Source: Parabacteroides merdae ATCC 43184 | Lineage (GTDB): Bacteria; Bacteroidota; Bacteroidia; Bacteroidales; Tannerellaceae | NCBI RefSeq assembly: GCF_025151215.1 | Contig: NZ_CP102286.1 | Location: forward strand, 1,860,001-1,924,000 | Direction of reading: 5' to 3' | Length of the DNA: 64,000 nucleotides | In this document: positions 1-64,000 of the stretch, piece by piece | How the letters are laid out: every line of letters starts with the position of its first letter | Numbering within the stretch: the first letter of the stretch is position 1 | Position numbers and translations under genes: made by a program | The notes under the pieces: model-generated | Database searches by the model: none | What the model was told of the DNA's origin: nothing | The model's input: only the letters and a program-made list of their open reading frames with translations

Positions 1-63
1 TAAGTTTCACTAACTCTTATTTAAAATTTTATTAGAAAACAGTATCGGGAGATAGATACATAC

Positions 64-369
64 TTACTCGATTACCTCGCCCTTCTCATTCAGAACAACC
101 GTCTGTTCCTTCTGATCTTTGTCGACAAGGACGACTTTATACTTCTTAGCACCGTCGGCACCGGCAACATAGGCTTCCTTCACCGTACTGCCCTCGTAAG
201 ACTTGGCGATTGCATCCTGCACGGCCTGGGGAAGTTCCTTTACCTCGATTTTCACAAAATCGTCCTGCATTACGTTTTCGACTGATACCTGTACAGCTGA
301 TGCCTGTACACCTTGTGATGCGAATGCCACACATGCTACTACCGCTACCATTAAAACAATCTTTTTCAT
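64..369 (-). CDS. Small secreted PepSY-like (DUF2874-type) protein
   Basis: Encodes 101 aa. An N-terminal signal peptide is visible (KK, then a hydrophobic run, then an Ala-rich cleavage region near residue 24). The mature part of about 75 residues alternates charged and hydrophobic residues (VQDAIAKSYEGSTVKEAY, then YKVVLVDKDQKEQTVVLNEKGEV), the pattern of the PepSY/DUF2874 beta-lactamase-inhibitor-like fold common as small periplasmic proteins in Bacteroidales. The length fits a single-domain member. It stands alone, divergent from the HIT gene. Such proteins are often linked to two-component systems or metal stress, but no partner is seen here, so the function is unknown. The family call rests on pattern recognition. 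Confidence 0.7.
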   Translation of the reverse strand: MKKIVLMVAVVACVAFASQGVQASAVQVSVENVMQDDFVKIEVKELPQAVQDAIAKSYEGSTVKEAYVAGADGAKKYKVVLVDKDQKEQTVVLNEKGEVIE

Positions 370-659
370 GACTCTAACAATTTAAAAATTAATACCTAAG
401 TGATTACTAAAACCTTTATTCAATCTGATCAAACAAGTACAAGGATCGTACCACAACAGCATGCCAAAAACATGATAAAGTGTCCCAGAGCTTACAAAAT
501 AAGGGGTAGAAAAAGAGCAAACCATCGGATGCCCAACCATAAAACATGGGAAAAAGTGTAGAAGTCCGTGTATTTTTTCTACAATAAATGTGGCACACCT
601 CTTCCAATCTCCATTTTAATTGTTAATTTAGCCACATCATTAATGAAATCTAATAAAAT

Positions 660-1088
660 ATGAATTTAAGTGATCCCAAAGATTGTCTGTATTGCCAGAA
701 CAATCAGACTTTACACGAGCTGATGATCGAAATCGCTCCTCTCTCGGTATCCAGACTGTTCCTGTTCAAGGAACAAACGTATCGCGGGCGTTGCCTGGTT
801 GCCTACAAAGACCACGTACACGACTTGAACATGCTCAGCGACGAAGAACGGAACGCATTCATGGCCGATGTCGTACGGGTGACCCGCGCGATGCAGAAAG
901 TATTCAATCCACAAAAGATCAATTACGGCGCTTATTCGGATAAACTGTCGCACCTTCATTTCCACCTGGCCCCGAAATATGAAGGAGGCCCTGACTTCGG
1001 CGGGACATTTACCATGAACCCGCAAAAAGTATACTTGACGGATGCGGAATACCAGGATATGGTTGAAAAGATCAAAGAGGCGTTATAA
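660..1088 (+). CDS. HIT family nucleotide-binding protein
   Basis: A 142-aa histidine-triad protein. The C-terminal half carries the triad as HLHFHLAPKYEGG (H-x-H-x-H-x-x near residues 99-105), which in the family forms the catalytic His and alpha-phosphate-binding loop of nucleotide hydrolases and transferases. An N-terminal CLYCQNN motif resembles the Cys pair seen in many HIT proteins and could hold a metal. Length is normal for a single-domain HIT protein. It is a monocistronic gene on the plus strand, divergent from the PepSY-like gene and followed by a hairpin-rich element. The substrate cannot be told from sequence. Confidence 0.85.
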   Translation: MNLSDPKDCLYCQNNQTLHELMIEIAPLSVSRLFLFKEQTYRGRCLVAYKDHVHDLNMLSDEERNAFMADVVRVTRAMQKVFNPQKINYGAYSDKLSHLHFHLAPKYEGGPDFGGTFTMNPQKVYLTDAEYQDMVEKIKEAL

Positions 1089-1146
1089 GGTAGGCACAGA
1101 AGTTGCAAAAGTGGACGCGGAAGATTTCCGGACATAACATATAGGA

Positions 1147-1283
1147 AGGTGTGTCAAAATCTCCTTATCCTCGCACTTGATGCGGGGATGCAAAAGGACA
1201 GACCTTATCAATCAGACTTTTATAGGGCTGGTTTTAATGCGATCCCGCGTCAAGCGCGGGAACAGGATAGTTTCGACACACCT
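1147..1283. repeat. Hairpin-bearing repeat element between convergent genes
   Basis: The 137-bp stretch begins AGGTGTGTC (1147-1155) and ends with the exact reverse complement GACACACCT (1275-1283). Inside are two hairpins: CCTCGCA/TGCGGGG with loop cttga (1169-1187) and TCCCGCG/CGCGGGA with loop tcaag (1243-1261). It lies between the convergent HIT and sugar-isomerase genes, so it may serve as a two-way terminator or be a REP-like dispersed element. No coding signal was seen. Confidence 0.5.
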
Positions 1284-1311
1284 CTTACTCTATTAATGCT
1301 TCCGTGTCTGC

Positions 1312-2253
1312 TTACTTTACAAACGAAGACTTCAGCAGGTAATCGGCACTTTTCTTCACGCCTTCGAACTGATGTCCGCTACCCGTACCTTCCATTTCAA
1401 CGAAATAGTCCTTATGGCCGTTTGCATAGAAATGCTTGAATATCTGCTCGAAGTTCATCATGCCGGAATCCCCCAGGACATAGCGGTCTTTGATATGGAG
1501 CACTTTGATACGGTCTGCATATTTCGTGATATACTCGACCGGATCCTGCTGGCCCATCACGGCCCAGTAAACGTCCATCTCAAAGAAAACCAATGACGGG
1601 TCCGTATTCGCCAGGAAGATGTCATACACTTTTTCGCCTTTGTTATGGCGTCCGAACTTCATTTCCGTGCCGCCGGGAACCACCTTGGCAAATTCCATGT
1701 CGTGATTGTGGTAACCGAACGGTATGCCGGCCGCTTTCACGATCTTTCCGGCTTCGTTGAAGACTTCACAAACAAATTTCGTTTCTTCCACGTTACGGGT
1801 ACTGGGCTGGCCGGGCTGCACCAGATATTTCACTCCTAACTTGGCATGGTCGTCAGCCGTTTTCTTCCAGTATTCCTTTATTGTATTCAGGTTGTCTTTC
1901 GTGTATTCGCGAACAGGAGGATTCACATGCGAACTCAGAATCGTAATGCCGGCATCATCCGCCATCTTCTTGAAATCCATCAATTCGATATCACGGATCT
2001 TGCCTTTCCCATAACCGGCAAGTTCGATGGTCTGATACCCCATCTTTTTCAACTTCTTCATTCCTCCCGGAACATCCTTGTAGAGCTCGTCGCCTAAAGA
2101 ATAGATTTGTAAACCGATGTTCTTGGCCGCCGTCGCTTCGAAAGCGGCAGATGTCGCAGGCTGCGCTGCAACGGCATTCCCTACCTTACCGGCCATCAGG
2201 CCACCCAACGTAAACAGGGACGCGTTTTTCAAAAAGTTTCTTCTATTGATCAT
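1312..2253 (-). CDS. Secreted sugar phosphate isomerase/epimerase-like TIM-barrel protein
   Basis: A 313-aa protein with a Tat-like signal (NRRNFLKNASLFTLGG then AVAA) followed by an AP-endonuclease-2/xylose-isomerase-like TIM barrel. Visible barrel elements include IGLQIYSLGDEL, YQTIELAGYG, ILSSHVNPP, FGYHNHDMEF (metal-ligand region), FFEMDVYWAVMGQQDP, IKVLHIKDR and YFVEMEGTG near the C terminus. These His, Glu and Asp positions match the divalent-metal site of the family. Export suggests it acts on sugars in the periplasm. It is a single gene, possibly ending at the hairpin element downstream. The precise substrate is unknown; many Bacteroidales carry several such paralogues. Confidence 0.85.
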   Translation of the reverse strand: MINRRNFLKNASLFTLGGLMAGKVGNAVAAQPATSAAFEATAAKNIGLQIYSLGDELYKDVPGGMKKLKKMGYQTIELAGYGKGKIRDIELMDFKKMADDAGITILSSHVNPPVREYTKDNLNTIKEYWKKTADDHAKLGVKYLVQPGQPSTRNVEETKFVCEVFNEAGKIVKAAGIPFGYHNHDMEFAKVVPGGTEMKFGRHNKGEKVYDIFLANTDPSLVFFEMDVYWAVMGQQDPVEYITKYADRIKVLHIKDRYVLGDSGMMNFEQIFKHFYANGHKDYFVEMEGTGSGHQFEGVKKSADYLLKSSFVK

Positions 2254-2306
2254 GGTCTATTAAATTTAGATTGCTCCAAAGGTATGATTTTATTCTGGAA
2301 ATCATA

Positions 2307-2339
2307 CAAAAAGCCGTTTGAAAAAAAATCAAACGGCTT
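2307..2339 (-). terminator. Intrinsic terminator of the ABC transporter operon
   Basis: GCCGTTTGA (2313-2321) and TCAAACGGC (2329-2337) form a perfect 9-bp stem about 20 nt beyond the ATPase stop. In minus-strand orientation the stem is followed by a T run. Confidence 0.8.
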
Positions 2340-2359
2340 CCTGTTCTTTCTTCTGCACC

Positions 2360-3040
2360 TCAGATAAACTCGTTCACCGACGAGACGATGCTTCCGTCGA
2401 ACAGATTGATGATCCGGTGGGCGAAACTGGCATCGTGCTTGGAGTGAGTCACCATGACGATCGTGGTCCCTTCCCGGTTCAGTTCGGTGAGCAATTGCAT
2501 CACTTCGGCTCCGTTCTTCGAGTCCAGGTTACCGGTCGGCTCATCGGCGAGGATGATCTTCGGATTCGAAACGACAGCACGTGCGATGGCCACACGCTGC
2601 TGCTGTCCTCCGGAAAGCTGCTGCGGGAAATGGCCCGCGCGGTGGCTGATGTTCATCCTTTTCAGGATATCGTTCACCATCTGCTTACGCTCGCCGGCTT
2701 TTACTTTCAGGTAGGTAAGCGGGAGTTCCACGTTTTCGAACACGTTCAGTTCGTCGATCAGGTTGAAACTCTGGAACACGAAACCGATGTTGCCTTTGCG
2801 GACCTGCGTACGCTCCTTCTCCTTGAGATGCCCGACTTCCTTGCCTGCCAGGTAATAATCGCCCGAAGTCGGATTGTCCAGCAGCCCCAAGATATTCAGC
2901 AATGTAGATTTGCCACATCCGGAAGGTCCCATGATAGCCACAAACTCGCCATCTTTCACTTCCAGGGAAACATTATTCAATGCAATCGTCTCCACCTCTT
3001 CCGTACGGAAAAACTTACTTAAACCTTCGATCTTTATCAT
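2360..3040 (-). CDS. ABC transporter ATP-binding protein (MacB/LolD type)
   Basis: A 226-aa ATPase of the MacB/LolD/FtsE class. It shows Walker A GPSGCGKSTLLN near residue 40, the Q-loop in FVFQSFNLIDELNVFENVELPL, signature LSGGQQQRVAIARA, Walker B IILADEPTGNLD and the switch His in IVMVTHSKHDASFA. The DEPTGNLD and FENVELPL wording is typical of this branch. The gene follows the permease gene by 27 nt and ends at a strong terminator, so the two form an operon. The exporter probably moves a lipoprotein, peptide or toxic compound; no membrane-fusion or TolC-like partner lies next to it. Confidence 0.93.
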   Translation of the reverse strand: MIKIEGLSKFFRTEEVETIALNNVSLEVKDGEFVAIMGPSGCGKSTLLNILGLLDNPTSGDYYLAGKEVGHLKEKERTQVRKGNIGFVFQSFNLIDELNVFENVELPLTYLKVKAGERKQMVNDILKRMNISHRAGHFPQQLSGGQQQRVAIARAVVSNPKIILADEPTGNLDSKNGAEVMQLLTELNREGTTIVMVTHSKHDASFAHRIINLFDGSIVSSVNEFI

Positions 3041-3067
3041 GACTTTCTGAATTATGTTTTTTTGATT

Positions 3068-5443
3068 TTATTCTGATTTTATGTTCTTTACCGGATTTTC
3101 GTTAGCGACATGCCAGTTCTGATACGTCACCGTCATAAACGTGATCACGCCTACGGCCAGGAAAGCCAGCGGCAACACCCACCAATACATCGGCGTACGG
3201 TAGGCGAAATTCTCCAGCCAACGGTGTACGCCGTACCAGGCGACCGGAGCACCGAAGACGAAGCATATCAGCAAAATCCAGAAGTAGCTCACATTGAACA
3301 TATACAAGATTTCTCCCGTCGTCGATCCCAACACCTTGCGCACGGCGATCTCTTTCCGCTTGTATTCGCTTTCGAACACGACAAGGCCGAACACGCCCAC
3401 AATCGAGATAAAGATAGCGACAAGGCTGAACAAGGTGATCAAAGAACCGATCTTCAATTCCTTTTCGTAGGTATGCTGTAAAACCTCGTCATAGAAACGG
3501 ACCACAAAAGGATACTCCGAATCGAACTTTTCCAGCGACTCGCGCACATGCTCCATTCCGGAGCGAAGGTCGCTTCCCGCCTTGAACTTCACATAGGCGG
3601 TATTATAATAGTTGCCTTCCTGCCCCCACTGGTATTTGCCCCAAAGATAGAAAGCCATCGGGGTAACTTCCTGGCGGAATGAGGCGAACTTGATATCCGG
3701 GATAAAACCGACGATCTCGTCACCGTCGATCTTTTCGTTCAACTTCAATTCGTACTGCGCCTTCGCCTTTTCGTTGAATATATAGCAACCCGTCTCCTTC
3801 TGATCGTCTTCCGGACGGAAATCACGGCCTTCCTTGACCTCTATCCCCATCACTTTCAGGAAAGAAGAAGAAACAGGAAGACACTGGAAATTGATGTTGT
3901 TCCCATTATAGTCACGCCCCCATCCCATGTACTGGTCCTGGCTCGAAAGCAGGAATTGGGAATAGGTCACATCCTCCACGCCGGAGAACGATTTCAACCG
4001 GTCCGTGAAAGCATCCCGGTTCTTATTTATAGTATTATTCAGATGCACGATAATCATCTCCTCCTTGTCATATCCCAACGGCGCATTCTGCATATAATGA
4101 TTTTGCAGGTACATAAACAAAGAGCCGATAATCAGGATGAAAGAAGCCACAAACTGGACCCCCACCAGCACGCTCCTCATCCGGCGCCCGGCAAGCGAGA
4201 GGCCGAAACTTCCTTTCAACACCAATGCCGGCGGGAAAGAGGTGACATAGTAGGAAGGATAAAGGCCGGCCAGCACTCCCACGATCGCCGCGATCACAGC
4301 CGTGCCGGCAATGATCATCGGCTGCGCCCCGAACGAGATGTCGGCATCCACCAGCGAGACTACCGGTGTTTTGGGGATTATGTATAAGAAAAGAAGCGAA
4401 AGCAGATAAGCAAACAGACTGACGCAGACCGCCTCTACCAACAAACTTCCACGCAACGTACGGTCGGAACTGCCCAGCACCTTCTGCGTGTTGATGCTCT
4501 TGATACGCATAGGAGTCAGCGCCGTGCTGAAATTGGTAAAATTGATACCGGCGATAATAAGGATGACAAAAGCGATGGAGAAAAGCACCAGCAACGTCTG
4601 GCGGCTCGCTTTCGGCATCGAATCGAAATCCACGTTACTCAGGAAATGGACATCCGGCAAAGAGGTCAGGCGGAGATCCAAGCTATTCTCCTCCCCCCAT
4701 TCGAACTCATTGCCGAAGGCTTCCTTCGCATTAAAATTACGCTTGAAATTGTCCAGCACCTCAGCCTTATCCATCCCCTCGCCCAGACGGACAAAGAAAA
4801 AATAATTCCAGTTTCCCCAGTTATCATAGTTTTCCTTCGGACTCATCGACGTGTACATGACGTTCTTCAAAGCAGAGTTACGGGGAAAATCCTTATACAC
4901 GCCTTTCACGATTTTCGCATCTTCCATAGGATTGGCAGAGATCAGCTGCTTGCCTACCGCCGATTCGTCACCGAAGATCTTTCTCGCCATGCTTTCCGGA
5001 AGGACTACGCTGTTGGGCTCATCCAAAGAGCGCTCGCTTCCTTCGAGCATATCGAAACGGAACACTTCCAAGACTCCGGGAGTCACGTTCCACGCATCTT
5101 CCTTGTAGCTCGTCCGCTGTCCGCCATCCTCTATATAGAAAAAACGGCTTTCGGTCCAAGCACTCAAAAGGCATCCTTCCTCTATAAGAGGCGAAGACCC
5201 GGTAAACGCCCGCGCGAACGGACGGCAGATAATGGCTTGCGACCCTTTGCTTCCGTGCACGATATCCACCCGGAAGATAGCATCGGCGTTCGGGTGGCTG
5301 CGGTCGAACGTATAATCATAATTCACCTGCATCATAATGAGCATAAACGCCACAAAAGCAATGCTCAACCCCAGCACATTCAAAACAGAAGCCGTCTTGA
5401 ACCGGCGGAGCACACTAAAGAAATTTCGCAAAATCGTTTTCAT
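3068..5443 (-). CDS. ABC transporter permease, MacB/FtsX family
   Basis: About 791 aa. I chose the start at MKTILRNFFSVLRRFK rather than a further-upstream ATG, because that is the canonical beginning of Bacteroidales FtsX-type permeases and puts the first membrane segment (SVLNVLGLSIAFVAFMLIM) in place. A MacB-like periplasmic domain follows, then TM segments near residues 260-400, a second large periplasmic domain, and C-terminal TMs with the FtsX signature (EYKRKEIAVRKVLGSTTGEI). The internal duplication (two MacB_PCD/FtsX modules) matches the family's 780-800 aa length. It is first gene of the operon with the ATPase. The substrate is unknown. Confidence 0.88.
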   Translation of the reverse strand: MKTILRNFFSVLRRFKTASVLNVLGLSIAFVAFMLIMMQVNYDYTFDRSHPNADAIFRVDIVHGSKGSQAIICRPFARAFTGSSPLIEEGCLLSAWTESRFFYIEDGGQRTSYKEDAWNVTPGVLEVFRFDMLEGSERSLDEPNSVVLPESMARKIFGDESAVGKQLISANPMEDAKIVKGVYKDFPRNSALKNVMYTSMSPKENYDNWGNWNYFFFVRLGEGMDKAEVLDNFKRNFNAKEAFGNEFEWGEENSLDLRLTSLPDVHFLSNVDFDSMPKASRQTLLVLFSIAFVILIIAGINFTNFSTALTPMRIKSINTQKVLGSSDRTLRGSLLVEAVCVSLFAYLLSLLFLYIIPKTPVVSLVDADISFGAQPMIIAGTAVIAAIVGVLAGLYPSYYVTSFPPALVLKGSFGLSLAGRRMRSVLVGVQFVASFILIIGSLFMYLQNHYMQNAPLGYDKEEMIIVHLNNTINKNRDAFTDRLKSFSGVEDVTYSQFLLSSQDQYMGWGRDYNGNNINFQCLPVSSSFLKVMGIEVKEGRDFRPEDDQKETGCYIFNEKAKAQYELKLNEKIDGDEIVGFIPDIKFASFRQEVTPMAFYLWGKYQWGQEGNYYNTAYVKFKAGSDLRSGMEHVRESLEKFDSEYPFVVRFYDEVLQHTYEKELKIGSLITLFSLVAIFISIVGVFGLVVFESEYKRKEIAVRKVLGSTTGEILYMFNVSYFWILLICFVFGAPVAWYGVHRWLENFAYRTPMYWWVLPLAFLAVGVITFMTVTYQNWHVANENPVKNIKSE

Positions 5444-5562
5444 ATCCAACTGTTTTGCTTCAATACTAACAAAAAATATGCCAAATAGCATAACGAGCAA
5501 ATAATCAATAAAATAGATATCCAACAATTCGAACAGACTGTCTAATAATTAGACACCACTGT

Positions 5563-6027
5563 CTATTTTCTTGACACTTCCTCTTCCAATCCCGCATACT
5601 CCTCCCTGGCGTCGAAGCAAGGGCAGGCCTTGCGGATGTAAGGACTCAGTTGGCAATGTCCCACTATCTTCGCCTCCGGATAGTCCCGCCGGAGCTGGCG
5701 GAGCAGGTCGAGCAGCGAACATTTCTGGGCGTAGGTACGGGTGTCGGAAGGGGTTCCCGCCTCATCGAGGCCGCCTTCATAACAGATGCCGATGCTCCGG
5801 TCGTTCCACCCGGCTGCATGTGCGCCGATCTGGTTGACGGGACGGCAACGGTGGAGATAGCCGTCGCGGGTGATATAGAAATGATAGCCGATATCGGCAA
5901 ATCCTCTCGCCTTGTGTGAAGCCCGCAAGGCCTCCACCGGGAAATCGCGGTCATAGCGCGTCGCGCTGCAATGAATTATCAGGAGGCGTACCTCCCGATA
6001 ATTCTGATAGAAACATCCCGCCGTCAT
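5563..6027 (-). CDS. N-acetylmuramoyl-L-alanine amidase, phage endolysin (T7 lysozyme-like) type
   Basis: A 154-aa amidase_2 (PGRP-like) zinc enzyme that cleaves the MurNAc-L-Ala bond of peptidoglycan. Likely zinc ligands are H19 (IIHCSAT), H124 (IVGHCQLSP) and C135 (KACPCFD). GYHFYITRDGYLHRCRP and GAHAAGWNDRSIGICYEGG are standard family motifs. There is no signal peptide, as in phage endolysins, so release from the cytoplasm would need a membrane helper. Its ATG overlaps the stop of the 36-aa smalltalk gene by 4 nt (ATGA), implying coupled translation. HU-like and smalltalk genes lie upstream on the same strand. This gene order recurs in Bacteroidales, but its function is not established. 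Confidence 0.9.
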   Translation of the reverse strand: MTAGCFYQNYREVRLLIIHCSATRYDRDFPVEALRASHKARGFADIGYHFYITRDGYLHRCRPVNQIGAHAAGWNDRSIGICYEGGLDEAGTPSDTRTYAQKCSLLDLLRQLRRDYPEAKIVGHCQLSPYIRKACPCFDAREEYAGLEEEVSRK

Positions 6028-6134
6028 AACGAGCAGGCGCTTATGCCGAGCGCACCGGCAATGGCGCTGGCTACGGCGATGATCACTTTGAGGAGCACTC
6101 CCCAGACAGATTTCTTTTCGTTTTTTTGTTCCAT
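6024..6134 (-). CDS. Smalltalk protein (36-aa single-TM peptide)
   Basis: A 36-aa ORF starting MEQKNEKKSVWGVLLK, continuing with a hydrophobic Ala/Ile/Gly-rich helix and ending GISACSL. The charged, Lys-rich N terminus followed by one TM helix and a Cys near the C terminus matches the Bacteroidales 'smalltalk' family, which is named in databases but has no known role. The stop overlaps the amidase start (ATGA at 6024-6027). Size, topology and position immediately before a signal-less endolysin-like amidase suggest a holin- or pinholin-like role; this is inference only. Confidence 0.85.
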   Translation of the reverse strand: MEQKNEKKSVWGVLLKVIIAVASAIAGALGISACSL

Positions 6135-6159
6135 GATGAGATTTATGATTTATGATTTG

Positions 6160-6193
6160 AAAAGCATGGGGCAGGGTCCTGCCCTACGCTTTT
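6160..6193 (-). terminator. Hairpin between HU-like and smalltalk genes
   Basis: AAAAGC (6160-6165) pairs with GCTTTT (6188-6193), enclosing GGGCAGG/CCTGCCC. It lies inside the putative operon and might attenuate or stabilise the smalltalk-amidase message. No long T run follows on the minus strand, so full termination is doubtful. Confidence 0.45.
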
Positions 6194-6224
6194 CTCTTGC
6201 TTTTAATTGTCAATTATCAATTGC

Positions 6225-6731
6225 TTAAAGTTCTCCCGGCCGGTCATCTTCGCCTCCGCTCCCGCCTCCTTCGTTCGGTTTCTTCGACAGGTCGACCGTC
6301 GTCTCGCCTGCTTTCTCGGCACGGAGTACGGCACGTACGGATGCACGGCTGGGTACGGGATTGAAACTCATACCGTTGAAGATCTTTTTCAGATCGTCGC
6401 CGGGAACGAACTGGATATTGACTCCGGTGATATTGGTGGCAGTAAACACCTCCGCGCTATCGGCTCCCCGGCTGGTCGCCTGCAAACGGAACTTGCCCAA
6501 CTCGCCGAAATCGACCTGCTCCCCGTCGCGCAGGGCCTCGATCATATTCTCGACCACACTGATCAACACCGCTGAAACATCCGCACGACTCACGGTCGTC
6601 TGGGCCGCGACACGTTGCGAAAGCCCTTTCAACGTAAGCTCCTTGCTGACCTGCGAACGGGCGTAGGCTTTCTTCGGATCGTCCGGCTTACGCGGATTGC
6701 CTAACAAAACAATACTGTAATTTAATGGCAT
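6225..6731 (-). CDS. HU/IHF-like DNA-binding protein (Bacteroidales HU-HIG type)
   Basis: About 168 aa from MPLNYSIVLLGNPRKP, the typical beginning of this family; an ATG 51 nt upstream is less likely. YARSQVSKELTLKGLSQRVA, then VSRADVSAVLISVVENMIEA and LRDGEQVDFGELGKFRLQ give the HU fold, the last part being the beta-arm entry. The tail is low-complexity Gly/Glu/Asp (NEGGGSGGEDDRPGEL). Such HU relatives are regularly encoded beside smalltalk/amidase pairs in Bacteroides and may condense or mark DNA. It is first in the HU-like, smalltalk, amidase set on the minus strand, divergent from the DUF4248 gene. Confidence 0.85.
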   Translation of the reverse strand: MPLNYSIVLLGNPRKPDDPKKAYARSQVSKELTLKGLSQRVAAQTTVSRADVSAVLISVVENMIEALRDGEQVDFGELGKFRLQATSRGADSAEVFTATNITGVNIQFVPGDDLKKIFNGMSFNPVPSRASVRAVLRAEKAGETTVDLSKKPNEGGGSGGEDDRPGEL

Positions 6732-6939
6732 AACCTTACTTTTTTTAAATGAATACTTCTCTGCTATTAATCTCTGAGACAAAGATACGGCAGGCGCAAA
6801 AGGCGATCGGGAGGCAGGATGAGACAGTGTGAGCCAACCATGAATAAGGTTAGATATATAACCGATTCATGAGCAGAAACACTTCCGTATCCCAGATTTT
6901 TTCCGTATCTTTATAACCATACAATCAAACAGAAAAATC

Positions 6940-7149
6940 ATGAAAATCCGTCCCTACAGCAAGAGCGAACTGGCACAGGCCTATGCACCGGAGATCACCT
7001 CCCAGGCCGCACTGAACCGGCTCGCCGCCTGGATACGCCTGAACCGCCCGCTCACGGAAGCGTTGCGACAGACCGGCTACTACACGAAACAACGGCTCTT
7101 CACCTCCCGGCAGGTGGCACTGATTTTCGAATATCTGGGAGAACCATAG
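6940..7149 (+). CDS. DUF4248 domain protein
   Basis: A 69-aa protein, one DUF4248 domain. It starts MKIRPYSKSELAQAYAPEIT and has LAAWIRLNRPLTEALRQTGY and ending FTSRQVALIFEYLGEP. The pattern (a 'build-up' helix, then an H-T-H-like YSKSELAQAY entry and a final ROVxxIxxxLG-like helix) is usual for the family, which occurs next to VirE/primase proteins in Bacteroidales. The function is unknown; the size and basic/aromatic pattern suggest a small DNA-binding regulator or replication helper. It is transcribed away from the HU-like gene and toward the primase gene's 3' end. Confidence 0.85.
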   Translation: MKIRPYSKSELAQAYAPEITSQAALNRLAAWIRLNRPLTEALRQTGYYTKQRLFTSRQVALIFEYLGEP

Positions 7150-7158
7150 GATGACTCC

Positions 7159-7257
7159 ATGACACGCGGGGAACGCCACGCCTACGAAGAGCACCTCACC
7201 AACGTCGTGATCCTGGAAGACGCCATCGAGACGGCCGAAGAGATCGGGAAGCTATAA
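7159..7257 (+). pseudogene. Remnant of an Rpn-type PD-(D/E)XK nuclease/transposase C terminus
   Basis: A 32-aa reading frame (MTRGERHAYEEHLTN, then ILEDAIETAEEIGKL) resembles the C-terminal region of Rpn-family recombination-promoting nucleases, where MTxEERxAYE is followed by an Ala/Glu-rich helix. The nuclease core and the usual Gly-Arg-rich tail are missing. It lies 9 nt beyond the DUF4248 stop. This may instead be an independent micro-protein; the similarity is short. Confidence 0.4.
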
Positions 7258-7271
7258 CCCTGCCACACCGC

Positions 7272-7359
7272 CCGGCATTCCCATGATTGCCGCCCGGCAT
7301 TTGCAGGAATGCGGGCCGACGTTTGCAGGAACGCAGGCCGGCAATCATGGAAATGCCGG
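7272..7359. repeat. 21-bp inverted repeat enclosing a 19-nt direct repeat
   Basis: Arms at 7272-7292 and 7339-7359 are inverted copies with one mismatch (CCGGCATT...). Between them, TTTGCAGGAATGCGGGCCG (7300-7318) and TTTGCAGGAACGCAGGCCG (7322-7340) are direct repeats with two differences. It is GC-rich and directly precedes the AT-rich 33-bp inverted repeat. Confidence 0.75.
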
Positions 7360-7377
7360 AAGACGGACCTTGCGGGA

Positions 7378-7537
7378 TTTGACACAATTGGCACATTTGA
7401 CATAGGGTTGCTAAACTATATATAGGTAATAATATATATTCAGGTATATACCTATGTAGGTATATTAAATAATTAATTATTTATCTCGCGTATATATATT
7501 TCTACAACCCTATGTCAAATGTGCCAATTGTGTCAAA
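7378..7537. repeat. Perfect 33-bp inverted repeat with 94-nt AT-rich centre
   Basis: The arm at 7378-7410 (starts TTTGACACAATTGGCACATT) is exactly reverse-complementary to 7505-7537. The 94-nt centre is almost purely A/T with TATATA tracts and a TATACCTA-type small palindrome. It lies at the 3' ends of the convergent DUF4248 and primase/helicase genes. It could be a replication origin or processing site for the primase, a two-way terminator or cruciform, or the end pair of a miniature element. No ORF inside. Confidence 0.9.
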
Positions 7538-7559
7538 AAAACGGGCCGGAAGCAAAAAA

Positions 7560-9698
7560 TCACAATCCCAAAGCGCCGGATCTCCGTTCCCTGTCGATAT
7601 CCTCCCCGGTCTTTTTCACTGCGATATAGCCCCTTTTCCCTTTATACCGGATCGATTCGAACTCCAGCCCCGCCATGATACGCCCGATTTTATTCGGACT
7701 CAGGGGGTAACGCAGGCATGAACTGATCTGTTCCAGGATATCGGCCGCCGTGACGAAGATGCCCGCCTCGCCCTCGAACGGTTTGCGGAAATGGGTACGG
7801 ATCAGGTCTTCTTCGAGGTTGGGGACTTCGAAGCGGCTGTTATGCATGTTCAGCTTCCGTATCTCCTCCTGCGAGAACCAGTGGCAGAAACCGCTTTTCC
7901 ACAAGGCATAGGCCTGGCTGTAGACCAGCTCGTAAGGGATGGCATGCAGATGCGGGTCCCGGATCTGCGACACCTCGAAAGGCAACCAGCGGCGGTTGCC
8001 GGTCGGGTCGGTCAGGAACTGGACATTATTGCCCGTGCCGCAAAACGAAGCGATATGCGGATGGCGTTCCTTGTTGCGCCCGTAGGCCGCCCGCTCGTTG
8101 ACGTAGGGCATGGTGACCATCGCCTTCAACTGGTTCAACTCGGCAGGCCGCATGCCGTCGAGCTCCTCGAAACAGATCAGGGCGAATTCGGTAAGGGAAA
8201 AGAGATCGTCCTTATTCAGGCGGTCGCTGTTCGTCTTCGTATAGAAATAGCAGCGCAGTTCGGGTGGCAGCAGGAAGTTGAACCAGGTGGTTTTGTAAAG
8301 CCCCTGTTCGCCGATAAGGACCAGGATCTCATGGTTCACGACCGTATCGTCGAGCAGCGCGGGCAGTATGCCGACAAACCATTTCCGGAAATAGTCCCTA
8401 AACTCCGCCTGGTCGCTTTTGACATGCACCGTATCGGCCAGGTCGCCGATAGGGTCGCTCACGCCGTCCCATGATGGCAAATGGTCGAAATAGGATTGGA
8501 AAGGGTTGAAGAGGGGGACGAACTCGGAATGTATCACATTGTATATATCCGTCAGATAGACGCGTCCCACCGTTTTGTTCATCCGCCCCCAAAGCGTATT
8601 CACGTCACGGTCTGTCAGCGGCAGGAAGCCGGCCTCCTCCGTCCAGCGGATTTCACAATGGTGCGTGATGACATTGTGGCGGAACTCCGCCTGCGAAAAC
8701 AGGAACGCCTCGATCGCCTCCACCTCGGCCGGCTTGTTCGCCTCGTCTGCCTCCCGTCTGCCTTTGCCGCCAGCGCTCCGGGGCAGGCGCACGGAGCCAT
8801 GCTCCTCCTCTCCCGCGTAGCAGGAACGGAAGGTGCTCTCGACGTTCTCCGCGCCATAATCGGCAAACGCCTCGACCGCCCATGCGACGGCCTCCGCCTC
8901 CGGCACGCCATAGAGGTTGAAGAGGTAGCCGGTGCGCATGACATATTCGTTATGGTGGCCCGGCTCATAGCGGATTCCTTCGTCCTCCAGCCGTTTTCCG
9001 GACACCTCGGCCGCCTTGCCCGCCGTTGCGGTATAGCGTCCCGGTTTCGCCTTCTGTCCTTTCGGCCGACCCGGTTTCGCGGAGGGAGCAGGCGGCAGCT
9101 TGACCTGGAGCGGCAGGGCTTCCGGATTGTAATAGGCGTCCGGATCATAAGCCGTACCGCTGATCCGTTCGGGATTCTTGCAACTGCTGTCGTATTCCAG
9201 CCCGGCGAGGCGGGCGAAAAGTTCGTTACCCTGTCGGTAGCCCTCCTGGTAGACCCGGAGCGTCTTCCGATCGGCAGGGTCGGCGTCCGCGACGGAACTG
9301 CCGTCTTCAAAGAGAAAAGCGTAAATGACGCGCAGCCCTCGTCCGCTGATCGTATGGTAGGCCAAAAGGACATGGGGGTCGGCACAGACCGCCGCAAAAG
9401 CCTCCGCCATCCGTTCTTCCGGTATATGATCCAAATCGCAAAGGCTCAAACCGGTATAAGCCTTGATATGCATGCGCTTCCTGCCTCCTTCGCATCGCAC
9501 GGCGGGAGTGAAGGCGGGGCATGAAGTCTTTTCGCAGGCCGACATTTGCTTGTTTCCTACCCGGAGGTAGAAGCGGAATTTCTCGGTACGGTCACGCAAG
9601 TCGGAGTCGGTAGTGATGAGCCGGTAAACACGGTCCAACGTGATCTCCGATGGGGTTGTTTGCTTGAAATTGGCAAACAGGCTGAAAGATTTTTCCAT
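7560..9698 (-). CDS. Primase/helicase-like protein: BT4734-type N terminus plus VirE P-loop domain
   Basis: About 712 aa from MEKSFSLFANFKQTT. Domains in order: a BT4734/VirE N-terminal domain with prim-pol-like motifs (SLCDLDHIPEERM near residue 86, TISGRGLRVIYAF near 116), a linker rich in Lys/Pro, a primase-C-terminal-like segment (RTGYLFNLYGVPEAEAVAWA), then a VirE/SF3-like ATPase with Walker A IGEQGLYKTTWF, Walker B ALICFEELDGM and the motif TGNNVQFLTDPTGNRRWLPF, and a C-terminal DUF3874-like domain. The Walker A has Tyr where Gly is usual, as in relatives. This layout is that of phage-satellite and integrative-element replication proteins. It ends next to the large inverted repeats. Confidence 0.85.
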   Translation of the reverse strand: MEKSFSLFANFKQTTPSEITLDRVYRLITTDSDLRDRTEKFRFYLRVGNKQMSACEKTSCPAFTPAVRCEGGRKRMHIKAYTGLSLCDLDHIPEERMAEAFAAVCADPHVLLAYHTISGRGLRVIYAFLFEDGSSVADADPADRKTLRVYQEGYRQGNELFARLAGLEYDSSCKNPERISGTAYDPDAYYNPEALPLQVKLPPAPSAKPGRPKGQKAKPGRYTATAGKAAEVSGKRLEDEGIRYEPGHHNEYVMRTGYLFNLYGVPEAEAVAWAVEAFADYGAENVESTFRSCYAGEEEHGSVRLPRSAGGKGRREADEANKPAEVEAIEAFLFSQAEFRHNVITHHCEIRWTEEAGFLPLTDRDVNTLWGRMNKTVGRVYLTDIYNVIHSEFVPLFNPFQSYFDHLPSWDGVSDPIGDLADTVHVKSDQAEFRDYFRKWFVGILPALLDDTVVNHEILVLIGEQGLYKTTWFNFLLPPELRCYFYTKTNSDRLNKDDLFSLTEFALICFEELDGMRPAELNQLKAMVTMPYVNERAAYGRNKERHPHIASFCGTGNNVQFLTDPTGNRRWLPFEVSQIRDPHLHAIPYELVYSQAYALWKSGFCHWFSQEEIRKLNMHNSRFEVPNLEEDLIRTHFRKPFEGEAGIFVTAADILEQISSCLRYPLSPNKIGRIMAGLEFESIRYKGKRGYIAVKKTGEDIDRERRSGALGL

Positions 9699-9841
9699 AA
9701 TACTATTAAAATTAATTATACATTTGCACTCGCTGTCATAAGCAGCATAAAAATACGGACTATCCGGCAAACAAAAGTTCCCACATAAGGGAACCGGACA
9801 GCCGGAAACTTCCTGCTATTTAACTAATTATAACTCATATC

Positions 9842-10116
9842 ATGACAAAAGACTTCAAAAATCCCGGCCTAATCAGCCAAGTTGCCGAATTCATCGACAA
9901 GAAAAGGATCGAAGAGGGCATCAGCATCGACACCCTCTGCCAATCGGCCCACATCAGCAAACGTATCTACATAGACTTTAAAAGGGGCTGAAGCCGGCAA
10001 CGACGCTCCACTGGTTCTTCCGCCTCGCAAATGCCCTCAGCCAGCACACGGACGAAGAAAAATTCAAGGAAATATGGTTGGAAATCGCGAAAATAATGAC
10101 TAACTTAGAGGAGTAA
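9842..10116 (+). pseudogene. Frameshifted small HTH regulator-like gene
   Basis: The frame starting at 9842 (MTKDFKNPGLISQVAEFIDK) runs 49 codons to TGA at 9989. Continuing in the -1 frame from 9982 gives KGLKPATTLHWFFRLANA and ends at 10116 (IMTNLEE stop), restoring a protein of about 91 aa with a helix-turn-helix-like middle (ISIDTLCQSAHISKRIYIDF). The break sits in an AAAAGGGG tract and would be explained by loss of one A. It precedes the PBP1C gene by 13 nt. A sequencing error is possible; a programmed -1 shift is not supported, as the heptamer is in the wrong phase. Confidence 0.6.
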
Positions 10117-10129
10117 AACCAAATGGCGA

Positions 10130-12475
10130 ATGATTGTCTTCCACCTGTTTTTCATAAAGCTGCTGATAGGAACGGTCCTGCATCTGACCGCCCCCCGGAC
10201 ACTCTTTCCGGAGGCCTGCTCCACCCTGCTCTATTCTTCCGACGGGCAGTTGTTAGGGGCACGGATCGCACCGGACGGGCAATGGCGTTTCCCTCCGGCA
10301 GACAGTCTTCCCGGCAAGTTCGTGACCTGCCTGCTGACCTACGAAGACAAACGTTTCTTCCGGCATTCGGGAGTAGACCCGGTTGCCATCGTCCGAGCCA
10401 TGCGGATCAACCTCAGCCGGGGCAAGGTCGTCAGCGGGGGGAGCACGATCACCATGCAACTGGCACGGATCGCGCGGGGCAACCGCGACCGTACCCTGTA
10501 TGAAAAAATGGTCGAAACCGGCTACGCCCTTCTCCTGGAAACAGTCTGCGGCAAACATCAGATCCTGAACCTCTATGCCTCGCACGCCCCGTTCGGAGGG
10601 AATGTGATAGGCATCGAGACGGCGGCCTGGCGTTATTTCGGGCGAAGCGCTGCCGACCTCTCGTGGGCCGAAAGCGCCACACTCGCCGTCCTGCCCAACT
10701 CGCCCGCCCTGATCCATCCCGGACGTAACCGGGCACGGCTGAAAGCCAAACGCGACAAGCTCCTGACCGCCTTGAAGGAGAGAGGGATACTGGACGAAAC
10801 CGAATACGGGCTGTCGCTCCTCGAACCGCTTCCCGAAGCGCCCGTGCCTCTGCCCGACGAAGCCCCTCACCTGCTCGAACGGTTGGCGGCCGACGCTCCG
10901 GGAACGCGTATCACGACCTCCGTCAACCGGATGTTGCAACGCCAGACACAGGAGATCGTCAACCGCTACGCCCGCGACTACGCCTCCAACCACATCCATA
11001 ACCTGGCCGCCCTCATCGCCGATGCCGAAACGGGCGAGGTGCTGGCCTATGCGGGAAACGTCACTTTCAAGGCCGACGCCCGCAAAGGGAACCAGGTAGA
11101 CATCATCACTTCGCCACGCAGCACGGGCAGCATCCTGAAGCCCTTTCTTTATGCCGCCATGCTACACGACGGGCTGCTGCTCCCCGGTACGCTCGTTTCA
11201 GACGTCCCCCTAAACCTGAACGGCTTCTCGCCGCAAAACTACAACAAGACGTTCTACGGGGCGGTCCCGGCACACCGGGCGATCGAACGTTCGCTCAACG
11301 TCCCGCTGGTACGGATGCTTTCGGCCTACAACACGGGGCGGTTCATGTCGCTGCTGAAAAAGGCGGGCATGACCACGCTGCGCTTTTCCGAAGAGCATTA
11401 CGGGGCTTCGCTGATCCTGGGAGGCGCCGAAGGGACGTTATGGGACCTCACCGGCATGTATGCTTCACTGGCGCGTACGCTCGCACATTACCGGACTTAC
11501 AACGGGCGGTATGACCCGGCGGATATTCATCCGCTCACTCCTTACCCGGCTCCTCCGGCCGACCCGGTCCGCTCGGTCGCCGACAAAAGGCTTACGGACA
11601 AGCCGTTCCTCTCCGCCGCCTCCATCTGGTTCGCCTTCGAAGCGATGTCGGCACTGAACCGCCCTGAAGAAGAGGCGGACTGGCAGCAGTTCGGCTCCAT
11701 GAAGCAGGTGGCCTGGAAAACGGGGACGAGCTATGGCGGGCGGGACGCCTGGGCGATCGGGACAACCCCGCGCTATACGGTCGGCGTATGGGTGGGCAAC
11801 GCTTCGGGAGAAGGCCGGCCGGGACTGACAGGCGTGGGCAATGCCGCTCCCGTCCTCTTCGACCTGTTCTCGCTCCTTCCGGGAAGCGGCTGGTTCGACA
11901 TGCCTTACGACGAACTCCTCCCGATGGCCATCTGCCGTCTCAGCGGGCACAAGGCATCCGCTATCTGTGACCGGGTAGACACGCTCTACATGCCGCGCTC
12001 GGCCGACAAGACGGAAGTCTGCCCCTACCACCGGCTTGTCCATCTTTCTGCGGACGGCCGTTTCCGGGTGAACAGCTCGTGCGAGTCGGTCGGCCGGATG
12101 ATCGCACGCCCGTGGTTCGTACTGCCTCCTTCCGAAGAATATTATTACCGGAACTATCATATCGACTACGCTCCCCTGCCTCCTGTCAAACCGGGATGTG
12201 GCGAAGACAGGGGCCGGCAGATCGAACTGATCTATCCGGAGCATAACGCCATCCTTTATCTTCCGAAAGGCTTCTCCGGCAAACGGGAGCAGTTTGTCTT
12301 CAAAGCTGCCCACGCCCGTCCGGATGCCATCCTCTACTGGCATCTCGACGACACGTATGCCGGCGAAACGACAGACCACCACCAGATCAGCTTCTCCGCT
12401 TCCCCCGGCAAACATCGCCTGACGCTGATCGACGACCAGGGCAATCGAAAGACAATATCGTTCGAGGTGAAATAA
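10130..12475 (+). CDS. pbpC: Penicillin-binding protein 1C
   Basis: A 781-aa bifunctional-type PBP. The order is an N-terminal signal anchor (VFHLFFIKLLIGTVLHL), a GT51 glycosyltransferase (YEDKRFFRHSGVDPVAIVRA, GGSTITMQLARI), a transpeptidase with active-site SxxK in RSTGSILKPFLYAAML, SxN-like SLNVPLV and KTGTSYGGRDAW, and a C-terminal BiPBP_C-like domain. The length is close to E. coli PBP1C (770 aa). No in-frame start exists upstream because TAG at 10106 closes the frame. It polymerises peptidoglycan in the periplasm. It stands alone behind the broken HTH gene, with GC-rich codon use like the preceding cassette. Confidence 0.93.
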   Translation: MIVFHLFFIKLLIGTVLHLTAPRTLFPEACSTLLYSSDGQLLGARIAPDGQWRFPPADSLPGKFVTCLLTYEDKRFFRHSGVDPVAIVRAMRINLSRGKVVSGGSTITMQLARIARGNRDRTLYEKMVETGYALLLETVCGKHQILNLYASHAPFGGNVIGIETAAWRYFGRSAADLSWAESATLAVLPNSPALIHPGRNRARLKAKRDKLLTALKERGILDETEYGLSLLEPLPEAPVPLPDEAPHLLERLAADAPGTRITTSVNRMLQRQTQEIVNRYARDYASNHIHNLAALIADAETGEVLAYAGNVTFKADARKGNQVDIITSPRSTGSILKPFLYAAMLHDGLLLPGTLVSDVPLNLNGFSPQNYNKTFYGAVPAHRAIERSLNVPLVRMLSAYNTGRFMSLLKKAGMTTLRFSEEHYGASLILGGAEGTLWDLTGMYASLARTLAHYRTYNGRYDPADIHPLTPYPAPPADPVRSVADKRLTDKPFLSAASIWFAFEAMSALNRPEEEADWQQFGSMKQVAWKTGTSYGGRDAWAIGTTPRYTVGVWVGNASGEGRPGLTGVGNAAPVLFDLFSLLPGSGWFDMPYDELLPMAICRLSGHKASAICDRVDTLYMPRSADKTEVCPYHRLVHLSADGRFRVNSSCESVGRMIARPWFVLPPSEEYYYRNYHIDYAPLPPVKPGCGEDRGRQIELIYPEHNAILYLPKGFSGKREQFVFKAAHARPDAILYWHLDDTYAGETTDHHQISFSASPGKHRLTLIDDQGNRKTISFEVK

Positions 12476-12518
12476 TCAAAACAGTTTCTAAAAAAGGCTC
12501 TTTCTGTAAAGTTTTTAC

Positions 12519-12526
12519 TACCTTTG
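12519..12526 (+). promoter_or_regulatory. Bacteroidetes -7 element upstream of the 2-oxoacid oxidoreductase operon
   Basis: TACCTTTG matches the TAnnTTTG -7 consensus and lies 54 nt before the ferredoxin-subunit start. A clear TTTG -33 box at 19-21 nt spacing was not seen. Confidence 0.45.
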
Positions 12527-12579
12527 GCAGTCGCAAATGAGATAGTTAGTGTTACATTAGTTTTTAAATATAATAAATT

Positions 12580-12813
12580 ATGGCGAAGATAAAAGGAGCT
12601 GTTGTTGTAAACACAGAGCGATGCAAAGGATGTAACCTCTGCGTAGTAGCCTGCCCGTCGGATGTTCTCGAATTGCACCCGCGTGAAGTAAACAACAAGG
12701 GATACCATTATGTGTACATGAAAAACCCCGATGACTGCATCGGTTGTGCAAGCTGCGGGTTGGTTTGTCCGGACGGTTGTTTGACCATCTACAAGAAGAG
12801 AATTGACAATTGA
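12580..12813 (+). CDS. korD: 2-oxoacid:ferredoxin oxidoreductase, ferredoxin (delta) subunit
   Basis: A 77-aa protein with two 4Fe-4S motifs, CKGCNLCVVACP (residues about 13-24) and CIGCASCGLVCP (about 50-61). It passes electrons from the catalytic subunits to ferredoxin. It is first in a four-subunit operon with the alpha, beta and gamma subunits downstream. The order delta, alpha, beta, gamma with a separate small ferredoxin subunit fits KOR/VOR enzymes oxidising 2-oxoglutarate or branched-chain 2-oxoacids. Start follows a well-placed AT-rich leader. Confidence 0.9.
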   Translation: MAKIKGAVVVNTERCKGCNLCVVACPSDVLELHPREVNNKGYHYVYMKNPDDCIGCASCGLVCPDGCLTIYKKRIDN

Positions 12814-12899
12814 CAATGCACAATTGACAATTTAACAAACAGAAAAAGGAATCAGAATATTAATCACAAAACAAAATTGTCAATTGTCAATTGACAATT
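12804..12899. repeat. AT-rich intergenic inverted repeat of CAATTGTCAATT units
   Basis: Repeated AATTGACAATT units after the korD stop are matched by AATTGTCAATTGTCAATT units just before the alpha-subunit gene, so the 96-bp gap can fold into a long hairpin inside the operon. It looks like one of several dispersed AT-rich micro-repeats in this window. Confidence 0.6.
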
Positions 12900-12910
12900 A
12901 AATATAAGGT

Positions 12911-13993
12911 ATGGCAGAAGAAGTAAAATTAATGAAGGGTAACGAAGCCATCGCCCATGCGGCTATCCGCTACGGTGTGGACGGTTACTTCGGCTACCCG
13001 ATCACTCCGCAGTCGGAGATACTCGAAACCCTGATGGCCGAAATGCCGTGGGAAACAACCGGAATGGTCGTGCTACAGGCTGAAAGTGAAGTGGCAGCCA
13101 TCAATATGGTATATGGAGGTGCAGGTACGGGCAAACGTGTGATGACCTCCTCGTCCAGCCCCGGTGTCAGTCTGAAACAAGAAGGTATATCTTATATCGC
13201 AGGAGCCGAACTGCCCTGTCTGATCGTGAACGTGATGCGTGGCGGTCCCGGCCTGGGGACAATCCAGCCCAGCCAGGCAGACTATTTCCAGACCGTCAAA
13301 GGCGGCGGACATGGCGACTACCGCCTGATCACGCTCGCTCCCTCTTCCGTACAGGAAATGGCGGACTTTGTCGGACTGGGTTTCGAACTCGCTTTCAAAT
13401 ACAGTAATCCGGCCATTATTCTGGCAGACGGCATCATCGGGCAGATGATGGAAAAAGTGGTATTGCCTCCTTTCCATACACGCCGTACAGAGGAAGAAAT
13501 CATAGCCGAATGCCCGTGGGCCACACAGGGAAAGACAGCCGGCCGTAAACCGAATGTCATTACTTCACTGGAGCTGGACCCGGCAAAGATGGAGGAGAAC
13601 AACATCCGCTTCCAAGCTAAATATCGGAAGATCGAAGAAAATGAAGTCCGCTACGAAGAGTTCCAGTGCGAAGATGCCGAATATCTGCTGATCGCTTTCG
13701 GTTCTTCTGCCCGTATCTGCCAGAAGGTGGTGGAAATAGCACGTGCGGAAGGCATCAAGCTCGGCTTGCTCCGTCCCATCACTTTGTGGCCGTTCCCGAC
13801 AAAAGCGATCGCCGCTTATGCCGAGAAAGTAAAGGGCATGCTTTCCGTCGAACTGAACGCCGGACAGATGGTCGAAGACGTACGTCTGGCCGTAAACGGC
13901 AAAGTAAAGGTTGAACATTTCGGCCGTCTCGGAGGTATCGTGTTCACGCCGGATGAAGTGCTGAATGCGCTGAAAAAGAATTTTGAATTATGA
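12911..13993 (+). CDS. vorB: 2-oxoacid:ferredoxin oxidoreductase alpha subunit (VorB/KorA)
   Basis: 360 aa. It starts MAEEVKLMKGNEAIAHAAIR and has FGYPITPQSEILE (the YPITP motif of pyrimidine/pyridine-domain proteins), TSSSSPGVSLKQEGISYIAG, MRGGPGLGTIQPSQAD and a C-terminal domain II region. With the beta subunit it forms the TPP-dependent catalytic core converting a 2-oxoacid plus CoA to acyl-CoA, CO2 and reduced ferredoxin. Close homologues in Bacteroidales are usually named VorB (3-methyl-2-oxobutanoate) though a KOR role is equally possible. The gene sits between the ferredoxin subunit and a small membrane protein. Confidence 0.88.
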   Translation: MAEEVKLMKGNEAIAHAAIRYGVDGYFGYPITPQSEILETLMAEMPWETTGMVVLQAESEVAAINMVYGGAGTGKRVMTSSSSPGVSLKQEGISYIAGAELPCLIVNVMRGGPGLGTIQPSQADYFQTVKGGGHGDYRLITLAPSSVQEMADFVGLGFELAFKYSNPAIILADGIIGQMMEKVVLPPFHTRRTEEEIIAECPWATQGKTAGRKPNVITSLELDPAKMEENNIRFQAKYRKIEENEVRYEEFQCEDAEYLLIAFGSSARICQKVVEIARAEGIKLGLLRPITLWPFPTKAIAAYAEKVKGMLSVELNAGQMVEDVRLAVNGKVKVEHFGRLGGIVFTPDEVLNALKKNFEL

Positions 13994-14035
13994 TTGATTT
14001 GTAATACATAATTCATAAATCATAAATTAACAACG

Positions 14036-14209
14036 ATGATTCGCGGAAGTAAAATTGATACGATATTGACCTGGTTATTCATGGTTTTGGCAGTGGCAGC
14101 AGTCGTTTGCTACTTCGCCTTCCCTGAAAACCGGCTGCCATTCCTGTATTGCGGTGGCGCGGCGATCTGTTTCCGCTTGGTTCAATATCTGATGAGATTT
14201 TTAAGTTAA
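14036..14209 (+). CDS. 57-aa membrane protein inside the 2-oxoacid oxidoreductase operon
   Basis: An ORF starting MIRGSKIDTILTWLFMVLAV has one clear TM helix (about residues 9-28), a short loop (FPENRLP) and a second hydrophobic segment (FLYCGGAAICFRLVQYL), then a basic end (MRFLS). It sits on the same strand between the alpha and beta subunit genes, with 42 nt before it and a hairpin after it. I do not recognise a family. The placement suggests it may tether the soluble oxidoreductase to the inner membrane or interact with a membrane electron acceptor; no direct evidence. Confidence 0.7.
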   Translation: MIRGSKIDTILTWLFMVLAVAAVVCYFAFPENRLPFLYCGGAAICFRLVQYLMRFLS

Positions 14210-14301
14210 TAATGTGGTAATGTGCCAATCAGACAATGTGCCAATCCATATTGTTGTTGACGCATTCCTTAACTGGCACATAGGCAAATTACCACATTAT
14301 T
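14208..14301. repeat. 13-bp inverted repeat in the operon gap
   Basis: AATAATGTGGTAA (14208-14220) and TTACCACATTATT (14289-14301) are exact inverted copies. The gap also has two ATGTGCCAAT copies (14219-14228 and 14236-14245). It could form a hairpin that tunes expression of beta and gamma relative to alpha. Confidence 0.65.
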
Positions 14302-14332
14302 AATATAAGCACATTGAAAAATTATTCATAGT

Positions 14333-15097
14333 ATGGAAATTAACGAAATAATAAAACCGGAAAACCTGGTATATGGAAAACCCAGGTTGATGAATGAAAA
14401 TCCCATGCACTACTGTCCCGGTTGCAGCCACGGCGTGATACACAAGCTGATTGCCGAAGTGATCGCCGAAATGGGGATGGAAGATAAAACGATCGGCATC
14501 TCTCCCGTCGGATGCGCCGTTTTTGCCTATAACTATCTGGATATCGACTGGATCGAAGCGGCCCACGGACGTGCGCCTGCCATCGCGACAGCCGTCAAGC
14601 GACTAAATCCGGGCAAGATGGTGTTCACGTACCAGGGCGACGGCGACTTGGCTGCCATCGGTACCGCCGAAACAATCCATGCTGCCAACCGTGGAGAAAA
14701 TATCGTGATCGTATTTGTCAACAATGCCATCTATGGTATGACAGGCGGTCAGATGGCTCCTACCACACTGGAAGGAATGCCGACGGCAACCTGTCCGTAT
14801 GGCCGTAATATCGCCCTAAACGGTTATCCTTTGAAGATCGGCGACCTGCTTGCACAACTGGAAGGGACCTGCCTGGTCACCCGCCAGAGCGTACAGACCG
14901 CGGCAGCCGTCCGCAAGGCTAAAAAGATGCTTCGCAAGGCATTCGAAAACTCGATGGCCGGCAAAGGCACTTCGATTGTCGAATTCGTTTCCACCTGCTC
15001 GTCCGGTTGGAAAATGACACCTGAGAAAGCTAACAAATGGATGGAAGAGAATATGTTCCCGTTCTATCCGTTAGGAGATCTCAAGAATAAGGAATAA
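14333..15097 (+). CDS. korB: 2-oxoacid:ferredoxin oxidoreductase beta subunit (TPP-binding)
   Basis: 254 aa. MHYCPGCSHGVIHK near the N terminus gives part of the Fe-S/TPP region, and the TPP motif is seen as YQGDGDLAAIG followed about 25 residues on by FVNNAIYGMTGGQ. ISPVGCAVFAYNYLDID and HGRAPAIATAVKRLNPG are family hallmarks. It binds thiamine diphosphate and pairs with the alpha subunit. Length is usual for the short-beta type of KOR/VOR. It precedes the gamma subunit by 25 nt. Confidence 0.92.
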   Translation: MEINEIIKPENLVYGKPRLMNENPMHYCPGCSHGVIHKLIAEVIAEMGMEDKTIGISPVGCAVFAYNYLDIDWIEAAHGRAPAIATAVKRLNPGKMVFTYQGDGDLAAIGTAETIHAANRGENIVIVFVNNAIYGMTGGQMAPTTLEGMPTATCPYGRNIALNGYPLKIGDLLAQLEGTCLVTRQSVQTAAAVRKAKKMLRKAFENSMAGKGTSIVEFVSTCSSGWKMTPEKANKWMEENMFPFYPLGDLKNKE

Positions 15098-15122
15098 TAA
15101 GTAATTATTAATTTTTGAAGCA

Positions 15123-15677
15123 ATGAAGCAAGAAATTATAATAGCAGGTTTCGGTGGACAAGGGGTTTTGTCAATGGGTAAAATCCTGGCTTATTCCGGC
15201 CTGATGGAAGGAAAGGAAGTCAGTTGGATGCCTTCTTACGGCCCAGAACAACGGGGCGGCACAGCCAACGTAACCGTCATCCTGAGCGACGACCGCATCA
15301 GCTCTCCCGTATTGAACGAATATGACATTGCCATCATCCTGAACCAACCTTCGATGGAGAAGTTCGAAAACAAGGTGAAAAAAGGCGGTATCATTATTTA
15401 TGACGGATACGGAATCCATACACCGGTGAAACGGACCGATGTCAGTGTATATCGTGTGGATGCGATGGACGCGGCTACCGAGATGAAAAACGAGAAAGCA
15501 TTCAATATGCTGATCCTCGGCGGACTGCTGAAAATCGTTCCGATGGTGAAACTGGAAAACGTTTTGTTAGGCTTGAAGAAATCCCTGCCCGAACGCCACC
15601 ACAAGCTCATCCCGATGAACGAGGCGGCTATCAAGAAAGGCATGGAGATTATAACCAATGTGCAAACGTGCCATTAA
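15123..15677 (+). CDS. korC: 2-oxoacid:ferredoxin oxidoreductase gamma subunit
   Basis: 184 aa, typical of the gamma subunit/POR_N-gamma domain. It begins MKQEIIIAGFGGQGVLSMGK with the conserved G-G-Q-G-V, followed by SWMPSYGPEQRGGTANVTV and an EYDIAIILNQPSMEKF region. It binds CoA-side regions and stabilises the complex in the cytosol. It is last of the operon and is followed by a 19-bp perfect inverted repeat that may terminate transcription. Confidence 0.9.
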   Translation: MKQEIIIAGFGGQGVLSMGKILAYSGLMEGKEVSWMPSYGPEQRGGTANVTVILSDDRISSPVLNEYDIAIILNQPSMEKFENKVKKGGIIIYDGYGIHTPVKRTDVSVYRVDAMDAATEMKNEKAFNMLILGGLLKIVPMVKLENVLLGLKKSLPERHHKLIPMNEAAIKKGMEIITNVQTCH

Positions 15678-15689
15678 GGTGCTTAGCTA

Positions 15690-15746
15690 AATGTGCCAAT
15701 ATGCCAATAAAAATATAACTAATATTAATTGGCATATTGGCACATT
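15690..15746. repeat. Perfect 19-bp inverted repeat after korC
   Basis: AATGTGCCAATATGCCAAT (15690-15708) is the exact reverse complement of 15728-15746, with a 19-nt AT-rich loop. No T run follows, so it may be a two-way or Rho-linked terminator, or a dispersed repeat. Its ATGTGCCAAT core recurs elsewhere in the window. Confidence 0.8.
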
Positions 15747-15782
15747 GTTCATATTGGTACATTATCACTATCTTTGCCCCTC

Positions 15783-17894
15783 ATGAAGCATAGCCTATAC
15801 ATATTATTACTCTTGATAATATCCGCTTCGGCCCTGCATGCACAACGCCGACCAGGTGGAGACCGGAAAGGATTCTCACTCGGAAACCTATCCAAAGCCA
15901 ATCAGGAAGTCCCTGACAGCCTGCTGATTCCAGACAGCGCAGCCATAAACAACAGACGTATCACGGCCTATCGGCTAACCCCTCTGTTGGGCGATCCTTA
16001 TATTGCCCCGTTGGACACGCATAAATTGAATTTCGCCAACAGCACGCTGGTGGAATCCGAATCGCTGGCAGTCGGCTACCTGGCCAATACAGGGTCACCG
16101 GCACAAACCCGCATCTTTTCCGAACGTAAGGAACCACGGGATTTCCTGTTTGCCGACGCTTACGATTATTATATCACGGACCCTCAGAACGCACAGTACT
16201 ACGACACGAAAATCCCTTATACAAACGTGATGTACACGACTATGGGGGGAAGTGAAAGCAAAAACGAACGGCTGAAAGGCACGCTGACCATGAACTTCGG
16301 TCCGAAGATCAACGTAGGTGGCGATTTGGACTATATCTACAGCCGCGGATATTACAAGAATAACGGTAATAAGCTGTTAAGCTACCGCCTTTTCGGCAGT
16401 TACAAGTCGGATCGCTACGAAGCGCACGCTTACTTGAGCAACTTCAACTTCATCAATTACGAAAACGGAGGCTTGGCCAACGACTCGGTTATCACTAACC
16501 CGGACCAATATTTTGCCGGCGAGAGAAACCAGGACGACCCCAAGGCATTCAATACACGCTATCCGGTCAAGGCATGGAACCGGGTACGTGGCAAACAGTA
16601 TTTCCTCAGCCACCATTATAACCTCGGATTCGAGCGCGAACTGGAAGGGGAAGTGGACACGCTGGGAAATCCCGTGAAAGTATTTATACCCGTATCCAGT
16701 ATCATTCATACACTGGAATATCAGGACAACCGCCGCCGTTTCCGCTCGGAAGCGGACGAGAACCTGAACGAATGTTATCTGACCCCGGATGGATACCCGC
16801 GTGTATTCGGTTTGGAAAACGGCACGGGTGTCGACGACCGCACTTCCTACTGGAATCTGCGCAATACGTTCGGTCTTTCCCTCCGCGAAGGTTTTCAAGA
16901 CTGGGCCAAGTTCGGCATCACTGCCTTTGCCACTTTCGACAAGCGCAAATTCCAGTTGCCGGCCCAGATACCGGGATTGTCTTACGACCCCGAATATGGA
17001 AGCGGGTTAAACGCTTCTCCCTCCACCATCGAATTTCCGATTACACAAGTGTATGACGAATTCTCGACATATATCGGAGCCGAAATCTCCAAACGCCGGG
17101 GAAACATTCTGACTTACAATGCCCGTGGAGAACTTTGTGTCGTAGGCGACGATATCGGGGAATTTCGGGCCACGGGAAACCTGCAAACCAAATTCAAGCT
17201 ATTAAAAAAAGATGCGACGATCAGTGCGGAAGGATACATCAAGAATGTCACCCCTTCCTTCTATATGCGTCACTTCCATTCCCGCTATTTCTGGTGGGAT
17301 AACCGGGATATGAACATGATCCAGCAAATCTATGCCGGAGTCAAGATCAACCTGGAGTCCACACGGACACAGTTGTCTGCCGGGGTCGAAAGCATACAGA
17401 ACTATGTATTCTTCAACAAACAAGGAATGCCGGAACAGAAAAGCGGAAATCTGCAAGTGATAAACGCCCGCATCAAACAAGATGTCATGTACCGCGCTTT
17501 CGGATGGGAAAACGAAGTGGCCTACCAGCTGAGCAGTGACAAAAGCGTACTGCCTTTGCCTCAAATCAGCCTGTATACCAATATGTATCTGAAATTCAAG
17601 GTAGCAAAGGTGCTGATGGTGCAATTGGGAGCCAATATGTATTATAACACTTCTTACTACGCCCCGTATTACGAACCGGCCACACAGCAGTTCCAGGTAC
17701 AGGACGAAGTGAAAGTCGGCAATTTCCCGCTTGTCAATGCCTATGTCAACTTCCACCTAAAACAGGCTCGTTTCTTTGTGATGGGTTATAACCTGGGTTC
17801 CAAGTTCGTCAATCCGAACTATTTCTCGCTGGCGCACTATCCGCTGGATCCGTTCGTCCTGAAAATGGGCGTAGCTGTCACATTCAACAACTGA
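15783..17894 (+). CDS. Putative outer-membrane porin of Bacteroidetes (DUF4289-like)
   Basis: About 703 aa from MKHSLYILLLLIISASALHA, which gives a clean signal peptide; an in-frame ATG 54 nt upstream lies inside the inverted repeat and is less likely. The body has many beta-strand-like alternating aromatic segments (for example YKSDRYEAHAYLSNFNFINY, LTYNARGELCVVG) and ends with the outer-membrane-like stretch VLKMGVAVTFNN. RRPGGDRKGFSLGNL is a short soluble entry. This fits the 'putative porin' family. It is 4 nt from the solute-binding gene, so they form an operon. Its cargo is unknown. Confidence 0.8.
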   Translation: MKHSLYILLLLIISASALHAQRRPGGDRKGFSLGNLSKANQEVPDSLLIPDSAAINNRRITAYRLTPLLGDPYIAPLDTHKLNFANSTLVESESLAVGYLANTGSPAQTRIFSERKEPRDFLFADAYDYYITDPQNAQYYDTKIPYTNVMYTTMGGSESKNERLKGTLTMNFGPKINVGGDLDYIYSRGYYKNNGNKLLSYRLFGSYKSDRYEAHAYLSNFNFINYENGGLANDSVITNPDQYFAGERNQDDPKAFNTRYPVKAWNRVRGKQYFLSHHYNLGFERELEGEVDTLGNPVKVFIPVSSIIHTLEYQDNRRRFRSEADENLNECYLTPDGYPRVFGLENGTGVDDRTSYWNLRNTFGLSLREGFQDWAKFGITAFATFDKRKFQLPAQIPGLSYDPEYGSGLNASPSTIEFPITQVYDEFSTYIGAEISKRRGNILTYNARGELCVVGDDIGEFRATGNLQTKFKLLKKDATISAEGYIKNVTPSFYMRHFHSRYFWWDNRDMNMIQQIYAGVKINLESTRTQLSAGVESIQNYVFFNKQGMPEQKSGNLQVINARIKQDVMYRAFGWENEVAYQLSSDKSVLPLPQISLYTNMYLKFKVAKVLMVQLGANMYYNTSYYAPYYEPATQQFQVQDEVKVGNFPLVNAYVNFHLKQARFFVMGYNLGSKFVNPNYFSLAHYPLDPFVLKMGVAVTFNN

Positions 17895-17898
17895 TCTT

Positions 17899-18726
17899 AT
17901 GAAATCGAGGAAACTGATAGGAGTCTACACCGGGCTGCTGATAATCGCCGTAGCAACCATGATCATGTTATGGCGCCTGAAAACCATGCCGAAGGCTGAA
18001 GTCTTCCCACGCGATTATCCGGAGATCAAAGAAGAAGGAATCCTGCGGCTGGTGACCGAATACAATCAATCGGGGTATTATGTGGCAGGTGACACGATAG
18101 AAGGTTTCCAATATGAACTGAGCCAGGCTATCGCCCAATTATCAGGTCTGGAAATACAGATATTTTTGGAGATGAGCCTGGCCGAAAGCTTCGATATGCT
18201 TGAAGAGAACAATTGCGATGCCGTTGCCCGCAATATCCCGATCACCAGCGAGATCAAAGAGAAATATCTGTTCACCGAACCGATCGTCCTCGACAAACAA
18301 GTCCTGATACAACGGACGGAAGCGGCCAATAACGGGCTCAAGCCCATCCGCAACCAACTCGATCTGGCCGGTAAGACCCTATATATCCCCAAAGATTCTC
18401 CCGCCCAGCTCAGGCTACAAAACTTAGGACATGAGATCGGCGATACGATCTACGTGATAGAAGACGAATTATACTCCGGGGAACAGCTTGCCATCATGGT
18501 TGCCAAAGGAGATATCGATTATGCCGTTTGCGACCAGCAGACGGCTGTCCTTTCCCAAAAGCAACTCCCGGAAATAGATATCAAAACAGACATAAGTTTC
18601 ACGCAACTCCAATCCTGGGCAGTCCGCAAAGATTCCCCTATCCTGCTCGACAGCCTGAACAGCTGGCTGGAACAGATACGCAAGAACGGTACATTCGACA
18701 AGATATACAAGAAATATTATAAATAA
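17899..18726 (+). CDS. Family 3 solute-binding protein, membrane-anchored
   Basis: 275 aa. One N-terminal TM anchor (LIGVYTGLLIIAVATMIMLW), then an SBP_bac_3 domain (EEGILRLVTEYNQSGYYV, YELSQAIAQLSGLEIQIFL, ITSEIKEKYLFTEPIV, GDIDYAVCDQQTA, DSLNSWLEQIRKNGTFDKIYKKYYK). The same module forms the N-terminal regulatory half of MltF lytic transglycosylases, but no transglycosylase domain follows here. It likely binds a peptidoglycan fragment, amino acid or peptide in the periplasm. It follows the porin by 4 nt and may work with it in uptake or sensing. It ends 9 nt from the convergent histidine kinase. Confidence 0.82.
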   Translation: MKSRKLIGVYTGLLIIAVATMIMLWRLKTMPKAEVFPRDYPEIKEEGILRLVTEYNQSGYYVAGDTIEGFQYELSQAIAQLSGLEIQIFLEMSLAESFDMLEENNCDAVARNIPITSEIKEKYLFTEPIVLDKQVLIQRTEAANNGLKPIRNQLDLAGKTLYIPKDSPAQLRLQNLGHEIGDTIYVIEDELYSGEQLAIMVAKGDIDYAVCDQQTAVLSQKQLPEIDIKTDISFTQLQSWAVRKDSPILLDSLNSWLEQIRKNGTFDKIYKKYYK

Positions 18727-18735
18727 TGCATCACT

Positions 18736-20280
18736 TTATCCCTCATGCGACGGCAGCACGAAGGAGAAAGTCGAACCGACCCCTAATTCGGATTCCACGT
18801 GCATGGAACCACCCATTTTCGTAACCAGCCCTTGGCAGATGGCAAGCCCCAAACCGATACCTTCCACATAATCGTTCACCTTGACGAAGCGTGTGAAAAG
18901 GCTCTCCAGTTTATCTTTTGCAATGCCGGTTCCCGTATCCTTCACATAAAATTCCAGACATTTATCCGGCAGGCAGGTATATCCCAGCGTGATACTTCCC
19001 TGCTTGGTATTCTTAATCGCATTATTCGCCAGATTATTGATCAATTGCAACAGGCGGATACTATCGGCTCCGAAACAGCACGTGCAGCTACCTTTTTCCA
19101 AGAACAACTGCACACCTTCGGGCATACGGAGTTTGATAGAGGCGAATATCGTATCCATCAGCCCGTTTATATCGACCGGTTCATAACTGATCCTGATAGC
19201 GTCGGCTTCGATCTTGGACAGGTCGAGTATATCGTTTATCAGTTGCATCAGCAGCAGATTATTGGTCTTGATGATCTCATAATATTCCCTACGCTCCTCA
19301 TCCGAATCGGCAAAAGCCATCAATTCGGAAAAACCGGTGATCGCATTCAACGGGGTGCGGATCTCATGGCTCATATCCGCCAGATACTTGGACTTCATCT
19401 TATCGGCAAGCTCCGCCTTGTGCTTGGCTTCTTCCAGGTTCAGCTCCTGCCCTTTGCGTTCCTGTATGTTGATCGTACATCCCAGGATCACAAGCACCCT
19501 TCCCCGTTCATCCCGTTCGTAGACGGTTGCCGACGATTCACGCCAGTGGTAATGATCCATTCCCGGGTATTTCACACGCAACTCGATTTTCATTTCCGAT
19601 ATCTCTCCCGAACATAATTTCCGAAAAGCCTCATCGTGTCTCTCCCTGTCGTCAGGATGAACCCGCGCGGCAAAACGAGGCCATGAAATATCGACCAGCT
19701 CGTCTTCTTTACCCGGCAACCAGTTATTTACCTGGACAACCGAATCATCATAATTCCGTTTGCTGTCAGGATTCACGAATATGGAACAGAGGCGGATATC
19801 ATTGGAATGCAGGGCCATCTTAGTAAGTACCTGCGAACGTCTCAAGGTATTCTCCATCTTGTTGCGGACCGTGACGTCACGCCACAAAGCCAGCAAAAGG
19901 GGTTTGCCATTGCTCAAGGCAATCGGGAATTTCGTGACTTCGATATCCTTCGGGATGCCATACGCATCAGAAATCTTCCCGCTAAATTCAATAGTCCTAC
20001 CCGTCTCCATGACATCACGATCCAGCCCTAAACGCTCTTCTGCGGGCATGATCGCATCAAAACTCAGTTCGAAATCATTGTGTCCCTCAACTTCTTCCGT
20101 ACCGATACCGGTTATTTCTTCCATGAAACGGTTCCAATACAGATACCTGAAACCATCTTCTGCATCTTTTACAAAAACGCCTAACGGTAGTTTATCCAAA
20201 ATCGTATTGATCAATCCATGTAATGAATCTTGCTTTTGTGAGATTGGCCGGATGTCCTTCCCGCCATAAATGCCGCCCAT
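18736..20280 (-). CDS. PAS-domain sensor histidine kinase
   Basis: About 514 aa from MGGIYGGKDIRPISQ. I chose this start because further-upstream ATGs fall inside the divergent helicase gene. Two PAS domains are visible (LPLGVFVKDAEDGFRYLYWN and ISWPRFAARVHPDDRERH with a PAC-like VILGCTINIQERK), then the dimerisation box with the phosphorylated His (YLADMSHEIRTPLNAITGF), and a HATPase_c domain with N box (NLANNAIKNTKQG), G1 (DTGTGIAKDKLE) and G2 (GIGLGLAICQGLV). No TM segment or receiver domain is present, so it is cytoplasmic and needs a separate response regulator, not found next to it. Confidence 0.9.
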   Translation of the reverse strand: MGGIYGGKDIRPISQKQDSLHGLINTILDKLPLGVFVKDAEDGFRYLYWNRFMEEITGIGTEEVEGHNDFELSFDAIMPAEERLGLDRDVMETGRTIEFSGKISDAYGIPKDIEVTKFPIALSNGKPLLLALWRDVTVRNKMENTLRRSQVLTKMALHSNDIRLCSIFVNPDSKRNYDDSVVQVNNWLPGKEDELVDISWPRFAARVHPDDRERHDEAFRKLCSGEISEMKIELRVKYPGMDHYHWRESSATVYERDERGRVLVILGCTINIQERKGQELNLEEAKHKAELADKMKSKYLADMSHEIRTPLNAITGFSELMAFADSDEERREYYEIIKTNNLLLMQLINDILDLSKIEADAIRISYEPVDINGLMDTIFASIKLRMPEGVQLFLEKGSCTCCFGADSIRLLQLINNLANNAIKNTKQGSITLGYTCLPDKCLEFYVKDTGTGIAKDKLESLFTRFVKVNDYVEGIGLGLAICQGLVTKMGGSMHVESELGVGSTFSFVLPSHEG

Positions 20281-20468
20281 ATAAACAAAATGCTTTAAAA
20301 CGCTAATTTGGGTATAAAGATATTTATTTTTATCACAATCTTCCCCGGAAAATATCACAAAAATCAATCTTCCCTTGAAAAAATAACTCTTTTGAAAGAA
20401 GAGCTGCGTTCTATATAACAAATATTGCCAAATATTATCTACCTTTACCGGGAATTTAATGATGAAAG

Positions 20469-21752
20469 ATGAGATTTGACGAATTGGACTTAGAAGAGGC
20501 CGTATTGGACGGCCTTGACGCAATGAATTTTCTGGAGACAACTCCAGTACAGGAACTGACGATTCCGGTCATTTTGGAAGGGAAAGACATTATTGCCTGT
20601 GCACAGACAGGGACAGGAAAGACTGCGGCTTATGTGTTGCCGGTGATCAATGAACTCAGCAAAGGATTACATCCGGCCAATGCCATCAATGCCATCATCA
20701 TGGCTCCCACACGCGAATTGGCCCAACAGATCGACCAGCAGATCGAAGGTTTCACCTATTTTGTCCCGGTTTCCGCCGTTGCCGTCTACGGAGGCACGGA
20801 CGGTATTGCCTGGGAACAGCAAAAGCGAGGGATGGAAATGGGGGCCGATATCGTGATCGCTACCCCCGGACGTCTGTTGTCGCATATCAAACTGGGCACT
20901 GTCGATCTGTCGCAAGTATCCTTCTTCGTCCTGGATGAAGCGGACCGGATGCTCGATATGGGATTTTATGACGATATCATGCAGGTCTATAAACTACTGC
21001 CGGCAACCTGCCAGACCATCATGTTCTCCGCCACAATGCCTCCCAAGATCCGGACACTGGCCCAAACGATCCTGAAAAACCCGGAAGAAGTCAAGATAGC
21101 CATCTCCCGTCCACCCGAAACAATCATGCAAACGGCCTATGTCTGCTATGACATGCAGAAACTGCGCATATTGGAAGACTTGTTCTCAAAGAGCCGTCCG
21201 CAGCGTGTCATCATTTTTTCGTCCTCGAAAATGAAAGTAAAAGAGCTGGCATCCACTCTCAAACGGATGAAGTTCAACGTCGCAGCCATGCATTCTGACC
21301 TTGAGCAGTCACAGCGTGAAGAGGTGATGAAAGAGTTCAAGAACGGACGTATAGACATCCTCGTCGCCACTGACGTCGTCTCGCGCGGTATCGATATCAA
21401 CGACATCAAGCTGGTTATCAATTTCGACATTCCCCACGACCCGGAAGACTATGTGCACCGCATCGGCCGTACCGCCCGCGGAACAAACGGCGAAGGGCTG
21501 GCCATCACTTTCATTTCAACCGAAGAACAATTCCAATTCAAACGCATCGAAGAATTCCTGGATAAGGAAATCTATAAAATACCGGTCGATCCCAAATTCG
21601 GCGAAACACCTTTATACGAGCCCGAAAAATACTCCAACATGCGTCGTGGCAGAGGACGCCCCCGCAAAGACGGCGGAAAAGGGAAAAGCGACAACCGCTC
21701 CGGCAGCGGCAACAACCAACGCCGCAGAGGAAGACTGAGGAAGGAAGCATAG
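20469..21752 (+). CDS. DEAD-box RNA helicase
   Basis: 427 aa. The motifs in order are Q (TPVQELTIPVILEGKDII), I (AQTGTGKTAAY), Ia (PTRELAQQ), II (DEAD in FVLDEADRMLDMGF), III (SAT in MFSATMPPKIR), IV-V (VIIFSSSKMKVKELA, ATDVVSRGIDI) and VI (HRIGRTARG). The C-terminal tail is basic and Gly/Arg-rich (RRGRGRPRKDGGKGKSDNRS), suited to RNA contact. It unwinds structured RNA in ribosome assembly or mRNA decay. It is divergent from the histidine kinase and followed by a 14-bp perfect hairpin. It is probably the RhlE/CshA-like general helicase of this group. Confidence 0.93.
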   Translation: MRFDELDLEEAVLDGLDAMNFLETTPVQELTIPVILEGKDIIACAQTGTGKTAAYVLPVINELSKGLHPANAINAIIMAPTRELAQQIDQQIEGFTYFVPVSAVAVYGGTDGIAWEQQKRGMEMGADIVIATPGRLLSHIKLGTVDLSQVSFFVLDEADRMLDMGFYDDIMQVYKLLPATCQTIMFSATMPPKIRTLAQTILKNPEEVKIAISRPPETIMQTAYVCYDMQKLRILEDLFSKSRPQRVIIFSSSKMKVKELASTLKRMKFNVAAMHSDLEQSQREEVMKEFKNGRIDILVATDVVSRGIDINDIKLVINFDIPHDPEDYVHRIGRTARGTNGEGLAITFISTEEQFQFKRIEEFLDKEIYKIPVDPKFGETPLYEPEKYSNMRRGRGRPRKDGGKGKSDNRSGSGNNQRRRGRLRKEA

Positions 21753-21770
21753 GCTAACGTTTATAAATAT

Positions 21771-21802
21771 GTCGACCGGCATTTATACAAATGCCGGTCG
21801 AC
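21771..21802 (+). terminator. 14-bp hairpin after the DEAD-box helicase
   Basis: GTCGACCGGCATTT (21771-21784), loop ATAC, AAATGCCGGTCGAC (21789-21802): a perfect 14-bp stem about 18 nt beyond the helicase stop. No T tract follows, so it may need Rho or act as RNA 3' end. Confidence 0.75.
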
Positions 21803-21858
21803 GATTATAAGTGCATAGCGTTGCAAAATATAGAAAACAGAGATTCGAATCCAATATA

Positions 21859-21895
21859 AAAAACGCAGACCAGGCCGGGCCCGATCTGCGTTTTT
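21859..21895 (-). terminator. Intrinsic terminator of rho
   Basis: AAAAACGCAGA (21859-21869) pairs with TCTGCGTTTTT (21885-21895). On the minus strand the stem is followed by a T run, 24 nt beyond the rho stop. The A/T flanks are symmetrical, so it probably also stops plus-strand transcription from the helicase. Confidence 0.88.
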
Positions 21896-21918
21896 ATCAA
21901 TATCGAGAATCCCCTAAC

Positions 21919-23967
21919 TTATCCGTTCATCGAAGCCAGGAACTCCATATTATCGAATGTCTGTTCCATGCGCTTCTTGACAAATTCCATAGCCTCCATA
22001 GAGTTCATATCGGCCAGGTACTTACGCAGGATCCACATACGGTTCACGGTGTTTTCATCCTGCAACAGGTCGTCGCGGCGCGTGCTGGACGCTGTGATAT
22101 CGACAGCCGGATAAACACGTTTGTTTGCCAGCTTGCGATCCAACTGCAATTCCATATTACCCGTACCTTTGAATTCTTCAAAGATCACATCGTCCATCTT
22201 CGAACCGGTTTCAGTCAATGCCGTTGCCAGGATCGTCAAGCTGCCGCCGTTTTCGATGTTACGGGCAGCCCCGAAGAAACGTTTCGGTTTCTGCAATGCG
22301 TTCGCATCCACACCACCGGAGAGCACTTTACCGGAAGCCGGCTGAACCGTATTGTAAGCACGAGCCAGACGTGTGATAGAGTCTAACAGGATCACGACAT
22401 CATGTCCACATTCCACCATACGTTTAGCCTTATTCAATACGATTTCGGCAATTTTCACATGGCGTTCAGCCGGTTCGTCGAAAGTAGAAGCAATCACTTC
22501 GGCATCTACGCTACGGGCCATATCGGTCACCTCCTCAGGACGTTCGTCGATCAGCAGGATAATCATATACACTTCAGGATGGTTGGCTGCGATCGCATTG
22601 GCGATATCCTTCAACAGCATCGTCTTACCGGTCTTCGGCTGTGCCACGATCAGACCACGCTGCCCCTTGCCGATCGGCGAGAACAGATCTACTACACGTA
22701 CGGCGATATTATCATATACTTTCGAAGACTTGCGGGCCGTCAACATGAATTTTTCGTCCGGGAAAAGCGGAGTCAGATGATCGAAAGGAACACGGTCACG
22801 GACTTCTTCAGGCGTACGGCCGTTGATCTTGTCCACTTTGACAAGCGGGAAATATTTTTCACCTTCCTTCGGAGGACGGATAGCCCCCTCCACCACGTCG
22901 CCGGTCTTCAGGCCGAACAGCTTGATCTGCGACTGCGATACGTAAATATCATCCGGGGAAGTCAGGTAGTTATAATCGGAAGAACGCAAGAAACCATATC
23001 CGTCAGGCATCATTTCCAGCACACCGACACCTGTCAGTATACCGTCAAACTCATACTGTTTTTCCTGCACAGCATTGTTATTATTGTTGTTGCGCTGGTT
23101 GTTATGATTATTCTGGTTGTTCTGTCTGTTGTTATTCTGGCGAGGATTGTTCTGCTGCTGGGCGGCTGCAGGTTGTTCTTCCCGCGCTTTCGGTTCCGGT
23201 TTTGCAGGTGTGGAAGAGAATGGGAAAAGTTGATCGAGAACTGATTTGGTGTCCGGATGGCGGAATACCACACGTTTAGGTTCGTCTGCCGGAGTCGAAG
23301 CGGCAGGAGTTTCCACGACAGCCGGTTCTTCCGTTACTTCGGGAGCGATTTCGGCCGGAAGCTCTCCGTTATCCGATTCCACGACAACAGGAGGAAGCAA
23401 CGGTTTCTCTACAGGCTTGTCAGTCTTCTTAACCACTTTCTTTGCTGCCGGTTTTACCGTTTCGGCAGGGACGTCGGCCGTAGCATCAGCTACCTGGACA
23501 AGAGTTTCGGATACAGGGGCATTGGCTGAAACCGGACTTTTGGAAACGGCTGCCTCTTCGTTTTTCTGGACAGGAACAACAGCCGCGGCCACTTTTTCTT
23601 TCTTGTCAATACGAGTCCGTCTTTTACGTTCGGGCTGTTCTGGAGCTTCCGGAGCGACCTCTTCTACCGAAGCTTCAACGGGTGTGGCGGGAGCAGCGAC
23701 TTTCGTTTTGGCATCAGCTTTTGCGCCTTTCGGAGCCGCAGCTTTTGTTTTCTTAGCCTTAGTCTGCCTTTCTGCTTTCTTTGCTTCCTTTTCTTTCTCC
23801 TTTTCAGCCTGGATGCCGGCGTATGAAATGGCCTGTTCGTCAAGAATTCTGTATACAAGTTCCTCTTTCTTAAGGGAACTTACTTTTTTAATACCTAACT
23901 CTTCCGCTATACTTTGCAACTCAGGAAGGAGTTTTTCATTTAGTTCTAGAATGTTATATTTTTGCAT
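21919..23967 (-). CDS. rho: Transcription termination factor Rho with large disordered insertion
   Basis: 682 aa against about 419 in E. coli. Rho_N lies at residues 5-46, the cold-shock-like RNA-binding domain at about 303-380 ([31 protein letters not shown]) and the ATPase core follows with Walker [16 protein letters not shown] near 442, Walker [14 protein letters not shown] and the Q/R-loop region. Between them, residues about 51-300 form a low-complexity insertion: first Lys/Ala/Glu/Pro/Val-rich, then an Asn/Gln run (269-298). Long inserted domains are known in Bacteroidetes Rho and one has been linked to phase separation in Bacteroides. It is a monocistronic gene. Confidence 0.97.
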
Positions 23968-24133
23968 AATGCGAAGTGAATAATAAAAACGACGTACTTA
24001 CACGACCGGACACGGCACGCGTACAACGCAATCATTGTATCTTTTATAATTTGATAATTAATAATTTCATGTGAAAACCGGATTGTTGAGCTAATTTGAA
24101 TCATTAGTAACACATCTGCGGAGTAAATCTTTG

Positions 24134-24141
24134 CAAATGTA
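24134..24141 (-). promoter_or_regulatory. Possible -7 element of rho
   Basis: TACATTTG on the minus strand fits TAnnTTTG and would give rho a 5' UTR of about 160 nt, long enough for autoregulation. No good -33 TTTG at the right spacing was found. Confidence 0.35.
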
Positions 24142-24150
24142 ATAATATTT

Positions 24151-25485
24151 TCAGTTACTCTCGCTTTTTGTCGGAAAAAAATTCACAACTAACACACTTT
24201 TAGTTGTTTTGTCCAGGCAAAAACGATTATCGGAACGTTCTCCTACAATCCAGATAACAGCGCCTCCGCTGCATAAAAGCCACGTCCGTTCCTTATCTAA
24301 ACGGCTGAATTTATGATCCGAGAAATAATCGCTTAATTTCTTCCGCCCTTTCATGCCAAAAGGAATAAACCAATCTCCTTCTTTCCATGTACGCAGGGTA
24401 AGCGGAAAAGTCAGTTTGTCGTAATCGAAATAAGCGATATTTTTATCTTTCCGGATATGGAAATCTTCCTTAATAACAATCTTCTCGAAAGAAAGTTCGA
24501 CAGGACCGGACCAAACTTTCTCGCCACCGGTCAGTGTATATTCACGGACCTCTTCTTTTACAAGGGGAGATAACAATAAATAGTCCCGATCTTTTATCAA
24601 CCGGTGCGTAGAAGAGAAAAAGGTTTTGCCCGATTCTTTCGTCAGGGACAAATAAACATCCTCCGCCACCGGACGAGTAAAGCCATAGGTTTTGAGTAAC
24701 TCGTATAAAATAGCATCGGGCGACGGGTAACGCATCAAGGCGGCAATCGAAAGGCGGTCCCCTTGCTCGACCACAGCATTCCTCGCCTCTTCCACCACAT
24801 GCAGATAAACGGCTTCGGCTGCCGACAGATGTTCGGACGTACGGGCGATCGCATCCTTCACGGAAGGATTGATTTCCTCCAGAAGCGGAAGGACACGCAG
24901 GCGGATAAAATTGCGCGTATAAGCATCGGAAAGGTTGGTACTGTCGGTCACATACGTCAAACCGCGTCCGGCAAGCCACTCCAAGATATCCTCACGGCTC
25001 ACGGCAAGCAAAGGGCGCACCACGAAACCGTTCCTCGGACGAATCCCGCTCATTCCCCTGATGCCGGTCCCACGTACCAGATTCATCAAAAGCGTTTCCA
25101 CACTGTCGTCACGATGATGAGCCACAGCGACAGCCTGCGCCCCGGTTGCAGCCCGTTGCTCTTCGAACCAGCCATAGCGCAACTCGCGGGCAGCCATTTC
25201 AATGGAGAGATGCCGGTCGGCTGCATATTTCCGGGTATCGAAGTCCGTCATCAGGAAAGGGACATCCAGTTTTCGGGCATACTCCCTTACAAACTGTTCG
25301 TCACGCAGGGATTCGTCTCCCCGCAAATGAAAATTACAATGCGCCGCAATACAGGAATAGCCCGACTCCACCAAAATGGTGAGTAGGGCTATTGAATCTG
25401 CTCCGCCACTTACACCGACCAGAACCGGACGGTTTTCCGTAAGCAACCGATATTTCTCTATATATGCACGGACAACGTCGCGCAT
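24151..25485 (-). CDS. tilS: tRNA(Ile)-lysidine synthetase
   Basis: 444 aa. The N-terminal PP-loop ATPase has GVSGGADSIALLTILVESG near residue 24, followed by HCNFHLRGDESLRDE and AHHRDDSVETLLMNLVRGTG. The middle TilS region (AYTRNFIRLRVLPLLEEINP) and C-terminal TilS_C substrate-binding domain (RTWKEGDWFIPFGMKGRKKLSDYF) are present, so it is full length. The enzyme converts C34 of tRNA-Ile(CAU) to lysidine with ATP and lysine; it is essential. It is the last of three minus-strand genes, 4 nt from the zinc-ribbon gene. Confidence 0.96.
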   Translation of the reverse strand: MRDVVRAYIEKYRLLTENRPVLVGVSGGADSIALLTILVESGYSCIAAHCNFHLRGDESLRDEQFVREYARKLDVPFLMTDFDTRKYAADRHLSIEMAARELRYGWFEEQRAATGAQAVAVAHHRDDSVETLLMNLVRGTGIRGMSGIRPRNGFVVRPLLAVSREDILEWLAGRGLTYVTDSTNLSDAYTRNFIRLRVLPLLEEINPSVKDAIARTSEHLSAAEAVYLHVVEEARNAVVEQGDRLSIAALMRYPSPDAILYELLKTYGFTRPVAEDVYLSLTKESGKTFFSSTHRLIKDRDYLLLSPLVKEEVREYTLTGGEKVWSGPVELSFEKIVIKEDFHIRKDKNIAYFDYDKLTFPLTLRTWKEGDWFIPFGMKGRKKLSDYFSDHKFSRLDKERTWLLCSGGAVIWIVGERSDNRFCLDKTTKSVLVVNFFPTKSESN

Positions 25486-25489
25486 CCGA

Positions 25490-26254
25490 TTATTCTTCTA
25501 TGCCTGCCAATTCAGGGTCGATCATGATACGACCACAGTATTCGCAAACGATCACTTTCTTACGCAACTTGATATCCAACTGTTTCTGGGGCGGAATCTT
25601 GTTGAAACAACCACCGCAGGCACCACGCTGTACATATACGACAGCCAAGCCGTTACGTGCCCCCTTGCGGATACGTTTGAAAGCAGTCAAGAGGCGCGGT
25701 TCGATATTCGCTTCCAGTTTCTTTGCTTTTTCGCGCAGTTTCTCTTCGTCCTGCTTGGTTTCGGAAATGATCTGCTCCAGTTCGCCCTGCTTTTGAACCA
25801 AATCAGCCTTACGGCCTTCCAGTCTTTCGGACAGTTCGGCGATCTCTTCCTTCTTACGGTTGATCGCTTCACCGAATTCACGAATCTTCTTTTCAGAGAA
25901 CTCGATTTCAAGTCCCTGGAATTCTATTTCTTTTGACAAGTTGTCGAACTCACGGTTGTTACGCACGTTATCCAACTGCGCTTTATATTTTTCAATCAGA
26001 CCGGTTGACTCCGTAATCTTATGTTTCTGTTCTACAACAGCATTCTCAAAGTCTTTAATTTCTGACTGATAGTTCTGAAGACGTGTTTCCAGACCAGCGA
26101 TCTCATCTTCCAGGTCCTGTACTTCCAAGGGAAGTTCGCCGCGAAGTGTCTTGATCTTATCAATTTCAGTCATCATCGTCTGAAGCTGATACAGCGTAGA
26201 AAGCTTTTCTTCAACTGTAATCTCTTTTTCAGCTGATTGTTTATCTGTAGCCAT
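25490..26254 (-). CDS. Coiled-coil protein with C-terminal C4 zinc ribbon
   Basis: 254 aa. Residues about 10-190 are almost wholly heptad-like coiled coil (EIDKIKTLRGELPLEVQDLE, LSERLEGRKADLVQKQGELE). The C terminus has a C4 zinc ribbon, GACGGCFNKIPPQ and VICEYCGRIM. This matches the DUF164/zf-RING_7 family (HP0958/CdsZ-like), proteins that in other bacteria bind RNA, sigma-factor or secretion partners. It sits between tilS and the Nif3-like gene, all within a few nt, a gene pair (Nif3 plus zinc ribbon) common in Bacteroidetes, hinting at joint function. The role is not established here. Confidence 0.87.
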   Translation of the reverse strand: MATDKQSAEKEITVEEKLSTLYQLQTMMTEIDKIKTLRGELPLEVQDLEDEIAGLETRLQNYQSEIKDFENAVVEQKHKITESTGLIEKYKAQLDNVRNNREFDNLSKEIEFQGLEIEFSEKKIREFGEAINRKKEEIAELSERLEGRKADLVQKQGELEQIISETKQDEEKLREKAKKLEANIEPRLLTAFKRIRKGARNGLAVVYVQRGACGGCFNKIPPQKQLDIKLRKKVIVCEYCGRIMIDPELAGIEE

Positions 26255-26255
26255 T

Positions 26256-27359
26256 CTATAAATATTTTACCGGGTTTGAATTAACATTCGAAAAATGTAC
26301 CGCAAAGGTAGGGAATTTTTTCGATATTATGTTATAAAAGATATCTTTTGTACAGACTTCACTTTCATAATGACCAATAACCGCCAGCAGAATCCGGTCT
26401 TCCACATCGTAAAAGTCATTATATTTAGCCTCCCCCGTAATGAAAACGTCCGCACCGTAACTGATTGCGTCTTTGATCAGGAAAGCGCCGCTCCCCCCGC
26501 ATAAAGCGACTTCGCGTATCGGCTTGCCGGTCAGGGCGGAATGCTTCACGCACCCCACCTGGAACAGTTCCTTGATCCGTTGCAGGAAGCCCAATTCACT
26601 CTCTTCTTCGGGCAACTCTCCGACTACCCCCGAACCGACCTGGTTCCAGGCATTATCCAAAGGATAGAAATCGAATACCGGTTCTTCATAAGGATGGACG
26701 GAAAGCAACGCACGCGTCACCGTCGACTTACGGAAAGCGGGCAATATCGTTTCGATACGGATTTCCGACTCCACATGCAACTCGCCTATTTCGCCACAGA
26801 ACGGGTTCGTCCCTTCGCCGGCACGGAAAGTCCCGCTCCCCGGCAGGCTGAAGCTACAGGAATCATAGCCGCCTATCGCTCCGGCTCCCGCATTGAACAA
26901 GGTCGTCCTCACCAAATCGGCATAGGCCTCCGGCACGAAAGTGACCAGCTTCAGCAAAGCACCTTTCTGGGGGCTCAGGACACGGACATTTTCCAGCCCG
27001 ATCAGTTCCGCCAGACGGAAGTTCACGCCTCCCGCCGCATTATCGAGATTGGTATGGGCGGCATAGATCACCAAGTCATACTTGCAGGCCTTCATCATGC
27101 ACCGCTCGATATAGGTCGAACCGGTCAGGGATTTGAAGGCTTTAAAGGCCAAAGGATGATGAGAGACAATCAGATTACACCCCATCTCTATCGCCTCGTC
27201 CACCACCTCTCCGGTGACGTCGAGGCAAAGAAGCGCACCGGTAGCCGGCTGATTCACATCGCCTACCTGCACACCTGCATTGTCAAAGCTCTCCTGCAAT
27301 GGCAACGGAGCGTATTGTTCGATTTCTTTCAGTATATCCTTAACCCTTAACATAATCAA
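26256..27359 (-). CDS. Nif3-like dinuclear metal centre protein
   Basis: 367 aa, the long form with an inserted central PII/CutA-like domain (KGALLKLVTFVPEAYADLVR to about residue 240). Metal-site motifs are SHHPLAFKAFKSLTG, AAHTNLDNAAGGVNFRLAE and, near the C terminus, GEAKYNDFYDVED and IGHYESEVCTKDI. These match YqfO/YbgI (DUF34) proteins, hexameric toroids with a two-metal centre; a GTP cyclohydrolase role was once proposed but the function is unsettled. Translation likely starts at the first or third codon (MIML or ML). It precedes the zinc-ribbon gene by one nt. Confidence 0.93.
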   Translation of the reverse strand: MIMLRVKDILKEIEQYAPLPLQESFDNAGVQVGDVNQPATGALLCLDVTGEVVDEAIEMGCNLIVSHHPLAFKAFKSLTGSTYIERCMMKACKYDLVIYAAHTNLDNAAGGVNFRLAELIGLENVRVLSPQKGALLKLVTFVPEAYADLVRTTLFNAGAGAIGGYDSCSFSLPGSGTFRAGEGTNPFCGEIGELHVESEIRIETILPAFRKSTVTRALLSVHPYEEPVFDFYPLDNAWNQVGSGVVGELPEEESELGFLQRIKELFQVGCVKHSALTGKPIREVALCGGSGAFLIKDAISYGADVFITGEAKYNDFYDVEDRILLAVIGHYESEVCTKDIFYNIISKKFPTFAVHFSNVNSNPVKYL

Positions 27360-27437
27360 TAATTTATAAATAAATCAATTTGCCAATAGGCCAGTGAACC
27401 ATTCACCAGCATACCGGCAAATCGACCTATCGGTATA

Positions 27438-29195
27438 TTACTCCTTAATATCTACTTTCAGGCATAATTCTTCCAACTGCGAATCATCCAGTTGTCCGGG
27501 CGCATCCAGCATGACATCGCGACCGGAGTTGTTTTTCGGGAACGCGATACAGTCACGGATAGAATCGAGGCCGGCAAACAAAGAGACCCAACGGTCCAGA
27601 CCGTAAGCCAGACCACCGTGAGGAGGCGCACCATATTTGAAGGCATTCATCAGGAAGCCGAAACGCTCCTGTGCCTTTTCTTCGGTGAAGCCCAGCAACT
27701 GGAACATCTTATCCTGCAACTTGCTGTCGTGGATACGGATGGAACCGCCACCCACTTCGACACCATTGATCACCATGTCGTATGCATTCGCACGGACGGC
27801 TCCCGTATCGCTGTCCAGCAAAGGAATATCTTCGGGTTTGGGAGAAGTAAACGGATGGTGCATTGCATAGAAGCGCTGGTCTTCTTCGCTCCACTCGAAC
27901 AGCGGGAAGTCGATCACCCACAGGCAGGCGAACTTGTTCTTGTCACGCAAACCCAACTGACCGGCCACTTCCAGACGCAATTCGCAAAGTTGTTTGCGCG
28001 TCTTCATCGCATCGTCGCCGGAAAGGATCAGAATCAGGTCGCCCGGTTTTGCGCCGAAGGCCTCTTTCATCTGCTGCAATACTTCCTGGGTATAGAATTT
28101 ATCCACGCTCGACTTCACATTGCCGTCTGCCTCCACACGGGCATATACCATGCCCTTTGCACCGATCTGCGGACGTTTCACAAACTCGGTCAGCGCATCC
28201 AGCTGCTTGCGCGTATAAGAAGCCGCCCCTTCCGCACAGATACCGCCGACATAAGCAGCATTATCGAATACGGAGAAACCGTGTCCCTTCATGATGTCCA
28301 TCAGTTCGACGAACTTCATATCGAAACGCAGGTCCGGCTTGTCGCTTCCGTAATATTTCATGGCATCGTGCCAACTGATACGCGGGAAAGCTTCTTTTAT
28401 ATCGATGCCCCGGATCACCTTGAACAGATGCTTGGCCATTCCTTCGAAAATGTTCAGCACGTCTTCCTGTTCCACAAAGCTCATTTCGCAGTCGATCTGT
28501 GTAAATTCGGGCTGGCGGTCCGCACGCAGGTCTTCGTCACGGAAACATTTCACGATCTGGAAATAACGGTCGAAACCGGAAACCATCAACAACTGCTTCA
28601 ACGTCTGCGGAGACTGAGGCAAAGCGTAGAACTGTCCGGGATTCATACGGGAAGGCACGACAAAGTCACGCGCCCCCTCAGGCGTCGAGTTTACCAGCAC
28701 CGGAGTTTCGACTTCCAGGAATCCTTGCTTGTCCAGATAGTTACGCACCTCGAAAGCCATACGATGACGCAGTTCCAGGTTCTTGCGGACGGCGTTGCGG
28801 CGCAAATCCAGATAACGGTATTTCATACGCAGGTCGTCCCCCCCGTCCGTATCGTCTTCAATCGTGAAAGGAGGAGTCACGGCAGCATTCAGGACATTCA
28901 GTTCCGAAACGATGATTTCGATCTCACCGGTAGGGATATTCGGGTTTTTGCTGGAACGTTCGCGAACGGTTCCCGTCACCTGGATAACATATTCGCGTCC
29001 CAGCTTATTTGCTTTCTCACAAAGAGCGGCATCCACTTCCTGGTTAAACACCAATTGCGTAATACCGTAACGGTCGCGGATATCCACGAACGTCATGCCA
29101 CCCATCTTACGGGTTTTCTGTACCCAGCCGGCCAGCGTAATCACCAAGCCTTCATCGGCAAGGCGCAGGTCGCCACATGTTCTTGTTCTATACAT
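27438..29195 (-). CDS. aspS: Aspartyl-tRNA synthetase
   Basis: 585 aa from [20 protein letters not shown], the normal beginning for bacterial AspRS; the in-frame region upstream runs into repeat DNA. The N-terminal OB fold (anticodon binding), class II motif 2 ([20 protein letters not shown]), the bacterial GAD insertion domain and motif 3 ([20 protein letters not shown]) are all present. It attaches Asp to tRNA-Asp. The AT-rich leader and TATCTTTG (minus strand, 29236-29243) could be the promoter. It stands alone. Confidence 0.97.
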
Positions 29196-29265
29196 TATAT
29201 AATATGGATTAAACTGTTTTTCTTTTTTACGTGTGCAAAGATAATAATTTATAGGTCTCAAGAAT

Positions 29266-29472
29266 ATTTGAAATGGCATTTAAACGTTGAAAAGTCGTTT
29301 CTAATTTTCTTGAAGCCATTTTTCAATGGTGAAACCCATCTCCATTTTTCTTGAAACGGTTTTTCACCATTAAAAAGGCACTTCAAGAAATATTGAAACG
29401 GAGATTCAATAGTGAAAAACGGCTTCAAGAAAATTTGAAACCGTTTTTCAACGTTTAAATGCCATTTCAAAT
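29266..29472. repeat. 207-bp imperfect palindrome of repeated TTTTTCTTGAA-type units
   Basis: The outer arms, 29266-29293 and 29445-29472, are perfect 28-bp inverted copies (ATTTGAAATGGCATTTAAAC...). Inside, pairs of units with cores TTCTTGAA, GGTTTTTCA and their complements repeat about four times with alternating orientation, so nearly the whole 207 bp can form one long hairpin or cruciform. It separates the aspS promoter region from the 3' end of the GH92 gene. A weak ORF across it repeats FLK/FNGEK-like words and is not considered coding. Confidence 0.85.
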
Positions 29473-29489
29473 AAAATTGAGAGGGGAAA

Positions 29490-31733
29490 TCAATGCTTGT
29501 TTTCCAGCGTGAAGCGCAATGTCCCGGCATTCACCAGTTCGTCTTGCGAAATCGTATACCCTTTCAGCTTCTTCCCGCCGGCTGTCACCTCTTTGATATA
29601 AATATCTTCCGGGGTTTTGCGGGCGGACTCGATCACCAATTCGCCTTTCGGATAGAACTTCTCGTCCAGCCGGATCGTCACCTTGTTGAAGGTCGGAGAA
29701 GTCACAACATAATCCAGGTCACCGGGACAGGCCGGATAGAATCCCATCATCGAGAAGATCGCCCAGGTAGACATCGTACCCGTATCGTCGTTACCCGGAA
29801 GCCCGTTCGGGGCATTGTGATAATATTTGCCCAACAGTTCGCAGACCAGCTTCTGCGTACGCCAAGCCTCTCCCTTGAAATAGCTGAAGAGGTACGGATA
29901 GGCGATATCCGGCTCGTTTGCCATATCGTAGTACCCTTTGTCGAAGACCATCTGCAACTTATCGACAAACTTCTTCTGACCGCCCATCAGTTTGGCAAGG
30001 CCTTTGATGTCATGGGGGACATAGAACGTGTAGTTCCAGGCGTTTCCTTCATGGAAACCGGGGCTCGGCTCGAAGTTCTCCCCCTGTTTCGGATCGAAAG
30101 GGGAATAGAACGTGCCGTCGGGCAGGATGGGACGAAGCGTACCGAACTCCTTGCAATAGTAATGCTTATACCCCATAGCCCGCTCACGAAACAGCTTAGC
30201 GTCTTCCTTCTTTCCCAACGCATCTGCCAACAACGAGAGATTCCAGTCGGCGATATAATATTCCAAGGCATGCGAAACCGAATTATCATACTGTTCGCGC
30301 AAGGGGACGTAGCCTTTGCTCATATAGTCGTTATTGTCCGGGCGGAGCAGGTTGAACTCTCCGGGAGTAGTAGCGCCCTTGCACATCCCTTCGTAGGCAG
30401 TCTCGATATCGTAATCGCGCAAACCGCGCATATAAGCATCCACGATATAAGGGATAGACGGATCGCCTTCCATCGTCAGTGTCTCGCGTCCGTACAGTTC
30501 CCACTTCGGAAGCCATCCGCTTTCCTTGTACATGTCGATCATGGTGCGGATGATGTCGAGCTGTTTTTCGGGATAGAGCAATGTCATCAATGTGCTGACA
30601 TTGCGGTAGGTGTCCCAGAGCGAAAAGACCGTATAGCGGTTTCCGGTAGTATGGCCGACTTTCAGGCTTTCCATCATCGGATATTCGCCATTCACGTCCT
30701 GGATGATGTTCGGATGGATCAGCAGGTGGTATATGGCGGTATAGAAAATCGTCTTATCGTCGTTCGTCCCGCCTTCCACCATCACACGCGACAGATCGTC
30801 GTTCCACATCTTGCCGGCTGCCGCACGCACTTTGTCGAAATTGAAATCCGGCTGTTCGGTGTTCATATTCAGGCGGGCATTTTCGATGCTGACAAACGAG
30901 ACACCCATCTTTACTTCGATCACTTCGTCTTCTTCGGTATCATACTTGAACCAGACGCCGATGTCGTCACCGCTCATCTCACGGTCATACTTCGTGTACA
31001 ATTTATATTTGCCGGAATAGGCATCCCATTCGGCTTCCACTCCCTTCATCTCGCGTTGTTTCTTCCAGTAGCCGGCCTGCTTGGGGGCTTTGCTGAGCTT
31101 CATCACGAAATAGATCGGGAAAACAGCCTGCGGGTTATAGCAGAACGTACCGAGCAGCTTGCTTCCCTCTATCTCCGTATCGCTCACCATACGAACGGTC
31201 GCACCGGTTTCATTCGTCAGCCCCTCACCCAAATTCAAGAGGATATTCCCCTGCCCTTTCGGGAAAGTAAAACGTGTCAGGCCGGTACGCATGGAGGCGG
31301 TAGCTTCCGTCTTGATGTCATATTTCGTCAGGATATTACTGTAATAGCCGGGATGGGCCACCTCGTTCTTGTATTCGCTGCCGTATGCGTGATAATCCAC
31401 ATTCAGCTCCCCGGAGGTAGGCATCAACAACAGGCTTCCCATCTCCGGACAACCGACACCGCTCAGATTGACGTGCGCATAACCGGTGAAGAAATTATTA
31501 TCCGCCGAATAAGGCGTGGACCACCACTGGCTGTCCTTATCAAACTTATTACTTTTCGACCCCATCACATTGAAGGGGGTAACACTCATCATTCCCTGGG
31601 GGCAAATCGCACCGGGATTGGTCGTCCCGTAGTTGCTTGTCCCGATAAACGGATTCACATAATCTACCGGCTGTTGCGCGGAAACCAGCAAAGAACAGCA
31701 ACCCAATAAAAAAGAAAACAACACCATCTTCAT
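29490..31733 (-). CDS. GH92 alpha-1,2-mannosidase
   Basis: 747 aa. A signal peptide (VLFSFLLGCCSLLVSAQQ) is followed by the GH92 hallmarks: DYVNPFIGTSNYGTTNPGA, GYAHVNLSGVGCPEMGSLLL, FSLWDTYRNVSTLMTLLYPE, SIPYIVDAYMRGLRDYD, FHEGNAWNYTFYVPHDIKG and GNDDTGTMSTWAIFSMMGFY, which contain the acid/base and Ca2+ residues of the family. It trims alpha-mannosides from N-glycans or yeast mannan in the periplasm or at the surface. The GH20 hexosaminidase lies upstream on the same strand, so the pair probably degrades N-glycans together. No SusC/D pair is nearby. Confidence 0.95.
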   Translation of the reverse strand: MKMVLFSFLLGCCSLLVSAQQPVDYVNPFIGTSNYGTTNPGAICPQGMMSVTPFNVMGSKSNKFDKDSQWWSTPYSADNNFFTGYAHVNLSGVGCPEMGSLLLMPTSGELNVDYHAYGSEYKNEVAHPGYYSNILTKYDIKTEATASMRTGLTRFTFPKGQGNILLNLGEGLTNETGATVRMVSDTEIEGSKLLGTFCYNPQAVFPIYFVMKLSKAPKQAGYWKKQREMKGVEAEWDAYSGKYKLYTKYDREMSGDDIGVWFKYDTEEDEVIEVKMGVSFVSIENARLNMNTEQPDFNFDKVRAAAGKMWNDDLSRVMVEGGTNDDKTIFYTAIYHLLIHPNIIQDVNGEYPMMESLKVGHTTGNRYTVFSLWDTYRNVSTLMTLLYPEKQLDIIRTMIDMYKESGWLPKWELYGRETLTMEGDPSIPYIVDAYMRGLRDYDIETAYEGMCKGATTPGEFNLLRPDNNDYMSKGYVPLREQYDNSVSHALEYYIADWNLSLLADALGKKEDAKLFRERAMGYKHYYCKEFGTLRPILPDGTFYSPFDPKQGENFEPSPGFHEGNAWNYTFYVPHDIKGLAKLMGGQKKFVDKLQMVFDKGYYDMANEPDIAYPYLFSYFKGEAWRTQKLVCELLGKYYHNAPNGLPGNDDTGTMSTWAIFSMMGFYPACPGDLDYVVTSPTFNKVTIRLDEKFYPKGELVIESARKTPEDIYIKEVTAGGKKLKGYTISQDELVNAGTLRFTLENKH

Positions 31734-31777
31734 AACACCAACTCTTATTTTTTAATTCTTAATTCTTAATTTTTAAT

Positions 31778-33952
31778 TCACCAAACAACGATCTCATCCG
31801 CAAAAATAAAACCGGGATTCGCCCTCGGCGCTTTCAAACGGATATAACGGGTTTTCCAGTTACCGTCGAACGTATATTCTTGGAACAGGAGGTCCGGATC
31901 ATCAGCCGGAACCGTTGTCGGAACAATCCCGCGGGAAATAAAGTTTTCACCATCTTCCGAAGTCAACAACTCCACTTGTCCGGGCTGGAACACCCCCGGA
32001 CCGATCAATTGCATGAAACGAATGGACACTTTATGGATATCCGTATCCTCTTCCATATCGATCACACAGTCCAGGTCATCCAAATAACCTTGCCAACGTC
32101 CGTCCAGATAAGTCAGACCGCCCCGATAGCCGTCCAACAGGGCGTTCGTTCCTCCGGCCATATAGCCTTCGTAGAGCTTACTATTATAATGTATAGGCTT
32201 ATTGATGGCCCGATGATAATCCACTTTCTTTTCCGTCGGTGTCCCCTGAAGCACACCGTCCCGGAAAATAGCGGCTTTGATATGGGCGGAATCTTGCACG
32301 GTTATCGGCCCGGCATAAAGGGCGGAAGATGCCACCGGAACGGAACCGTCCGTCGTGTAGCGGATTTCCGCCGGGTATTTCTCGGCATCCAGTATGACTT
32401 CTATCTCTCTGCCTGCCGTATCGACCTGCATGGTCACTTCCAATTCGTCCGAAAGGGTAAAAGTACGGATCCCCATTCCCTGCAATTTGGAAATATGCGC
32501 ATTCATGCGAGGTTTGAAATCCTCCCATGTCCGTAATTCCTGCGGCGTCCATCCGATCTCGGCCACAGCAAGGGCACGCGGGAACATCATATATTCCAGA
32601 TGTTCGGGTGTCTGGATATATTCGGTCCAGGTATTGGCCTGCACCCCCAAAATATGCCGGCATTCCTCTGCCGTCAACGAATCCGCCGGGACGGGATCAT
32701 AGCTATACACTTTCTTTATCGGCGTATAGCCGCCGATGGCATACGGCTGTGTCTTCGGATCGGCCTGATAGAAATCCAAATACATATAATTGCCCGGTGT
32801 CATCACCACATCATGCCCCATCCGTGCCGATTTGATTCCACCGTCTTCTCCCCGCCATGACATGACGGTTGCTTCGGGAGCCAGACCGCCTTCCAAGATC
32901 TCATCCCAACCGATCAGCTTGCGATCTTTCGAATTCAGAAACTCCTCAGCCCTGTGAATCATGTAACTCTGAAGCTCGTCCACGTTCTTCATTCCTTTTT
33001 CCTTCATCAAAGCCTGGCATTTCGGACATTTCTTCCAGGCGGACTTCCCGGCTTCATCGCCACCGACATGGATATATTCGGACGGGAAAAGATCGATCAC
33101 CTCCGCCAATACGTCTTCCATGAATGTAAACGACTGCTCGTTACCGATACAAAAATCGCCGTTCTGGTAAGGCTTTCCCGAACAGCTCAGTTCAGGATAG
33201 GCCATCAGGACCTCTTCCGAATGCCCCGGAAATTCGATCTCCGGTATTATGTTTATATGTTTGGAAGCCGCATGTTTCACGATCTCCCGGATGTCCTCCT
33301 TCGTATAGTAACCGCCGTAAGCACCCGGCGTCCCTTCCGGCAGATACTTACGGTCGCGGCCGTCCCACCACTTCCGCCAATCAGATTCGGTGCGGAAGGC
33401 CGTTTCAGAAGTAAGTTTCGGATATTTGTCTATCTCGATACGCCATCCTCCGGCATCCGTCAGATGCATATGCAAGGTGTTCAGCTTGTAAAAAGACATC
33501 ACATCCAGCAATTTCATCACTTCCTCTTTGGAGAAGAAATGACGGGATACATCCAGATGCAATCCCCGATACCCAAAACGAGGATTATCCCGGATCGAAA
33601 CACATGGGACCTCTCCTCCGGCATAGAGTTGGCGTAACGTCTGCATCCCATAGAACAGACCGTCCGGCGAACCGGCACGCAGGTCGATTCCTCCCGGCGT
33701 CACATCCAACTGATAACCTTCCGGGTTACCGGACCAGGCTTCATCGATCACTGTTTTGATATTCCGGGAAGATTGCCCGCCAAATAACGCGAGACTATCG
33801 ACCGTGAAAGTTCCTCCGGTCATTGTCATCTGTTCCGGTTTGGGAATAAGATTGACCTGCCGGACTTCCTCCGGAGAGCAGGCAATCAATAGCAACGAGC
33901 AAGCGGCAGCCAGCCCGGTTACATAATTGCGAGACTGTTTTGGCAGTAACAT
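31778..33952 (-). CDS. GH20 beta-N-acetylhexosaminidase lipoprotein
   Basis: 724 aa. A lipobox (LLLIAC, Cys near residue 25) marks it as a lipoprotein. The N-terminal GH20b domain is followed by the catalytic barrel with FGYRGLHLDVSRHFF, LHMHLTDAGGWRIEI and the Asp-Glu catalytic pair in YIHVGGDEAGKSAWKKCP, then a CHB_HEX_C-like domain (ILDAEKYPAEIRYTTDGSVP) and a C-terminal F5/8-type beta-sandwich (EYTFDGNWKTRYIRLKAPRA). It removes terminal GlcNAc or GalNAc from glycans. Next to the GH92 gene on the same strand. Confidence 0.95.
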   Translation of the reverse strand: MLLPKQSRNYVTGLAAACSLLLIACSPEEVRQVNLIPKPEQMTMTGGTFTVDSLALFGGQSSRNIKTVIDEAWSGNPEGYQLDVTPGGIDLRAGSPDGLFYGMQTLRQLYAGGEVPCVSIRDNPRFGYRGLHLDVSRHFFSKEEVMKLLDVMSFYKLNTLHMHLTDAGGWRIEIDKYPKLTSETAFRTESDWRKWWDGRDRKYLPEGTPGAYGGYYTKEDIREIVKHAASKHINIIPEIEFPGHSEEVLMAYPELSCSGKPYQNGDFCIGNEQSFTFMEDVLAEVIDLFPSEYIHVGGDEAGKSAWKKCPKCQALMKEKGMKNVDELQSYMIHRAEEFLNSKDRKLIGWDEILEGGLAPEATVMSWRGEDGGIKSARMGHDVVMTPGNYMYLDFYQADPKTQPYAIGGYTPIKKVYSYDPVPADSLTAEECRHILGVQANTWTEYIQTPEHLEYMMFPRALAVAEIGWTPQELRTWEDFKPRMNAHISKLQGMGIRTFTLSDELEVTMQVDTAGREIEVILDAEKYPAEIRYTTDGSVPVASSALYAGPITVQDSAHIKAAIFRDGVLQGTPTEKKVDYHRAINKPIHYNSKLYEGYMAGGTNALLDGYRGGLTYLDGRWQGYLDDLDCVIDMEEDTDIHKVSIRFMQLIGPGVFQPGQVELLTSEDGENFISRGIVPTTVPADDPDLLFQEYTFDGNWKTRYIRLKAPRANPGFIFADEIVVW

Positions 33953-34095
33953 AAATATTTAGTTTAGTGTGTTTAATTCTTGGAGGGTAAATATACGAAG
34001 AAAAAACGGACAAGCTCCTATTTCAAACAAAAAGCGATGCTTTAGCTCCCCTAACCCATAGCGTTACACCGTCTAAAACTATGCTTGACGGGGCA

Positions 34096-34326
34096 CAAAA
34101 AAAGAGGATATGCCTGTTCTGACATATCCTCCTATGTAAAGAAAGCCGCACCGTAGATATGAACAAACTCCGTATGACAGGATTTGAGTGCTTTGCCATC
34201 TTTGTAATCCGCCGTGCTAAGCATGCCCCGAAGGGTGCGGCCCGCCATTGACGACAAGAGCTGTGTCTCGGAATTAAAATAAACTGATGAGTTTCCCAAT
34301 CGAACATGTGCGGCTAACTCATTTTT
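34096..34326 (-). ncRNA. Bacteroidales-1-like small RNA
   Basis: A non-coding transcript of about 230 nt lies just downstream of rplT, with its own promoter and terminator. The promoter has TTTG, 20 nt, TATCTTTG (34334-34365), so the RNA should start near 34326. The 3' end is a 9-bp hairpin (GAGGATATG at 34104-34112 with CATATCCTC at 34123-34131) followed by a T run. The interior has GC-rich foldable segments (CCGCACCC/GGGTGCGG near 34238). The Rfam Bacteroidales-1 motif is described as having exactly this setting: a Bacteroidetes promoter, a terminator and a place downstream of L20. It has been discussed as a 6S-like RNA (from memory). I have not aligned it. Confidence 0.75.
34097..34131 (-). 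terminator. Terminator of the Bacteroidales-1-like RNA
   Basis: A 9-bp stem GAGGATATG/CATATCCTC with a 10-nt loop; on the minus strand a run of seven T follows (34097-34103 as A on plus). Confidence 0.85.
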
Positions 34327-34333
34327 CTTATCA

Positions 34334-34365
34334 CAAAGATATGCAATAGGAATGAAACCACCAAA
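34334..34365 (-). promoter_or_regulatory. Promoter of the Bacteroidales-1-like RNA
   Basis: On the minus strand TTTG (34362-34365), 20 nt spacer, TATCTTTG (34334-34341), a full match to the Bacteroidetes consensus. Confidence 0.85.
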
Positions 34366-34373
34366 CTTTTGAC

Positions 34374-34405
34374 ATAAAAAAAGAGCTCCTGAATGGAGCT
34401 CTTTT
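34374..34405 (-). terminator. Intrinsic terminator of the rplT operon
   Basis: AAAAGAGCTCC (34379-34389) pairs with GGAGCTCTTTT (34395-34405), 11 bp with a 5-nt loop, followed by T's on the minus strand, 23 nt beyond the rplT stop. Confidence 0.9.
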
Positions 34406-34427
34406 TCCAATTGCTCTATAATGTCAA

Positions 34428-34772
34428 TTACTTCACTTTAGCAACGATTGCTTTGAAAGCTTCCGGATGGTTCATAGCCAAGTCGGCAAGAACTTTACGG
34501 TTGATTTCGATACCTGCTGCATGCAAAGCTCCCATCAGACGAGAGTAAGACATTCCTTCCAGACGTGCGGCAGCATTGATACGCTGAATCCACAATGCAC
34601 GGAAGTTACGTTTCTTGTTACGACGGTCACGGAATGCATAAGTCAAACCTTTTTCCCAGGTATTTTTAGCAACGGTCCACACGTTCTTACGTGCACCATA
34701 GTAACCACGGGTAAGTTTTAAAATCCGTTTTCTTTTTGCTCTTGAAGCAACATGATTTACTGATCTAGGCAT
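34428..34772 (-). CDS. rplT: 50S ribosomal protein L20
   Basis: 114 aa starting [60 protein letters not shown] and [20 protein letters not shown] are the family core. It binds 23S rRNA early in 50S assembly, and the extended basic N terminus reaches into the subunit. It is last in thrS-infC-rpmI-rplT. In many bacteria L20 autoregulates this operon, but the 106-nt gap to rpmI shows no recognisable operator here. Confidence 0.97.
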
Positions 34773-34878
34773 AATACTAATCTGTTTTGAATGTTAGCGT
34801 CATCACTATCGGATGATCTTATTTGCTAAATACATTCGGTTAATAAAAATCTTGTAAAACTCGCTTAATTAAAAAAGA

Positions 34879-35076
34879 TTACTTCAAACCAAGCAACTGC
34901 TTAACGTTGCTTACGTCCACACTGGCAACCAAACCTGTGTGAGTAAGATTTCTCTTCTGCTTTGTAGTCTTCTTTGTCAGAATGTGACTTTTAAAAGCGT
35001 GTTTTCTTTTGATTTTACCTGTTCCGGTAAGAGCGAATCTTTTTTTGGCACCGGAATTAGTCTTCATCTTAGGCAT
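34879..35076 (-). CDS. rpmI: 50S ribosomal protein L35
   Basis: 65 aa, [20 protein letters not shown] followed by [20 protein letters not shown], a very basic sequence typical for L35. It lies between infC and rplT as in most bacteria. Part of the large ribosomal subunit. Confidence 0.97.
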
Positions 35077-35135
35077 TTTCCAATATATTTTAATTATTAA
35101 ACTTTACACCCTTTAGCGGGTGGTTTCTTTCCTTA

Positions 35136-35750
35136 TCATTCAGACTCTTCAGTCTTGGGCTTGGGAGTCACGACCACCTTCTTCACTACCGGTTTTGAAA
35201 CGGCAGGTTTGGAAGTGGCGGCAGCTCCGGCTTTCTTCGGTGTCAGCATGATGATCATACGTTTACCTTCCAGTACCGGCAATTGTTCTACCTTTCCGTA
35301 TTCCTCCAAGTCATTGGCAAAACGAAGCAACAATACCTCTCCTTGCTCTTTGAAAAGAATGGAACGTCCTTTAAAGAACACATATGCTTTTACTTTTGCT
35401 CCTTCTTCCAAAAATCCCTTGGCATGTTTCAACTTGAAGTTGTAATCATGATCATCTGTCTGAGGTCCGAAACGGATCTCCTTCACGATCACTTTCACAG
35501 ATTTCGCCTTCTGTTCCTTCTGGCGCTTCTTCTGCTGATAAAGGAATTTCTGATAATCAGTAATTCTACAAACGGGGGGCGCAGCATTCGGTGAAATTTC
35601 AACCAGATCGAGCCCTTGATCTTCAGCCATCTTTAATGCCTGAGAAGTAGGATAAACTCCCTGTTCTACGTTATCACCTACTAAACGAACTTCACGAACA
35701 CGAATACGTTCGTTGATTCTATACTGTTCTTTCAGACTGTCATTCTTCAT
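35136..35750 (-). CDS. infC: Translation initiation factor IF-3
   Basis: 204 aa, longer than E. coli IF-3 (180). The N-terminal domain ([20 protein letters not shown]) and C-terminal domain ([33 protein letters not shown]) are complete. A tail of about 35 residues rich in Lys, Pro, Ala and Val ([20 protein letters not shown], ending TEESE) is added, common in Bacteroidetes. It discriminates start codons on the 30S subunit. The start is an ordinary ATG, not the rare AUU of E. coli. Second gene of the thrS operon. Confidence 0.97.
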
Positions 35751-35783
35751 TCAAAAAGATTTATTCTCCTCGTTATTAGTTAA

Positions 35784-37739
35784 TTAATTATTATCTTTCT
35801 TCCAGTGATTCATCTGATCCTCTACCTCACCTTTCAAAAGCGCTGCAAAGGTAGTAATTTTCATCGAACCTTTATCACCTTCGCCCTGTTTTCTTACAGA
35901 AACTTCATTATTTTCTGCTTCTTTCTCTCCAACAATGAGCATATAAGGGATACGTTTCAATTCTGTATCACGGATCTTACGACCGATTTTCTCATTACGG
36001 TCATCAACCAGAACGCTCAGATCTTCGGCTTCGAGCTGACGTTTTACCTCATAAGCATAATCGTTGAACTTCTCGCTGATCGGCAGGATCGCCACCTGGT
36101 CCGGAGTCAGCCACAGCGGGAACTTACCACCCGTATGTTCGATCAGCACGGCAACGAAACGTTCCATAGAGCCGAACGGTGCACGGTGGATCATAACAGG
36201 ACGGTGTTTCTTATTGTCCTCACCCGTATATTCCAGTTCGAAACGTTCCGGAAGGTTATAGTCAACCTGGATCGTACCTAACTGCCAACGGCGGCCGATG
36301 GCATCTTTCACCATAAAGTCCAGTTTAGGACCGTAGAAAGCAGCTTCGCCATATTCAATCTTGGCTTTCAGGCCTTTTTCCTGACAAGCTTCGATAATTG
36401 CGCTTTCGGCTTTCTCCCAGTTTTCTTCCGAACCGATATATTTATCCCGGTTTACCTTGTCGCGCAGAGAAATCTGTGCTTCAAAGTTTTCAAAATCCAA
36501 AGCCTTAAAGATGATAAAGATAATATCCATCACCTTCAAAAACTCGTCTTTCAGCTGATCGGGACGACAGAACAGGTGGGCATCATCCTGCGTAAAGCCA
36601 CGTACTCTTGTCAAACCGTGCAGCTCGCCGCTTTGTTCATAACGGTACACAGTCCCGAACTCCGCGAAACGCAGAGGCAGGTCCTTGTATGAACGCGGGA
36701 ACGATTTGAATATTTCACAGTGATGAGGGCAGTTCATCGGCTTCAACAAGAACTCTTCACCCTCCTGCGGAGTATGGATCGGCTGGAACGAATCCTTACC
36801 GTATTTAGCGTAGTGGCCGGAAGTCACATACAACTGCTTGCCACCGATATGCGGAGTCATCACTTGCTGGTAACCATATTTCTTCTGGATACGTTTCAGG
36901 AAGTCTTCCAGTTTCAGGCGCAACTGCGTGCCACGCGGCAACCACAACGGAAGCCCTGCTCCCACTGCCGTAGAGAACGTAAACAGCTCCAGTTCTTTGC
37001 CAATCTTACGATGGTCACGTTTCTTGGCTTCTTCCATCAATGCCAGATATTCGTCCAGCATCTTTTTCTTCGGGAAAGTGATACCATACAGACGAACCAA
37101 CTGTTTACGCTTTTCGTCACCCCGCCAGTAAGCACCGGCAACACTCATTATTTTAACAGCCTTCAGATAAGAAGTGTTCGGCAAGTGCGGACCACGGCAC
37201 AGGTCGGTAAACGCCCCCTGCGTATAGGTTGTGATCTTACCGTCTTCCAATTCGCTGATAAGTTCTGTTTTATATTCTTCGCCTCTGTCACCGAACATTT
37301 TCAGGGCATCTGCCTTCGAAATGTCCTGACGTTTGATTTCCTCTTTCTTCGCTACCAGTTCGAGCATTTTTGCTTCGATAGCAGGGAAATCACCTTCTTT
37401 GATTGTTGCTTCACCCGGATCCACATCATAGTAGAACCCGTTTTCAATAGCCGGTCCGATACCAAACTTGATGCCGGGATATAACTCCTGCAAAGCTTCA
37501 GCCATCAGGTGAGCGCTGGAGTGCCAGAATGCATGCTTACCTTCCTCGTCTTCCCACTTGAAAAGTTTGATGGCGGCATCCTGGTTGATCGGACGGGTCA
37601 AGTCCCAAATCTCACCATTCACGCTCGCAGCCAGAACTTCCTGTGCCAGACGGGAACTGATGCTTTCCGCAATCTGCATGGCAGTCGTTCCTTCGGCATA
37701 TTCTTTTACGGAATTATCCGGAAATGTAATCTTTATCAT
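35784..37739 (-). CDS. thrS: Threonyl-tRNA synthetase
   Basis: 651 aa. The N-terminal TGS domain ([20 protein letters not shown]), the editing domain with [16 protein letters not shown] and [12 protein letters not shown] (the HxxxH...C...H zinc/editing residues), the class II catalytic core with [10 protein letters not shown] and FRFAEF-like sequence ([33 protein letters not shown]), and the anticodon domain ([12 protein letters not shown]) are all seen. It charges tRNA-Thr. First gene of thrS-infC-rpmI-rplT, with a promoter at 37779-37809. Confidence 0.97.
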
Positions 37740-37778
37740 AATCTGTTCACTATAAATTCCTAAAAATTAATCAGGATG

Positions 37779-37809
37779 CAAATTTAGCATTCTTTTTTTG
37801 TTAAACAGA
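37779..37809 (-). promoter_or_regulatory. Promoter of the thrS-infC-rpmI-rplT operon
   Basis: On the minus strand TCTG (37806-37809; one mismatch to TTTG), 19 nt, TAAATTTG (37779-37786), giving a 5' UTR of about 35 nt. Confidence 0.6.
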
Positions 37810-38271
37810 ACTTTTAGGAAAAAAGTTTCTGCTCCGCAACCTTTTATACAAAAAGAGGACCACGACAAACAACAGTATTCCTCCATAGATAAAGTATACT
37901 GGCGAACGAGCTTTCCGGCTGGATTCCATCCGGATTTCGGCAACTTTTACCTGCTGTCCGGCATATTCATCTTGTTTTCGCACCATCACTTTCCCGGTGT
38001 CGGCCAGTGCCCTCCGGTAATCCATCTGCAAAGAGGTGACAGTTTTCGGGTATTGCCTACCGGTACTGTCCGGAGCGAAATAAACAACCCGGTGCAAATT
38101 CCACACTGCCGTATCGGTCAAATGAATATCCCTTTTCCTCAAATTCGTCTCACATGAAGAAAATCGGACAGAATCCATAGAAGTCGCCACCTCCCGCCTC
38201 TGGCTTTTCCGGTTTCCCCCACACCCCGATAACAGGAATACCAGAACCAAAAGACGCAAAAGTACCTGCAT
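37801..38271 (-). CDS. Hypothetical lipoprotein with C-terminal TM segment
   Basis: About 156 aa from MQVLLRLLVLVFLLSGCGGN, which gives a lipoprotein signal (LLSGC); upstream in-frame codons add a hydrophilic stretch unlike a signal peptide. The middle is hydrophilic (RKSQRREVATSMDSVRFSSC). A C-terminal TM helix (YFIYGGILLFVVVLFLYKRL) is followed by a basic end. This dual-anchor design is unusual. I recognise no family. Its 3' end lies 61 nt from thrS. Paralogous 'DUF' lipoproteins with phage-holin neighbours exist, but no such neighbour is seen. Confidence 0.65.
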   Translation of the reverse strand: MQVLLRLLVLVFLLSGCGGNRKSQRREVATSMDSVRFSSCETNLRKRDIHLTDTAVWNLHRVVYFAPDSTGRQYPKTVTSLQMDYRRALADTGKVMVRKQDEYAGQQVKVAEIRMESSRKARSPVYFIYGGILLFVVVLFLYKRLRSRNFFPKSSV

Positions 38272-38465
38272 CCGGTTCGTACCGGTTTTCTTTAGTGATA
38301 CATGTAGAAAATTCCGCTTCCGGTAATGAATCGCCTGGTCAAATTCAAACCCCGATTGCCGTAAAACAGCTAATAGCTCCGCCGTATCCGGCACATAGCA
38401 ATCAGTAGCCTCTATTTACATAGCCTATTTCGAATGTTTATGCCAATGAAGACTCACATATTCGT

Positions 38466-39137
38466 TTATAACTTCTCAAATATCCTCTTCCAACGAATCG
38501 ATTTCCAACCGCATTTATCCGAATCAAAGGAATACAGCACTCTATCGAACTTTCCGACGATTGCATCTTCCGAAATATAACCGAAGTAACGGCTATCGTG
38601 CGAATTATCCCGATTATCACCTTCCATAAAGTAGAACGTATGCTTTGTAATATAAAGCGAATCGCATTTGCCATTGATGAAGATACGATTCCGATATTTC
38701 GCAATAGAACTTCCTTCCCGAATAATTAAAGAGCGATAAGAATTTAGTGTTTCTTTATTAATGGCTAAAGTATCGCCTTGTGGTATAATATGGGTGATAC
38801 GTTTTACCAGCCATACGCGCTCATCCATAGGGCTGTTGAACACCACAATATCTCCCAACTGTGGCTGGGTAAAACCCGGCAAGCGGAAATACTTCCAATG
38901 GTTCTGTTCATCTGCTATACGGAGCGGTCGAATCCATGTGAATACATTGAGCAACGGAATATCTGCCCAACGTTTCGGGAGTCGTCCTCCGTATGCCAAC
39001 TTATTTATCCATAAACGATCTCCGCAAAGCAAAGTGGGTTCCATACTACCGGATGGAACCACACACGGCTTGCCAACCGCGATACGGATAAATACACAGA
39101 CGAAAACCAGTAGAATAGTTCCTTTTAGAATTCGCAT
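38466..39137 (-). CDS. lepB: Signal peptidase I
   Basis: 223 aa with a single N-terminal TM (ILKGTILLVFVCVFIRIAV). Catalytic Ser is in PSGSMEPTLLCGDRL and the Lys in VWLVKRITHIIPQGD; the C-terminal boxes GDNRDNSHDSRYFGYI are intact. It cleaves signal peptides of exported proteins. Bacteroidales often carry extra SPase I genes in accessory loci, and this one overlaps a small lipoprotein gene by 13 nt and follows a thioredoxin-like and a beta-propeller gene, so it probably serves that locus rather than general secretion. Confidence 0.92.
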   Translation of the reverse strand: MRILKGTILLVFVCVFIRIAVGKPCVVPSGSMEPTLLCGDRLWINKLAYGGRLPKRWADIPLLNVFTWIRPLRIADEQNHWKYFRLPGFTQPQLGDIVVFNSPMDERVWLVKRITHIIPQGDTLAINKETLNSYRSLIIREGSSIAKYRNRIFINGKCDSLYITKHTFYFMEGDNRDNSHDSRYFGYISEDAIVGKFDRVLYSFDSDKCGWKSIRWKRIFEKL

Positions 39138-39565
39138 TTTATTTTTTCTATCTGATATTTATTTATATCTTTATGTATGTTAAAATAACAAGATTTATTG
39201 CACATACCCTCTTTAGCTATGAAATCGGATATATATAAAGCATAGCCCGGAGCCAGCTCTTTCATGCTTGCCGTATCCTTTGTATGGCAAATAATAAGAG
39301 TATTGGTGCAATTATATGGCTGATTGCTGTTCAAGGCTTCTATCAAATGAAAATAAGTACTTATAGTAGTATCTTCAGGAATTAAAACGGCATATTCATA
39401 ACTTGATTTCCAGATAGAATCCAATTCAGCAGATTGAATATATGCTTGATCCGGTTGTTTTATGGCAATTGTGTATTTTCGTGAAAAATTCCAGTTGAAA
39501 TCACATCTGGTAAATATCAATCCTAACGCACAAAGGGATAGGAGTAGTAAGTTTGTTCTTTTCAT
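39125..39565 (-). CDS. Small hypothetical lipoprotein
   Basis: About 146 aa from MKRTNLLLLSLCALGLIFTR; the lipobox-like end FTRC makes it a probable lipoprotein, although Arg before Cys is unusual. The rest has no recognised domain. TNTLIICHTKDTASMKE and four to five Cys residues are visible (TRC, NC, IC, MC, SC). The stop overlaps the signal peptidase start by 13 nt, and the start lies one nt from the thioredoxin-like stop, so the four genes form one tight operon. Confidence 0.7.
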   Translation of the reverse strand: MKRTNLLLLSLCALGLIFTRCDFNWNFSRKYTIAIKQPDQAYIQSAELDSIWKSSYEYAVLIPEDTTISTYFHLIEALNSNQPYNCTNTLIICHTKDTASMKELAPGYALYISDFIAKEGMCNKSCYFNIHKDINKYQIEKIKCEF

Positions 39566-39566
39566 G

Positions 39567-40178
39567 TTATTTGTATTTATTGTTAATTGAGACTCCATTC
39601 ACCGAACATATTCGAGCAATACTTTTGATATAGGAATCCGTTATATCAGGTTTCGACTTTTCCGGTAAGAAAAAGTCAGATGCCTTTTTATTCGGATGTA
39701 AAACAAAATAATAAGGAACTTCTAATTGTTCCACATACCATTCATACATGCAATCATAGGATATATTAAAAAATGTAACGTCTTTGCATCCTTTTGTGCA
39801 TAGAATTTTTCTTGCTATGGAAGGATTATTATACGTTGTCAAGATAATACAGTTTACACCATTTTCTATTAAATCCCTAACTCGATCCAACTCATTGAAT
39901 ATACATGATTGGCAACTCGTCTCCTTGATTCGAAGCATTAAAGTAGGAGTCTTTAAATTCCTTATAAATAAGGATAGACTATCATTCTGTAATTTTTTAT
40001 TGTCTGGAAATTCTTGCCATTGTGTATTGGCATTAACTTCCATATTTCTTAACATCACATACATCTCTGTATTATCCATGTCGTTGCTTATATTGTATCG
40101 ATTATTGTAGAATAAAACACCAGCTATAATGACAATTATGATGGATATGATAATATTAGCTATACTTACTTTCTTCAT
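39567..40178 (-). CDS. Membrane-anchored thioredoxin-like protein
   Basis: 203 aa with an N-terminal TM anchor (ANIIISIIIVIIAGVLFYNN) and a periplasmic part with a CxxC (KETSCQSCIFNELDRVRDLI near residue 88), followed by beta-strand-like NCIILTTYNN. The CQSC context, FNELDRVRDLI helix and downstream YFVLHPNKK fit a thioredoxin/AhpC-like fold found beside BF3885-type propellers. It is probably a thiol oxidoreductase for secreted peptides or partner proteins. ATGA overlap with the upstream beta-propeller gene (40175-40178) shows translational coupling. Confidence 0.72.
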   Translation of the reverse strand: MKKVSIANIIISIIIVIIAGVLFYNNRYNISNDMDNTEMYVMLRNMEVNANTQWQEFPDNKKLQNDSLSLFIRNLKTPTLMLRIKETSCQSCIFNELDRVRDLIENGVNCIILTTYNNPSIARKILCTKGCKDVTFFNISYDCMYEWYVEQLEVPYYFVLHPNKKASDFFLPEKSKPDITDSYIKSIARICSVNGVSINNKYK

Positions 40179-41398
40179 AACGTCTTTACTTTAAAGAATA
40201 CCAACACCATATTATCATCTTCTTTCAAGCTCTCTATCATTATCCGGTTTTCCTCTTTCATCGGATAATGCGTTGTAGTTTCTATATGCTTCTTTAAACC
40301 TTTCAATGTTTCCGGTTCCACTAAAGCCACAAAATAGTCTTTATAGCTGAATATATTATTCATAAATTCTAAGGCAAAATCCATATCGTAATAAATGTAA
40401 TACCAGCTGATCATTTTTTTACTTCGTTTGTCGTAAAAAGATACAAAATCTTTCCCATCTTCACTTGAAGTTTTAAGAAATAGGTGCGTGCTGTTTTCAG
40501 CAAAACCGGATAAATAAGTATGAGAAGAACAATACCGATAAAAGTCCTCATAGTTTTCGAAAGCCTCCAAGTCTTTTTCTTTAAACGGACTGAAATCGCT
40601 ATAATCGAATTTATATCTCATCTCAAAAATAGAATCTTTCAATGTATATACTTTATCCCTATACAACGAGAAATACAACAATTCATCATTTGCCCAAATT
40701 AACGGATCATAAACAATCGTAGTATAAACTTTTTCGGGGAAGGTGTAAGCTGCTTTCAATAGTCTGCCTAATGTGTCCGTATAGAGAACTTTATAATCAG
40801 CGTATTTCCCTAAGTGATAATTTCGGTCGCCTGCATCAGTAAAGGAGACATATTCTCCATTTGGAAGTATCTGAAAACAACTTTTCATTCTAAAGTTAAC
40901 ATCATACGAAGTAATAAAATCTCCCTTATCCGTAAATACCATCCATTTACGTTTTTGATTGTCATAGATGACAAATTGCTTATTAGTCCTATTAACGGCA
41001 AATGCTTTAGGAGCATAAAATTCGTAGGAAGCACCGCCCTTATCTCCTACATAATTCAAGAACTTGCCATATTTGTCGAATATAAACAATTTCTCCGCAC
41101 CCAATCTATCAAACAAATAAATCTTATCCTCATAAAACTCCAAGTTATTGCAATATGCAAATAATGATTCATCAGTCGTTTCCAATGGAATGTAATAGAA
41201 GTCCTCTATTAGTTCGGAAGATAAGACTTTACTTTTTACATTATCCGATACTTTTATTACTTCCGCGTGTTCCTCATCGGTTGGAATAACCGTTACACTA
41301 TCTGTATTTACTTCAGGAAAAGGTCGTCCTTTTCTTATTGCTTCTTGGCAGCTACAATATAAAGTAATTAGTCCTAAGAAAATAATCTTTGCTTTCAT
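40175..41398 (-). CDS. 6-bladed beta-propeller lipoprotein (BF3885/DUF5128-like)
   Basis: 407 aa. A lipoprotein signal (IIFLGLITLYCSC) is followed by repeating propeller strands (DKIYLFDRLGAEKLFIFDKY, GKFLNYVGDKGG, RTNKQFVIYDNQKRKWMVFT, YDPLIWANDELLYFSLYRDK). The opening YYIPLETTDESLF is a hallmark of the Bacteroidales 6-bladed-propeller family often encoded next to thioredoxin-like proteins, signal peptidases and NVEALA-type small peptides. No such peptide gene was found nearby. It is the first gene of the four-gene operon. Confidence 0.82.
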   Translation of the reverse strand: MKAKIIFLGLITLYCSCQEAIRKGRPFPEVNTDSVTVIPTDEEHAEVIKVSDNVKSKVLSSELIEDFYYIPLETTDESLFAYCNNLEFYEDKIYLFDRLGAEKLFIFDKYGKFLNYVGDKGGASYEFYAPKAFAVNRTNKQFVIYDNQKRKWMVFTDKGDFITSYDVNFRMKSCFQILPNGEYVSFTDAGDRNYHLGKYADYKVLYTDTLGRLLKAAYTFPEKVYTTIVYDPLIWANDELLYFSLYRDKVYTLKDSIFEMRYKFDYSDFSPFKEKDLEAFENYEDFYRYCSSHTYLSGFAENSTHLFLKTSSEDGKDFVSFYDKRSKKMISWYYIYYDMDFALEFMNNIFSYKDYFVALVEPETLKGLKKHIETTTHYPMKEENRIMIESLKEDDNMVLVFFKVKTL

Positions 41399-41431
41399 AA
41401 TATGAATTTTTATAAAGTAGAGTTACGACTA

Positions 41432-41903
41432 ATAAGAGCCTGTTTAAATTTCTCTGAAATAAATTTTGCATAGCCCTCATCGGCCTGCTTTATTGCATTA
41501 TAGGATTATTTTGAAAAACAACTGTCATACTATCACTAATTTCCTTTTATCAATTGAATATCAATAGACACAAGCAATGATAGTAGGTATGACGGATGCC
41601 TATTCCATCTATCATACTATCACTAACCGCCTGTCCAAGATTCTTCTTCACATGACTTATTTTCAATAACATAATAAGATAAACCCATTGACACCCGGGT
41701 CTCGATATCATTCACACTCGGGTGTCAAGACCGTTCACATCCGGGTGTAAAAAGCCTGTAAACGGGAATCTTCGGCACTTTTTCTGACTGTTTGAAGCAA
41801 AATAAGTCACGTGTTTCAACAAAAAAGACGGCATCTCCTACAGAAAAACATCCTCAATACAACTCTCACAACCAACAAATGCAAAATTTAAACAGGCTCT
41901 TAT
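41432..41903. mobile_element. MITE-like element bounded by a 20-bp perfect inverted repeat
   Basis: ATAAGAGCCTGTTTAAATTT (41432-41451) is exactly reverse-complementary to 41884-41903. Taking AGAGCCTGTTTAAATTT as the terminal repeat, each end is flanked by TA, consistent with a TA target-site duplication. The 472-bp inside holds no transposase, but has direct repeats TCATACTATCACTAA (twice) and three GACACCCGGGT/CACTCGGGTGT-like units. It is probably a deletion derivative of an IS, such as an IS5 or IS1182 group element. It separates the intact propeller operon from the broken one. Confidence 0.65.
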
Positions 41904-42076
41904 ATTTCAATCATAAAATTCATTACCTCAAACACAAGCTTCACTTGATTCCTTATTTTAATCTATTCATTCACTTTTTTCTCGGTCAATAACTATTATG
42001 ATTGGCTCTTTTTACAAAAAAAGCGATAATATTTTAATTTGAATTTGTTGTTTGTGTAAAATTTGTTAATATATAC

Positions 42077-42264
42077 GTGAGTTCGATGCAAATGATACTG
42101 GCAAAGGACAACGGTTACTTTCGTTGTATATTTGTATCGGACATTTTAGAAACAAAAGAATATTTGTTTTTGACAGCAAAGCAAGATGTATATTCTTATC
42201 TGCTTCGGGTTAACAAAGAGGACGGTTCTGTTACTTCTATTTGTAATGGTGGAGAATTTAAAGA
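42077..42264 (+). pseudogene. C-terminal fragment of a beta-propeller lipoprotein
   Basis: The frame reads YFRCIFVSDILETKEYLFLT, then SYLLRVNKEDGSVTSICNGG, resembling the last blades of BF3885-like propellers. It lacks a signal and the first two-thirds. It stops matching near EFKECPG, where the sequence changes to a different gene in another frame. Confidence 0.5.
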
Positions 42265-42494
42265 ATGCCCTGGACACCAACAACGAGAAAGAGATCATGG
42301 AGCACCTGCACCGGTTTTACCGGGGCCGCACGGTGGTCGTGGTGGCGCACCGTTTGAGCACGGTCAGGGATGCGGACAACATCGTCGTCCTGGACAAAGG
42401 GCGGGTAGCCGAGGAGGGGACGCACGAAGAACTGACGGCGAAACGCGGAATATATTACAAATTGGTGAAGAACCAGTTGGAATTAGGCAATTAA
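42265..42494 (+). pseudogene. C-terminal fragment of a peptidase-type ABC exporter
   Basis: The frame ALDTNNEKEIMEHLHRFYRG, RTVVVVAHRLSTVRDADNIV and DKGRVAEEGTHEELTAKRGI matches the last 75 residues of ABC exporter nucleotide-binding domains (D-loop, H-loop, then the C-terminal helix). Bacteroidales peptide exporters of the C39-ABC type end this way. The rest of the gene is absent. It joins the propeller remnant without a gap and is GC-richer, marking a recombination junction. Confidence 0.75.
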
Positions 42495-42522
42495 ATGATG
42501 ATTTACCGGTAAATCATCATTT
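42493..42522. repeat. 30-nt perfect palindrome at the end of the ABC fragment
   Basis: AAATGATGATTTACC followed directly by its exact complement GGTAAATCATCATTT; it covers the ABC-fragment stop codon. It may be a terminator remnant or a recombination target. Confidence 0.75.
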
Positions 42523-42533
42523 ACAAATTGTAT

Positions 42534-42632
42534 ATGGAAAAAGGGAAAGACATAGAATTACGCAGTGAAGCGGTGCAGGAAGTGATGGGGCATAATCTTG
42601 ATATGTTATGTAACATAAGACTATTTATCTGA
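42534..42632 (+). pseudogene. N-terminal stub of an HlyD-type membrane-fusion protein
   Basis: MEKGKDIELRSEAVQEVMG is the characteristic start of Bacteroidales HlyD-like fusion proteins paired with C39-ABC exporters. Homology ends near 42590, after which HNLDMLCNIRLFI is read through sequence belonging to an IS end. Its place 40 nt after the ABC fragment is the expected operon position. Confidence 0.6.
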
Positions 42633-42830
42633 TAGTAATGATGTTCTTTGGTTGCAGATTTTTTATTGCAATATCTCTATAACTGGTCCATCCTTTCTTG
42701 ATTTCACCTGTATGAGTGACACCCTCCTGAGGTGCCATCAATTGTGAGGTGTTCGGTATTATAGAAAAACACAACTTTCTCTACAGCTGCTGTAACCTCC
42801 TTGATATCATAACACACACTTACCCTTAAG
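42625..42830 (-). pseudogene. IS3-family OrfB C-terminal remnant
   Basis: Minus-strand words YDIKEVTAAVEKVVFFYNTE and, after a frameshift, HTGEIKKGWTSYRDIAIKN resemble the C-terminal FYNxERPH...GEIKKRWTSYRE end of IS3-family transposases. Only about 65 codons remain, in two frames. The IS66 left end begins 10 nt later. Confidence 0.6.
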
Positions 42831-42912
42831 CAGTTTATTCGTAAGCATTCGGTAAACCACGTATTTTTTCCTCAAACTTCCGTTATTAACTTTACGTCCA
42901 AAAAGCAAAGTT

Positions 42913-43236
42913 ATGATGACACGAGAAGAAGTAGTAGAGATAATGAACTACTGCAAAGAGCACAAAGTGACTTATAAGTCAAGATTAGAGGAACTCAACA
43001 TCCCTGTATGGCGGTTTTACGACAGCAAATCCCGTTATGCCGCCGAGCAATCATCGGGTAAAACGGCTCAAGGTGAGTTTATCGAGCTTCCACACAGCGG
43101 ATCTTTTGTTCCGGTTCCTTCATTTGCCGGTACAACCGGACGGAAACAGAAAAATACACCGGCTACGCCAAGCGGATTGAAAGAGATGGAAATACGTACA
43201 CCGGCCGGTAGTGCCATACGCATTGCGGTGAGCTAA
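42913..43236 (+). CDS. tnpA: IS66-family TnpA-like accessory protein
   Basis: 107 aa, MMTREEVVEIMNYCKEHKVT, with an HTH-like KSRLEELNIPVWRFYDSKSR start and a C-terminal IRTPAGSAIRIAVS, typical of the first ORF of Bacteroidetes IS66 elements. It sits 72 nt inside the left end. tnpB follows directly (TAA then ATG). Confidence 0.75.
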   Translation: MMTREEVVEIMNYCKEHKVTYKSRLEELNIPVWRFYDSKSRYAAEQSSGKTAQGEFIELPHSGSFVPVPSFAGTTGRKQKNTPATPSGLKEMEIRTPAGSAIRIAVS

Positions 43237-43638
43237 ATGAAAAGGAACTGTTTTCAATCATCCGGGCCTGCAACCATGTTCAGCCTTAATGACAGTATGT
43301 GCTATCTGTTGTATAACCGCCCGACTGATATGCGCAAAAGCTTCCATACCCTCAGCGGTATCATCACCGACGCCATGGGGCAGGACCCCTGCAACGGCAA
43401 CGTGTATATCTTCATAAACCGTGACCGTATAAAACTCCTGCATTGGGAGCCAGGCGGCATGGTGCAGTATTCCAAACTTCTGGAAGCCGGCACTTTAGGC
43501 AAGTCTGATTCTGCCAGCGATAATGAGGTCTGTGCAAATATAGAATGGCGGGAACTTGTCATGATTGTGGAGGGTATCATGGAAGCCTGCGATTCGCGAC
43601 GCACGAGACTTGAAAACCTGCAAAAGCTTCGAAAATAG
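43237..43638 (+). CDS. tnpB: IS66-family TnpB protein
   Basis: 133 aa. MFSLNDSMCYLLYNRPTDMR, KSFHTLSGIITDAMGQDPCN and GNVYIFINRDRIKLLHWEPG match the TnpB (IS66 Orf2) family. The ATG immediately after the tnpA stop is used. Its partner TnpC is absent. Confidence 0.85.
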   Translation: MKRNCFQSSGPATMFSLNDSMCYLLYNRPTDMRKSFHTLSGIITDAMGQDPCNGNVYIFINRDRIKLLHWEPGGMVQYSKLLEAGTLGKSDSASDNEVCANIEWRELVMIVEGIMEACDSRRTRLENLQKLRK

Positions 43639-43767
43639 TACCTTTTTTTACTCCGTTCACTTTTGTATGTCATTGGATTTCTTCATAACCTTCCTGTTGA
43701 GAGAAAGTAACTTTTTCAACATCCGAATTGAGTTGGACGAGATGCAAAGAAACATTATCCATACTGG

Positions 43768-44221
43768 TTAAGCATGATACCATTTGCCGGATATAAGTTC
43801 CAATCCCATATACCGCAGCCCGGCTTCAATAGCTATAAAAGCATTCGTTACAATATGGGCTTTATCAAAAATACGGGCATGTTCTTCCGGATCGGAGGCC
43901 AAACAACAAAATTCATTTTCCAACAAACTATCCAGCGCATCTATACATTCATAATCCAAATCAGCATAAATACCTCCATATTCATATAGAATCAAATAAC
44001 GAATCATATCCCAACGCTGAACTGCATACGGATAAGAATTATATACATCCCTATATTCGGCATGTCCAGCCATAAAGGCATCGATCTTCTCGCCATTCCA
44101 GAAAATGTACGTCCAATCCGGATGTTGCTCTTTCCATGTTTGAGACAAATCCGACAAAAGATCCGGTTGTGGACCATCCTTTCCTTCCCACACTTAGGTG
44201 TATAATCTTTGGTATCTGCAT
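43768..44221 (-). pseudogene. GT32-type glycosyltransferase, frameshifted and truncated
   Basis: ATG at 44221 begins MQIPKIIHL, the normal GT32 start, but a one-base insertion near 44197 (CACCTAAGTGTGG where CACCAAGTGTGG is expected) moves WEGKDGPQPDLLSDLSQTWK into another frame. DXD region YEYGGIYADLDYECIDALDS is intact. The C terminus stops at KWYHA, about 100 residues short, beside the IS66 fragment. The family adds sugars in capsule or exopolysaccharide synthesis; this copy is dead. Confidence 0.75.
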
Positions 44222-44831
44222 ATTTTATCTAATTTATACCCGACACTATAATAGCACTAAACTACGCAAAAACCATTCTACGCCTCAATTTTTGTTATTA
44301 TAGTTAGATTCAAATATATGATTTCTTTTACAATCTGTAACACAAAATCTTATGCTATACAATAGACATACACAAACAAGATCTTACTTATTGTCAAAAT
44401 TTCCGAAAAAGCCATTGGTTCAAATCGAAACTACCACCGCATCTAATTTGATTTTATACCCCATATAATTCAAATTACACACAAGGGTGTAATATTTTTT
44501 AACAAACAACATATTCCATATATGCCTACTAATCACAGATTTACAAAATGGCTCTATTTCAGGAGGGGATATTGTCTATTTTTGATACAAACTTAGAGCC
44601 ATTTTCCTAACGTACGCTTTGCTTGCTTTCCTTATTTTAGGCTTAAAAACAGCACGATTCCGTACCGTCTTCCCAGGATCATCTAAATGATTTTTCAAAT
44701 GATCTGAATGGTTTTGGAAAACTATCCAGACAATCGGGACAAACGATCAGGATAAACGTACGGATGTAAGAGAACCTACGAGTGGCAACTCTAACAAATT
44801 GTCAATCGTAGGTCCGCTATTTAAAGATATG
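44222..44831. other. Gene-free AT-rich stretch
   Basis: No credible ORF. A 12-bp perfect inverted repeat, AAAATGGCTCTA (44545-44556) with TAGAGCCATTTT (44594-44605), and a 7-bp CCTACGA/TCGTAGG pair near 44770-44812 look like old terminators. Confidence 0.5.
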
Positions 44832-45118
44832 CTAATTTGCCAACGGAAAAAGATGAGCGATCGTGTTCCTGCCGCCAACAAGATTCAACTGCTGCTCGCC
44901 CCAGACAAACGTTCCGCTCCGCAAAGCCGGTAAAACGATATGGCCGGAAAGTCCTTTGCCGTTTTTCTTCAAACTGACTTCGATAAGCCCTGCCGGGTGA
45001 GGGCTCTTTCCTTCTATCTCCGCATACCGATCGGCCAAACCGACCTTTTTCAAGGCACGGAACAGGTAAAAGCGATAGTAGAAGGTAGCCTGGATCAGAG
45101 AAGAATCCCAAACAATTT
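44832..45118 (-). pseudogene. C-terminal fragment of a GH78-like alpha-L-rhamnosidase
   Basis: About 95 codons remain: IQATFYYRFYLFRALKKVGL, ADRYAEIEGKSPHPAGLIEV, SLKKNGKGLSGHIVLPALRS, GTFVWGEQQLNLVGGRNTIA. This is the (alpha/alpha)6-barrel exit and C-terminal beta-sandwich of GH78-type enzymes. The upstream part is replaced by a VKOR-like fragment. Confidence 0.6.
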
Positions 45119-45362
45119 AGATACAGAAGATTCCAATGCTGCATTACATCCATTTTTTGAACTAAAAGCTACACATATTTTATCTGCCAATTTATTTTTC
45201 ACATCCAACTGTTTTAAAACAAGGAGATAAGACACATATACACCTAAAAAATTAAATGGTATAGTAAACAGAAAATCTAATCCATTCGTCAGAGTATTAA
45301 CACCTAAAAATAGAAATACATAGAATAAAGAAAAAAGGAAAATAAACTTATCTGTCCTTCGG
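45112..45362 (-). pseudogene. Fragment of a VKOR-domain (peptide-maturation) protein
   Basis: Reads FIFLFSLFYVFLFLGVN, FNFLGVYVSYLLVLKQLDVK, NKLADKICVAFSSKNGCNAA, LESSVSKLFGIL: a TM segment followed by the CNA...SKLFG words of vitamin K epoxide reductase-like domains in Bacteroidales peptide-exporter loci. Both ends are fused to unrelated gene fragments (TPR upstream, GH78 downstream). Disulfide formation for exported peptides is the likely former role. Confidence 0.55.
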
Positions 45363-45650
45363 ACCCTGTTTCTCAAAATACCGTACCGCCACCCCGATCA
45401 CCGAATCCGACGTATGTTCCACATAATTTTTATCCCGCGCCTGCGTCATCAGCAGACACCAGGTGGCATAGTCTTCCTCTGAGAGTTTTTCTGGGGACGG
45501 GATGGCCTCTAAAAGGATTAAAGAACTGTCCGGCCGGCTCCCCATTAAGGTTTCCGCCTCCTGCAAAAGGGGTTGGATATGGGGATACTGCCGGCAAGCA
45601 ATCAGACAGAAGGCTAACGAGAAAAATATAACGTATATGTTTCTATTCAT
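45348..45650 (-). pseudogene. N-terminal fragment of a TPR-type lipoprotein
   Basis: MNRNIYVIFFSLAFCLIACR has a lipobox (LIAC), then LLQEAETLMGSRPDSSLILL, EAIPSPEKLSEEDYATWCLL, DSVIGVAVRYFEKQG, the start of Bacteroidales tetratricopeptide-repeat lipoproteins. The reading frame ends a few codons later (PKDR) where VKOR-like sequence begins. Full-length relatives are several hundred residues. Confidence 0.65.
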
Positions 45651-46253
45651 TATTATAGCGTGTGTTCTAAATGCAATATTACGAATAGCCTCTCTTATTC
45701 CTCTGTTTTTTGTTGACAATAATACATATTAGTGACAACAAGCGGTTTTATTTATCAAGATTTTTACAATAACCCCTGTTTTTCCTATTTCGAGAGAAAA
45801 CAAACACAATTTCAGCCGACCTTTCTTCCACCTAAACAGTGCTTTTCCTAACATACCAGCGAACAGTCCGCCGGAGAGGTAGAAATTGCATGACATTTGG
45901 TTATCTTATCTTCCATATTCCTTACACTTCGAAAAACCGGAACTGCCAGTGAGTTGAATATTTGGGAAAACAAAGGGAGGGTAAAGGAATATTACCCGGA
46001 TTCGAAGGGTCTTTTCAAGGAAATCGAACCCTTATTTCCACGACGACCGTCTTCATCGCTCCGGGCTGTCGGATTCACTCTATACGAAGTCGGACTTCGT
46101 GGCGATGAAGACGGTCGTTGGGAGGAAAAACCGCGCACCTCACGGGAATGGCCTCCCAAAGGCATTATTTTCGATCCGTAAACAACTGTTCGAAGAACAT
46201 TTGGCGGATGAGGTTCAAGTCATTTTCAAGATGTTTTTTACAATAAGGGGGGA
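45651..46253. other. Gene-free stretch with a 16-bp hairpin
   Basis: No convincing gene. ACGACCGTCTTCATCG (46043-46058) and CGATGAAGACGGTCGT (46103-46118) are perfect inverted copies, with a smaller CGAAGTC/GACTTCG hairpin nested between. A 94-codon frame spanning it is an artefact of the palindrome in my view. Confidence 0.5.
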
Positions 46254-48377
46254 TCAATTGCTTGTCATACGCTTGATAATACTATAAGCATTGATGATAC
46301 CCAACTCTCCGGCCTTGCTCAAATCGGCGATTCCCCGGTTGGCATCTCCTTGCGAAAGGCGTGCTAATCCACGGTTGAAATAAGCCTCGGCAAATTCCGG
46401 ATCACGCTGGATCGCCTCGCTGTAATCCTGGATGGCAGCACGAAAATCGCGTTGCGCACAACGCAGGTTTCCACGATTGAAATAAGCATATACGAAGCCC
46501 GGATTCAATTTGATCACCATGTCATAATCCCTCGTAATCATTTCATGCTCGTAAGCTCGCTTATTGTCTTTCAAGGATGCGGAAGCCGGATCAGATGTTG
46601 CCGGAGTACGAACAACCGTCGGATTCTTACCCATCTTAAGGTTCATGCTCATAGCAGAAAAATCGTCTTGCGAGCTGGCAGCCTGCGACATATTATAGTC
46701 AAGCTGTTTATACCGGACGACAGCCCGGTTAAAATAAGCCATAGCAAAATCCGGATCCAATTCGATCACCTTTGTATAATCCTTAATCGCTTCGGTAAAG
46801 TCCTGTACAAGCATAAAATCCAAAGCCCGTCCGAAATAGGCATCCACATCGTTCGGATTCTTCACTATACGGGCCGAAAAATTATCGATAGATGCAAAAT
46901 GTACGGCAACCTGGTCTTCCGTAAGGGCGGCTTCTTCGTTTGTGATACGCAGCTTACGTTCCAGTACCAGACGGGAATTGTAAGCTTCCACCATCTTATC
47001 ATAATAAACCAACTTCTTTACCGGATCGACTTTTTCGTAATAAGTCAGGACAAACATCGGTTCCAGATCCACACGCACATTGCGGTCCTGCACGCGTCCA
47101 CGAATTTCGCTGTTATACTTCGTCTTACGTACCTCTTCTTCATCATACACGACAAGACGGTTGAACTTATCGATATTCTTATCCGACTGTTCACGCGTAT
47201 TTTCATCCTTTGATGCCGGATCGGCCAATTGCGTACCGATATTGTTGCCATTTTGGGAAGCGACCGCATTTCCCAAAGCATTCCCGTTCTTCTTTTTTTG
47301 CTCCATATTATAGGCAGTCCAGTAGTCACGGTCGGCACCGACCTCATCATGCATTTTCCGCTTCACTTCCGCACGGCTGTAATAACCGGCCACAAAATTC
47401 GGATACTGCCGCAACACGACATCGAAGTCATGTACGGAACCTTGATAATCTCCCGTCTCGTAACGCAACAACGCCCGGTTATAATAAGCCATATAGTTGT
47501 CCGGTTCAATCTCGATCACAACATCGAAATCTTCGATAGCCCGGTTGTTATCCCCGATCTGTGCCCGAAGCAATCCTCGGTTGAAGCGGGCAATCAGGTT
47601 GTGGCTGTCCATGCTGACCACCTGATCATAATCAGCCATAGCACCACGCAAATCCTTTAACTGATACCGGACCAGACCTCTATTGATGTAATAACCGCTC
47701 TCACGGGTATTCAGACGAATGGCCTCGTTCAGATCGGCAAGCGCGTCTTTCATATTGTTCATCTGGTAATGCAGGATCGCCCGGTTACCATAAGCGGGAG
47801 CATAGTAGGGGTCCATACTGATCGCCTTATCATAGTCGGCAAGTGCTTTGACCGTATCGCCTTTCTCGGTGTACATCGCACCACGCGTCAAATAGTTCAT
47901 AGAATATTTGGGATGGGCCGTCATCAGTTCATCAAACACCTTTTCGGCCTCCTTAAAATCTTTTTTCTGAATATTGGCTACTGCCACATTCACCAACATC
48001 TGGCGGTCTTCCGCCTTAAACTCCAAACCTTTCCTGTAGTCTTCTATTGCTTCGTCAAATTTCTCCTGACTCTGACGGGCAATACCACGTGCGTAATATG
48101 CCTGTACCAGGAAAGGGTTCCGTTCAAGACAAAGCGTACAGTCTTCTTCAGCTCCTTTATAATCATCCAAATTGATTTTTGCCACAGCACGGTAGAAATA
48201 TGGTTCGGCCAACCAAGGTTTTGATTTGATAACCTGATTGAAATATTGTATCGAAAGAACATAGTCCTCAAAATACAAGGCGTTGCGCCCGATAGTCAAC
48301 ACACGATCCGTATTGATTTGTGCAAACATGGCTAACGAACACAGCTGGAATATAAATAAAAGAATCGCTTTCTTCAT
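46254..48377 (-). CDS. Secreted TPR-repeat protein
   Basis: 707 aa with a signal peptide (MKKAILLFIFQLCSLAMFAQ) and at least twelve TPR units of the A/Y-F-N-R-G type (ALYFEDYVLSIQYFNQVIKS, PYFYRAVAKINLDDYKGAEE, AYYARGIARQSQEKFDEAIE, AYFNRAVVRYKQLDYNMSQA). A non-TPR Lys/Asn-rich section lies near residues 370-470. TPR arrays form protein-binding scaffolds in the periplasm. Length and layout match a conserved Bacteroidales protein of unknown role. It is a single gene; TACTTTTG at 48410-48417 (minus) is a possible -7 box. Confidence 0.85.
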   Translation of the reverse strand: MKKAILLFIFQLCSLAMFAQINTDRVLTIGRNALYFEDYVLSIQYFNQVIKSKPWLAEPYFYRAVAKINLDDYKGAEEDCTLCLERNPFLVQAYYARGIARQSQEKFDEAIEDYRKGLEFKAEDRQMLVNVAVANIQKKDFKEAEKVFDELMTAHPKYSMNYLTRGAMYTEKGDTVKALADYDKAISMDPYYAPAYGNRAILHYQMNNMKDALADLNEAIRLNTRESGYYINRGLVRYQLKDLRGAMADYDQVVSMDSHNLIARFNRGLLRAQIGDNNRAIEDFDVVIEIEPDNYMAYYNRALLRYETGDYQGSVHDFDVVLRQYPNFVAGYYSRAEVKRKMHDEVGADRDYWTAYNMEQKKKNGNALGNAVASQNGNNIGTQLADPASKDENTREQSDKNIDKFNRLVVYDEEEVRKTKYNSEIRGRVQDRNVRVDLEPMFVLTYYEKVDPVKKLVYYDKMVEAYNSRLVLERKLRITNEEAALTEDQVAVHFASIDNFSARIVKNPNDVDAYFGRALDFMLVQDFTEAIKDYTKVIELDPDFAMAYFNRAVVRYKQLDYNMSQAASSQDDFSAMSMNLKMGKNPTVVRTPATSDPASASLKDNKRAYEHEMITRDYDMVIKLNPGFVYAYFNRGNLRCAQRDFRAAIQDYSEAIQRDPEFAEAYFNRGLARLSQGDANRGIADLSKAGELGIINAYSIIKRMTSN

Positions 48378-48450
48378 CTATTATAAAAATATTCAACATT
48401 GATCGGTCGCAAAAGTAAGTAAATAATCTTAGCCATTAAAACCAATCTAT

Positions 48451-48491
48451 AAAAAAAGCTTTCACAGACTGTAAAACAGTGTGAAAGCTTT
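48451..48491 (-). terminator. Terminator after the biotin-carrier gene
   Basis: AAAGCTTTCAC (48455-48465) pairs with GTGAAAGCTTT (48481-48491), with a nested CTGT/ACAG; T's follow on the minus strand. It lies 23 nt beyond the biotin-carrier stop. Confidence 0.88.
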
Positions 48492-48514
48492 CTATATTTA
48501 CTTATTTCAGCTAT

Positions 48515-48853
48515 TTACTTCGGCTGAATCTTAACCATCAAATGGTCTTTTGGGATCTTATCTCCTTCCGTTACACCCAGCTCGACAATCGTTCCGGCAA
48601 CGGGAGCGACCACCCGGTTGTACATCTTCATCGCCTGGTGGATCAAAAGCAACTGGCCGGCTTCGACTTCCTGCCCTTGCTGTACTTCCACTTTAACGAT
48701 CGTTCCAGGAAGATGAGAAATCACATCACCGACAAAGGGCTTATGCCACATTTTACGGTTCTTATATTTTGCAGTCAGCGTCGTCTTGTATTTGCGGGCC
48801 GTTACTACAAAATCCACATATTCGTTATCTTTCTCTTTCTTTTCCATATTCAA
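48515..48853 (-). CDS. Biotin carboxyl carrier subunit (acyl-CoA carboxylase/decarboxylase)
   Basis: 112 aa. The biotinyl domain carries the acceptor Lys in LLIHQAMKMYNRVVAPVAGT (A-M-K-M), preceded by PGTIVKVEVQQGQEVEAGQL and a Lys-rich N terminus (YKTTLTAKYKNRKMWHKPFV). It shuttles CO2 between the transcarboxylase subunit and a partner carboxylase or decarboxylase. It follows the carboxyltransferase gene by 18 nt. No biotin carboxylase or sodium-pump subunits lie next to the pair. With the carboxyltransferase it probably serves propionyl/methylmalonyl-CoA turnover. Confidence 0.9.
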   Translation of the reverse strand: MNMEKKEKDNEYVDFVVTARKYKTTLTAKYKNRKMWHKPFVGDVISHLPGTIVKVEVQQGQEVEAGQLLLIHQAMKMYNRVVAPVAGTIVELGVTEGDKIPKDHLMVKIQPK

Positions 48854-48871
48854 AAGTTTTTACGGCGTTAA

Positions 48872-50419
48872 TTAGAACGGAGGCAATCCGTGCTTCTTAG
48901 CCGGTCTGTATTCTTCTTTCAATACAGAAAGTTTAAGCGCGTGAAGCAACAATGAACGTGTTTCTTTCGGCTCGATAACAGAATCGATGAACCCTTTGGA
49001 CGCAGCCACATAAGGATTTGCAAACTTCTCGATATATTCCTTCACCTTTTCCTGGCGCATTGCATTCTGGTCTTCGGCTTCCATGATCTCCTTGCGGAAA
49101 ATAATGTTGGCCGCACCTTCCGGTCCCATCACCGCAATTTCTGCACTCGGCCATGCAAACATAAAGTCCGCCCCTAAGTGACGAGAGTTCATGGCGATAT
49201 AACCGCCACCATAAGCCTTACGCAGGATAACCGTAATCTTGGGAACCGTCGCTTCGGAATAAGCATACAATACCTTCGCACCATGGCGGATCACACCGGC
49301 ATGTTCCTGGTCGACGCCCGGCAAATAGCCCGGCATATCTTCCAACGTGATAATAGGAATATTGAAAGAATCGCAGAAACGGATAAAACGTGCAGCTTTA
49401 TCGGCACTGTCGCAATCCAATACACCTGCCAACACCATCGGCTGATTAGCAACGAAACCGACAGTTTCACCACCCATGCGGCCAAAACCGATCACAATGT
49501 TGGCTGCCCACAACTCCTGTACTTCCAAGAAGTCGGAATCATCCACGATACATTTGATAACGTTACGAACATCGTACGGCTGTTTCGGATCTGCCGGAAC
49601 CACATCTTCAATGTTCATTACCGCAGCGGGTTCCTTCGACTCTACCACTTTAGCACGTTCCTGGTTATTCCAGGGGATAAAACTAACCAGACGTTTAACT
49701 TGCTCGAAACACTCCTGCTCGCTCTGTGCGTAGAAATGAGCATTACCAGTTGTTTCCGCATGGACACGTGCACCACCCAGATCTTCCATAGAAATATCTT
49801 CGCCCAACACGGTCTTGATCACATTCGGACCTGTAATAAACATCTTGGAGATATTCTCTACTACAAATACGAAGTCCGTTAAAGCCGGAGAATATACGGC
49901 TCCACCGGCACAAGGTCCCAGGATCAACGAAATCTGAGGAATAACACCGGAAGCAATTGTATTGCGATAGAATATTTCACCATAACCCGCCAATGCACCT
50001 ACACCTTCTTGGATACGTGCACCACCTGAGTCGTTGATACCAATAATCGGACATTTCATTTTCAGAGCATGATCCATGATCTTCGTGATCTTACGTGCAT
50101 GCTGCAAGCCCAGTGAACCACCGGCAACCGTAAAGTCTTGTGCATAGATACAAACCGGAGCACCGAAGATCGTACCTGTACCTGTAACAACACCATCACC
50201 TGGTAAATCTTTCTTATCCATGCCGAAATCACGACCATCGTGCTTCACGAACAAGTCATATTCATGGAAAGAATTCTTGTCCAACAAGGATAGAATACGA
50301 TCACGGGCAGTCAGTTTACCCATCGCGATCTGCTTTTCGATAGCAGCTTCACCTCCACCCATCTCAACGACGGCTTTCTTTTCCCTGAGGGCCTGAATGT
50401 TTTTACTTAAATCTGTCAT
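48872..50419 (-). CDS. mmdA: Acyl-CoA carboxyltransferase subunit (propionyl-/methylmalonyl-CoA type)
   Basis: 515 aa, the usual length for PccB/MmdA. Domains: N-terminal crotonase-like half (KLTARDRILSLLDKNSFHEY, GGSLGLQHARKITKIMDHAL, IIGINDSGGARIQEGV) and C-terminal half (VLAGVLDCDSADKAARFIRF, ITLEDMPGYLPGVDQEHAGV, RKAYGGGYIAMNSRHLGAD). Both carboxyltransferase oxyanion-hole regions are present. In Bacteroidetes it works in the succinate-propionate pathway, decarboxylating methylmalonyl-CoA or carboxylating propionyl-CoA. Operon with the biotin carrier gene. A PccB call is equally valid. Confidence 0.9.
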   Translation of the reverse strand: MTDLSKNIQALREKKAVVEMGGGEAAIEKQIAMGKLTARDRILSLLDKNSFHEYDLFVKHDGRDFGMDKKDLPGDGVVTGTGTIFGAPVCIYAQDFTVAGGSLGLQHARKITKIMDHALKMKCPIIGINDSGGARIQEGVGALAGYGEIFYRNTIASGVIPQISLILGPCAGGAVYSPALTDFVFVVENISKMFITGPNVIKTVLGEDISMEDLGGARVHAETTGNAHFYAQSEQECFEQVKRLVSFIPWNNQERAKVVESKEPAAVMNIEDVVPADPKQPYDVRNVIKCIVDDSDFLEVQELWAANIVIGFGRMGGETVGFVANQPMVLAGVLDCDSADKAARFIRFCDSFNIPIITLEDMPGYLPGVDQEHAGVIRHGAKVLYAYSEATVPKITVILRKAYGGGYIAMNSRHLGADFMFAWPSAEIAVMGPEGAANIIFRKEIMEAEDQNAMRQEKVKEYIEKFANPYVAASKGFIDSVIEPKETRSLLLHALKLSVLKEEYRPAKKHGLPPF

Positions 50420-50443
50420 ACTGATTAGTTAATAGAGTTCTTA

Positions 50444-51001
50444 TTACTTACCAACCGCTTTTGCTTTATAGGAGCAACGGGCTGTACCTTTAATAATACT
50501 ATTTAGTTTGCTTTTATTCAACTGACGGCGGATTCCTGAAATATTATCTATGAATACATGGCCTTCCAAGTGTTCACACTCATGCTGCACAACACGTGCA
50601 GCAAACCCCTCCACCGTTTCTTCATGTTCCTTCAAGTCTTCATCCAGATATTTCACACGTACTTTTGCTGAACGGGCTACTTTCTCATGCACTCCCGGCA
50701 GGCTCAGACAACCTTCCTCCATCGAAACCTCTTCTTCACTTTTTTCAAGGAAAACAGGATTGATCATCGCACGCTTGAAGCCTTTGCATTCAGGAAAATC
50801 ATCTCCCATCACGTCAGCGTCAATTACCAAAAGACGCAATGACAAACCGACCTGCGGAGCGGCCAGCCCCACACCATCGGCATTGTACATCGTTTCGAAC
50901 ATATTGGCTACCAATTGTTTCAGATCCGGATAGTCCATCGGAACCTCTTCAGCCTCTTTTCTCAGCACGGGCTGTCCATATAAATATACTGGTAAAATCA
51001 T
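50444..51001 (-). CDS. def: Peptide deformylase
   Basis: 185 aa. The three motifs are GVGLAAPQVGLS, EEGCLSLPG and QHECEHLEG (HEcEH metal site), and the sequence is full length. It removes the formyl group from nascent proteins, with Fe or Zn at Cys and the two His. It lies between ruvX and the carboxyltransferase gene, 5 nt from ruvX. Confidence 0.97.
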   Translation of the reverse strand: MILPVYLYGQPVLRKEAEEVPMDYPDLKQLVANMFETMYNADGVGLAAPQVGLSLRLLVIDADVMGDDFPECKGFKRAMINPVFLEKSEEEVSMEEGCLSLPGVHEKVARSAKVRVKYLDEDLKEHEETVEGFAARVVQHECEHLEGHVFIDNISGIRRQLNKSKLNSIIKGTARCSYKAKAVGK

Positions 51002-51006
51002 AACTT

Positions 51007-51429
51007 TTATAACTGATATTTCTTATTTTCCAAATATGACTGCAAGATAATAACCGCACTGATCTCGTCTACCAATCCTTTATCTTGCCTTTTCTTTTTC
51101 TTCAATCCTCCGTCCAGCATTGCCTTATGTGCCAAAACGGAAGTAAATCGTTCATCGTAATACTCTACCGGAATATCCGGAATGGTCCGCTTCAAATGTG
51201 TTACAAAGGCTTCCACGTATCTCATATTTTCAGAAAGTTCGTTGTTCATCTGCTTTGGAAGCCCGACTACAAACCGTTCAACGGGTTCGCGCGAAACATA
51301 ATCAGCCAGAAACCTTGTAAGTTCACCGCTCGGCACAGTTGTCAGTCCGTTTGCAATCATCTGCAAGGTATCTGTGACCGCCAGACCGGTACGTTTCCGG
51401 CCATAATCAATTGCTATAATCCTTCCCAT
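51007..51429 (-). CDS. ruvX: Holliday-junction resolvase-like YqgF/RuvX
   Basis: About 140 aa from MGRIIAIDYGRKRTGLAVTD; upstream codons are unlike the family. RFVVGLPKQMNNELSENMRY, VEYYDERFTSVLAHKAMLDG and SAVIILQSYLEN are the RNase H-fold motifs with acidic residues (D, E, D). Proposed roles are 16S rRNA 5'-end maturation and DNA junction resolution. Head of the operon with def. Confidence 0.94.
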   Translation of the reverse strand: MGRIIAIDYGRKRTGLAVTDTLQMIANGLTTVPSGELTRFLADYVSREPVERFVVGLPKQMNNELSENMRYVEAFVTHLKRTIPDIPVEYYDERFTSVLAHKAMLDGGLKKKKRQDKGLVDEISAVIILQSYLENKKYQL

Positions 51430-51497
51430 CGGGCACAAAGATAACATAAATTCAGTTTCCAATTACACATATATACAAAAAGTGTGCAATTTAATAC

Positions 51498-52895
51498 TTA
51501 GTATGCATTCTTTTCTCCCTTGAACATATTGATAACCGTTACAACTATAATCTTAAGATCCAAGAAGAAAGACCAATTCTCGATATACCAGACATCTCGC
51601 TTCACACGTCCTTCCATTTGTTCCAACGTTTTCGTTTCTCCTCTGTAGCCTGTTACCTGTGCCCAACCTGTCACCCCCGGTTTAACCAAGTGGCGAACCA
51701 TATACTTGTCAATCAACGCAGAGTATTGCTCTGTATGTTTCAGCATATGGGGACGCGGTCCTACAACTGACATTTCCCCCCTCAACACATTAATAAACTG
51801 GGGAAATTCATCCAAATTAGTCCGCCGAAGAAAATCTCCGACCTTTGTTTTACGCGGGTCGTCCTTCACAGCCTGCAAGGAATCAGCCTGCGCATTAACC
51901 TTCATCGTGCGAAACTTATAACACCTGAAATCCTGTCCATACAGTCCCGTTCTCTTTTGCTTAAATAAGATCGGTCCCGGAGAACTCAGCTTGATCATGA
52001 TACCAACCACAATATATAATATCGGGAATATAGTTACCAGAATTACAGTTGAAAAAAGAATATCAAACGCACGTTTCAATGCTCGATTGTAAGCTGCCTG
52101 TAAAGGCTCGCGGCGAACGGTCATCAAAGGGATGGACTCCAAAACATCCATCACAAGACTCTTCTTCAAATTTCGATAAAATTCCGGCACAATATAAAAA
52201 CGGATCATGTGCTTCTCCGCAAAATTCAACAAACGCACAATCTTCTCATCATTCGTACCCGGTAAAGTACAGTAGATTTCATCCACATCATTTGCCAGCA
52301 CAAAATTCTCTACCTCATTCGTCATTCCCAAGTAATTCGGCAAAACCGATTTCAAGGACTGATTATCATCAAAGAATCCCAAGATATTGAAACCATACGA
52401 CAAATCATCCTTCATTACCTTATATAATTCCATCCCATTTTTTCCTGCTCCAACAATTACGATCTTTTTAAAATTATACCCTTTCCGACGATACATTTTC
52501 AATGTTACACGCACAATAACACGCCACAAAGAAAATACTACAAGCGTAACAGCGTAATAAACCAATAAGAAAGTTGCCAACACATCTCCAACATTCAAAA
52601 AAATCAGACAAGTGGCAAATAAAAAGAACATAATCGTAACCAAAAAGAATGCTCTTTGCACAATTTTATCGATAAAGACAATGGACAGATGCAACCGCAA
52701 AGGAACAAAATAAAGGGAAAAGAAATAACAAAAATTCAACAAAAGCACCACTTCTCGCAAGCTTCCAGTAATAGCTAACGTATGAATACTATTCAATCCA
52801 TAATAGACAATAAAAAAGAGAATATTCAGAACGATCAGATCTCCGATGCCTATCAGCCATTGAATAAGATAACCATATTTTTTATTTGACTCCAT
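51498..52895 (-). CDS. Undecaprenyl-phosphate glycosyl-1-phosphate transferase (WcaJ-like)
   Basis: 465 aa. Four N-terminal TMs (YLIQWLIGIGDLIVLNILFF, LREVVLLLNFCYFFSLYFVP, ...), a Rossmann-like CoA-binding fold (FKKIVIVGAGKNGMELYKVM), a fifth TM and the C-terminal bacterial sugar transferase domain (GPILFKQKRTGLYGQDFRCY, RRTNLDEFPQFINVLRGEMS, VVGPRPHMLKHTEQY, GVTGWAQVTGYRGETKTLEQ). It transfers a sugar phosphate (usually glucose) to undecaprenyl phosphate to start exopolysaccharide or capsule repeat units. No glycosyltransferase cluster follows in the window, so its partners lie elsewhere. Confidence 0.92.
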   Translation of the reverse strand: MESNKKYGYLIQWLIGIGDLIVLNILFFIVYYGLNSIHTLAITGSLREVVLLLNFCYFFSLYFVPLRLHLSIVFIDKIVQRAFFLVTIMFFLFATCLIFLNVGDVLATFLLVYYAVTLVVFSLWRVIVRVTLKMYRRKGYNFKKIVIVGAGKNGMELYKVMKDDLSYGFNILGFFDDNQSLKSVLPNYLGMTNEVENFVLANDVDEIYCTLPGTNDEKIVRLLNFAEKHMIRFYIVPEFYRNLKKSLVMDVLESIPLMTVRREPLQAAYNRALKRAFDILFSTVILVTIFPILYIVVGIMIKLSSPGPILFKQKRTGLYGQDFRCYKFRTMKVNAQADSLQAVKDDPRKTKVGDFLRRTNLDEFPQFINVLRGEMSVVGPRPHMLKHTEQYSALIDKYMVRHLVKPGVTGWAQVTGYRGETKTLEQMEGRVKRDVWYIENWSFFLDLKIIVVTVINMFKGEKNAY

Positions 52896-52945
52896 AACAA
52901 CGCGCTAAAATCATGCAAAAATAAGCATTATTTCCGAGCAAAAAA

Positions 52946-52973
52946 AAGGCTGCACACGATTATGTACAGCCTT
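52946..52973 (-). terminator. Terminator after the OmpA gene
   Basis: AAGGCTG (52946-52952) pairs with CAGCCTT (52967-52973) with further pairing inward; T run on the minus strand. It is 19 nt beyond the OmpA stop. Confidence 0.85.
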
Positions 52974-52991
52974 TCGGGATATAATTAAAAA

Positions 52992-54140
52992 TTAATTATT
53001 TGCAGACATGATAACAACGCGGTTCCAATTGTTTTCATTGTACGGTTGAACGTCAGAACCCTTCCATTCGATTGTGATCTGGCTAGAAGAGATACCGTAT
53101 TTATCAATAAGTTCCTTGGCAACGGCTCTTGCACGTTTTTCGGAAAGCTGCATATTGTAAGAACCTGTACCTGTTTTCTTATCAGCATAGCCGATAACCT
53201 TGATAGGCACATTGTTTTCTTTCATAAACTGTGCAGTATTGAAGATGCTAACCTGCTGGTTCTTGTCGATCTTAGCGCTATTGATACGGAAGTATACCAC
53301 ATTATCTACATAGTTGTTAACAACGTTAGTTACAACTTCTTCACATTCAGGACAAGAAACCGGACGTTTACTCAATTCGTCGTTTTCAGCACGCAAAGCG
53401 TTGATCTGACCATTCAGGTCGTTCAACAATGCATAATCCATCGGCTCCAACACTTCGAAATCAGTTTTACCCAGTTTGAATGTCAAACCAGCGCTCAACT
53501 GTCCGATACCGTCAGTCAGGTGGTACATAGAAACACGGTTAAACTGTTCGTTCAACAATGAACCCTGAACTTCTACGTTCAAATCTACACGTTTGCTCAA
53601 ACGGAACGCAGTCAGGATACCGAAATTCACCGTTGGAGATTCTGTTCTTGCAATACCTCTGTTATCATCGGAGTTTTTGAAACGCTGTGCGTAACCAAGA
53701 CCTACCCAAGGAATCAAACGAAACACTTTCTTTTCGTTGTAAGGAGCCCAGAAATTAGTCACATCCCACAACAAATCAGCATGAGCAGCTGCATATTTAT
53801 TGTGCTGCATAAATGTAGCACCTGTGTTTTCAAAACCATGCAACACACCACCATTCAACTGGAGACGCAGGGCTAAATACGGATTAAACCATTTACCGAC
53901 AGAGAACTGAGGAGCAAAATTCAAACGATTCTTAAAATCGGCTTCACTGTTCTGATCACCAAATAAAACACTCGCGCCACCAGCAATAGAGATAAACCAG
54001 TTGTCGCCTGCTTTGTTCTTTTTGAAGTTTGTCTTATAACCCGCTTCGTTACTAAATCCAACCTGCGGTTTAAATTCCTGTGCAGACACAGAGAAAACAA
54101 AACCTGATAACAAAGCTAAAAGTAATACTTTAGTCTTCAT
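52992..54140 (-). CDS. OmpA-family outer-membrane protein
   Basis: About 382 aa from MKTKVLLLALLSGFVFSVSA, with signal peptide. The N-terminal half is an eight-stranded barrel (FISIAGGASVLFGDQNS, RVSMYHLTDGIGQLSAGLTF), a linker with a Cys pair (PVSCPECEEVV) follows, and the C-terminal OmpA domain (VVYFRINSAKIDKNQQVSIF, VIGYADKKTGTGSYNMQLSE, RARAVAKELIDKYG) anchors to peptidoglycan. It is a major OM structural protein. A complete Bacteroidetes promoter precedes it, and a strong terminator follows, so it is monocistronic and probably highly expressed. Confidence 0.95.
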   Translation of the reverse strand: MKTKVLLLALLSGFVFSVSAQEFKPQVGFSNEAGYKTNFKKNKAGDNWFISIAGGASVLFGDQNSEADFKNRLNFAPQFSVGKWFNPYLALRLQLNGGVLHGFENTGATFMQHNKYAAAHADLLWDVTNFWAPYNEKKVFRLIPWVGLGYAQRFKNSDDNRGIARTESPTVNFGILTAFRLSKRVDLNVEVQGSLLNEQFNRVSMYHLTDGIGQLSAGLTFKLGKTDFEVLEPMDYALLNDLNGQINALRAENDELSKRPVSCPECEEVVTNVVNNYVDNVVYFRINSAKIDKNQQVSIFNTAQFMKENNVPIKVIGYADKKTGTGSYNMQLSEKRARAVAKELIDKYGISSSQITIEWKGSDVQPYNENNWNRVVIMSANN

Positions 54141-54197
54141 ATTCATCAACATTTTAATTAAACAATCAATTACCTATAATCTTGCTCAAACATATTG

Positions 54198-54228
54198 CAA
54201 AATTAACTCTTTTTCTAATTATAACAAA
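54198..54228 (-). promoter_or_regulatory. Promoter of the OmpA gene
   Basis: On the minus strand TTTG (54225-54228), 19 nt, TAATTTTG (54198-54205), matching the Bacteroidetes consensus exactly; 5' UTR about 50 nt. A second TAnnTTTG (TATGTTTG) lies just downstream. Confidence 0.8.
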
Positions 54229-54250
54229 TAAAAACAATAAAAGTTCGATT

Positions 54251-55402
54251 CTACTCAAAATAATTCAATACTTCATAGCCACCTTCTTTTAGATACGATT
54301 CTTTCTTCATCAATTTTATATCATTCAACATCATATCCTCTATCAAAGAGGCCAAATCGTACTTTGGTTCCCATCCCAAACGGGTACGCGCCTTCGTCGC
54401 ATCGCCGATCAATAAATCGACTTCAGTCGGACGGAAATACTGAGGATCAACACCTACAACTTCATCTCCAATCCGTTTCTTGAAATTATCGAGATAAACC
54501 TCACCGACTCTTTCAATAAACACTTTTTCGTCAATATAGTTTAAGACAGCCACCTCATTAACATTCTCACCTTTGAAAATAATTTCCACGCCTATCTCGG
54601 CGAACGCCATCCTCAAGAAATCACGAATAGTTGTCGTAATCCCCGTCGCAATGACATAATCGGACGGTTCATCCTGCTGGAGGATTGCATACATTGCGCG
54701 GACATAATCTTTTGCATGTCCCCAATCACGTTTGGAAGAAAGATTCCCCATATAAACTTTTTTCTGCATGCCTAAAGCAATACGGGAGACAGCCCGCGTC
54801 ACCTTACGAGTCACGAAGGTTTCTCCTCTCAGAGGAGATTCATGGTTGAACAAAATACCGTTCGACGCATGCATTTTATAAGCTTCACGATAGTTCACCG
54901 TTATCCAATAACCGTAAAGTTTGGCTACGGCATACGGACTTCTCGGATAAAAAGGAGTCGTTTCTTTCTGCGGAACTTCCTGCACCAGACCATAAAGTTC
55001 GGATGTAGAAGCTTGATAAATGCGCGTCTTGGGGATCAAATTCAGCAGACGAACTGCTTCTAAGATACGCAAAACTCCCAGACCATCGGTATTAGCCGTA
55101 TATTCGGGTGTATCAAAACTCACTTTCACATGACTCATAGCCGCCAGATTATAAATTTCATCCGGCTGGATCTCACCGATAATGCGAGTCAGGTTCAAAC
55201 TGTCGGTCAGGTCACCATAATGTAGGATCAAGTTACGATTTTCCACATGCGGGTCCTGATAAAGATGGTCGATACGATCCGTGTTAAACATGGACGACCG
55301 GCGTTTGATACCATGCACTATATATCCTTTCTTGATCAGATATTCGGCCAGATAAGCCCCATCTTGGCCTGTTATTCCTGTTATTAAAGCAACTTTACTC
55401 AT
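54251..55402 (-). CDS. gmd: GDP-mannose 4,6-dehydratase
   Basis: 383 aa. The Rossmann start [20 protein letters not shown], substrate region [26 protein letters not shown] with catalytic Thr/Ser-Glu, and the YxxxK pair in [15 protein letters not shown] are present. It converts GDP-mannose to GDP-4-keto-6-deoxymannose, the first step to GDP-L-fucose. fcl follows upstream on the same strand by 58 nt. Products feed capsule fucosylation and, in Bacteroides, protein O-glycosylation. Confidence 0.97.
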
Positions 55403-55460
55403 CGTTGTTAAACGGAAGACGCAACAACCTCCCTATTTTTAATTTTTTAATTTTCAATTC

Positions 55461-56531
55461 TTAATTCTCCAAGTACCAACTATAAAGGCGTTCAACCCCT
55501 TCGTCTATCTCAATCGTATGATGCCAGCCCAAAGCATGCAACTTCGTGACATCCGTCAGTTTGCGCATCGTCCCGTCCGGTTTAGACGAATCAAATACGA
55601 TCTCACCTGTAAACCCTACCTTTTCTCGGATTAGGGAAGCCACTTCACAAATAGAAAGTTCTTTTCCAGTACCTATATTAATATGCGTATTTCGGATATC
55701 GCCGGTAGCAGGACGGAGATCGGCAAAATCGACCTTCTCCATCACATAGACGGAAGCATCTGCCATCTCCTCGCTCCAAAGAAACTCACGAAGCGGTTTG
55801 CCTGTTCCCCACAACTCCACTTTACCAGGATAAATACCGTACTTGGCAAGAATATCCAATATTTCGGATTCAGAAGTACCGCCGGATATATTTTCAACCG
55901 AACGCGCATTCAGATCTTTCCGGACAGCCTCCCAATCTCCTTCGGAAAGACATTTACCCAAATGTACTTTGCGAATCATGGCAGGCAGCACATGCGAAGT
56001 CTCCAGGTTAAAATTATCATTCGGGCCATACAGGTTGGTCGGCATTACTGCGATATAGTTAGTTCCGTATTGCAAGTTATAACTCTCACACATCTTGATC
56101 CCGGCTATCTTAGCTATCGCATAAGGTTCATTCGTATATTCGAGAGGCGAAGTGAGCAAGCAATCCTCCGGCATCGGTTGCGGAGCATTTCCCGGATAAA
56201 TACAAGTACTTCCCAAAAACAGAAGTTTCTTTACGTTATTCAGATAAGAAGCATGAATCACATTGTTCTGAATCATAAGATTCTCGTAAATAAAGTCAGC
56301 CCGGTAGCGGCTGTTTGCCACAATCCCTCCGACATGGGCTGCTGCCAGGAACACATATTCCGGCTTCTCTGCGGCAAAGAAATCATGAACGGCCTGCTGA
56401 TCGGTCAAATCCAATTCCGCATGCGTACGCAGGACAAAGTTCGTGTAACCTTTTGCCTTCAGATTCTTCAGAATAGCAGAACCGACCAGTCCCCGATGGC
56501 CTGCTACAAATATTTTACTATCCTTATTCAT
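55461..56531 (-). CDS. fcl: GDP-L-fucose synthase
   Basis: 356 aa. [55 protein letters not shown] and the YxxxK in [20 protein letters not shown] are standard for Fcl/WcaG. It epimerises and reduces the Gmd product with NADPH. Its start overlaps the rfbA stop by 8 nt, so the two are coupled. Confidence 0.96.
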
Positions 56532-57408
56532 TCTCTCTTTTTATCAAATTCAGCAGATATTGTCCATACTGGTTCTTCAACATCGGAGCGGCAACTTGCC
56601 TCAACCGTTCTGCATCGATCCAACCATTCCGATAAGCAACTTCTTCCAAGCAAGCTATTTTCAACCCTTGTCGTTTCTCTATCACCTCAACGAAGGTGGA
56701 GGCTTCGGAAAGAGAATCGTGCGTACCGGTGTCAAGCCATGCAAAACCGCGCCCCAAGAGCTGAACTTTCAAATTCCCATCCTTCAGGAATTCCTGGTTG
56801 ACAGTCGTAATCTCCAATTCTCCGCGGGCGGAAGGTTTAATCTGCTTGGCAACTTCCACCACTTTGTTCGGATAGAAATAAAGGCCGACAACTGCATAAT
56901 TCGATTTCGGGCATGCTGGTTTTTCTTCAATGCTCAACACATTTCCTGCCTCATCGAATTCGGCCACGCCATAGCGCTCCGGATCATTGACGTAGTAACC
57001 GAAGACGGTCGCTTTTTGTTCGTTTTCCACATTAGCTACGGCCCTTTTTAACATTGCGGTGAAACTCTGTCCGTAAAAGATATTGTCGCCCAAGACCAGA
57101 CAAACGGAATCATTTCCAATAAACTCCTCCCCAATTAAAAAAGCTTGTGCCAATCCGTCCGGTGAAGGTTGTTCGGCATACTCGAAACGGACACCATAAT
57201 CGGAACCATCCCCTAACAGACGACGAAAACCGGGAAGATCCTGCGGTGTGGAAATCACCAATATTTCACGTATTCCTGCCAGCATCAACACAGACACCGG
57301 ATAATAGATCATCGGTTTATCATAAATAGGCAATAACTGTTTTGAAACCCCTTTGGTTATCGGATACAAACGCGTACCGGACCCTCCTGCTAAAACAATA
57401 CCTTTCAT
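56524..57408 (-). CDS. rfbA: Glucose-1-phosphate thymidylyltransferase
   Basis: 294 aa. [60 protein letters not shown] and [20 protein letters not shown] match RmlA. It makes dTDP-glucose from glucose-1-phosphate and dTTP for dTDP-rhamnose and related sugars. First gene of rfbA-fcl-gmd. Other rml genes are not in the window. TACATTTG at 57505-57512 (minus) is a possible -7 box. Confidence 0.96.
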
Positions 57409-57430
57409 AATCTTCTATGATTTACGATTT

Positions 57431-57446
57431 ATGATTCCGGAATCAT
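57431..57446. repeat. 16-nt perfect palindrome upstream of rfbA
   Basis: ATGATTCCGGAATCAT is a perfect palindrome inside a larger ATGATTT...AAATCAT inverted pair, located between the rfbA start and its likely promoter, so it could be an operator or hairpin in the 5' UTR. Confidence 0.5.
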
Positions 57447-57606
57447 GCATCAATGATAAATCATACATCCAAAATCACAAATTCTTAATAAATATAACGG
57501 ATGGCAAATGTATTAAAAATAATTCACTTTACCGGCTCGGTGAAACTTTTCTTTCCAAAGGTTTGTTACAAAGTAGATTTCAAAATAATTAAAAAACGAA
57601 TTTATT

Positions 57607-58185
57607 ATGAAGACTTTTATTGACACAATCAACTTCGGAGTAAAAAACTGGTGGGTTTCCCTGCTGTTGGGCCTGCTTTATATCCTCATCGCAATCTGCC
57701 TGATGTTCACACCGCTGGCAAGCTATGTCGCACTGAGTGTTTTGTTTAGTGTATCCATGTTTGTCAGCGGCACGTTGGAAATTCTTTTTGCCGTCACCAA
57801 TAGAAAGAATATTTCCAGTTGGGGCTGGTATCTGGCAAGCGGTATCATCGACCTAATCTTAGGTATCTACCTGATGGCCAATATCGGCCTGAGCATGGCA
57901 GTGCTGCCTTTCATCGTCGCTTTCTGGCTGATGTTCCGCGGTTTCGCTTCAACCGGCTACGCTATGGACCTGAAACGCTACGGGACACGCAACTGGGGCT
58001 GGTATATGGCTTTCGGCGTACTGGCAATCCTTTGCAGTATCGGCATTATCTGGCAACCAGGTCTTGGAGCGTTATCCCTTGTCTATATGATCGCGTACAC
58101 TTTGCTGATCATCGGCATCTTCCGGGTTATGCTTTCCTTCGAACTGAAGAGCTTGCACAAACGGAACAAAGAATACAACGAATAA
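57607..58185 (+). CDS. HdeD-family DUF308 membrane protein
   Basis: 192 aa with six predicted TM helices (WWVSLLLGLLYILIAICLMF, ALSVLFSVSMFVSGTLEILF, ILGIYLMANIGLSMAVLPFI, VAFWLMFRGFASTGYAMDL, MAFGVLAILCSIGIIWQPGL, SLVYMIAYTLLIIGIFRVML). The short loops and repeated W/G motifs fit HdeD/DUF308. E. coli HdeD is linked to acid resistance; here the role is unknown. Divergent from rfbA. Confidence 0.88.
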   Translation: MKTFIDTINFGVKNWWVSLLLGLLYILIAICLMFTPLASYVALSVLFSVSMFVSGTLEILFAVTNRKNISSWGWYLASGIIDLILGIYLMANIGLSMAVLPFIVAFWLMFRGFASTGYAMDLKRYGTRNWGWYMAFGVLAILCSIGIIWQPGLGALSLVYMIAYTLLIIGIFRVMLSFELKSLHKRNKEYNE

Positions 58186-58240
58186 ATCGTATGCTTTTCT
58201 CAGCAGTTTCCAATCCATGAGAATACTTCCTCACCGGGGA

Positions 58241-58350
58241 GAGAATATATTCTCATCCGTATGAGAAAAGATTATCATTACGACGAGAAAAGATTGTCAT
58301 CCTTATGAGAAAAAGCCCCTCATAAGACGAAAATCTTTTCTCGTTGTAGC
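58241..58350. repeat. Tandem 22-nt GAGAAAAGATT-type repeats
   Basis: GAGAAAAGATTATCATTACG at 58263, GAGAAAAGATTGTCATCCTT at 58285 and GAGAAAAAGCCCCTCATAAG at 58307 follow each other every 22 nt. A fourth 22-nt block (58329-58350) is inverted: AATCTTTTCTCGT matches ACGAGAAAAGATT. No spacers, so not CRISPR. Confidence 0.75.
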
Positions 58351-58422
58351 TTTATGATTATTCGCTGACCATCTTCCGCTTAATGAATACGGCCTTACAC
58401 TCAGCACAGTCCTTCCGGCAGT

Positions 58423-59430
58423 TCACTTTGGATACGACAACGGCGGCCGGTCGACCATACGCAAGGTAACCTGCTGCTCAGAGGAGGCCCCGACAAAACC
58501 TAAGCCACCCGATACGTTTTGAGGAACGATGACCGGTTCCATAAAGGTTTCGTTATAATCTTCCGAATTCAGACAGTTCATCGCACGCAAATAACGATAA
58601 TAAGGTTGTGATATGCTCAATAAGCGAACCGTAACATCCAAGTAAAAATGATCTTTTCTATTTGATTCGCTAATATACGGGACAGAGGTGTAGATCTTAA
58701 GGGTATACGAACCATTTTCAAAACGGCCATCCGTGAAAACATTGCTAAGATTACGAATAGTCCAATCCAAAATGCCGAATTTGTCATCATCGGCAGTCGT
58801 AAGATGCCCATCGGTCAACACAATATCCTCCTGGTTGATAATTTCGGGATAAGAGGAAAAGGGACCGTATTTGATACCTGTTTCCGAAGAAATCCTGTAT
58901 GTATTTTCTTCGATAATAAGACGGTAATAATTTTTCTCGTTCGGACGGTCATGTATCGTTATCTTGTATCGCATACAATCCATCATACTGGAACCACCCC
59001 TCAATTGCGTACGGAGCGTATCTACACGGATAGTTTCCTCGATCGGAAAAGGGATTTCCACCTCGCAACCAGCCTGGTATTGCCCGTCTTCGGCTGTCGC
59101 TTCAAAGCGGATACGGTCACCAGGACGAAAAGATGTTTTCAACGTGCAATTAGAATCATCGAAAGAACCATAGACCTTCTCCACCTCTGCCGTCTCGGTC
59201 TTTTGCCCGTTGACATATACTACAATGGAACCATTGGAAACACAATCCGCTTGCTGTTTATCGGTATCGATCATACGCAGAGACACTCCGTTTTCTTCCT
59301 TTCCGGCTTCAAGAAAAGCATTCATCAGAAGCTGTGGGACCTGCGGCTTGTTCATATATGGAAGCTCATTCTCACAACCCGGGAACAGCATAGAAACCAG
59401 TATGAATAATATAAATAAATTCTTTTTCAT
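58423..59430 (-). CDS. DUF4249 lipoprotein, partner of the TonB receptor
   Basis: About 335 aa from MKKNLFILFILVSMLFPGCE, giving a lipobox (LFPGC). NDSNCTLKTSFRPGDRIRFE, GCEVEIPFPI and YRLIIEENTYRISSETGIKY are of the DUF4249 type. In Bacteroidetes these proteins are encoded right after a TonB-dependent receptor, as here (17 nt gap), and are thought to be surface lipoproteins working in uptake. The substrate is unknown. Third gene of FecR-receptor-DUF4249. Confidence 0.88.
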   Translation of the reverse strand: MKKNLFILFILVSMLFPGCENELPYMNKPQVPQLLMNAFLEAGKEENGVSLRMIDTDKQQADCVSNGSIVVYVNGQKTETAEVEKVYGSFDDSNCTLKTSFRPGDRIRFEATAEDGQYQAGCEVEIPFPIEETIRVDTLRTQLRGGSSMMDCMRYKITIHDRPNEKNYYRLIIEENTYRISSETGIKYGPFSSYPEIINQEDIVLTDGHLTTADDDKFGILDWTIRNLSNVFTDGRFENGSYTLKIYTSVPYISESNRKDHFYLDVTVRLLSISQPYYRYLRAMNCLNSEDYNETFMEPVIVPQNVSGGLGFVGASSEQQVTLRMVDRPPLSYPK

Positions 59431-59447
59431 AATTCTACTCCTCTTTA

Positions 59448-62156
59448 TTAAAACCGGTATGTATAGGTAATCGATGGAACACAAGGCAGAAGCGTTTGCT
59501 TTATCAGCTTCGTTTTCCGCTTCCAGGCCGTCTCATGGCTACCATCCGGCTTAATATGCTCTACTCCGATATATTCTTCTTCTTTATAGATAAGATTCGG
59601 AGTCATGGCATTATAGGCGTTATAGACCGAAATATTCCAAGTCTGCATGCCGTGGCGCAATTTTTTATGGAAATTGATGCTCAGATTCAACCGGTGGCTG
59701 ACAGGAAGGCGGTAATTGTTTCGATGGGAAATGTAATCAATCAAGTTACCAGATGCCGTCCCTGTACGCTGTTCAGCAACCGTAGCCGTTCCGCCCGTAT
59801 TAAAAATCCAAGTGATCCCTATATCCGTTTTCTTGCTGAAAGTATGGTTTACACAGAGGTTGATGTTGTGGCGGCGATCGTATTTATAAGGAAAACGTTC
59901 GCCGTTGTTGACCGTCCCGTCCTTGAACTGGCGATCACTCTTGGCGATCGTATACCCCAACCATCCTGTCGTTTTACCGATCGTCTTCTGGGCTAAAATC
60001 TCCAAGCCGAAAGAGCGGCCACGTCCCATCTCCACCTTCTCCTGCCATCCGCCGGATGATCCGAAAAAGGTAGCGCCATCCTGGTATTCCAATACATTAT
60101 GCATATCTTTATAATAGCTTTCTAGAGAGAACTCCCATCCTTCCACACCGGTATAATAACCACCGACAGCATACTGGTAGGAGCGCATCGGACGGATGTT
60201 TTTAGTAACCGGAACCCATAAATCGATCGGCAACGAAATCGGCGAGGATGACAGCAGGTGCACATACTGTTCCATTTGTGTAAAAGAAGCCTTTGCCGCA
60301 AAACCGTCATGAAAGCGATAACGCGCAGAAAGACGAGGCTGTGCCGACAGATAGCCTTTCCCTTGTGTGGAAAACAAGGAGAGATGAATGCCGGCATTCA
60401 AGCTCAGACGGTCGCCGATATCGGCATTGTCTTCGGTATAAAACGAAAACTCGTGCCCGTGCAAATAGCTGTTCGAGGAATCGTTGTAGACGGTATCCTG
60501 TGCCGTCTGCCCGTCTGCAGCTTCTTTCACACGCGAGGTCGTCACCTCCGGTCGGAAGGTATGATACAGATAAGAAACACCGAACTTGACATGATGGTCA
60601 GGGACGGGCATATAATCGAAGTCCGTATGAAAACTCCAATCGTGTATACCGGAACGGTAATCGGAATTATAGACATACGATTCGTTTTTATCCGTTATCA
60701 GATTGCCGTTTTTATCCGTCTCGATGATGTCTTTCCGATAAGCGTCCGCCATGCTCATCTGATAGTGGTTGTATGCCACGGTCGTATTGCTGAATAATTT
60801 ACTGTTGAAGACATAATTCCACCGTCCGGCGGCAATTGTGTTCCCCCAGTTGAAATCGATCTGACTGTTGTAGAAGTACATACTCGCCCCATAGTTATTC
60901 GAATAGCCGTCATATTCCTTATCCTGTTTGTAGTCGTAATGGTCTTTTCCTTTGTAGAAACTGAGAAACAGACGACTGCGATCGGAAAATTTATGGTTCA
61001 CCTTGGTATTGATATCATAGAAATAGTAATTGTATTTTTTGTCCTCCGGAAGGAATGGCCTTGCTACCAGGTCAAGATAGGTGCGACGGCCGGTCAGACA
61101 AAAGGATGTTTTATCTTTCAAGATCGGACCTTCGAAGTGTAGCTTACTGGTCAACAGGCCAATGCTGACCGTACCGTGATAATTCTGCATATCGCCGTCG
61201 TTTGTCCGGATATCCACGATAGAAGACAGACGGCCGCCATAACGGGCTGGAAATGAACCTTTGAAAAGCGTAACCTTTTTCATGGCTTCCGGAGTGAAGA
61301 TGGAAAACACGCCCAACATATGGTCGGCATTATAGATGGGGATACCATCCAGAAGGATCAAGTTCTGATCCGGTCCACCACCCCGTACATACAACCCGCT
61401 GAAACCTTCCGTTCCAGCCTGTACACCTGGCATCAACTGGATCGTTTTGAGGATATCGGCCTCTCCTAAGATGGCCGGAGTATTCTTGATCTGCGTCATC
61501 GGGATGTCTAACGTACCCATACCCGTTGCCCGAATGCCTGTCTCTTTTTTGTCGGAAAGAACGATGATTTCCGACAACTGGTTATTGGTCTGCAAACGGA
61601 TGTTCATTACAGTATCCCGACTTAACAGAAAACGGCAATGCTTGGTCTCATATCCTAAATACGAAAAGAAAAGTCCGGTCTCTCCTTCCGGCAAGGTCAA
61701 GCTGTAAAACCCGAAAGGATTTGTTGAAGTCCCGGTATGACAGCTGGATTCCAAAATATTTGCACCAATCAGCGTTTCTGACGATATGGAATCGGTAATA
61801 TATCCGCTGACCGTATATTTACGGGAAACAGGACGCTCTCCTAACAAGATGTGTGTGCCGGAGATTTTAAACGTTATCGCTTCCTGACCAAATGCATATT
61901 GCAGGATTTCCTCGATGGTCTTCTGACGGACATCAAGGGTAACAGGCTGCCGCAGCTGTACCTTTTCACCATAGATAAACGAGAAGCCGGTGGAGTCCTC
62001 TAACTGGCGGACAAAAGTGTCCAGTGTTGCCTTCCGGACCTGGAAGTCCAGACGCGCCGCCCGGTCTTGTGCAGCGAGCGGCGCAATTCTGAAAACTATC
62101 CATAATAGAAGAATAAGCCGGGCGAACCGGCGGAGACAATATAGGTAATAATTCAT
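59448..62156 (-). CDS. TonB-dependent receptor with STN domain (FecA-like)
   Basis: 902 aa. Signal peptide (ILLLWIVFRIAPLAAQD), STN/secretin-like domain (LDFQVRKATLDTFVRQLEDS, QPVTLDVRQKTIEEILQYAF), a carboxypeptidase-regulatory domain (KYTVSGYITDSISSETLIGA), plug (GEADILKTIQLMPGVQAGTE, GFSGLYVRGGGPDQNLILLD) and a C-terminal 22-strand barrel ending SITYTYRF. The STN domain signals substrate binding to the FecR anti-sigma factor, encoded 3 nt upstream. It carries siderophore, glycan or other nutrient across the outer membrane; no SusD partner, but a DUF4249 gene follows. Confidence 0.95.
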   Translation of the reverse strand: MNYYLYCLRRFARLILLLWIVFRIAPLAAQDRAARLDFQVRKATLDTFVRQLEDSTGFSFIYGEKVQLRQPVTLDVRQKTIEEILQYAFGQEAITFKISGTHILLGERPVSRKYTVSGYITDSISSETLIGANILESSCHTGTSTNPFGFYSLTLPEGETGLFFSYLGYETKHCRFLLSRDTVMNIRLQTNNQLSEIIVLSDKKETGIRATGMGTLDIPMTQIKNTPAILGEADILKTIQLMPGVQAGTEGFSGLYVRGGGPDQNLILLDGIPIYNADHMLGVFSIFTPEAMKKVTLFKGSFPARYGGRLSSIVDIRTNDGDMQNYHGTVSIGLLTSKLHFEGPILKDKTSFCLTGRRTYLDLVARPFLPEDKKYNYYFYDINTKVNHKFSDRSRLFLSFYKGKDHYDYKQDKEYDGYSNNYGASMYFYNSQIDFNWGNTIAAGRWNYVFNSKLFSNTTVAYNHYQMSMADAYRKDIIETDKNGNLITDKNESYVYNSDYRSGIHDWSFHTDFDYMPVPDHHVKFGVSYLYHTFRPEVTTSRVKEAADGQTAQDTVYNDSSNSYLHGHEFSFYTEDNADIGDRLSLNAGIHLSLFSTQGKGYLSAQPRLSARYRFHDGFAAKASFTQMEQYVHLLSSSPISLPIDLWVPVTKNIRPMRSYQYAVGGYYTGVEGWEFSLESYYKDMHNVLEYQDGATFFGSSGGWQEKVEMGRGRSFGLEILAQKTIGKTTGWLGYTIAKSDRQFKDGTVNNGERFPYKYDRRHNINLCVNHTFSKKTDIGITWIFNTGGTATVAEQRTGTASGNLIDYISHRNNYRLPVSHRLNLSINFHKKLRHGMQTWNISVYNAYNAMTPNLIYKEEEYIGVEHIKPDGSHETAWKRKTKLIKQTLLPCVPSITYTYRF

Positions 62157-62159
62157 GAC

Positions 62160-63041
62160 TTAGTTAAGTTTAGAATGAATCAAGATCGTATCATTTGTCT
62201 TTGAATAACTGAAATTACCGGCTGGCTGGAGCAGATCGAGCATCTGATCCAAGCTCTCACCTTCAGTAAAATGCGCCCTGATACGAAAATCCTTTATATC
62301 TTCATCCGTAATTTTGATTTTCACATGAAAAGCATTCGACAACTCTCGTGCAATCTCCTGCAACGGCAGATAATCAAAATGAAAATGGCCGTCGCGCCAA
62401 CCGGTAGCCGTATTATTTTCTTTTGTTTTTTCTTCCTGTAGTGTTTTATCTGCTCGATTATAAATCGCGCTTTCTCCGGGAGAAAGCGTAATCCGGCTGG
62501 AAACAGCCGGCGCATTGACAGCGACAGAACCTTCCAACAAAGTTGTCTTCACCTCTGCATCTCCGGGATAGGCTTCAACATTAAAATGTGTTCCGAGCAC
62601 TTCGACCTCGACTGGGTCCGCTTTCACAACAAAGGGATGCCGGGCATCTTTCTCCACTTCGAAATAAGCTTCTCCCTGTAATTGTACTTCCCTCCTATCC
62701 TCCTTGAAACGATCCGGGTAAGTCAAAGAGGAATAGCGGTTCAGCGTCACCTTCGTCTGGTCCGGCAAAGTAATTACCGATATGGCTGCACCGGCTGAAA
62801 CAGTTTGCATCGCTACCGGCTTCCAATAATCATAGATGAACCAACTTGCAAAGCAAAGCAGGACGGATGCAGCAACGACTCCCGCCAGACGGAACAGTCT
62901 CAGCCTCTTTGTCCGGGGAGGAACGAGCCGCCTCTCCAACAATTTCCAACTTTCGGAAGCGGAATAGCGCCCACGAGGTGAACGTGTGGAGGCGACAAGC
63001 TTGTCCAGTGTCTTTTCTATATGATCGTGTGAAGGTTCCAT
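62160..63041 (-). CDS. FecR-type anti-sigma factor
   Basis: 293 aa. The N terminus is cytoplasmic (DHIEKTLDKLVASTRSPRGR), followed by one TM (GVVAASVLLCFASWFIYDYW), the FecR domain (AAISVITLPDQTKVTLNRYS, GEAYFEVEKDARHPFVVKAD, VEVLGTHFNVEAYPGD) and a C-terminal DUF4974 domain (FDYLPLQEIARELSNAFHVK). It normally holds an ECF sigma factor until the receptor signals. First gene of the receptor operon, but no sigma-factor gene is found within 600 bp upstream. Confidence 0.93.
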   Translation of the reverse strand: MEPSHDHIEKTLDKLVASTRSPRGRYSASESWKLLERRLVPPRTKRLRLFRLAGVVAASVLLCFASWFIYDYWKPVAMQTVSAGAAISVITLPDQTKVTLNRYSSLTYPDRFKEDRREVQLQGEAYFEVEKDARHPFVVKADPVEVEVLGTHFNVEAYPGDAEVKTTLLEGSVAVNAPAVSSRITLSPGESAIYNRADKTLQEEKTKENNTATGWRDGHFHFDYLPLQEIARELSNAFHVKIKITDEDIKDFRIRAHFTEGESLDQMLDLLQPAGNFSYSKTNDTILIHSKLN

Positions 63042-63472
63042 GCTTTTCTCTTCTACATTTTAGAGATAAAGACAGGATTAAGTAAAAAACTCACTACTCA
63101 CTTCTATTAAAATAATGTTAATTATCTCACTTCCTCTATTTGTCAGCCAACAGAGCTTCCCCTAATACCCGATCAAGTATCACCTTCTTTTTTTATATAA
63201 CCACACGGAAACGCGACCTCTCCTCCAGTATCATTTTGTTATCTTCATAGGGACAAAACAAGATAGATAGAAACGTTAAAAAATATCACCCGCCAGTGTA
63301 ATTTCCAAAACATGCCCTACTAATCCTATTTTGACGGGGTAGTAGTGACATTTTGATAAATCATAAGAAGCCTATCCCCTCAAACAAGAAATTTGAAATA
63401 GCAGGGAGAGGGACAACTGAGACTGCCATACAAAAGTTCTATGATTATATAACAAAAAAAACAGCCGAATTA
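63042..63472. other. Gene-free region upstream of FecR
   Basis: About 430 bp with no recognisable ORF, no RNA hairpin with T run and no clear TAnnTTTG promoter on either strand. An ECF sigma gene would be expected here and is absent. Confidence 0.5.
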
Positions 63473-63503
63473 TTTGCAGTTTGTCAGAGAATGCATATAT
63501 TTG
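63473..63503 (+). promoter_or_regulatory. Promoter of the trp leader
   Basis: TTTG (63473-63476), 19 nt, TATATTTG (63496-63503), an exact consensus match; transcription should start near 63510, 17 nt before the leader ATG. Confidence 0.8.
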
Positions 63504-63526
63504 CTGCCGTAATAACAACAAAAGTC

Positions 63527-63589
63527 ATGAGAACAATTATAGTAAATACATATTGGTGGTGGCGCTCTTTACAACTCATAAGGTCGTAA
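63527..63589 (+). CDS. trpL: Trp operon leader peptide
   Basis: 20 aa, MRTIIVNTYWWWRSLQLIRS. Codons 10-12 (63554-63562) are TGG TGG TGG. The ATG is the closest start before them and follows the mapped promoter by about 17 nt. Its stop is 38 nt before the terminator stem, a spacing suited to stalling control. An in-frame ATG farther upstream lies before the promoter and would not be transcribed. Confidence 0.85.
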   Translation: MRTIIVNTYWWWRSLQLIRS

Positions 63590-63627
63590 GGAACCAGTCC
63601 TCATGTATATACTATCATGATATAATA

Positions 63628-63660
63628 AAAGGTCTGTCGCACTTGCGGCAGGCCTTTTTT
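63628..63660 (+). terminator. Attenuator terminator before trpB
   Basis: AAAGGTCTGTCGC (63628-63640) pairs with GCGGCAGGCCTTT (63645-63657), 13 bp including two G-U pairs with loop ACTT, followed by T's. Confidence 0.92.
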
Positions 63661-63719
63661 CGTTTAGGGCAATTACCAAGATTCGAAAAGACAAAAAATA
63701 AATAATAACAGATAGAACG

Positions 63720-64000
63720 ATGAAAACGTATCAAGTTGACGAAAATGGGTATTATGGTGAGTTTGGAGGAGCATATGTGCCCGAAATACTTCACCAATGT
63801 GTGGAAAACTTGCAGAAGAAGTATCTGGAAGTATTGGAAAGCGACAGTTTCAAGAATGAATTCAACCAGTTACTTCGGGACTATGTCGGCCGCCCTTCTC
63901 CTCTCTATCAGGCAAAAAGGCTGAGTGAGATGTATGGCTGCAAGATATATCTGAAGCGTGAAGACCTGAACCATACCGGCGCTCATAAGATCAACAACAC
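63720..64000 (+). CDS. trpB: Tryptophan synthase beta subunit (5' part, cut by window end)
   Basis: The first 93 codons are present: [20 protein letters not shown] and [20 protein letters not shown], then [20 protein letters not shown] and the PLP-lysine motif [10 protein letters not shown] at the window edge. The beta subunit joins indole with serine to give Trp. Being first after the Trp attenuator fits the Bacteroides trp operon in which trpB leads (trpB-E-G-D-C-F-A). Confidence 0.97.

Follow-up and report, generated by a model that had tools for sequence, protein, structure and literature searches.

What does a primase-helicase gene do next to an HU-like DNA-binding protein and a putative lysis pair in the chromosome of Parabacteroides merdae? 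Such gene groups are frequent in the lineage, and we found no published function for them in the open-licence literature. Within the window (the whole 64,000-nucleotide stretch of DNA that was analysed), the features that bear on this question are as follows.

5563..6027, minus strand: T7-lysozyme-like N-acetylmuramoyl-L-alanine amidase, candidate endolysin (Amidase_2, E 6.9e-19)
6024..6134, minus strand: smalltalk (DUF6486), 36 aa with one hydrophobic segment by hydropathy, candidate holin-like partner
6225..6731, minus strand: HU-HIG DNA-binding protein (E 4e-32)
6940..7149, plus strand: DUF4248 protein of 69 aa, encoded convergently to VirE (E 2.7e-28)
7272..7359: GC-rich inverted repeat with 30-nt arms, adjoining the predicted origin
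7378..7407, plus strand: second, inverted iteron set, identical in sequence on the opposite strand
7408..7507: AT-rich stretch between the iteron sets, core of the predicted origin
7508..7537, minus strand: iteron set adjoining the VirE stop, three 9-bp repeats, TTGACACAA / TTGGCACAT / TTGACATAG
7560..9698, minus strand: VirE, BT4734-like PrimPol plus VapE-type helicase, 712 aa (E 7.8e-34 and 2.3e-31), predicted replication initiator/primase-helicase
9842..10117, plus strand: helix-turn-helix-like frame, divergent from VirE (by eye; no Pfam match)

The five-gene set of the preliminary description is real and lies where it was placed, with Pfam-type domain matches for all five products, and the replication-plus-lysis content and satellite-like character that it proposed are supported. 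The claim that integrase, capsid and terminase are missing also held, no such family being matched among the cassette neighbours tested, which are ordinary (HIT, TIM barrel, ABC/FtsX, a pbpC-like transglycosylase/transpeptidase, ferredoxin and POR). An integrase profile (E ≤ 1e-5) gave no match at any full-cassette locus, among them the first 20 kb of the window; the 64-kb window has no tRNA gene, neither an attachment site nor a packaging signal was found, and the genes tested gave no match to a terS, packaging or interference family. In some other genomes DUF4248 adjoins tyrosine integrases. We consider it reasonably probable (about 0.6) that the locus represents a replicon of the phage-satellite (PICI/SaPI) type, parked in the chromosome without an integrase and linked with a lysis pair. 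The computed support for this reading comes from the recurrence of the gene set, the exchange of hydrolase and primase, the architecture of the origin, the homology of initiator and amidase, and purifying selection.

The preliminary description had set a neighbourhood comparison in advance as the means by which common travel of these genes could be refuted, and that comparison, once run, upheld it: HU and a peptidoglycan hydrolase lie within 6.5 kb of 23 of the 26 DUF4248-linked BT4734/VirE genes, a figure that does not describe a random sample since loci were picked through VirE similarity or DUF4248, compared with 0/23 for VirE genes lacking DUF4248. These counts include the VirE frames of L064 and L082 that are split in their assemblies. 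When DUF4248 matches in other genomes were used to fetch loci (27 of 36 fetched), primase, HU and hydrolase stood together in only 6/27. The hydrolase is interchangeable among cassettes, being either the T7-lysozyme-like amidase with smalltalk or an unrelated glucosaminidase (9 and 14, respectively, of the 23 complete cassettes). At L107 an unrelated primase-helicase, of the Toprim-DnaB type, takes the place of VirE and is likewise followed by an iteron repeat, the only such case among 16 Prim-type genes. The cassette is under purifying selection, with dN/dS of 0.03-0.27 for five genes compared between L023 and L065; higher values were obtained for VirE between L071 and L073 (0.40) and for a small TM frame between L028 and L125 (0.74). 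This genome alone holds 8 BT4734 genes and 10 DUF4248 places.

In the published layout (PMC6092414), the PICI origin lies immediately 3' of rep and has an iteron set on either side of an AT-rich region. The pri-rep-ori unit of PICIs and SaPIs matches ours in this respect, a predicted primase/helicase initiator being followed at once by a predicted two-iteron-set origin around an AT-rich core. The cassette differs in that no integrase, attachment site, terS or known interference gene was found in it, in that its primase is a BT4734-type PrimPol, and in that it comes with HU and a lysis pair and remains at chromosomal sites. The best match of the helicase half of VirE, by sequence and by structure alike, is PriRep1, which we take to be staphylococcal. 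P4-type alpha protein and VapE helicases similarly fuse primase and helicase and serve as initiators (PMC7145576), and VirE, a predicted initiator, shares that fusion; however, its phage relatives are distant, all 423 records lying below 60% identity and only 3/423 covering at least 80% of VirE. Annotated Bacteroidales groups of BT4734/BF3469, DUF4248, HU and amidase or glucosaminidase have the same families adjoining, with no function assigned, as in one beside pflAB in B. finegoldii, and the open-licence literature yielded no account of an origin, lysis pair or satellite link for such groups.

The best PDB match of the amidase is T7 lysozyme (E 1.8e-25), aligned across the motifs IHCSAT, GYHF and KACP, with the zinc-ligand and catalytic motifs conserved, and by eye it has no N-terminal hydrophobic stretch or signal peptide. 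A signal-less amidase with intact motifs is what phage holin-endolysin cassettes contain (T7 lysozyme-type amidase, PHROG 822), and as in these a small hydrophobic peptide, here smalltalk, overlaps the start of the hydrolase by 4 nt. Unlike in phages, smalltalk is no known holin, the class of hydrolase varies by cassette, and structural genes were not found near the bacterial cassette.

A gene set of this kind might also be read as a phage-responsive abortive-infection system or satellite-derived defence, in which VirE replicates in place and the amidase lyses the cell early so that the population is protected. The primase-helicase is of the type used by satellites, a lysis pair is present, purifying selection acts, and a single genome can hold several differing cassettes, all of which would suit such a role, as would the PADLOC matches of the PrimPol half of VirE to the PrimPol (Cas-associated) and RTasVirE-PriCT2 (DRT) models. 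Against this, the six other proteins scanned had no PADLOC match, reverse transcriptase and Cas genes were absent among the neighbours tested, and a sensor gene was not identified, so we regard defence as an unlikely explanation.

The parked-replicon reading depends above all on the predicted origin. Two large inverted repeats are real, one with 47-nt arms (91% identity) and the GC-rich one with 30-nt arms (87%), and the former scored 37 compared with 8.4 ± 1.1 for shuffled sequence, while the highest score among 551 control 3' flanks was 27. The iteron inverted repeat begins 22 nt past the VirE stop, the iterons at 7508..7537 are tandem with period 9 (p=0.002 vs base shuffles), and the core has an AT content of 0.76 over the 116 nt taken as core. 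The earlier suggestion that an inverted repeat may be the origin gains support from the iteron sets around an AT-rich core, the recurrence among cassettes and the PICI-like layout.

That recurrence is partial. Repeats were sought within about 205 nt 3' of the VirE stop, and at a cut-off score of 15, chosen after the scores were seen, 14/26 cassettes have one compared with 0/23 other VirE genes and 34/551 control genes (Fisher 5e-10 against the controls); L113 and L073 carry an identical repeat, and leaving out L113 gives 13/25. In the other 12/26 cassette VirE genes no repeat reaches 15, and at L025, L132, L117, L124, L134 and L082 the score is not above shuffles. Each of the 14 high-scoring repeats is placed between a VirE and a DUF4248 gene that converge, the cassettes in other arrangements giving 0/8, and a terminator between convergent genes would produce the same placement. 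One could therefore regard the repeat as nothing but a strong bidirectional terminator and the cassette as a slowly evolving prophage remnant that does not replicate; convergent controls do reach 15 more often than co-directional ones (23/165 vs 10/329), and this genome also contains DUF4248 copies with internal stops. However, with orientation matched, 14/18 VirE genes convergent with DUF4248 still exceed those 23/165 controls (3e-8), and control repeats are nearly all short, with a span of at least 120 nt in 1/165 compared with 11/18 convergent cassettes (3e-12). The arms, moreover, contain iterons: tandem repeats were detected in the left arm at 13 of 25 loci tested (p<0.05). Counting against an origin, tandem repeats are significant in both arms of only 7/14 high-scoring cassettes, and also of 2/23 high-scoring convergent controls. 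Arm mismatches (G.T 23, A.C 17, other 64) lack the G.U wobble excess of RNA, which points to the repeat acting as DNA rather than RNA. No HU-VirE pair lacking DUF4248 reaches 15 and most dN/dS values are far below 1, and we find the terminator explanation doubtful. Iteron similarity follows VirE identity only weakly (rho 0.21, p 0.06, over 78 non-independent pairs).

If the locus is a satellite-type replicon, phage or stress may be the trigger. VirE, a PrimPol fused to a PriRep1-like helicase, would bind its own two sets of 9-bp iterons (7378-7407, 7508-7537) and, judging from the anatomy, melt the AT-rich core so that local replication begins. The HU protein, with a Gly-rich, acidic tail ending in EDDRPGEL, may shape the origin or recruit there, and the amidase, helped by the smalltalk membrane peptide, would open the wall and release the DNA. 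PICI-type replicons would then reach the Bacteroidales without integration or packaging genes and with lysis genes, which would bear on the spread of surface loci and on what opens Bacteroidales cells. Since the predicted origin is short and its iterons are named, the gene groups could be tested in one experiment.

One part of the preliminary description was not supported, namely that GC richness marks the cassette as acquired: its GC content is 0.50-0.61 in 1-kb windows compared with 0.60-0.63 for the adjacent pbpC, a gene common to relatives. Of 28 genomes carrying pbpC, the region upstream was fetched from 20 besides this one; the cassette is absent from the orthologous site in two close relatives, and since the right-hand breakpoint is ragged, gain here and loss in the relatives both fit.

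Two genomes carry solitary copies of the origin block. A lone 263-bp copy (86.7% identical) at 524.6 kb of this same genome includes the GC-rich inverted repeat (7272..7359) together with the predicted origin, and in G018 a block of a second family likewise stands alone. Solitary copies are what a MITE-like transposable repeat inserted beside VirE would leave, but in many cassettes the block follows the VirE stop at the same place with a different sequence each time, and because G004 has a VirE-origin-DUF4248 set at the very gene that bears the solo block in G018, that block fits loss of genes; we judge the transposable repeat very unlikely. On a broader and speculative view, to which we give little probability, the Bacteroidales may hold many parked modules of initiator, private origin and lysis pair, without integrase or capsid, that in many cases adjoin variable surface loci (capsule, SusCD, giant secreted proteins) and that, when triggered, would amplify the neighbouring chromosomal DNA in place and release it. 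Released DNA could then be taken up or packaged by phages so that surface loci spread, and initiators acting in trans would use solo origins as sites of amplification.

The helix-turn-helix-like frame at 9842..10117 is broken at about 9988 and is a candidate remnant regulator; by eye, similar frames also diverge from VirE at L066, L111 and L115.

We read this locus as a satellite-type replicon joined to a lysis pair and parked without mobility genes, a reading to which we would give a probability of about 0.6. The homology of the initiator, the anatomy of the origin, the association of the genes and the selection acting on them come directly out of the computation; the replication, trigger, lysis and benefit of the cassette we infer. 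All five genes lie where the preliminary description had placed them, and are listed here with a neighbouring frame.

5563-6027, minus strand: Amidase_2 amidase
6024-6134, minus strand: smalltalk peptide, overlapping the amidase start by 4 nt
6225-6731, minus strand: HU-HIG protein
6940-7149, plus strand: DUF4248 protein
7560-9698, minus strand: BT4734-like PrimPol with VapE-type helicase (VirE)
9842-10117, divergent from VirE: small HTH-like reading frame, broken near 9988

An FtsX-type permease gene and a pbpC-like penicillin-binding protein gene adjoin the cassette, with HIT, TIM-barrel, ABC, ferredoxin and POR genes farther out. The large inverted repeats described earlier are present, two in number, between DUF4248 and VirE; the GC content that had been taken as a sign of acquisition is not distinct from that of the adjoining pbpC. 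The cassette would work like the replicon of a phage-inducible chromosomal island (PICI), but searches for an integrase, an attachment site and packaging genes found none, and it is therefore not filed as one.

The genes were expected to travel together, and the neighbourhood comparison, which scored partners by profiles derived from the genes of the window, agrees: HU and a hydrolase accompany 23 of the 26 VirE genes with DUF4248 near (an amidase in nine, a PF01832 glucosaminidase in 14), whereas the 23 VirE genes without DUF4248 have HU in 16 cases and a hydrolase in none. VirE matches at 1e-40 were present in 20 of the 59 genomes searched, our own counted. This genome (4.38 Mb, one contig) holds eight BT4734-type matches, 11 to DUF4248 at 10 places, 14 to HU-HIG, two to smalltalk and three to Amidase_2, with a second full cassette (L023) at 2.13 Mb. 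At three loci (L107, L109, L112) VirE is replaced by a primase-helicase of another type, which in L107 is Toprim with DnaB. Counter-evidence comes from loci of other genomes that were retrieved by a DUF4248 match (L115-L141; 27 of 36 matches), where primase, HU and hydrolase occur together in six, some cassette genes in 11 and none in 10, as judged by profiles seeded from one genus, Parabacteroides, which may miss distant members. DUF4248 itself was found in 16 of 247 genomes drawn from the order, our own included. We found no account of this gene unit in the one open-licence library searched, nor in the passages of PMC10434189 and PMC6231650 consulted for DUF4248 and smalltalk, or of PMC5862659 for BT4734. 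Six records labelled as phage or plasmid (MT836811, MT836553, MT837259, MT836259, NZ_OY725823, NZ_OY725958) bear cassette genes and look like chromosomal DNA.

At the predicted origin in the window, 22 nt downstream of the VirE stop, a 47-nt arm is followed by a 66-nt spacer and the second arm. The outer portion of each arm is made of three 9-bp repeats (TTGACACAA, TTGGCACAT, TTGACATAG), whose tandem signal, measured against base shuffles, reaches p=0.002 in each arm. AT makes up 76% of the core. Within about 205 nt past the stop, an inverted repeat scoring at least 15 was found for 14 of 26 cassette VirE genes, 0 of 23 other VirE genes and 34 of 551 controls (cassette VirE against controls, Fisher 5.2e-10); the window repeat, at 37, exceeds every control (maximum 27), and 11 of the 14 high-scoring cassette repeats span 135-160 nt. 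Such a repeat could instead be a terminator between convergent genes. The confinement of high-scoring repeats to loci with convergent VirE and DUF4248 (14 of 18, against none of eight in other arrangements) fits this explanation, as does the greater frequency of high scores in convergent (23/165) than in co-directional (10/329) control genes, which terminators would give. However, the control repeats are short: a span of at least 120 nt is reached in 11 of the 18 cassettes with convergent VirE and DUF4248 and in 1 of 165 convergent controls (Fisher 2.6e-12). Tandem repeats in both arms (p<0.05) occur in seven of the 14 high-scoring cassettes compared with two of 23 convergent controls. The interpretation of the repeat as a predicted origin was kept after this orientation control, and our estimate for the locus as a whole is unchanged by it, its two halves pulling in opposite ways. 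Across 691 arm positions of 20 loci, the mismatches (G.T 23, A.C 17, other 64) give no sign of an RNA stem. One control gene in the orientation comparison brought up a repeat in L114 (B. finegoldii), between 8195 and 8288 on the pflA side of the amidase. Its 40-nt arms, each with a tandem signal, enclose a spacer of 32 nt, and it is placed at the amidase end of the cassette and not after VirE.

The iterons vary from locus to locus: GGTGATA in L023, TTGACACCC in L063, GGGGGCGGAT in L069 and L072, AGGGCGCAA in L071 and L073, and a GTGAAGGA-like form in L066, where VirE is not convergent. They are common to the close VirE pairs L023/L065, L071/L073 and L069/L072; two close pairs involving L074 scored low, apparently through the choice of register, and over all pairs iteron similarity correlates weakly with VirE identity. 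Searching with just the window and L069 origins over 38 genomes of the genus also revealed solo blocks, in two genomes and of two different iteron families. Window 7277-7535 is copied at 524.6 kb of its own genome (G000:C1:524592-524855, L154 8593-8855; 263 bp, 86.7%), between genes named by eye as SusD-like and EamA-like, and the L069 block at 3.81 Mb of G018 (L171 8663-8932; 88% over 270 bp), beside a gene that by eye looks like hppA; neither has cassette genes within the 18 kb fetched. Since G004 carries a VirE-origin-DUF4248 set at that same hppA-like gene, the G018 block is probably a remnant. The same two-repeat block makes up both solo copies, which random decay would not favour.

Between L023 and L065, dN/dS was 0.12 for the amidase, 0.14 for smalltalk, 0.09 for HU, 0.03 for DUF4248 and 0.27 for VirE; values for the window against L063 were 0.09-0.36 (dS 0.7-1.6), for VirE in L071-L073 0.40, and for a small membrane frame in L028-L125 0.74. 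Two cassettes of one genome, L069 and L070, have a dS of 0.04 for HU and 1.04 for VirE, and their identity shifts at the origin, within 7494-7718 of L069. This looks like recombination of two separate blocks, one made up of VirE and the origin, the other of DUF4248, HU and hydrolase. Tyrosine integrases lie within about 1.6 kb in six of 10 DUF4248 loci without cassette genes (L120, L123, L127, L129, L130, L135), and DUF4248 may thus be a DNA-binding partner that was inherited from integrative elements, possibly an excisionase-like one. The integrase profile matched in no locus with a full cassette, and a fold search with DUF4248 was empty. In most cassette HU proteins (window 6225-6300, and others) the C-terminus is an acidic, Gly-rich tail (for example EDDRPGEL, DDRPVIE or GEAPDPAA), which resembles the acidic tip of SSB-type proteins; the tail is absent from HU partners in the two-gene HU-VirE loci listed.

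On the lysis side, the top PDB matches of the amidase are T7 lysozyme (1aro, 1lba), with an alignment spanning IHCSAT, GYHF and KACP, and relatives occur in 1679 phage records. Glucosaminidase-type cassettes are without smalltalk, and many have other small membrane-type frames beside the hydrolase. One of these is an amphipathic N-terminal 'EFI-ALL-FLF'-like peptide; another, recognised by eye in nine loci, is an overlapping frame with an 'ETEVTLAAIGA'-like stretch flanked by hydrophobic segments. Our reading of the list of small frames is that the hydrolases would be paired with membrane partners. In L071, overlapping frames (12241-12546 and 12251-12505, one with two hydrophobic segments) lie downstream of the glucosaminidase, and similar ones occur in L024, L027, L028, L073, L074, L113, L117 and L125; such frames are possible candidates for overlapping lysis genes.

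At the chromosomal site, two close relatives (pbpC 96% and 93% identical) have the FtsX gene about 0.6-0.7 kb from pbpC, without a cassette, and none was found upstream of pbpC in the 20 regions retrieved, of which one covered just 1.6 kb. Against G020, homology stops near 5577 on the left and begins near 10053 on the right, within the broken HTH-like frame, which is alignable at its 3' end only; against G013, clear right-hand homology begins only near 10145, and neither alignment gave a clean element end. L025 and L132 share a site with a flank 94% identical over 5.8 kb and a cassette just 73% identical, and the cassette alleles there appear to be replaced or fast-diverging. Glucosaminidase-type cassettes in L024, L025, L067-L070 and L072 lie 3' of genes for secreted-looking proteins of about 920-1280 aa, similar in the 5' region and C-terminal end and dissimilar in the middle. 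Elsewhere in the window are an ordinary Bacteroidales-1 6S-like RNA (34138-34315, minus strand) and an ordinary trp peptide leader (63507-63638, plus strand).
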